From a virus, in the IMG/VR virus record IMGVR_UViG_3300006616_000060, positions 1 to 22,706 of that record: 22,706 nt of DNA; one strand, written 5' to 3'. The notes below the pieces were generated by a model. That model was not told the DNA's origin. It made no database searches and saw only the letters and a program-made list of their open reading frames with translations. This document shows, in pieces, positions 1-22,706 of this stretch. Every line of letters begins with the position of its first letter. The stretch's first letter is position 1. The position numbers were made by a program, and so were the translations under genes.

Positions 1-438
1 GGACCAGCTGGAGCTGATGGAGCTATAGGAGCTGACGGAGCAGATGGTGCTACTGGCCCAGCTGGCGCAACAGGCCCACAAGGCCCGATTGGTAATACAG
101 GGCCACAAGGGGCAACTGGTAACACTGGCCCTCAAGGCGCAACAGGCCCACAAGGTTCTCAAGGGCCCCAAGGTAATACTGGCGCAACTGGATCTCAAGG
201 GCCAGCTGGATCTACAGGAGCCACAGGAGCCCAAGGGTCTACAGGAGCCGCAGGTGCTGATGGCGAAGACGGACTAAAAGGTGGCGGTTCAGATTTGATT
301 TTCTTTGAGAATAGTCAAAATGTTACTACAAATTACACAATATCTAACAATAAAAATGCAATGAGTGCAGGGCCAATAACAATTAACAGCGGCGTTACTG
401 TTACAATAGGTAATGGCGAAACATGGACGGTGGTATAA
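1..438 (+). CDS. Collagen-like tail fibre protein, C-terminal part (5' truncated by window edge)
   Basis: The frame is open from base 1 to a TAA at 436-438 (145 codons) and has no start codon inside the window, so the gene begins upstream. The first ~93 residues are Gly-X-Y triplets ([20 protein letters not shown] types), as in phage tail fibres with a collagen-like trimeric shaft. They are followed by a ~50-residue non-collagen tail rich in Asn, Thr, Ile and Val that ends in NGETWTVV, a type of ending common on tail fibres and tip proteins of marine phages. The role is probably a virion tail fibre or fibre tip used in adsorption. The next gene starts at the base after the stop codon. A second, complete collagen-like fibre lies at 2704-4242, so the phage carries two. 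Fibre identity is secure; its exact place in the virion is not. Confidence 0.85.
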
Positions 439-822
439 ATGAGTACATTAAAAGTAAATAATATCGAAGAAGCTACTTCAGGTGGAGGTAAAGTTTTCTT
501 GTCTAGGGCTTGGTGTAATTGGACTGGTGAAGGTACAGTATCTGTACGTGGTGATGGTAATGTTTCGACTGTTACTGACTTGGGAGAAGGTCGTTATAGA
601 GTAAACTACAGCAACAACTTTAGCTCTGCTTCTGGGTACACAGCTGTTTCAACAGCAGGTTCTAATATAACAGACTATGCTTCTCAAGCTGACGCTAATG
701 ATCATGCCAATTTTCAAGGTAATAAGACAACAGCTAACGTACCTGTATTTTCTGTAGATCATGACGATGGTACTCAAGATGATGCATTCAACATGGATTT
801 AATTTGTGTGGGTGATGAATGA
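439..822 (+). CDS. Small tail-tip protein, paralogue of 1208-1579
   Basis: This 127-aa protein begins MSTLKVNNIEEATSGGG and continues with an all-beta-looking stretch (SRAWCNWTGEGTVSV, then NVSTVTDLGEGRYRVNYSNN). The same pattern, MSTIKVDNL, then KAWASWDGTGTVS and NVSSVSDGGTGLW, recurs in the gene at 1208-1579, so the two are paralogues. Proteins with this MSTxKVxxI start and a KAWxxxxGTGTV core are familiar as small tail-fibre or tail-tip genes of marine podo- and myoviruses; this is from memory of the family, not a search. It begins immediately after the fibre stop codon and shares ATGA with the next gene, so translation is probably coupled. There is no clear Shine-Dalgarno, which fits coupling. 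The precise function (receptor contact or fibre assembly) is unknown. Confidence 0.7.
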   Translation: MSTLKVNNIEEATSGGGKVFLSRAWCNWTGEGTVSVRGDGNVSTVTDLGEGRYRVNYSNNFSSASGYTAVSTAGSNITDYASQADANDHANFQGNKTTANVPVFSVDHDDGTQDDAFNMDLICVGDE

Positions 823-1211
823 CAAACTATAGAGTTATATATGAAGACCCTGACCACCCAGAGCAACCAGCTATGGTATTAGTCCCTAGTGATAACTGGT
901 TAGCTGATGCAATGGCAGGGAAGCTACCGCCTATATCTGTTTATTGGGAACTGCAAGATGATGAACAAAAAGCTATTGATGAAGGTAGGCATTCTACCTT
1001 TAAGCATGACCCCAGTAAATGGGAAAAACAATTCACTGCCCCAAGAATAGATAAGCTAACTGAAGAAGAAGCTATGGAGTATTTAGTTATGAAAGACATA
1101 CCAAGACGAGTATGGTCTGTAGAATACAATAGACCCATGTTTAAGATTGTCAAAACAGAACAAGTCCCTAGCAATAGGCAGTTTAGAAACGCATGGGAGA
1201 TGGTACAATGA
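819..1211 (+). CDS. Tail-fibre accessory protein with FRNAWE C-terminus
   Basis: This is a 130-aa soluble protein with no signal or membrane segment. The N-terminus (MTNYRVIYEDPDHPEQPAMV) and the C-terminus (MFKIV, then PSNRQFRNAWEMV) match a small protein type that often sits next to tail-fibre genes in phages. The C-terminal PSxRxFRNAW motif is shared with the gene at 2339-2695 ([11 protein letters not shown]), so the two are partial relatives. It overlaps the preceding gene by ATGA (819-822) and the following gene in the same way (1208-1211). Fibre assembly or a small virion component is inferred from context; no biochemical role is known to me. Confidence 0.65.
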   Translation: MTNYRVIYEDPDHPEQPAMVLVPSDNWLADAMAGKLPPISVYWELQDDEQKAIDEGRHSTFKHDPSKWEKQFTAPRIDKLTEEEAMEYLVMKDIPRRVWSVEYNRPMFKIVKTEQVPSNRQFRNAWEMVQ

Positions 1212-1579
1212 GTACAATAAAAGTAGATAATTTACAGACTACAAGCGGTGCTGGTCAATACACATCTAAGGCTTGGGCTTCATGGGATGGTACAGGTACA
1301 GTTTCTATATTCTCCTCTGGCAATGTGTCTTCGGTTTCAGATGGTGGAACGGGTCTTTGGACGGCTAACTTCTCCAACAATATGACAAGTACAGGCTATG
1401 TTACTGCAATGAATGTTGGTAAAGGTGATGCTTCAGGCGATTTAAATGTAGCCGCACATTACAGGTCAGAAGTTTCAGGCACTGCTAGAAAAACAAATTA
1501 TGTAAGAATGTGTTCAGCAAACAAATCAAATTATGTTTCGTTTGATCACGGCATAGTGGATTTAACTTTAACTATGTAA
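1208..1579 (+). CDS. Small tail-tip protein, paralogue of 439-822
   Basis: This 123-aa protein is a paralogue of the gene at 439 (see that entry), with the same MSTIKVDNL start, KAWASWDGTGTVSI core and NVSSVSDGGTGLW repeat. The ATG at 1208 was chosen over the in-frame ATG at 1193 for two reasons: it aligns with the start of the paralogue, and it forms an ATGA overlap with the stop of the preceding gene. Having two diverged copies separated by a different accessory gene suggests duplication of a tip module or acquisition of two versions. No signal peptide or membrane segment is seen. A virion tip role is inferred from neighbours and family resemblance. Confidence 0.7.
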   Translation: MSTIKVDNLQTTSGAGQYTSKAWASWDGTGTVSIFSSGNVSSVSDGGTGLWTANFSNNMTSTGYVTAMNVGKGDASGDLNVAAHYRSEVSGTARKTNYVRMCSANKSNYVSFDHGIVDLTLTM

Positions 1580-1604
1580 AATACATAAGATTAGGAAAAA
1601 ACAA

Positions 1605-1910
1605 ATGGCAAGTACAATAAGAGGAAGCGATAACTTTGATAGTGGGAATGTAGGGCCAAGCACAACTTATGGTGATGTTGGCACTTATGCTATACTGCAA
1701 AGGTCAACTAGTAATACGGCTTTAGTCGCAAATACTACCTATGCAGGGTCTGGGCTAAAAATTACTGGTATGAACCAACGAGACCTTTGGGGGTCAGTAC
1801 ATTCTAACTGGCCTAATGGGGCGTCTCCATCTGGGACTTGGAGAAGCATGTCAACTGTTAGTGCCATAAGCGGTTGGAATGCAATGGGTTTATTTGTAAG
1901 GATTTCTTAA
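1605..1910 (+). CDS. Small tail-tip/fibre protein ending LFVRIS
   Basis: This 101-aa protein has a start MASTIRGSDNFDSGNVG, a Gly/Ser/Thr/Trp-rich middle (SGTWRSMS) and an aromatic-aliphatic C-terminus ending in LFVRIS. Small proteins and fibre C-termini with a 'STIKGxDNFDS ... GTWR ... LFxRIS' layout recur in tail-tip clusters of marine phages. A good ribosome binding site (TAGGAAAA, about 8 bases before the ATG) supports this start. Receptor binding or tip capping is the likely role, by inference from family and position between other tip genes. The sequence shows no catalytic motif. Confidence 0.65.
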   Translation: MASTIRGSDNFDSGNVGPSTTYGDVGTYAILQRSTSNTALVANTTYAGSGLKITGMNQRDLWGSVHSNWPNGASPSGTWRSMSTVSAISGWNAMGLFVRIS

Positions 1911-2327
1911 ATGACTATAACAATAACAGAAGTACGAAACGCACAATCACTAAACGCAGACAATACTGCATTTGAAGTAGAAATTAATCATCCAGAACAT
2001 GGTTGGATACCTTACGGATTAAGCCCTGAAGATACAGATATGACTGTAGACAACAGCATATTGCTTGAACTTATTGGTTCAGACTATGTGGCTTATGTAG
2101 CACCTACTCAAGCAGAGCTAAATGCAGAACTAGCTTCAAATCTACGAGGTCAGCGTGACCAAAGATTAGTAGAAGAGGTAGACCCAATAGTAACTAACTC
2201 TCTGCGATGGGCTGAACTTACAGATGCTAAACAAGCAGAGTGGACACAGTACCGAACTGACTTGCTTAACTTACCAGCCCAAGCTGGGTTTCCTAACACA
2301 GTTACTTGGCCTACTAAACCAACATAA
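1911..2327 (+). CDS. Phage tail assembly chaperone-like protein (Phage_tail_APC type)
   Basis: This is a 138-aa protein. The C-terminal half carries the signature of the phage tail fibre assembly chaperone family: an RGQRDQRLVEEVDPIV helix, TDAKQAEWTQYRTDLLNLPAQ, then GFPN and a final VTWPTKP. The N-terminal half (to about residue 70) is a variable, acidic domain, which is usual in this family. Such proteins help fold or attach tail fibres and are normally encoded beside the fibre gene, as here. The Shine-Dalgarno AAGGATT lies before the ATG, and the gene begins directly after the stop of the preceding tip gene. Family assignment is fairly secure; which fibre it serves is unknown. Confidence 0.75.
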   Translation: MTITITEVRNAQSLNADNTAFEVEINHPEHGWIPYGLSPEDTDMTVDNSILLELIGSDYVAYVAPTQAELNAELASNLRGQRDQRLVEEVDPIVTNSLRWAELTDAKQAEWTQYRTDLLNLPAQAGFPNTVTWPTKPT

Positions 2328-2338
2328 GGAATAAATAA

Positions 2339-2695
2339 ATGTCTACATTTATAAAGATAGGCGCAACACAGTATGATAGCGCAAATTATGAAATACCAGC
2401 TGAACGTACTTTTCGAAATGGCTGGGAAGCAAACTCAGATACAGGTGTTATATCTGTGAACATGGATAAAGCTAAAGATATTTGGCGTGATAAAATCCGT
2501 GAAGCTAGGATAAAACCTTTAGCCGATTTAGACACAGCTTACATGAAGGCTCTTGAGACAGATGCTAGTACAACTCAGATTATTGCTGACAAGCAAGCAC
2601 TACGGGACGCACCTTCGCTTTCTTCAATTAATTCGGCAACAACAGTGGAAGAATTAAAAGCAATACAGCCTGTGCCTAATGTAACGATTGAGTAG
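2339..2695 (+). CDS. Tail-fibre accessory protein with TFRNGWE motif
   Basis: This 118-aa soluble protein has an N-terminal beta part ([20 protein letters not shown]), the FRNGWE motif at about residues 26-31, and a helical C-terminal half ([46 protein letters not shown]). The DKQALRDAP...TxEELK pattern is typical of small phage proteins found next to fibres and assembly chaperones. It shares the FRNxW motif with the C-terminus of the gene at 819. The RBS AAGGAATAAATAA precedes the ATG. Its stop codon TAG runs straight into the Shine-Dalgarno of the fibre gene at 2704 (TAGGAACTATA-ATG), so the two are probably co-translated. Virion or assembly role is inferred. Confidence 0.65.
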
Positions 2696-2703
2696 GAACT
2701 ATA

Positions 2704-4242
2704 ATGAGTAGGTCAAAAAGTAGAAAGTTTGCAGACATTCTATCTAACAACATGGGTAACATATTGGCAGATGGTCTAATAGACGCAACTGAGATTACAA
2801 ACTTAGGCACAGCGGCAACTTCGGCAGCTACTGATTTTATGCCAGCATCAATGACTACAGCAACAGACGCAACTGGCTCAGACTTTATACCAGTGTATGA
2901 TGCAGTAAATGGTGTCTGGACAAAGCAGACAATAACTGTAGCGGCACTACAGGGTCAAACTGGAGCTACAGGTGCACAAGGTATCCAAGGTGCTACAGGA
3001 GCCGCTGGAGCTGATGGTGCTACAGGAGCTGATGGTAACGATGGAGCCGATGGTGCTACAGGAGCCACTGGAGCCCAAGGTATCCAAGGTATCCAAGGTG
3101 CAACTGGTGCTACTGGAGCCGCTGGAGCTGATGGTAACGATGGAGCCGATGGTGCTACAGGTCCACAAGGTATCCAAGGTGCTACAGGTCCACAAGGTGC
3201 TGATGGTAACGATGGAGCTACTGGTGCAACTGGTCCACAGGGTGCGACTGGTCCACAGGGTGCGACTGGTCCAGCTGGAGCAGACGGAAACGATGGAGCT
3301 ACAGGACCACAAGGTGCTACAGGAGCTACTGGCCCACAAGGACCTACGGGGAATACTGGTCCTCAAGGTGCTACTGGACCACAAGGTGTGGCAGGTACAA
3401 ATGCCGCTGTTTATAATAATAACACAAGTTCTACAGGTTTCTTTGATTTACCTTCTGGTACGACTTCACAGAGACCCTCTAGTCCTCAAATCGGCTATAT
3501 GAGATTCAACACTACTCTTAACACCGCAGAGGTTTATACAAGTTCTGGATGGTATAGTACAGCCGATTCAGTTCCAATATCTTTTAATGCTAGAATTTTT
3601 ATGGTTGGAGGCGGTGGCGGCGGCACTGGCGGTGTAGCCGCTGTTTATTTTGGCGGTGGTGGCGGAGGTGGATTGGTCACTGAGGTTGCATCACAGGGAA
3701 TGCAAACAAATACAGTTTATACAGTTTCTGTTGGCGCAGGTGGCGCAGGTGGTAATGGTACTACTGGCGGTAACGGTGGAACAAGTAGCCTCACAGGTGT
3801 TGGAGTTAATCTTTCAGCTACAGGTGGCTACGGCGACCCTCATAATTCTAGTCTTGGTGGTGGTAACGCTTCGTATAGTGGCGCAAGTACCACTGGGTCA
3901 TATGCAGGAGGTGTAGGTGCAGGTTCGGCAGGTAACGCATCTACGAACCAAGCTGGACCAGCAACATCTACAAACATTACAGGGTCTACTGTATCAGGAT
4001 ATGGTGGTGGAGGCCACGCTGGTAATGACGGAGGTAATAGAACAGGCACAAGAGCCGCTGGTTTTGGTACAGGTGCAGATGGTGAAGGTTCAGGCGGTCC
4101 ATTTAATGCAGGTTATTCTGGTCGTGTTATTATAAGGTCACCTAGGTCAGTAAAAGTAGCTACAGGTAGTACTACAACCTCTACAGTGGGTTCAGATACA
4201 GTAATAATTTTTAATAGTAGCGGTACTATTGAGTTCAGTTAG
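2704..4242 (+). CDS. Collagen-like tail fibre with glycine-rich tip domain
   Basis: This 512-aa protein has four visible regions. Residues 1-82 form an N-terminal segment ([19 protein letters not shown]) that may attach to the tail. Residues ~83-229 are nearly unbroken Gly-X-Y triplets ([20 protein letters not shown]), a collagen-like trimeric shaft. Residues ~250-290 ([29 protein letters not shown]) match a motif common in tail fibres. Residues ~300-476 are glycine-rich ([30 protein letters not shown]), ending in YSGRVIIR. Glycine-rich tips of this sort are known in phage receptor-binding adhesins, where they form polyglycine-II packing with variable loops. The final residues SGTIEFS close a beta segment. 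Role: host recognition fibre (inference from architecture). Its repeats could recombine with the fibre ending at 438. The start is supported by TAGGAA six bases upstream. Confidence 0.88.
2950..3396 (+). repeat. Collagen-coding repeat tract with exact direct repeats
   Basis: The tract encodes about 49 Gly-X-Y triplets with low codon diversity, so DNA repeats are nearly identical. A 38-bp perfect direct repeat occupies 3025-3062 and 3124-3161 (99 bp apart, exactly 33 codons). An 18-bp unit is perfectly tandem at 3232-3249 and 3250-3267. Both distances are multiples of three, so slippage or recombination would change shaft length in frame. A related, less regular tract lies at about 1-280. Confidence 0.85.
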
Positions 4243-4254
4243 GAGATTTACTAG

Positions 4255-4644
4255 ATGGCAAGTTTTGCAGAGCTAAACAACAATAATGTCGTATTACGTG
4301 TCGTAAAGATGGATAATGACACAATGTTAGATGCCTTTGGTAACGAAAGCGAAGGTATGGGAATTGCTGAGTGTAACAGAATATGGGGTACGTCTAGGTG
4401 GGTGCAATGTAGTGCATCAAACGCCTTTAGAAAACGATTTGCTTCTATTGGTTCAACTTATGATGAAACCAGAGACGTGTTTATTGACAAAAAAATATAC
4501 TCTAATTGGGTTTTAGATGAAACAACTCTGTCCTATATCCCACCCGTTCCACATCCTAATGATGGCGATTATCACAGATGGGATCAAGAAAATAATGAAT
4601 GGACTTATTTAGGGTCTACTAACCCAACTGAAAGTATAGGATAA
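4255..4644 (+). CDS. Small virion-associated protein (MASFAELNNNNVV family)
   Basis: This 129-aa soluble protein starts MASFAELNNNNVVLRVVKMD. It contains IWGTSRWVQCS, then RKRFASIGSTYDETRDVFI, NWVLDETTLSYIPPVPHP and a C-terminal DGDYHRWDQENNEWTYL. This ordered set of Trp- and Tyr-containing motifs (YDExRDxFI ... SWVLxExTxxWxPPVxxP ... YxWxExxxxW) is a recurrent small protein of marine phage genomes, usually beside tail fibres, and often listed as a structural protein; I know no biochemical function for it. An RBS (TAGGAGATT) overlaps the stop codon region of the fibre gene. Its own stop TAA is followed immediately by the ATG at 4645. Confidence 0.7.
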   Translation: MASFAELNNNNVVLRVVKMDNDTMLDAFGNESEGMGIAECNRIWGTSRWVQCSASNAFRKRFASIGSTYDETRDVFIDKKIYSNWVLDETTLSYIPPVPHPNDGDYHRWDQENNEWTYLGSTNPTESIG

Positions 4645-4917
4645 ATGGTGGCTAATGATAGTGGCTGGCACATAGTCAAGAGTGTACCTGCAACCCTGCT
4701 TCTCGGATTAATCACACAGGCTGGAGCAATAGTCTGGACTGTGAGTATGATGATGGCAGACATCCAAGATAACCAAACAGATATTGTTGAGTTCGGACAG
4801 CGTATATCTAAAGTTGAACAGCTGGTACAAAACCAAGCTGTCTCTATGGCACGAATAGATGTGAACATAGAACACATCCGTACATCAGTCGAGAAGATGG
4901 CAAACCGAAGTGATTAG
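4645..4917 (+). CDS. Membrane-anchored coiled-coil protein, possible inner-membrane spanin
   Basis: This 90-aa protein has one hydrophobic segment at residues ~14-37 (VPATLLLGLITQAGAIVWTV) and a C-terminal part of ~50 residues with heptad-like spacing (IVEFGQRISKVEQLVQNQ, VNIEHIRTSVEKM), predicted to be a coiled coil. A short N-terminus, one membrane helix and a coiled coil is the layout of i-spanins. The following gene is a small lipoprotein whose start overlaps this gene by 8 bases out of frame, which is a typical i-spanin/o-spanin arrangement. The assignment is by topology only, because spanins cannot be recognised by sequence. It could instead be a small tail or membrane protein; a second protein of the same topology is at 6572-7024. 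Confidence 0.6.
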   Translation: MVANDSGWHIVKSVPATLLLGLITQAGAIVWTVSMMMADIQDNQTDIVEFGQRISKVEQLVQNQAVSMARIDVNIEHIRTSVEKMANRSD

Positions 4918-5161
4918 GCTTGCCCTATCATTAGTAACCTTATTACTCACAACAGCATGTATCCCCGAAATCTATGTAGACACACCGATAGCCTTTCCGT
5001 CGAGTTGTCCGCATGGAGATACAGTATGTGAACGTAATCTCAACGCACAGACACTGGCCTATATCGGTCATAAAGATGCGGCGACAAAGCTGATGTGTCA
5101 GGATTACAAAGTAGAGAAAGTTATGGTTGAAGAATGTGGAAACTATTCGCCCCTTTATTAA
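4910..5161 (+). CDS. Small lipoprotein, possible outer-membrane spanin
   Basis: This 83-aa product starts at a GTG (4910) inside the end of the previous gene. The N-terminus MIRLALSLVTLLLTTAC is a textbook lipoprotein signal, with the lipobox LTTAC placing the lipidated Cys at residue 17. The mature part (67 aa) has four further Cys and a short helical segment, and is not notably proline-rich as many o-spanins are. The location after a membrane/coiled-coil gene, and before holin and endolysin, makes an o-spanin role plausible but unproven. It overlaps the next gene by 28 bases (5134-5161). The GTG start is chosen because only it supplies the signal sequence. Confidence 0.65.
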   Translation: MIRLALSLVTLLLTTACIPEIYVDTPIAFPSSCPHGDTVCERNLNAQTLAYIGHKDAATKLMCQDYKVEKVMVEECGNYSPLY

Positions 5162-5874
5162 TACTGCTGGCAACGTCAGCGTATGCAAACGACATCAATG
5201 GAGACTTCAGTAACAACTACGAAGACAGCACTGTAGACTCCAACAATGCTACAACTAACGAAACTAATAATTACAATGCGGCAGGGGCTTCTCAGGCCGC
5301 ACCTGTAATGTCAGCCATTTCACCTACGATGACAGGTGGCGGTGGTAACGATAGTTGTCTTTTACCTACTACCTCTGGCATCCAAGTCACTATGTTTGGG
5401 ATGTCCAGTGGAACAATGCAACAGGATGAGCACTGTAACCGCCGCAAGAACGCCCGACTACTAGGAACACCACAGCAAATTGGTGGATTAGGATTACAAG
5501 TGAGTGCCATCAGTGTCCTGTGTAGTTCACCAGATGGCAACGTATTCCGAAGTATGATGTTAGCCAGTACACCCTGTCCTATTATGGATGTTGTCACTGG
5601 TAAAATTCTAATGGGTAAAGCGGCAATAGATAAATATAGAGAACACCCAGAGATATACATTGTTGGCTACGAGCCCAGCAAAGTCTTCTGGGACACCTTG
5701 CTCAGAATTGGAGAAGATTTAAGCGATGAAGAAACAAAAGCAAAGGTTGCTACTGTCAGCGACAACCGCACTATTAGTCAGCGGTTCCGTAGTACACGCA
5801 GAGTCATATCAACCACCAGATCATTACAACCAGACGGGGGCACAGAAGATAACCGAACTGAAGGGAACGATTGA
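5134..5874 (+). CDS. Secreted protein of unknown function, Asn/Thr-rich N-terminus
   Basis: This 246-aa protein has an N-terminal signal peptide (MWKLFAPLLILLATSAYA, cleavage expected after AYA at residue 18). The next ~40 residues are rich in Asn, Thr, Ser and Asp (DSNNATTNETNNYN), followed by a globular part with four Cys (in SCLLPT, HCNRR, LCSSPDG, PCPIMD), which may form disulfides in the periplasm. The C-terminus is basic and Arg-rich (RFRSTRRVISTTR). I do not recognise a family. The last 149 bases overlap the start of the next gene in another frame. Its place within a lysis/membrane cluster suggests an envelope role, or a virion protein delivered to the periplasm. Confidence 0.7.
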   Translation: MWKLFAPLLILLATSAYANDINGDFSNNYEDSTVDSNNATTNETNNYNAAGASQAAPVMSAISPTMTGGGGNDSCLLPTTSGIQVTMFGMSSGTMQQDEHCNRRKNARLLGTPQQIGGLGLQVSAISVLCSSPDGNVFRSMMLASTPCPIMDVVTGKILMGKAAIDKYREHPEIYIVGYEPSKVFWDTLLRIGEDLSDEETKAKVATVSDNRTISQRFRSTRRVISTTRSLQPDGGTEDNRTEGND

Positions 5875-6568
5875 CATCATAAACAATAAACTGCTTGCAA
5901 GTGGACAGTTGGTCAATGGTTCTGTCGGTTACGCAACAGTCGGACGTGTGGTGATCGACGATGCACTTGATGATGGTAAGATAACAAATGCACAGTTCTT
6001 AGCCTATGAGGCGGCCTTAGATAAGGTGTCTTCACACGACTATGCAACAGCATCAAATGCAGCTGAATTATTTACTCAAGAGCATAGCGCGGCAATGAAC
6101 CAGCTGACACTTGCTGTTGACCTACTCACATCAGCAACATCAGTATTGGCTACAGCTACATCAGTAGCCGCAGTCGCGGCTGAAGCTGACACTAAGCCAG
6201 AGCAAGTTGCCCTACAGGACATGATCCAGACAGATGAGTATTCTATACAGGCGGCTGAAGTTGCAACGTACAACGATGCAGTTGATAACGTCGAGAAGTA
6301 CGCACAGCAAGCAGGTGCATTCATGGCGGCGGCAAACAATACAGACCTAACTTCATCCATAGACAGCTACACAGCCACTAATAATCTAGTCGCTGGTAAT
6401 TACACAGCCATCACGTACACACAGAATGTTGATGAGTTTGTGATTACTTGGGATGGCAATGGTACTGGTTGGTCTGGTTATCTATCAGACGACATGAGAG
6501 ATGCTACAGACATCTATGGTGCAAACACATACATGCAACAGCATGGGTCTCCAACTAAGGACATGTAA
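5726..6568 (+). CDS. Secreted Ala-rich helical protein of unknown function
   Basis: This 280-aa protein has a clear Sec signal peptide, MKKQKQRLLLSATTALLVSG followed by SVVHA, with cleavage near residue 25. The mature protein is Ala/Asp/Thr-rich and probably largely helical to ~residue 215, then ends in a Trp/Gly-containing segment (FVITWDGNGTGWSGY). No catalytic motif or known domain was recognised. The start is supported by GGAGAAG nine bases upstream and by the signal peptide. This start lies 149 bases inside the preceding gene, a large overlap for a phage. Together with the gene at 5134 it forms a pair of exported proteins of unknown role in the lysis cluster. Confidence 0.75.
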   Translation: MKKQKQRLLLSATTALLVSGSVVHAESYQPPDHYNQTGAQKITELKGTIDIINNKLLASGQLVNGSVGYATVGRVVIDDALDDGKITNAQFLAYEAALDKVSSHDYATASNAAELFTQEHSAAMNQLTLAVDLLTSATSVLATATSVAAVAAEADTKPEQVALQDMIQTDEYSIQAAEVATYNDAVDNVEKYAQQAGAFMAAANNTDLTSSIDSYTATNNLVAGNYTAITYTQNVDEFVITWDGNGTGWSGYLSDDMRDATDIYGANTYMQQHGSPTKDM

Positions 6569-6571
6569 TCA

Positions 6572-7024
6572 ATGGAAGACACAGAACTAAAGGTTGGCGG
6601 CTTCACCTTCAGAGGGTGGTACATAGCCGCCGCCTTGCCAATACTGTCTGCAATCAGCGGCGGTATTTATTATGGGTATGACACCCTCAATCGCTTTTAT
6701 GATGTAGAGAATGGTATTCACCTTGTGACGACTGAAGCTGACATGTTCAACGTCAGAGCCACAGACTTTAACTCTCGCATACAGGCACTGGAACAGGCGG
6801 TACAGGATAATGATGTTAGAGGTCTTAACACGCGGCTATCAACGATTAGTACGCAAATGCAAACAATTCTGGAACAGCAGAAAGACTTGTTGGACTTACG
6901 TTCTAAAGTTGAAAAGTCGAGTACAATCACGGATCAAATCGGCGATAAGCTGGATGTCTACCAGACGGAAATAGACGACATCTGGAAGGCTTATGACAGT
7001 CTTGCCAGCAATCCATTAAACTAA
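6572..7024 (+). CDS. Membrane-anchored coiled-coil protein
   Basis: This 150-aa protein has one hydrophobic segment at residues ~17-37 (WYIAAALPILSAISGGIYYG) followed by ~100 residues of heptad-like helix (FNSRIQALEQAVQDNDVRGL, STISTQMQTILEQQKDLLDL). The layout repeats that of the smaller protein at 4645-4917. N-terminal anchor plus long coiled coil is compatible with an i-spanin or a membrane scaffold; there is no paired lipoprotein next to this copy, so its function is open. It starts three bases after the preceding stop and ends nine bases before the holin gene, so it is in the same transcript. Confidence 0.65.
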   Translation: MEDTELKVGGFTFRGWYIAAALPILSAISGGIYYGYDTLNRFYDVENGIHLVTTEADMFNVRATDFNSRIQALEQAVQDNDVRGLNTRLSTISTQMQTILEQQKDLLDLRSKVEKSSTITDQIGDKLDVYQTEIDDIWKAYDSLASNPLN

Positions 7025-7033
7025 GGATTACAC

Positions 7034-7405
7034 ATGATACAATCATTGATAAACCCTGTAGCTGGGCTACTAGATAAATTTATTCCTGACAAAGACCAAG
7101 CGGCATCCCTTGCTCATGAGATAGCAACGATGTCCGAAAAACATGCCCAAGAACTGTCACTCGCGCAGTTAGCAGTAAACAAAGAGGAAGCCAAAGGTAA
7201 CTGGTTTCAATCGTCTTGGCGTCCAGCTGTTGCATGGATATGTGTCCTTGGGATGGCAGTGAACTTCCTCATCTCACCATTACTGTCGCCATTAGGAATT
7301 GATGTACCCCAAGCTGATACTTCAGTGATGATGCCAGTGTTGATGGGAATGCTCGGTCTTGGCGGTTTGCGTAGCTTTGAAAAGGTTAAAAAGGTGAACA
7401 AATGA
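7034..7405 (+). CDS. Holin, GTA-type (holin of 3TMs family)
   Basis: This 123-aa protein has an amphipathic N-terminus (MIQSLINPVAGLLDKFIPDK), a conserved NWFQSSWRPAVAWICVLGMA motif, one long hydrophobic segment (~64-87) and a second (~99-114, MMPVLMGMLGLGG), and a basic tail (FEKVKKVNK). The WFxxSWRPxxxW motif and organisation match the small holin family described from gene transfer agents and alphaproteobacterial phages. Holins form inner-membrane lesions that release endolysin. The gene has a strong RBS (AAGGATT) and overlaps the endolysin gene by ATGA (7402-7405), a classical lysis cassette. Confidence rests on motif and context. Confidence 0.85.
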   Translation: MIQSLINPVAGLLDKFIPDKDQAASLAHEIATMSEKHAQELSLAQLAVNKEEAKGNWFQSSWRPAVAWICVLGMAVNFLISPLLSPLGIDVPQADTSVMMPVLMGMLGLGGLRSFEKVKKVNK

Positions 7406-7914
7406 AGAGTAACTTTGATAAGTGTCTAGCGATGCTACTTGAACACGAAGGGGGCTATGTAAATGACCCTATGGATAATGGTGGCATGACAAACCTCGGT
7501 GTGACCAAACGTGTCTATGACGACTGGATAGGCCGTGAGTCTACTGAGCAAGAGATGCGTGATCTTACGCCTGATGATGTTGCTCCTATCTACCGCAAGA
7601 ACTACGCCGACCCTATTCGCTTTGATGACCTTCCATCGGGCTTGGATTGGGCGGTTCTGGACTGGTGTGTGAATTCTGGAAAAAGTAGACCATCTAAAGC
7701 AGTACAACGAGCAGTTGGTGCTACTCAAGATGGAGCCATAGGTAATCAGACCCTTGGACTGATAGCTGAGAAAGAACCTAAGTTTATTATAGACTACGTC
7801 TACACAGTCAGACAGGCATTCTATGAGAGCCTAGATGACTACAAGCACTTCGGTAGAGGATGGAGTAGAAGAAACACTGAGACACTTCATCAGGCTATGG
7901 AAATGGCAGGATAA
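7402..7914 (+). CDS. Endolysin, glycoside hydrolase family 108 muramidase
   Basis: This 170-aa enzyme is predicted to cleave the glycan strand of peptidoglycan. The N-terminal GH108 domain shows the family motif LLEHEGGYVNDPMDNGGMT followed by NLGVTK; the Glu of HEGGY (residue 16) is the expected catalytic acid. The C-terminal part (PSKAVQRAVGATQDGAIGNQ) matches the peptidoglycan-binding domain usually paired with GH108. There is no signal peptide, so export must depend on the holin encoded immediately upstream. The length is normal for the family. It is the last gene of the rightward block and is followed by the terminator at 7930-7974. Confidence 0.92.
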   Translation: MKSNFDKCLAMLLEHEGGYVNDPMDNGGMTNLGVTKRVYDDWIGRESTEQEMRDLTPDDVAPIYRKNYADPIRFDDLPSGLDWAVLDWCVNSGKSRPSKAVQRAVGATQDGAIGNQTLGLIAEKEPKFIIDYVYTVRQAFYESLDDYKHFGRGWSRRNTETLHQAMEMAG

Positions 7915-7929
7915 TACATTATAATGACC

Positions 7930-7974
7930 AAAAAACACAGATCGTCCTACATAAGACAGCGATCTGTGTTTTTT
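7930..7974. terminator. Bidirectional intrinsic terminator between convergent gene blocks
   Basis: Perfect 15-bp inverted repeat: AAAAAACACAGATCG (7930-7944) and CGATCTGTGTTTTTT (7960-7974), with a 15-nt loop. Because the arms begin and end in six A/T bases, the hairpin ends in a U-tract on both strands. It follows the endolysin stop by 15 bases on the + strand and lies ~110 bases beyond the last - strand gene, so it can stop both the lysis transcript and the replication transcript. Confidence 0.93.
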
Positions 7975-8020
7975 GTATCATATAGAAACAAATTCTAATA
8001 GGTGAATGTGTCTACGCTAT

Positions 8021-8049
8021 TTGACATGTATACCAGAATAGTGCATATT
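8021..8049 (+). promoter_or_regulatory. Candidate sigma70-type promoter pointing antisense to the replication block
   Basis: TTGACA at 8021-8026 is a perfect -35 box, followed by a 17-bp spacer and CATATT (8044-8049), a 4/6 match to the -10 consensus. A start near 8056 is expected. The promoter points rightwards, into the antisense strand of three small - strand genes, and no + strand gene follows. It is a sequence match only. Confidence 0.35.
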
Positions 8050-8055
8050 ACCTGC

Positions 8056-8069
8056 GTTACTTCGGTAAC
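8056..8069 (+). other. Hairpin with UUCG tetraloop at the expected 5' end of an antisense RNA
   Basis: GTTAC (8056-8060), loop TTCG, GTAAC (8065-8069). The C-UUCG-G arrangement is the exceptionally stable RNA tetraloop when read on the + strand. It lies where transcription from the 8021-8049 promoter candidate would begin. The rest of the 7975-8084 interval shows no gene, tRNA or further structure that I can support. Confidence 0.4.
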
Positions 8070-8084
8070 AACGGAGAGCAGTAG

Positions 8085-8345
8085 CTAGACATCCTTGAGA
8101 TGACTTCCCTGCTCTCCACCCACCTCAGTTATATAAACACCATCATGGGCATCTAAAGAGGCTAATAAGTCCAATAGCTGTTTGTAGTTTATGGCTATTA
8201 GTTGGAACTCTCCTAGTTCATCAGCGAACTGACGTACAAACACTGTGCCGTTGTCTTCTAGGTACATCTCTACATCTTCAAACCTGCCATCCGCATCTAC
8301 TGAAACAACTTTGGTATAGTTTGACTCTATTTCGACTGTGAACAT
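8085..8345 (-). CDS. Small acidic protein of unknown function
   Basis: This 86-aa protein is acidic (VSVDADGRFEDVEMYLEDNG) with alternating hydrophobic residues suggesting a small alpha/beta fold, and has no signal or membrane segment. It is the last gene of the leftward replication block. Its start lies 19 bases inside the end of the zinc-ribbon gene at 8327-8521, so translation may be coupled; a G-rich stretch (GGGG) sits ~13 bases upstream. I do not recognise the family. Position downstream of the RNR gene would place it in nucleotide metabolism or host takeover, by context only. Confidence 0.6.
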   Translation of the reverse strand: MFTVEIESNYTKVVSVDADGRFEDVEMYLEDNGTVFVRQFADELGEFQLIAINYKQLLDLLASLDAHDGVYITEVGGEQGSHLKDV

Positions 8346-8521
8346 GAGAAATACTTATCCCCCTGCTCTATCGGAATTTCTATTGTCATCCTTCGTAAAC
8401 CACACTGAGGGCACTGTCGTTGCCTTCTTTTGGATGGATAGCCATATTTGAAGTGGGGTATTGTTTCAATTACTTTAGTCTTAACCATACACTTTGGACA
8501 ATGCGTTACACTATCTTTCAT
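8327..8521 (-). CDS. 64-aa zinc-ribbon protein resembling the N-terminal domain of NrdR
   Basis: The protein begins MKDSVTHCPKCMVKTKVIET and continues to SKRRQRQCPQCGLRRMTIE. The pattern CPxC, three residues, T-K-V-I-(E/D), then a cluster of Arg, CxxC and xxRxxTxE follows the zinc ribbon of NrdR, the bacterial repressor of ribonucleotide reductase genes (E. coli NrdR, from memory: HCPFC...TKVID...RRRRQCxxCxxRFTTFE). The ATP-cone domain that lets NrdR sense dATP/ATP is absent. The gene lies two genes downstream of a ribonucleotide reductase gene in the same operon. The ATG at 8521 was preferred to an in-frame start at 8620 because the longer form would overlap the upstream gene extensively. 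Alternatives are an Ogr/Delta-like zinc finger (which has CxxC then CxxxxC, so a poorer fit) or a generic zinc ribbon. Confidence 0.7.
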   Translation of the reverse strand: MKDSVTHCPKCMVKTKVIETIPHFKYGYPSKRRQRQCPQCGLRRMTIEIPIEQGDKYFSCSQSK

Positions 8522-8717
8522 CACTGCTCTCTTTCTTTGCCCAAGGTCTCTGGGCGTTTTTTCTACCGCCATTAGAGCCGCTGACCTGACGTGCTCTATG
8601 CCAATCCCAGTTGTCCCCAAATGCGTAACTATTAATTTTAAATGTTTGTCTCATTCTTTTGTTTTCAGCATCTGCCACAGATTTGTGCTGTATCAACAGC
8701 AGTTCTTCTCTGTTCAT
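8511..8717 (-). CDS. Small basic protein of unknown function
   Basis: This 68-aa soluble protein begins MNREELLLIQHKSVADAENK and has a Trp-rich middle (NSYAFGDNWDWHRARQ) and a basic C-terminus (GGRKNAQRPWAKKES). The charge could suit nucleic-acid binding, but no known motif was recognised. The start is well supported by GGAGAGGTGA directly upstream of the ATG. Its stop overlaps the start of the zinc-ribbon gene by 11 bases. It is the first gene after the terminator at 8752-8791, so its expression depends on readthrough or on a promoter in 8718-8799. Confidence 0.6.
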   Translation of the reverse strand: MNREELLLIQHKSVADAENKRMRQTFKINSYAFGDNWDWHRARQVSGSNGGRKNAQRPWAKKESSDER

Positions 8718-8751
8718 TCACCTCTCCAATTTATATTATTTTTAGATGTCA

Positions 8752-8791
8752 AAAGCCCAACTACTAGATAACTTTTTGCTAGTTGGGCTTT
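8752..8791. terminator. Hairpin terminator after the ribonucleotide reductase gene
   Basis: Perfect 12-bp inverted repeat AAAGCCCAACTA (8752-8763) and TAGTTGGGCTTT (8780-8791), 16-nt loop. Read on the - strand it follows the RNR stop by 8 bases and ends in only four U, so it may be leaky. Read on the + strand it ends CTTTCGTTTTC and could stop an antisense transcript. The 10-bp sequence TTTAGATGTC occurs on both sides (8741-8750 and 8799-8808). Confidence 0.8.
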
Positions 8792-8799
8792 CGTTTTCT

Positions 8800-10767
8800 T
8801 TAGATGTCTACAATCTCACAAGTTCCGCCAACACATGCTAAAGTTTGTGAACCTTTAGTTGTGTCCTCAGTCTCATAATCAGACAATCGAGACCAATCAA
8901 TTTTACTAGGCATTGCGAAGAATGCGGCCTCATACTGTTCTTCATTGATGTCCTGATAGGGTGCTTGAGCATACGTGTGATCAAACCTTGGTAAAAAGCT
9001 GACACCAGACATCTCGTCGAAATACTGGTAGACAAACGCACCTACCTCTGCCCATTCGTCATCACCTACTGATACAGTTACTGATGGCTTATGATCTGTG
9101 TAGTGACGCTGGTACGTTAGCCACATCTCCAGCTGTTCTATCGCTGACATATCGTGACGTGTGACTGAGCCTTCTGGTGACTTCATAGGGAAACTGAAGA
9201 CAGTCGTAGTGTTTGGCTTCATGACACAAGGTTCTGATGGTATTCCTTGGTCTGCAAGGAAGTGTGTCAGTGGGTCTTTGTTATCTCCACGGACTGTTCG
9301 GATGTAATAATCAGAGTGTCTCGCATGAATACCAGAACTTGATGATGTCAGCTGTGAGACAGTTCCACTTGGTTTGACCGCAGTAATAGAAGCTGACCTG
9401 TTGATACCAAGTTCATCGGCAAAGTAGTCGTTAGTCTCTCTAGCAACATTACGCCATGTATCTAGCCTATCTTCAAGTCCATCTTCTCTACCATTAGTCA
9501 ATGTGCAGTCCATGATGCCTGTCATTGATACACCTAACAGTGCCTCTTCCTCAGTGTTGGTTGTCCAACAATCACGTAAGTAAGGGAAGTGAGTTAAGGT
9601 CGCTTGGATAGTACCTAAGATAGTCGCAAGTCGTATCTTGTTTGATATGTCAGCTTCAGTATCTGTAGACCTAATGATGGCTTCTGTCAGATTACAGAAT
9701 TGACCACCAGTTCCAACGACACCTCTTGTCTTAGTTTCACCAGTCTCAGGGTCTTCATATTCCTCAAGGCGACTGCCTCGAAGCACGATTTCCGAACATG
9801 GGTTAGTCCCAAATTCCCAGTTGCTGTCTCTATAGCCATCGTATTGGGCTTTAGTTCTAGCCGCCTGTCGATTGAAGATACCACGCTCACCAGAACCAGA
9901 GGCCGCTAATGACGCCCATTCGTTCATGAAGTCTACACCGCTGGGCTTACTTTCGAAAGCCACTGAGTTGTTAGCAAGAGCATGGTGTGGATTGTCGATG
10001 TACCACTCGCCAGACTTAGCTGTACGCATTTCGTCATCCGATAGATCACTTAGGCTGATCATCGCTGAACGTCGCACTCCGCCGACCACCACTATGGAGC
10101 CTATCATGCACATGATGCTGTGGACATCCAAAGGCGACAGCTTACTACCCTGCTTTTTCTTGAAGGTGTCTATTGTATGATCAAACAGTTCAACCAATGG
10201 TTCAGCACCAGATGCCCTACCACCAAATGTTGCTAAACGTGCACCAGCTGGCCTTACATTAGATACATCCCAAGTCGGTATGTTGCCGTGGTTGTATAGC
10301 TCTTCAATGAGTTCTCTATACGCCTTCGCCCAGCCTTCTTTGCTATCTTCTACAACAATCCTGTAATCACCAGCTGTTAGCGTGGGTACGTCTGGTAAGC
10401 TATCTACATACTTCTTTTCGACAGAGAAGCCGACACCAGTGCCACACAGTAGAATAAAGAGAACTTCGTCAAAGCACCTCATGTGATCTATCGGTGTATA
10501 GGAGCAATTATATCCAGCTGTATTGTCTCTCGATAATGCTTTACCAGCTGTCATCAATGACCTCATAGAAGGCATCACTTCTAGGTTTAATATTGCTTGC
10601 TCAATCTCATTGGCAATCTCACGGCTCACACGGGATTTAACCACGTTGTCCATGTAACGCGAGACAGTCTCAGTCCAGCTCTCACGTCTTCCTTCATCTT
10701 CTAGCCATCTGGCATAGCGGCTGGTGTGTATGAAGGCTTGGTAATCTGTAGGCAATAGGTTGTTCAT
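8800..10767 (-). CDS. nrdJ: Adenosylcobalamin-dependent (class II) ribonucleotide reductase
   Basis: This 655-aa enzyme reduces ribonucleotides to deoxyribonucleotides using vitamin B12 coenzyme, feeding phage DNA synthesis. The length and motifs match the monomeric class II type. The finger-loop motif TNPCSEI (residues 321-327) carries the thiyl-radical Cys324 with Asn322 and Glu326. The redox-pair cysteines appear to be Cys88 (GYNCSY) and Cys358 (QFCNL), and the shuttle pair is at the C-terminus, Cys645 and Cys650 (ACVGGTC). The SSGIHARHSDYYIRTVR segment at 478-493 is also typical. All key residues are intact, so the enzyme should be active. Class II RNR genes are known in several marine podovirus groups. 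It overlaps the upstream DUF3310 gene by ATGA and is followed by the terminator at 8752-8791. Dependence on host B12 is implied. Confidence 0.96.
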   Translation of the reverse strand: MNNLLPTDYQAFIHTSRYARWLEDEGRRESWTETVSRYMDNVVKSRVSREIANEIEQAILNLEVMPSMRSLMTAGKALSRDNTAGYNCSYTPIDHMRCFDEVLFILLCGTGVGFSVEKKYVDSLPDVPTLTAGDYRIVVEDSKEGWAKAYRELIEELYNHGNIPTWDVSNVRPAGARLATFGGRASGAEPLVELFDHTIDTFKKKQGSKLSPLDVHSIMCMIGSIVVVGGVRRSAMISLSDLSDDEMRTAKSGEWYIDNPHHALANNSVAFESKPSGVDFMNEWASLAASGSGERGIFNRQAARTKAQYDGYRDSNWEFGTNPCSEIVLRGSRLEEYEDPETGETKTRGVVGTGGQFCNLTEAIIRSTDTEADISNKIRLATILGTIQATLTHFPYLRDCWTTNTEEEALLGVSMTGIMDCTLTNGREDGLEDRLDTWRNVARETNDYFADELGINRSASITAVKPSGTVSQLTSSSSGIHARHSDYYIRTVRGDNKDPLTHFLADQGIPSEPCVMKPNTTTVFSFPMKSPEGSVTRHDMSAIEQLEMWLTYQRHYTDHKPSVTVSVGDDEWAEVGAFVYQYFDEMSGVSFLPRFDHTYAQAPYQDINEEQYEAAFFAMPSKIDWSRLSDYETEDTTKGSQTLACVGGTCEIVDI

Positions 10768-11021
10768 AGTGTTTCTTCTTTTTCTTCAATGAGTTCAATA
10801 AGTCGATCCAAGTACCAACGGCACTTCTTGAGGTCTTCGACGGGTTTTTTCTTGTAAGGCCAACGCCACAGGTACTTGAAAGCATTCTGCCAGAGGTAAG
10901 CATTGTGACCCCATACTAGAGAGCCATCAGCCATCGCTTGCATTGCGTCGATGCATTCGATTGATCCTGTGTTGTAGTGAGGTGGTTTGTTTACAGCTTC
11001 GTCTATCTTGTCGGCTTCCAT
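10764..11021 (-). CDS. DUF3310-family protein (related to T7 gp1.7 nucleotide kinase)
   Basis: This 85-aa protein carries the DUF3310 signature: VNKPPHYNTGSIECIDAMQA near the N-terminus, NAFKYLWRW in the middle and EDLKKCRWYLDRLIELIEE at the C-terminus. T7 gp1.7, a nucleotide kinase, contains this domain, and the RNR gene next to it supports a role in nucleotide supply. However, this copy is little more than the bare domain, so kinase activity is uncertain. It overlaps the exonuclease gene upstream by 19 bases and RNR downstream by ATGA. The start is supported by GAGG about eight bases upstream. Confidence 0.85.
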   Translation of the reverse strand: MEADKIDEAVNKPPHYNTGSIECIDAMQAMADGSLVWGHNAYLWQNAFKYLWRWPYKKKPVEDLKKCRWYLDRLIELIEEKEETL

Positions 11022-11770
11022 AGTATGACCTCACCTTTCTCGTTGTCCCAGTCCTGACAGCGCAAAATGCGTGCCATTCGTGCTTGTGTCAGCGCATAGT
11101 CCGCTGATAGTTTTTCTTTTTGATATTGTTTGACGACAGCATCCCAAGTCGGGTGGTTTCCCAGTATCTTTTCAGCTGTCTTGATGCCCACTTTAGGACA
11201 CCCACCATAACCATCTGTCATGTCACCCATCAGTGCTTGGATAAGGAAGTTCCTGTTGGCTTCCATAACACTTATGACCAGACGTTCATTGTCGTTTGGC
11301 CTGTAGAGTTTACAAGGGATGGTCTTCATGTCTTTGTCATCAGACACAATGATTGCTTCGGTGTTTGGTAGAGAAGCCATGATGCCCATGACATCGTCAG
11401 CTTCTAAGCAGTCCACCATAATGCTATCGTATTCTTCCATAGCCCACGCAACTAGGGCTTTATATCCTACAGGCTTACGGACTTTCTTACGTCCACCTTT
11501 GTAAGTCTCCAGTACGTCTTTACGGAAGTTATTCTGGCCTGATATGGTCACAATCACATCTTCTACAACCAGCTCTTTTTTGAACGCATCAACTGTCGAT
11601 ACAAAAAGTTTTTTAGCTGCTTTTAAATCTGTAGAAAGTGACCATACGTCATCACCCCAGTCTATCTCATGTTCGACAGCAATAGCTGATCTAAAGAGAT
11701 ACAAGTCACCATCAATGAGTAATGTGGGGCGCGTAAATGACTTGTTTAAGAGTTCTTGAGATTTCATCAT
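11003..11770 (-). CDS. 5'-3' exonuclease, T7 gp6-like (FEN/PIN fold)
   Basis: This protein of about 255 aa is predicted to degrade DNA 5'-3', for primer removal and host DNA breakdown during replication. It shows the acidic metal-binding motifs of the family in order: LLIDGDLYLF, LEADDVMG, IIVSDDKDM, GDMTDGYGG, and then the helix-3-turn-helix PKVGIKTAEKIL that grips DNA. The ATG at 11770 (or the adjacent one at 11767) was chosen because AGGA lies 5 (or 8) bases upstream; an ATG at 11785 lacks that signal. The gene start overlaps the preceding small gene by about 59 bases. It sits after the DNA polymerase, as gp6 does in T7. Confidence 0.93.
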   Translation of the reverse strand: MMKSQELLNKSFTRPTLLIDGDLYLFRSAIAVEHEIDWGDDVWSLSTDLKAAKKLFVSTVDAFKKELVVEDVIVTISGQNNFRKDVLETYKGGRKKVRKPVGYKALVAWAMEEYDSIMVDCLEADDVMGIMASLPNTEAIIVSDDKDMKTIPCKLYRPNDNERLVISVMEANRNFLIQALMGDMTDGYGGCPKVGIKTAEKILGNHPTWDAVVKQYQKEKLSADYALTQARMARILRCQDWDNEKGEVILWKPTR

Positions 11771-12089
11771 GTATATCCTGTCCATCTAGGGTTACGAACC
11801 AACGATTACCCCAGCTATCTTCATCTAATTGATTTGTTATGAAGCCCTCACTTGCCGCTATGGCAACGTGAAGTGCTCCTACTCTTGCGAAGTCTGATTT
11901 GACTGTGAATGGCTTACGCCACGCACGATCAATGATTATAAAGAGAAGTAATAAGTTCTCTAAGTAATCGTTCTTCTCAGTGAGTGTCAGCCCAAGTTCT
12001 TCCCACGGAATATTCTGCTTCAGTGGCAATGTTAAGTCCGAGAGCAACGCCAGCTTCTTGTGCCATTGCTCCAGCGATATTTCCGACAT
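11712..12089 (-). CDS. Conserved small protein overlapping the DNA polymerase 3' end
   Basis: This 125-aa protein has a hydrophobic helix (YLENLLLLFIIIDRAW), the motif KPFTVKSDFARVGALHVAIA and SEGFITNQ, ending with an WGNRWFVTLDG strand. A 'FTxKSDFAR...VAxxASxGLIT' protein is a recurring small gene of marine T7-like phages, probably DNA-binding by its winged-helix look, but with no known role. Its first 113 bases lie inside the polymerase gene in another frame. That start is supported by AAGGAGA nine bases before the ATG at 12089. The conserved part begins only after the overlap, so a later non-ATG start is conceivable. Confidence 0.75.
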   Translation of the reverse strand: MSEISLEQWHKKLALLSDLTLPLKQNIPWEELGLTLTEKNDYLENLLLLFIIIDRAWRKPFTVKSDFARVGALHVAIAASEGFITNQLDEDSWGNRWFVTLDGQDIHDEISRTLKQVIYAPHITH

Positions 12090-13746
12090 CTTCGGCTATC
12101 TCCTTTGTCTTACAGGCGATCTGCATTTCGTCATGAATCCAGCCCATGATGAATACTTTGTCGCCATACTTTTCTTTGATTTTGTAGTAGGTCATCATGA
12201 CCCACTGTTTTGCTACGATTGCGCCAGCTGACTGTAATAATTGCGAGAGGCAACGATGCTCCGACCTGACCCTTAGTTTGCGCCCATCGAGTGCCTTGAT
12301 GTGACCTCTCTTAGCCGCTGTCTTTAGGTTTCTTTTTAAGGTAGCAAACGCTGGGACAGCTTTGTCGTAGTTGTCCTTTAGTTGCTTACCCTTTTTTGCA
12401 CCGCCGCCAGCAATAGCACCTATTAGCCTATCACCCCCACCATAAAGGGTGGCGTAAACCCATGTTTTTGCTAGGTTTCTAGTAGCTAAACCAGCCGCAT
12501 GTTGGTTATAGGTGTGAATGTCACCCTCAAGTATCTGCTTAGAATACTCGCCGCCATCATAAGGGTGAAGGTAGGAAGCTAATAGGCGTAACTCGATACC
12601 CGAAAGATCAGTTCCGCAGATTACCCAGCCCCTTGGTGCTGTAAACAACTCACGGCACTCTTTGCCATAAGGTGAGCCAGAACTTGGGACTTGCTGTAGG
12701 TTTGGTGATGTGGCTGTAGCGCGACCCGAAACACAGTTGTTGCTGTTTAATCGGTGTCGTAGTCTTCCATCAGGACTTACCTTCTTTAGCCATGCCCCTG
12801 CCCCTTCAGCCAACATGCCAATCCTCTTCTGTATTAAGAAAAACTCAGCAAGTCTCTTAGCCTCTGGATACGGAAGGTTAGCCAAGATAGTCTCGTCGAT
12901 CTTAGCCTGACCATTCGGTGTGAACTCTTTGGGTCGCCACTTGTACTTATCGACTAAGCACTTCTGAATGTGGACGCGAGAAGCTGGGTTAAAGTATATT
13001 GTCTTAGACTTAACAAACAGCTCACCCTTCACATAGCCACGGGTCTTATTGTTGACTTTAGGATAGAAGTCTTCGGTTACTTCCCAAGGTGGAAACAGTT
13101 CCTTTAAGTCTTCCTCAATGACATGACGTTTCTGTGCAAGTTCAGCATACAGTTCACCAGCTTTCTTCTCATCGAAAGTCCATCCATTGTTTCCAATCTC
13201 ACGGCATATTGAAGCCATACGATGCTCAAGGTCGATAGACTTCTTACTGGGCTCCGTCTTCATTAGCTTCTTGTAAAGAGTGTCAGTCACCTGAGTGTCT
13301 TGAACACAGTATGACATCATCTCTTCACTGTAGGCTTCCCAGCCGCCATCATAGTCATCTTTGAAGTCACCAAGGCGAAGACCCCAAGCCTTTAGGCTAT
13401 GGCTTCCCCAGAGTTTCTTAGGAAACTTAGAGACACTGAAGTTGCGTTCAGCATCCTCATTAAAAAGGTCGCCATGTATCAAGCGAGAAAGAACTAAGGT
13501 GTCAGTTACCTTGGCCTTAGTTGTCCAGTTAGGATAGACAATCTGTATCGCTGGGATGTCGTAGTCGATAATGTTGTGACCTATGATCTCATCAGCATTG
13601 GCTAGTAGCTCAAGTGCGTCCTCGATCTGGTCTGGGTTAAAGGTTCGTATCTCGCCAGTGTCTAGCTCACGGCAGACAATGCACCAGATAGTATGGATGG
13701 TATCTAAGAGGCCGTTGCTCTCTAAGTCAAAGCCCCACCGACTCAT
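11977..13746 (-). CDS. Family A DNA polymerase with 3'-5' exonuclease (T7 gp5-like)
   Basis: This 589-aa protein is the replicative polymerase. The exonuclease domain occupies the first ~165 residues: Asp7 and Glu9 (FDLES), Asp63 (IIDYDIP) and Tyr146/Asp150 (YCVQD) are all present, so proofreading should be intact. The polymerase domain shows motif A with Asp380 (GTDLSGIELRLLASYL), motif B with Arg423, Lys427 and Tyr431 (RNLAKTWVYATLYGGG) and motif C His538-Asp539-Glu540 (GWIHDEMQ). Tyr431 aligns with T7 Tyr526 and E. coli Pol I Phe762. It is shorter than T7 gp5 (704 aa), so a full T7-style thioredoxin-binding insert seems unlikely. The start overlaps the MazG-like gene by ATGA; the 3' end overlaps the next gene by 113 bases. 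Confidence 0.97.
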   Translation of the reverse strand: MSRWGFDLESNGLLDTIHTIWCIVCRELDTGEIRTFNPDQIEDALELLANADEIIGHNIIDYDIPAIQIVYPNWTTKAKVTDTLVLSRLIHGDLFNEDAERNFSVSKFPKKLWGSHSLKAWGLRLGDFKDDYDGGWEAYSEEMMSYCVQDTQVTDTLYKKLMKTEPSKKSIDLEHRMASICREIGNNGWTFDEKKAGELYAELAQKRHVIEEDLKELFPPWEVTEDFYPKVNNKTRGYVKGELFVKSKTIYFNPASRVHIQKCLVDKYKWRPKEFTPNGQAKIDETILANLPYPEAKRLAEFFLIQKRIGMLAEGAGAWLKKVSPDGRLRHRLNSNNCVSGRATATSPNLQQVPSSGSPYGKECRELFTAPRGWVICGTDLSGIELRLLASYLHPYDGGEYSKQILEGDIHTYNQHAAGLATRNLAKTWVYATLYGGGDRLIGAIAGGGAKKGKQLKDNYDKAVPAFATLKRNLKTAAKRGHIKALDGRKLRVRSEHRCLSQLLQSAGAIVAKQWVMMTYYKIKEKYGDKVFIMGWIHDEMQIACKTKEIAEDVGNIAGAMAQEAGVALGLNIATEAEYSVGRTWADTH

Positions 13747-14105
13747 CGCTTGTCACCCGAACCCTTGATAACGCCACGTATCTTTCGAGACTGTAGCTTT
13801 TCATGGTTCATGGCGGCTACCTCATTCATGGTAATGCCTAAGTCTTTAGATAAAGCCGCGATGTACCAAAGCACATCTCCTAACTCGTCGCATATCTCAG
13901 CTTTCTTTTGCGCTGGGATTGTATCAATGCCATCAAAAGTAATGTCCATGTCTCTGATGAGTTTCTTGATTTTACCAAGGACTTCACCAGCTTCATTTGC
14001 CAGACCTAAAGCTGGGTAGATGACCTTCCATTTGTAGATCATTGTAGACGCCGCATCTGCTTGATATTCATTCATTGTGTATTCATGGATGCCTGTAGTT
14101 TTCAT
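13743..14105 (-). CDS. MazG-like nucleotide pyrophosphohydrolase
   Basis: This 120-aa all-alpha protein has the metal-binding motif of the MazG/all-alpha NTP pyrophosphatase superfamily: Glu38 and Glu41 in ANEAGE, and Glu74 and Asp77 in CDELGDVLWY. Enzymes of this family hydrolyse (d)NTPs to (d)NMPs; phage versions have been proposed to adjust nucleotide pools or alarmone levels, but substrate cannot be told from sequence. It lies between the winged-helix gene and the polymerase with ATGA overlaps on both sides, so it is tightly co-expressed with replication. The start is supported by GGGGAG about nine bases upstream. Confidence 0.9.
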   Translation of the reverse strand: MKTTGIHEYTMNEYQADAASTMIYKWKVIYPALGLANEAGEVLGKIKKLIRDMDITFDGIDTIPAQKKAEICDELGDVLWYIAALSKDLGITMNEVAAMNHEKLQSRKIRGVIKGSGDKR

Positions 14106-14395
14106 CTGAATAGCTCCCCTTGTGCATTTAGTTGTTTTGTTGCTTTGAAGATTTGCTGATTGCGTCCATACGGACTTTTGCGCTTCCCTATGACTTCAAT
14201 AAGCCCAGCGTCTTTCAGCCATTTAAAGTGGTTGGTGATTGAGCCATACGGCATGTGCTTGAGTGCCAGTTGCACTTGTGCACTGATGCAACCTTTGTCT
14301 CCAGCCGCTTGGATGACATCAAAGACCATTCTAGTATTCTTTGTTAAATCTGTGTTTGCATACGCCTCTCGGGACGTGCTTGATAAACCACGCAT
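14102..14395 (-). CDS. Winged helix-turn-helix DNA-binding protein
   Basis: This 97-aa protein has a helix (NTRMVFDVIQAAGDKGCISA), a recognition-type helix (PYGSITNHFKWLKDAGLIEV) and a wing (IGKRKSPYGRNQQIFKA), the order of an MarR/ArsR-like winged helix. It is predicted to bind DNA, perhaps as a transcription regulator of the middle region; there is no evidence for a target. An RBS, AAAGGAAC, is four bases from the ATG. The stop overlaps the MazG-like start by ATGA. A short 41-base gap (14396-14436) separates it from the primase-helicase and contains no clear terminator. Confidence 0.75.
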   Translation of the reverse strand: MRGLSSTSREAYANTDLTKNTRMVFDVIQAAGDKGCISAQVQLALKHMPYGSITNHFKWLKDAGLIEVIGKRKSPYGRNQQIFKATKQLNAQGELFR

Positions 14396-14436
14396 ACGTG
14401 TTCCTTTGCTTTACTAATGTTTTGGTTTGGGAGTTT

Positions 14437-16023
14437 TTAGAAACCGAAGTTACTATCAGTGGCAGTAAGTCTGCCTGTTTCGCGGTTGTACTGAAGTTCA
14501 TCCGCTTGGCCTACAAATCCTGTATGCCTATTTTTTAGTACGACAAGTTCTCTCTTGCCTGATGTTGGGTCTTCGCTGTCCACATTCATAGCAATACAAG
14601 CAGTCGCCAGCTGTGCTAAACTGTGGCTTCCTCTCAGCTGTGAAAGCTGTGCCCTGTCGCCGCCTTCGTGACCTCTTTCGGAGTTTGGCCTCTTTAAGTG
14701 TGACACAAGGATTAATGCTAAGTCCAACTCAGTACACAGGACTGTGAGAGTGTGCATGATGTGATCTATTAGAACTCTCTCGTTGTCTGATGCACCTGCA
14801 TACGAGCTAACGAGAATACTAATGTGATCTAAGAAAACGACATCACAACCTAATCCATGCTTCATGTATCTTATGCGATTACATATGGTGTCTATGTCAA
14901 ATGACCCAAAGTGATCGAAGAGATAAATCTGACCATGAGATAGTAAGTCGTCAAAGCCAGTCTTTATCTCATCTGGTGTTGCGGCATCCTCATCAATTAC
15001 AATGTTTCTATTGATGTGGAGCCCTACAAGGCCTTGGGCTGTACGCTTTGTGCTCTCTTCGAGCATTAGCATACCAACCCGTGTTCCTGTCATGTGTAGG
15101 TTGTAAGCAATCTCACGGATTAATGTAGACTTACCTGTGCCACTTCCAGCCACGATAGTCACAATGCCCTGTCGTATTCCTTTGAGCATATTGTTTACTC
15201 TTGGATATGGGTACTTCATTGGACTTTCAGCGTCTGGTGTAGCTACAGTCTCACGCATGTCAGACATCTGTACTATACCATCTGGCCTGTAATCAGCGGC
15301 TTGGTGGATAGCATTGATGATTGCTCCAGCCTCACCTTTCACAAGGCACTCATTAGCATCCTTGTGCGGCAAGACAGCAATCTTAACTTTACCGATAGGC
15401 AAGACTTCAGCACACTCAATCGCGGCCTTACGTCCAGCTTCATCCTGATCAAACATCAAGATTATCTCTTTAAAGTTGTTAAGGTAATCAATGTTTTCCA
15501 ACAGGTTCTTCTTTGCCCCAGCACTGCCATTCCTCACAGATATTGTAGCGAATTTATGCTGTTGCACTTGACTGACGCTCATGGCGTCTATCTCACCTTC
15601 TGTAATCACTAGCTTTTTGCCAGCTGACCATAGATGCATACCAAATAGACCAGTGATCTTTCCAATGGTAGGAAACTGCTTGTCTCTAGTGCGTATCTTC
15701 TGGCCTTCAGTTTTACCTTTAGCATCCTTGAAGTTCGCCACCTGTATTGGCTCACCTTTGCTGTCTTTAGTCACAAAGTATCCAAACTTACGACACGTCT
15801 GCTCAGTCAACTTTCGTGACCTTAATTCCATGTAGTCGCCGTTCAAAAAAGAGTTAGCTGCATTTGTCTTTTCGACAGGTACTATTTCACCTTCAGCTGG
15901 GGTGTGTTTTAGACAACTAAAGCAGAACATATGTCCATCGCTGTAGAGGCTGTTTGCATCCGATGACCCACAGGCATCGCATTGTTCGTGAGACACAAAG
16001 GTGCTCTCTTCTTGTTCATTCAT
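14437..16023 (-). CDS. DNA primase-helicase (T7 gp4-like)
   Basis: This 528-aa protein unwinds and primes DNA at the replication fork. An N-terminal zinc-binding domain has Cys15, Cys18, Cys34 and Cys37. The TOPRIM primase core shows ITEGEIDAMS (Glu142) and MFDQDEAG (about 190-197). The hexameric DnaB/RecA-like helicase has Walker A GSGTGKST (293-300), Walker B VVFLDHISI with Asp399, and downstream SHLKRP and QLRGSHSLAQLA motifs. The C-terminus is acidic/aromatic (ATDSNFGF), as in T7 gp4, which uses its tail to contact the polymerase. Length is close to T7 (566). The start has GGGAAG ten bases upstream and lies directly after the terminator at 16043-16068. Confidence 0.96.
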   Translation of the reverse strand: MNEQEESTFVSHEQCDACGSSDANSLYSDGHMFCFSCLKHTPAEGEIVPVEKTNAANSFLNGDYMELRSRKLTEQTCRKFGYFVTKDSKGEPIQVANFKDAKGKTEGQKIRTRDKQFPTIGKITGLFGMHLWSAGKKLVITEGEIDAMSVSQVQQHKFATISVRNGSAGAKKNLLENIDYLNNFKEIILMFDQDEAGRKAAIECAEVLPIGKVKIAVLPHKDANECLVKGEAGAIINAIHQAADYRPDGIVQMSDMRETVATPDAESPMKYPYPRVNNMLKGIRQGIVTIVAGSGTGKSTLIREIAYNLHMTGTRVGMLMLEESTKRTAQGLVGLHINRNIVIDEDAATPDEIKTGFDDLLSHGQIYLFDHFGSFDIDTICNRIRYMKHGLGCDVVFLDHISILVSSYAGASDNERVLIDHIMHTLTVLCTELDLALILVSHLKRPNSERGHEGGDRAQLSQLRGSHSLAQLATACIAMNVDSEDPTSGKRELVVLKNRHTGFVGQADELQYNRETGRLTATDSNFGF

Positions 16024-16042
16024 TTGTTGCTTCCCTTAAAAT

Positions 16043-16068
16043 AAAAAAGGGCGATCCTAAGACCGCCC
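16043..16068 (-). terminator. Intrinsic terminator between endonuclease I and primase-helicase
   Basis: On the - strand: GGGCGGTC, loop TTAG, GATCGCCC (8 bp with one G-U pair), then TTTTTTATTTT. It starts ten bases after the endonuclease stop and ends about 20 bases before the primase-helicase ATG, so the downstream gene needs readthrough or its own promoter. Confidence 0.9.
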
Positions 16069-16078
16069 CTTGCTCTCT

Positions 16079-16522
16079 TTATTTGGCTTGCTTCATGCCT
16101 AAATGACACTCTTCAATCCACTCTGATGGTATTCGCTTGTGTGCCCATTCGAACCCATTCTTGATGCAAAAGTCTGCATAAGAAGTTTTAGACCCCTTAT
16201 AGAGTTTCGCGTTTGCATTCTGGAAAAGAAAACGTAGATCAAGATCAGGCAGTTGCTTCTTGATCAACACATGTTTCTGTCGATCAGCTGTCACCCAGCG
16301 TCCTTTGGTTTCTAAGAACCATACACCACCAGCTTTCGGGAGAATGAAGTCTGGAGTGTACTTGGCAGTCCGCGCTGGGATCAGGTAAGACAGTCTTTCA
16401 GTTTCATAGGTAAATGGAATACCTAGTCTCCTGAGTTCTTCTGCTACCCCAACCTCAAGACCTGATCTATAGCCTTCCTTGATACCTCGGTATCTATGGT
16501 TAGAAGTCAAAGTTGTCAGCAT
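16079..16522 (-). CDS. Endonuclease I, Holliday-junction resolvase (T7 gp3-like)
   Basis: This 147-aa protein (T7 gp3 is 149 aa) resolves branched DNA and helps degrade host DNA. Catalytic residues of the PD-(D/E)xK fold are visible: Glu23 (SGLE), Asp58 (YTPDF), Glu71 and Lys73 (LETKG). Further T7-like motifs follow, including AKLYKGSKTSYADFC and IPSEWIEE. The ATG at 16522 was chosen because it gives the T7-like length and overlaps the SSB gene by only 23 bases; a longer in-frame form to 16606 would overlap SSB by over 100 bases and adds a low-complexity sequence not found in gp3. Terminator 16043-16068 follows. Confidence 0.93.
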   Translation of the reverse strand: MLTTLTSNHRYRGIKEGYRSGLEVGVAEELRRLGIPFTYETERLSYLIPARTAKYTPDFILPKAGGVWFLETKGRWVTADRQKHVLIKKQLPDLDLRFLFQNANAKLYKGSKTSYADFCIKNGFEWAHKRIPSEWIEECHLGMKQAK

Positions 16523-17042
16523 TTCCTGTTGGTGCGAATGGTGCATCCATTGCTGATGTGTCCACAGTGAACCCACCTTCCTCGATTGCACCAAAGCCTG
16601 TCCCATTTAATCCTTGGACAGCCTCAACAATTTGGACAGCTTGTAGTGTTATAGCAACCCCAGCCTGACCGCTGACCTTGTAGACATTAAGAAAACCTTT
16701 AAGTCTTAAACGACTGCCACCACCTATCTGTGGTAAAGCATTTGTTGGGACTTTTTGACCAGCTGTGTCATAGAACTCTGGCATATACTTAGACTGTAGT
16801 TTGAATGCTACTTCCCCAGTCTCTTCTTCTACTTGATAAGGAACTCTATAATTAGCCTTCCCATGTTCTTCTTTTGCCGCATCCTCAATGATCTTAATCA
16901 AGGGCTTTGCGTCTTCTGGAGACAGCAACAGTTCTGACTTATATTTACCTTCGCTGTCGAAGGCTGTGTCAGGTTTCAATAGGTGTGGGTACTTAGCCAC
17001 GCCAGTTGGTGTCTGGAAGTTTATCTTTTGTTTTTTAGCCAT
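16500..17042 (-). CDS. Single-stranded DNA-binding protein (T7 gp2.5-like)
   Basis: This 180-aa protein has an OB-fold-like core (YKSELLLSPEDAKPLIKII, GGGSRLRLKGFLNVYKVSG, GVAITLQAVQIVEAV) and ends in the acidic/aromatic tail GNADNFDF. A Phe-terminated acidic tail is the hallmark of gp2.5 and contacts the polymerase and primase-helicase. The position between RNA polymerase and endonuclease I genes is the T7 order. The gene start is ~20 bases after a strong terminator (17064-17099), and the Shine-Dalgarno is weak. The 3' end overlaps the endonuclease gene by 23 bases. Confidence 0.9.
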   Translation of the reverse strand: MAKKQKINFQTPTGVAKYPHLLKPDTAFDSEGKYKSELLLSPEDAKPLIKIIEDAAKEEHGKANYRVPYQVEEETGEVAFKLQSKYMPEFYDTAGQKVPTNALPQIGGGSRLRLKGFLNVYKVSGQAGVAITLQAVQIVEAVQGLNGTGFGAIEEGGFTVDTSAMDAPFAPTGNADNFDF

Positions 17043-17063
17043 ACTTTTGTCTTTCTAAAGTTA

Positions 17064-17099
17064 AAAAGGCCACCCCTAGATTGCTAGAGATGACCTTTT
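17064..17099 (-). terminator. Strong intrinsic terminator downstream of RNA polymerase gene
   Basis: On the - strand a 16-bp stem (AAAAGGTCATCTCTAG with CTAGGGGTGGCCTTTT, three G-U pairs, loop CAAT) is followed by TAACTTT. Including its own U-rich 3' arm this is a convincing terminator. It lies between the RNA polymerase and SSB genes, the place where early transcription would be expected to end, comparable to the early terminator of T7. Confidence 0.9.
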
Positions 17100-17112
17100 A
17101 TGTTTGGGAGAA

Positions 17113-17158
17113 GAAGTCCCTAGAGTCCTTAGGAGGAGGGATAGGGTCTAGGGGCTTC
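17113..17158 (-). other. Long hairpin following the RNA polymerase gene, possible RNA-processing site
   Basis: On the - strand GAAGCCCCTAGA (17158-17147) pairs with TCTAGGGACTTC (17124-17113) with one mismatch (11 of 12 pairs) around a 22-nt loop. It has no U-tract, so it is not a simple terminator. It sits between the RNA polymerase stop and the terminator at 17064-17099, where T7 has an RNase III cleavage site. The processing role is inferred by analogy. Confidence 0.5.
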
Positions 17159-17175
17159 TGAAGGGTGACATAAGT
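17155..17175 (-). promoter_or_regulatory. Candidate phage RNA polymerase promoter (SP6-like)
   Basis: The 21-mer immediately after the RNA polymerase stop codon, read on the - strand, matches 15 of 21 positions of the SP6 promoter by hand alignment, including the final AGAAG around the start site. It precedes SSB, as middle promoters do in T7. It is a single occurrence, so support is weak. Confidence 0.3.
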
Positions 17176-17176
17176 A

Positions 17177-19753
17177 TTAACTGAAGCAGAATTGGCTCTC
17201 CCTTATCAGCTGTAGATTAAGGTTACCCATCTGTGGAATTGGGTCTACATTAGCCTTCTCAAAGTCAAACGGATGATCCAGCTGTTGCCTCAGTTCTTCT
17301 TGCCATTTGAGCAACAGGTTTTCAGCTTCATACATCTCGATATGTGCGTCCCTAACTGCAAAGTATAGGTCGTCCACATCTCCTGAGATTGCGAAACTGT
17401 CGTGGATCATAAAGAAGTCTTCGGTTGCCCCAGCGTCAAGCAGTTTGACTATAGTTTTAGCCATTCCAGATGCATCTAAAGAATGTATCAGATTAGCCGC
17501 AACCGAGGCTGTATTCTTTCTCACATCAACCTTACCTGTGTCCATACTCAAAGAAACTTTAGACCTAGTTCTCATGCCCACCGCTGTATCAAACAAGAAT
17601 ATCTTGGTCTCTACTCGGTCTCGCTTCAGATAGTTATGGAAGATCCTAAAACCACTTGGTGAAGTCCAGTTGACCAGCTTGTTTTGCTTGCTGAGAACAT
17701 TGGTGCACGACTGTATCCACTTCATTGCTTCAGCCGCTTTAGGCAAGGTCTCCACAATGCTGTCGTAGCTGTGACCAGCAAGGTATCTAGCCGCAACTTT
17801 TCGCTCTTTGTTCGTCCTAGCAATCGGATGTTTCTCTAGCTCACCATAAGACACAGATCGTTGCAAAGGCTTCATCACGTCTTCCATGTATTGACCAGCC
17901 ATACCAGCGACAACCGATGAATACGGATAGGTCATACATGCCCTCTTCTGATTTCCTCTTGTAATACCGTAGTCTAGCCAGATACGCGCCAGTTCTGCCT
18001 TAGTAATCTCATTCTTACCAAAGGCACTTGGGTCATCTAAATCAACCTCAAGTCTCTGTGTAACTTTGTCAGCTACTGTCTGATAAAGGTCTGCCATTGT
18101 ATCTTGTGGAACTAAGTTTACTAGAGCACCTTCCTCACTACGTGTCAAAAGACTGTAGTGCTGAACGCCACTGTTAGTTCCATCCAGAGAGATAGGAATA
18201 AAACTTACAAAGTCATCACCTTCTATAAGGTAACGTGAGTATTCAAATAGTGCCGCCAACATTTGAAAAGGCTTGTCGGCAGTCTTCCATAGACCCATCT
18301 CTGACTTGTAGTCTTCAGCCATGTCTAGCAACCAACCTTCGTTATGGTCAAACCAAGCAATACGATCTTCCAATGGTGCTTTGTCAATCTTTTCAAACCC
18401 ACCACAATTCGCAATATGTATCTTTAGCCACTCTATGTTCTGACCATCAAACAGGCGTCCTCTTTGAAACTGGAAGAGTGACTTAATATGGTCGTCCCTA
18501 TGGTAGTTGAATGAAGGAACCATATTGAAGCGGCCTCTAAAATCACATGCCCAAGGGATCGTGAAGTAATCATGGATTGCCAGCTCTCTAGCAATCTGCA
18601 AATCTTGCTTCATGACAGCTTCAGCACCTTTAACCCTGCGATCAGTATTTCGCCATTCTCGCTGGTCTTCTTTGATTGCTTTCTTTAGCTCCTGATCCAT
18701 TGTCATGTGATCAGCTGGTAGCCTTGGGAATTCTGGTGTATCTCGCTTTGGAAACTTACCGAATGACTGGCGTGTCTCCCAGCACCACTCTACAACTTCC
18801 AACATCTCCTCGTTGATACAAAGCCTCGTTTCTTGGAGTGCATTGAGTGCTCTAAAGTGCTCTGGAATTTCACCCTTAAAGCTGTGCTCTATGGCCTCAA
18901 TCTGCTTCGCTGAAGCCCCTCGAACCAGCTTCACGCACTCTGCTAATCTCCAGTCCTTATAAGCCCCTGTATGGAAGCCTATCCACGGGTTCGGTGTGTC
19001 CATAGGAATGGGCTTTAGGAGTGGCTGTGACCATTGTAGGTACTCTTTGCTATTCTCAATTTCGCGCTGGGCTTCCTGAGTAAAAGACAAACGAGTGATG
19101 CTGTTTTTTGGCGTGGTGTACTGAGTGTCTTTTTGGAAAACATTACAATACTGAAAGATTGCTGAGATGACTGGTGCTGAGTTTGCTGTGCGTCTTTTCT
19201 TGTGCATCTTTCTGTCAGCTTTAGTTTCAGAGATACCGAAGTATACAGATTTGGTGCCATTCTTAGTCGCTATGTTCCTGAGTGCTTTCAGTCTTACATG
19301 TGCTGACGTGTGTGTTTTAGAGACCATATCGACAATACGTTTATTGTTTTTATTTTGCTCTTCGTCTTCGCTGTGAAGTAACTCAAGTGCTAGACACTCA
19401 CGATCAATCAGGCTTCCTATTTCCTGAGTGACTGCATTCATTGTCGTGTCTTTTAGGACTGCATTGTAACAAGTCTGCAAACCGATTAAGGCCAGCTGTC
19501 TTGGGTCTAGGTGCATAAGGTCATTTAGCCACGTCGGGCGGCGTCCTTTGCCTCTTCTAGCTTCCTCAATATCTTTTGTAAGTCCTTCGGCAACCTTATC
19601 TAAAACTTTCTTTAGCTGGTTGTACTCTGGTGCTTGCTCTGTGACGTTATCTGCCTGTTTATACCTGTCTTCCCACTTAGTTCTGCCATCTTGCTTCATG
19701 GTCTCAATGTAAGCCTCTGCGATGGGGTTGGCCTGTGTGCTGTTGTCGCTCAT
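17177..19753 (-). CDS. Single-subunit DNA-dependent RNA polymerase (T7 gp1-like)
   Basis: This 858-aa protein (T7: 883) transcribes phage genes from phage-specific promoters. Key motifs, numbered from the chosen start: DFRGR at about 404; PISLDGTNSGVQH with catalytic Asp524; RGNQKRACMTYPYSS with Lys603 and Tyr611 (T7 Lys631, Tyr639); ANLIHSLDASGM; and MIHDSFAI with catalytic Asp785 (T7 Asp812). The C-terminus ends FCFS, equivalent to the FAFA foot of T7 polymerase, so the protein is complete. The ATG at 19753 was preferred to a GTG at 19810 because GGGGGGAG lies about eight bases upstream and a 44-codon ORF ends there by ATGA. It follows the integrase gene, an order known from P-SSP7-type marine phages. 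Confidence 0.97.
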   Translation of the reverse strand: MSDNSTQANPIAEAYIETMKQDGRTKWEDRYKQADNVTEQAPEYNQLKKVLDKVAEGLTKDIEEARRGKGRRPTWLNDLMHLDPRQLALIGLQTCYNAVLKDTTMNAVTQEIGSLIDRECLALELLHSEDEEQNKNNKRIVDMVSKTHTSAHVRLKALRNIATKNGTKSVYFGISETKADRKMHKKRRTANSAPVISAIFQYCNVFQKDTQYTTPKNSITRLSFTQEAQREIENSKEYLQWSQPLLKPIPMDTPNPWIGFHTGAYKDWRLAECVKLVRGASAKQIEAIEHSFKGEIPEHFRALNALQETRLCINEEMLEVVEWCWETRQSFGKFPKRDTPEFPRLPADHMTMDQELKKAIKEDQREWRNTDRRVKGAEAVMKQDLQIARELAIHDYFTIPWACDFRGRFNMVPSFNYHRDDHIKSLFQFQRGRLFDGQNIEWLKIHIANCGGFEKIDKAPLEDRIAWFDHNEGWLLDMAEDYKSEMGLWKTADKPFQMLAALFEYSRYLIEGDDFVSFIPISLDGTNSGVQHYSLLTRSEEGALVNLVPQDTMADLYQTVADKVTQRLEVDLDDPSAFGKNEITKAELARIWLDYGITRGNQKRACMTYPYSSVVAGMAGQYMEDVMKPLQRSVSYGELEKHPIARTNKERKVAARYLAGHSYDSIVETLPKAAEAMKWIQSCTNVLSKQNKLVNWTSPSGFRIFHNYLKRDRVETKIFLFDTAVGMRTRSKVSLSMDTGKVDVRKNTASVAANLIHSLDASGMAKTIVKLLDAGATEDFFMIHDSFAISGDVDDLYFAVRDAHIEMYEAENLLLKWQEELRQQLDHPFDFEKANVDPIPQMGNLNLQLIRESQFCFS

Positions 19754-19884
19754 GTTTTGGCTCCCCCCTCTTTGTTGTGTGAAGTTGGTGGTGCGGTCTC
19801 TGGGTTGCACCAGCTAGACAGTGGATGTCCAAAAAAACCTTGTTGACAGTTATTTATTTTCACTTTCGTCGTGCTCTTATACAT
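19750..19884 (-). CDS. Possible 44-aa ORF coupled to the RNA polymerase start
   Basis: An ORF of 44 codons (MYKSTTKVKINNCQQGFFGH...) starts at an ATG with AAGGGAAG five bases upstream, 16 bases after the integrase stop, and ends in an ATGA overlap with the RNA polymerase start. The last codons contain the polymerase Shine-Dalgarno. This layout suggests translational coupling. The peptide itself is not recognised; it may be a leader rather than a functional protein. A small hairpin (TGGTGC 19789-19794, GCACCA 19807-19812) lies inside it. Confidence 0.45.
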   Translation of the reverse strand: MYKSTTKVKINNCQQGFFGHPLSSWCNPETAPPTSHNKEGGAKT

Positions 19885-19900
19885 TATTACTTCCCTTTTC

Positions 19901-20800
19901 TCATATTTCCATTCCAAACAGGTCACACTGCTTGTCTTGTGGTTCTGCAATAGTTTTGCTTTGCTCTTTCTTCCCTCTCATTAAGTCAGCCATAGACCTC
20001 AAGGTCTCTGGTGCTGTCTTTATATACTTTCGGGTCGTGTTTAGGTCTCGGTGTCCTAAAAACTTTCCGATGATGTCTGTGTTATAAGCCCCACTGTTAG
20101 CCAGCGTGGTTGCACAGGTATGTCTTGTTGTATGAAACGTATATCTCTTGTCTGAGTTTAAGATTGCTCGTCTCATGTGCTTCCACCCCCGATAGAACAA
20201 TTTACTATTCCAGTTCTTAGAGACATCAGTTCCTAGTTTCCTGATAGCTCTTAGGGCTTCGTCATTGACTGGCACTGTGCGGCTGTCTCCGTTTTTAGTG
20301 TCAGCTAAGTAAACTGAGTAACCACCAGTTGCATCAATAACTAATGTGCTTTCGTTTATGCTTCTGATCTCCCCTATTCGCATCCCAGTGTGAATGCCAA
20401 TGATCAAGTAAAACTCTAAGTCTCTGAAGTCAGCACTATTACGAAAGTAGGACGACATTAAGTCTATCTGAGACTTTGTAAAGTATAAAGGCCGCTTGTT
20501 TCCTTTGACCTTACGATACTTAAACTTGGGTACATGGCTAATGTGCTCCTCACAAACGGCATGAGAGAACACTTTAACTATCATAGCACCATAGTGATTT
20601 ATGGTATTATTAGACAGCCCCTGCTCCGCAAGACTATCAAAGAACCTATGAATATGGCTCGGCTTAAAGTCGCCGATACCCCTTGTCTCATGATCAGAGA
20701 AAGAGGCAAATCGCTCGGCTTTGGTGATGCTTCGGGCTCGGTGTGCTTCACCATCCCAAATTAGCTTTGCATCCATATGGACTAGCTCAAGAAATGTCAT
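19901..20800 (-). CDS. int: Tyrosine recombinase / phage integrase
   Basis: This 299-aa site-specific recombinase is predicted to integrate and excise the phage at an attachment site. The N-terminal ~100 residues form the core-binding domain. The catalytic set is complete (numbered from the ATG at 20800): Arg141 (HTGMRIGEI), Lys169 (TKNGD), His223 and Arg226 (FHTTRHT), His250 (FLGHRD) and nucleophile Tyr259 (TRKYIKT). The ATG was chosen over an upstream GTG (20824) because GGAAGG lies seven bases before it. It overlaps the preceding gene by 14 bases. Integrases just upstream of the RNA polymerase are known in marine T7-like phages (P-SSP7, pelagiphages). No attP core could be recognised nearby, and no repressor is visible in the window. 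Confidence 0.95.
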   Translation of the reverse strand: MTFLELVHMDAKLIWDGEAHRARSITKAERFASFSDHETRGIGDFKPSHIHRFFDSLAEQGLSNNTINHYGAMIVKVFSHAVCEEHISHVPKFKYRKVKGNKRPLYFTKSQIDLMSSYFRNSADFRDLEFYLIIGIHTGMRIGEIRSINESTLVIDATGGYSVYLADTKNGDSRTVPVNDEALRAIRKLGTDVSKNWNSKLFYRGWKHMRRAILNSDKRYTFHTTRHTCATTLANSGAYNTDIIGKFLGHRDLNTTRKYIKTAPETLRSMADLMRGKKEQSKTIAEPQDKQCDLFGMEI

Positions 20801-21008
20801 TTGCTTTCCTTCCGTAATGCTCACGAACTGCCATCTCTATTGCTCCAGCTTTGGCTTGCTCCAGTTCCTGTGGTGTTAATTTGTTAGCCATTGCTTGCGC
20901 TAGGCCAGCCGCAGCTGAACTTTTTTTCGCAGTGCTTGCTGTAAGGCTTCTAAACAAAGCCACTTGCAAGGCTTCAACTGCTGTTTCTGCTGTGTAATCA
21001 ATAATCAT
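20787..21008 (-). CDS. Small Ala-rich helical protein of unknown function
   Basis: This 73-aa protein is predicted to be entirely helical and Ala-rich (VEALQVALFRSLTASTAKKS, AAGLAQAMANKLTPQELEQA), ending in a basic segment (VREHYGRKAND). It has no signal or clear membrane segment. A strong Shine-Dalgarno AGGAGG lies nine bases before the ATG. It overlaps the gene upstream (11 bases) and the integrase downstream (14 bases), so all three are probably co-translated. Being coupled to int it could be an accessory such as a directionality factor, but nothing in the sequence shows that. Confidence 0.65.
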   Translation of the reverse strand: MIIDYTAETAVEALQVALFRSLTASTAKKSSAAAGLAQAMANKLTPQELEQAKAGAIEMAVREHYGRKANDIS

Positions 21009-21168
21009 TGTAGTAAACCTCCTCGTAAACTGACGTCTTACCGCCAGTGATTTGTGCGTAAAGTTTCGCGTGATGTTCAGCTGTTGCCCTGTCCGTGTAG
21101 GTTCTCAGGTCGACGCTGTACTTCTCGTCCTCGAGTAAAATGCGGTATCGTGTGATCTCTTCGGCCAT
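20998..21168 (-). CDS. 56-aa early protein of unknown function
   Basis: This small gene encodes MAEEITRYRILLEDEKYSVD... ending VYYNDY. The start is supported by GGGAG seven bases upstream, located in the last codons of the gene before it. It fills the otherwise empty interval between 21172 and 21008 and overlaps the next gene by 11 bases, a gene-like arrangement. Composition is charged and soluble, alpha/beta. No family is recognised. Confidence 0.65.
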   Translation of the reverse strand: MAEEITRYRILLEDEKYSVDLRTYTDRATAEHHAKLYAQITGGKTSVYEEVYYNDY

Positions 21169-21171
21169 GAT

Positions 21172-21666
21172 TTAGCTCCCTAAAAATACTACTAATATTT
21201 GCTCACCTTGGCATTCGTTGCACTCATCTAGATCAATGCTTTCAATGAAGGTGTGCCACTTTCCACGCTGGTTAAGAAATTGCGCTGTAGCTTCTTTCAC
21301 ATCTTCCATGTGAACTTTGCCGTTGATTACGCGAATGACATCTTTAAACCACATGTCACATTTATCAGGCGAAAAACAGACGCTGTATTTTCCGTTAGGT
21401 ATCTTTGCGATGCCATCAACTGAACCATCTGCTTTATTCTGTGGTATGAAGTCGCCCCAGTCTTCGCTATTCTCGCTCTCAGTCCATTCACCTATTGCCC
21501 AGCTTATGTCGTCTGGAGTGTAGCCCTTTTCCTCGTCCCAGAGGCGTCGCTCGTCTTGCTTCTCTGTCCACTCTCCAAAGCAAGGCTCACACCATTGCTC
21601 GCCCTGCGTTACTGTTGCTCCGCAATCGGTACAAATTGATGATCTATTTTCTACTACTGTATTCAT
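21172..21666 (-). CDS. Zinc-ribbon-containing early protein of unknown function
   Basis: This 164-aa protein has an N-terminal zinc ribbon, Cys12-x2-Cys15 (CTDCG) and Cys26-x2-Cys29 (CEPCF). The following region is Trp- and acid-rich (WTEKQDERRLWDEEKGYTPD, IGEWTESENSEDWGDF), then comes a beta-rich part, and a third CxxC (CNEC) lies near the C-terminus (residues ~153-156). The acidic nature and early position would suit a protein-binding host-takeover factor, but I recognise no family. The leader AGAAGGAACAAAAGA before the ATG is nearly identical to that of two other early genes (22478 and 22249). A large RNA hairpin (21694-21747) lies just upstream. Confidence 0.65.
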   Translation of the reverse strand: MNTVVENRSSICTDCGATVTQGEQWCEPCFGEWTEKQDERRLWDEEKGYTPDDISWAIGEWTESENSEDWGDFIPQNKADGSVDGIAKIPNGKYSVCFSPDKCDMWFKDVIRVINGKVHMEDVKEATAQFLNQRGKWHTFIESIDLDECNECQGEQILVVFLGS

Positions 21667-21693
21667 TCTTTTGTTCCTTCTTTGGTTTCATGC

Positions 21694-21747
21694 TTGATTG
21701 CATGAGCAAACCCAACGCCGAGACGCTGGGCTAACTGATGCAATCAA
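21694..21747 (-). other. Two-stage RNA hairpin between early genes, possible RNase III site
   Basis: Outer perfect 10-bp stem TTGATTGCAT / ATGCAATCAA (21694-21703 with 21738-21747) encloses a 9-bp inner stem (21709-21717 with 21724-21732, G-U pairs when read on the - strand) with a six-base loop, separated by small internal loops. No U-tract follows, so it is not a terminator. It overlaps the stop codon of the 21744-22061 gene and precedes the RBS of the next gene. It resembles T7 inter-gene RNase III sites in placement and form. Confidence 0.6.
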
Positions 21748-22061
21748 CTGGCTAGTTCTCGCTGTATCTTTAGACCCTTGAGAAGCATTGCTTCAGCGTC
21801 TGCTTTCTGACCACTTCTCAATCGCTCGTAAGCCCATGAGACCCAACCAGCGGCGTCATGTGATAAGACTTCTGGTCGCTCGGCTGGGGTTGGCTCTGGC
21901 TTGCTCTCGACTGCCATTGCTCCCACTGAGTTTTGATTTAGGAATGCCAGCAAGTCAGCCTTCATGACTGGGACATCAACCTCAATGTATTTCCCCTCAA
22001 GTTTTCGTGCGTCTGCTTGAGTGCCTGCCCAGTCGCCACGTTTGTTTGTGTAAAGTCTCAT
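21744..22061 (-). CDS. Early protein of unknown function, Pro/Glu linker
   Basis: This 105-aa protein has an N-terminal segment MRLYTNKRGDWAGTQADARK with a Lys/Glu-rich strand and a helix (MKADLLAFLNQN). A Pro/Glu-rich linker (ESKPEPTPAERPEV) follows, and a C-terminal helical pair (AAGWVSWAYERLRSGQKADA, LLKGLKIQREL) that looks like a small helical hairpin. The bipartite form suggests a tethered adaptor. No known family could be named. It begins in an ATGA overlap with the gene at 22058-22249, and its stop codon lies in the hairpin at 21694-21747. Confidence 0.65.
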   Translation of the reverse strand: MRLYTNKRGDWAGTQADARKLEGKYIEVDVPVMKADLLAFLNQNSVGAMAVESKPEPTPAERPEVLSHDAAGWVSWAYERLRSGQKADAEAMLLKGLKIQRELAS

Positions 22062-22249
22062 TTGCTTTCTCCACTTTTCTTAGGTGTCAAAGTGTAGTTG
22101 GCGGCTATAAAGTTTTGCATCATCATAGCGGCTGTAACGACTGCTGGATCGTTTGTTGCCTTAATCCAGTTGTTCAGCTGTTCCATTGTTTCTGGAGTAG
22201 CGAAAAAGTTATTTACGCTTCCGCAATAATCTAAGATTTCATTTGTCAT
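22058..22249 (-). CDS. 63-aa early protein of unknown function
   Basis: The protein MTNEILDYCGSVNNFFATPE... is mostly helical (TMEQLNNWIKATNDPAVVTA, MMMQNFIAANYTL) and ends in a basic tail (TPKKSGESK). The ATG at 22249 was chosen: TAGGAAC lies eight bases upstream and incorporates the stop codon of the preceding gene; an in-frame TTG at 22282 has no such signal. It ends in an ATGA overlap with the next gene. No family is recognised. Confidence 0.6.
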   Translation of the reverse strand: MTNEILDYCGSVNNFFATPETMEQLNNWIKATNDPAVVTAAMMMQNFIAANYTLTPKKSGESK

Positions 22250-22259
22250 TCTATTGTTC

Positions 22260-22478
22260 CTAGCAAGTTTCGATTTGTGCAATGTCTGCGCGGTAGTTTG
22301 CTTCCAAGTATTTGCAAACTTTCCTAAATGTATTGTAGATGTTGGCGTCTATATCTGCCGCGATGCCATCGTAATCTTCGTCATCACAGACAATGGAAAA
22401 GTTGCTGTCTTCCTCAATCTTTCCGTAGCAATAAACTTCGTCTCCATCGGCTCTTTTGTATTTGTAGTCTGGTTGCAT
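22260..22478 (-). CDS. 72-aa strongly acidic early protein
   Basis: The protein MQPDYKYKRADGDEVYCYGK... contains an acidic run (VCDDEDYDGIAADIDAN) and roughly twice as many Asp/Glu as Lys/Arg. Small acidic early proteins of T7-like phages can act as DNA mimics or inhibitors of host enzymes, but nothing here identifies a target. The ATG at 22478 follows AGAAGGAACGAAAGA, a leader shared with two other early genes; a longer in-frame form (to 22610) would run through the hairpin at 22512-22547 and into the preceding small gene, so it was rejected. Confidence 0.6.
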   Translation of the reverse strand: MQPDYKYKRADGDEVYCYGKIEEDSNFSIVCDDEDYDGIAADIDANIYNTFRKVCKYLEANYRADIAQIETC

Positions 22479-22511
22479 TCTTTCGTTCCTTCTGTTGTCG
22501 TGGCTAAGTCC

Positions 22512-22547
22512 ACTGGATGACCCACGCCTTAGCATGGGTGCACCAGT
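22512..22547 (-). other. RNA hairpin between early genes
   Basis: An 8-bp inner stem (22520-22527 with 22532-22539, four-base loop, one non-Watson-Crick pair) is extended, after a 3x3 internal loop, by a 5-bp outer stem ACTGG/CCAGT (22512-22516 with 22543-22547). No U-tract follows. It sits in the only sizeable gap between the early genes at 22552 and 22478, like the hairpin at 21694-21747. Confidence 0.5.
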
Positions 22548-22551
22548 AGGC

Positions 22552-22659
22552 TCAGTTGTATGCGTAGAAGGCAACGAAAGGCGTCGCCATGATTGCACAG
22601 GCAAGGGCAAAGTCTGCCCAGAACTCAGGTGATGACAGGCGGTTGATAAGGTCTCTCAT
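22552..22659 (-). CDS. 35-aa single-pass membrane peptide
   Basis: This small ORF encodes MRDLINRLSSPEFWADFALA followed by CAIMATPFVAFYAYN. An amphipathic N-terminus is followed by a hydrophobic helix of about 18 residues, so the product is probably an inner-membrane peptide. The start overlaps the preceding stop by ATGA (22656-22659) with GGGAGAAG upstream, giving good gene-like context. Such mini membrane proteins are common in early blocks of marine phages; function is unknown. Confidence 0.6.
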   Translation of the reverse strand: MRDLINRLSSPEFWADFALACAIMATPFVAFYAYN

Positions 22660-22706
22660 GCTACTTCTCCCAACTCTTCAGCTACTGCTTCAAGGTGGTA
22701 TTCCAT
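22656..22706 (-). CDS. 3' end of an early gene running off the window
   Basis: The reading frame MEYHLEAVAEELGEVA ends in a TGA at 22656-22658 and overlaps the next gene by ATGA. The window ends exactly at an ATG (22704-22706), so this is either a 16-codon ORF or, more likely, the C-terminus of a longer gene that continues beyond the window. No function can be inferred. Confidence 0.45.
   Translation of the reverse strand: MEYHLEAVAEELGEVA

Follow-up and report, generated by a model that had tools for sequence, protein, structure and literature searches.

A stand-alone NrdR-type zinc ribbon with altered specificity residues in a marine phage: a candidate DNA-binding regulator

A 64-aa protein encoded by a marine phage is, as judged from profile matches and a predicted fold, the zinc-ribbon half of an NrdR-like regulator, and it is tentatively put forward here as a candidate for a small, nucleotide-blind phage regulator that binds DNA with a changed specificity; interference with the NrdR of the host is ranked second. 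Half-NrdR proteins are present in many phages, in most of which no ribonucleotide reductase (RNR) gene was found. The sequence adds a further member to a known, uncharacterised kind, one in which the specificity residues have changed in an informative way; the protein is real and probably an ordinary small phage regulator. The gene lies in a stretch of viral DNA of 22,706 nucleotides (IMG/VR record IMGVR_UViG_3300006616_000060), which in its full length is referred to below as the window.

The ribbon gene

The gene occupies positions 8327..8521 on the minus strand, stop codon included, and is translated into the 64-residue product MKDSVTHCPKCMVKTKVIETIPHFKYGYPSKRRQRQCPQCGLRRMTIEIPIEQGDKYFSCSQSK; it is described as an NrdR-type zinc-ribbon gene from a PF22811 match, a PDB profile match, its pN/pS ratio and an AlphaFold2 (AF2) model. 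A scan of IMG/VR yielded 28 viral-contig relatives with the same 64-residue frame, at 88-97% identity and with the same ATG and stop, and all 28 keep the start, length and position of the gene. In L020-L028 the frame on the 5' side of this ATG is either closed or without conservation, which places the start at position 8521. The 22 distinct DNA versions of the gene encode 12 proteins, with a pS of 0.39 and a pN of 0.037, and from the ratio of 0.096 it follows that the ORF is a protein-coding gene under purifying selection. A chance or wrong-frame ORF is ruled out by this ratio and by the conservation in relatives, and the ribbon ORF is a genuine gene. In one relative (L005, positions 7813-9781) the RNR and other long genes are split into several frames, as a result of sequencing error or decay, and the ribbon gene is intact.

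Family assignment and fold

Among Pfam families, PF22811 (Zn_ribbon_NrdR) fits the window protein best (E=4.5e-5), with a score of 23.7 bits that falls just under the curated cut-off of 27.2 bits. Scores above the cut-off were obtained for the homologues in L026 (29.8 bits) and in phage CRP-901 (34.5 bits), and the family was matched by 18 of the 18 aligned members, with a best E of 3.1e-9. When the PDB was searched with the family profile, NrdR of E. coli and S. coelicolor ranked first (2e-5 to 2e-3). The AF2 model of the window protein, which is of moderate confidence (mean pLDDT 77.9, pTM 0.53), consists of a three-stranded ribbon and a C-terminal helix. With this model, NrdR chains took ranks 1-5 in Foldseek, with no E below 0.001, and NrdR took ranks 1-4 in VIA-align, over 44-45 residues at 34-41% identity and with Z of 4.3-4.8, values that are low, as expected for a 45-residue ribbon, and only slightly above those of unrelated ribbons. 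Sequence and predicted fold concur that the window protein is an NrdR-type zinc ribbon. The zinc-ribbon pattern that the first-pass annotation had read in the product is borne out by the Pfam, PDB profile, Foldseek and VIA-align results, and its statement that the nucleotide-sensing ATP cone is absent agrees both with the length of 64 aa and with the match to full-length NrdR (TIGR00244), which is confined to positions 2-42 of 147 and reaches 18.1 bits against a cut-off of 124.65.

Residues compared with NrdR

The first zinc knuckle, HCPKC (residues 7-11; 8489..8503, minus strand), was located from the translation and contains C8 and C11, both invariant in 18 sequences. The basic stretch and second zinc knuckle, KRRQRQCPQCG (residues 31-41; 8399..8431, minus strand), match the RRRR and second CxxC of NrdR. 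Across the alignment of 18 sequences the zinc cysteines, R33, R35, R43, T46 and E48 are invariant, and in alignment to E. coli NrdR only one of the four arginines is missing from the window protein (RRQR), which has kept the zinc cysteines and the later arginine. The specificity residues D15-S16-R17 of NrdR are replaced in the alignment by ETI (residues 19-21; 8459..8467, minus strand). In the window clade, 28 of the 29 sequences carry E in the position of D15 and I in that of R17, the sole sequence with D and R (DTR) being that of a close relative, L026. At the RRRR position the clade has RRQR, RRAR or RRHR, so that the lost arginine varies freely (Q, A, H), and the CRP-901 clade retains DSR and KRRR.

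The functions of these residues have been established for S. coelicolor NrdR, in which contacts with the DNA backbone are made by arginines 12, 26-29 and 37, base recognition being the task of D15 and R17; mutation D15A relaxes specificity and R17A abolishes box and DNA binding (PMC9110341). The NrdR tetramer is formed by pairwise zinc-ribbon contacts, and a mutant without the ribbon only dimerises (PMC9110341). The smallest NrdR unit has been described as a dimer via the zinc ribbons, and a single NrdR box is bound poorly, high affinity requiring two boxes bound by the tetramer (PMC12051234).

In the reading tentatively preferred here, phages would have kept the zinc-ribbon half of an NrdR-like regulator as a free-standing DNA-binding protein. 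It may pair through its ribbon, as NrdR does, and the arginines it has kept, those of RR-x-R and one that follows the last cysteine, would grip the DNA backbone; because both specificity residues are changed in the window clade, its target site would differ from the NrdR box. Such a protein could regulate phage or host promoters without sensing dATP or ATP. The retained backbone arginines speak for DNA binding at another site and are the reason for putting a re-specified DNA-binding regulator first. The lack of an excess of NrdR-box-like sites in the window and the occurrence of ribbons irrespective of RNR, both described below, are in keeping with it. Against it, the AF2 model is of moderate quality (pTM 0.53) with structural scores as low as for any 45-residue ribbon, and L026, with its DTR, shows that not every member of the clade shares the specificity change. 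Moreover, none of the binding tested survived the R17A mutation of S. coelicolor NrdR, which means that the phage protein could have lost DNA binding altogether, and the scan for NrdR boxes described below rested on an approximate consensus.

Gene neighbourhood

The ribbon gene is on the same strand as a class II (B12-dependent) RNR gene and is the next gene but one to it. The RNR (655 aa; 8800..10767, minus strand) matches phrog_367 (E=4e-170) and TIGR02505 RTPR (E=8e-82, under the cut-off of that model), and is 65% identical to the RNR of phage CRP-235. On its upstream side the ribbon gene is overlapped over 11 nt by the gene for a 68-aa basic protein (8511..8717, minus strand) and on its downstream side over 19 nt by that for an 86-aa protein (8085..8345, minus strand), neither of any known family and each syntenic in 28 of 28 relatives. 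In each of these genomes the genes follow one another as RNR - 68 aa - ribbon - 86 aa, and the ribbon gene with its two overlapping small neighbours sits at the end of the replication block, which is ended by a bidirectional terminator-like hairpin with 16-bp perfect arms (7929..7975) between converging gene blocks.

The RNR is separated from the three-gene cluster by a terminator-like hairpin (8752..8791, minus strand) with 12-bp perfect arms AAAGCCCAACTA, a 16-nt loop and a minimum free energy of -21.6 kcal/mol (z -5.7). A hairpin is present at this junction in 8 of the 28 relatives (L001, L002, L004, L018, L020, L021, L027 and L028) and missing in the rest, and three states of the junction between the RNR and 68-aa genes can be distinguished: a 22-nt gap (14 of 28), the hairpin (the window and 8 relatives) and an additional ORF of some 110 codons (7 relatives, of which one has the hairpin as well). 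This extra ORF (NFLYGFAISLHLGLDGSYNELHPHIRL...) lies downstream of the RNR in L015 (5404-5769), L016, L020 and L022-L025. Both stem and loop of the hairpin are conserved, and its presence or absence among close relatives concerns exactly one junction; the element resembles a terminator or attenuator cassette that a genome may have or lack. The proposal that the ribbon gene is co-transcribed with the RNR is favoured by the common strand, the position next but one and the 22-nt gap in half of the relatives (14 of 28), in many of which co-transcription is likely; in the window it is uncertain, and may be attenuated, because this clade-optional hairpin intervenes.

Elsewhere in the window, an integrase gene (19901-20824) adjoins that of a diverged T7-type RNA polymerase (17177-19810; at most 30% identity to named phages), an arrangement which suggests a temperate autographivirus-like phage. 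No lysogen was found in one scan of genome contigs with the primase-helicase, and no cellular or prophage homologues of the ribbon were found in a genome-contig scan with the family profile. Collagen-like G-X-Y repeats occur in two tail-region ORFs (1-303 and 2959-3386), a second protein, whose N-terminal region has CxxC pairs (CTDCGATVTQGEQWCEPC), is encoded at 21172-21666, and no convincing repeat was seen as a phage promoter motif.

Occurrence of the ribbon with and without RNR

All 28 close relatives carry the ribbon beside a class II RNR, but as they belong to one syntenic phage lineage this constant adjacency counts as a single event. The nearest relatives outside the window clade are homologues in roseophages CRP-901 and CRP-902 (35-40% identical), and profile searches of these two complete genomes found no RNR subunit, neither a large one of class I, II or III nor a small one. 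No RNR large-subunit match was found in eight metagenomic contigs of the CRP-901 group, most of which are fragments. Seventeen further phage records contain more diverged NrdR-like ribbons that are stand-alone or nearly so (RcZahn, ctuI7215, S-CRES2, ctLwi270, Montmirail, ct7L0027, EBPR siphovirus 2, six viral contigs, YPHTV-1, MedDCM-OCT-S31-C1, S-SRP02 and DSL-LC05); in this convenience sample, which is not a survey and includes viral contigs of uncertain completeness, an RNR is present in S-CRES2 only and none was found in the other 16. Many full-length NrdR matches in the phage collection were excluded, as they look like bacterial or prophage-flank sequence. No ribbon of the window family was found in the 18 kb around the RNR of the RNR-bearing roseophages CRP-235, CRP-5 and ICBM2. 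The RcZahn copy of the ribbon follows a ThyX gene; a scan with RcZahn gp96 gave one doubtful locus only (L070), a double zinc ribbon that was not counted as NrdR-like. Stand-alone ribbons occur in phages irrespective of RNR, and the functional tie to RNR that had been read from the operon is not upheld at the level of the family, given CRP-901, CRP-902 and the 16 of 17 distant records in which no RNR was found; homologues mainly in phages with no RNR gene are the pattern that the first-pass annotation had itself named as refuting its proposal.

Alternative roles

The role ranked second, possible but unlikely, is one in which the phage ribbon pairs with the ribbon of the host NrdR, breaks the tetramer, derepresses host nrd genes and raises the dNTP supply. 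Mixed pairing would be possible because NrdR tetramers form via zinc-ribbon pairs, as is evident from the ribbonless mutant that only dimerises (PMC9110341) and the ribbon dimer as minimal unit (PMC12051234). The phage protein is just the ribbon domain, and the window clade has lost the box-specificity residues and kept the fold, as a poisoning partner could. Phages that lack an RNR would profit from this role as well, and the relatives in such phages and the RcZahn copy beside ThyX fit a need for host dNTPs; in work on an alphaproteobacterium, nrdR was deleted in order to increase RNR expression (PMC12186491). However, the window phage brings its own RNR, and the CRP-901 clade keeps DSR, so that DNA binding would be expected there too. 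That the phage ribbon acts as a nucleotide-blind, dominant-negative anti-repressor of host NrdR and so frees the dNTP synthesis of the host during infection, in which case stand-alone phage ribbons would represent a general strategy against NrdR, is considered unlikely on the present analysis.

A structural or other zinc-ribbon role outside transcription control, for example in a replication or nuclease complex, appears improbable. The position of the gene at the end of the replication block is in keeping with it, zinc ribbons are common generic folds and the VIA-align rows directly beneath NrdR include RNA polymerase ribbons, but the specific best match is NrdR and not one of these other ribbons. 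Quite improbable, too, is an activator of the Ogr/Delta type, a zinc finger that would recruit host RNA polymerase to phage promoters: RcZahn gp96 is annotated as Ogr/Delta-like and 10 of the 18 family members match PF04606 weakly (best 1.3e-3), but in that scan the best E for NrdR is some six orders of magnitude lower (3.1e-9), PF04606 is not among the 25 Pfam matches listed for the window protein, and the window phage has its own T7-type RNA polymerase. The profile and fold comparison suggested at first pass has NrdR as the best match and Ogr/Delta as far weaker.

Occupation of the NrdR boxes of nrd promoters, whether those of the host or of the phage, by a protein that senses no nucleotides, on sequence grounds the less likely of the two ideas originally advanced, is very improbable in spite of the homology to the box-binding domain and the DSR and KRRR of the CRP-901 clade, because D15 and R17 have given way to E and I in the window clade (28 of 29 sequences) and R17A abolishes box binding by S. 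coelicolor NrdR (PMC9110341), and given also the need for two tetramer-bound boxes (PMC12051234) and a scan of the window that, with an approximate 16-bp consensus, found no excess of sites (28, 2 and 0 at at least 11, 12 and 13 of 16 positions, against 28.9, 5 and 0.8 in shuffles).

Comparison with known systems

Phage proteins of 51-81 aa named NrdR or NrdR-like N-terminal domain are already present in UniProt/BFVD and GenBank, for example in YPHTV-1 (UUG68580.1, 51 aa), MedDCM-OCT-S31-C1 (BAQ94383.1, 61 aa) and BFVD (A0A6J5KN77, 76 aa), and, contrary to what had been supposed, the kind is not new. In a fold search of BFVD the matches were weak on the whole (best E 9.9e-3), and several NrdR-like phage proteins were among them. 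In the literature searched, no functional description of phage NrdR-type ribbons was found, only annotation lines; a longer phage 'NrdR' appears only in a table of a cyanophage paper (PMC8790148). If the free ribbons do target host NrdR, phages would hold a direct handle on the dNTP supply of the host; if not, the ribbons form a small regulator family with diverged specificity residues that is directly testable via existing NrdR structures.

The named phage proteins resemble the window protein in being stand-alone NrdR-type ribbons of similar length from tailed phages, but belong to different lineages, and no RNR was found in YPHTV-1 or S31-C1. In CRP-901 (L029:7983-8180) and CRP-902 (L030:7983-8180) the ribbon gene has no annotation and falls between gp02 and gp03. 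This ORF and its metagenomic relatives (L029, L030 and L032-L058) align with the window protein over nearly the whole length and resemble it in length and in the C-terminal stretch; in contrast to the window clade, they keep DSR and KRRR and belong to a different phage type and gene neighbourhood, with complete genomes that lack RNR. The Ogr/Delta zinc fingers (PF04606), too, are small transcription factors of phages that bind zinc and belong, broadly, to this type of ribbon, although their profile matches the window family much more weakly. With the N-terminal ribbon of NrdR itself (PF22811; E. coli 9gex/9fvr, S. coelicolor 7p37), the window protein shares the two CxxC knuckles, the basic RR-x-R before the third cysteine and the arginine and then T-x-E after the fourth, whereas it has no ATP cone, its loop between the specificity residues and the arginines is two residues longer, and in its clade D15 has become E, R17 has become I and one of the four arginines is Q, A or H.
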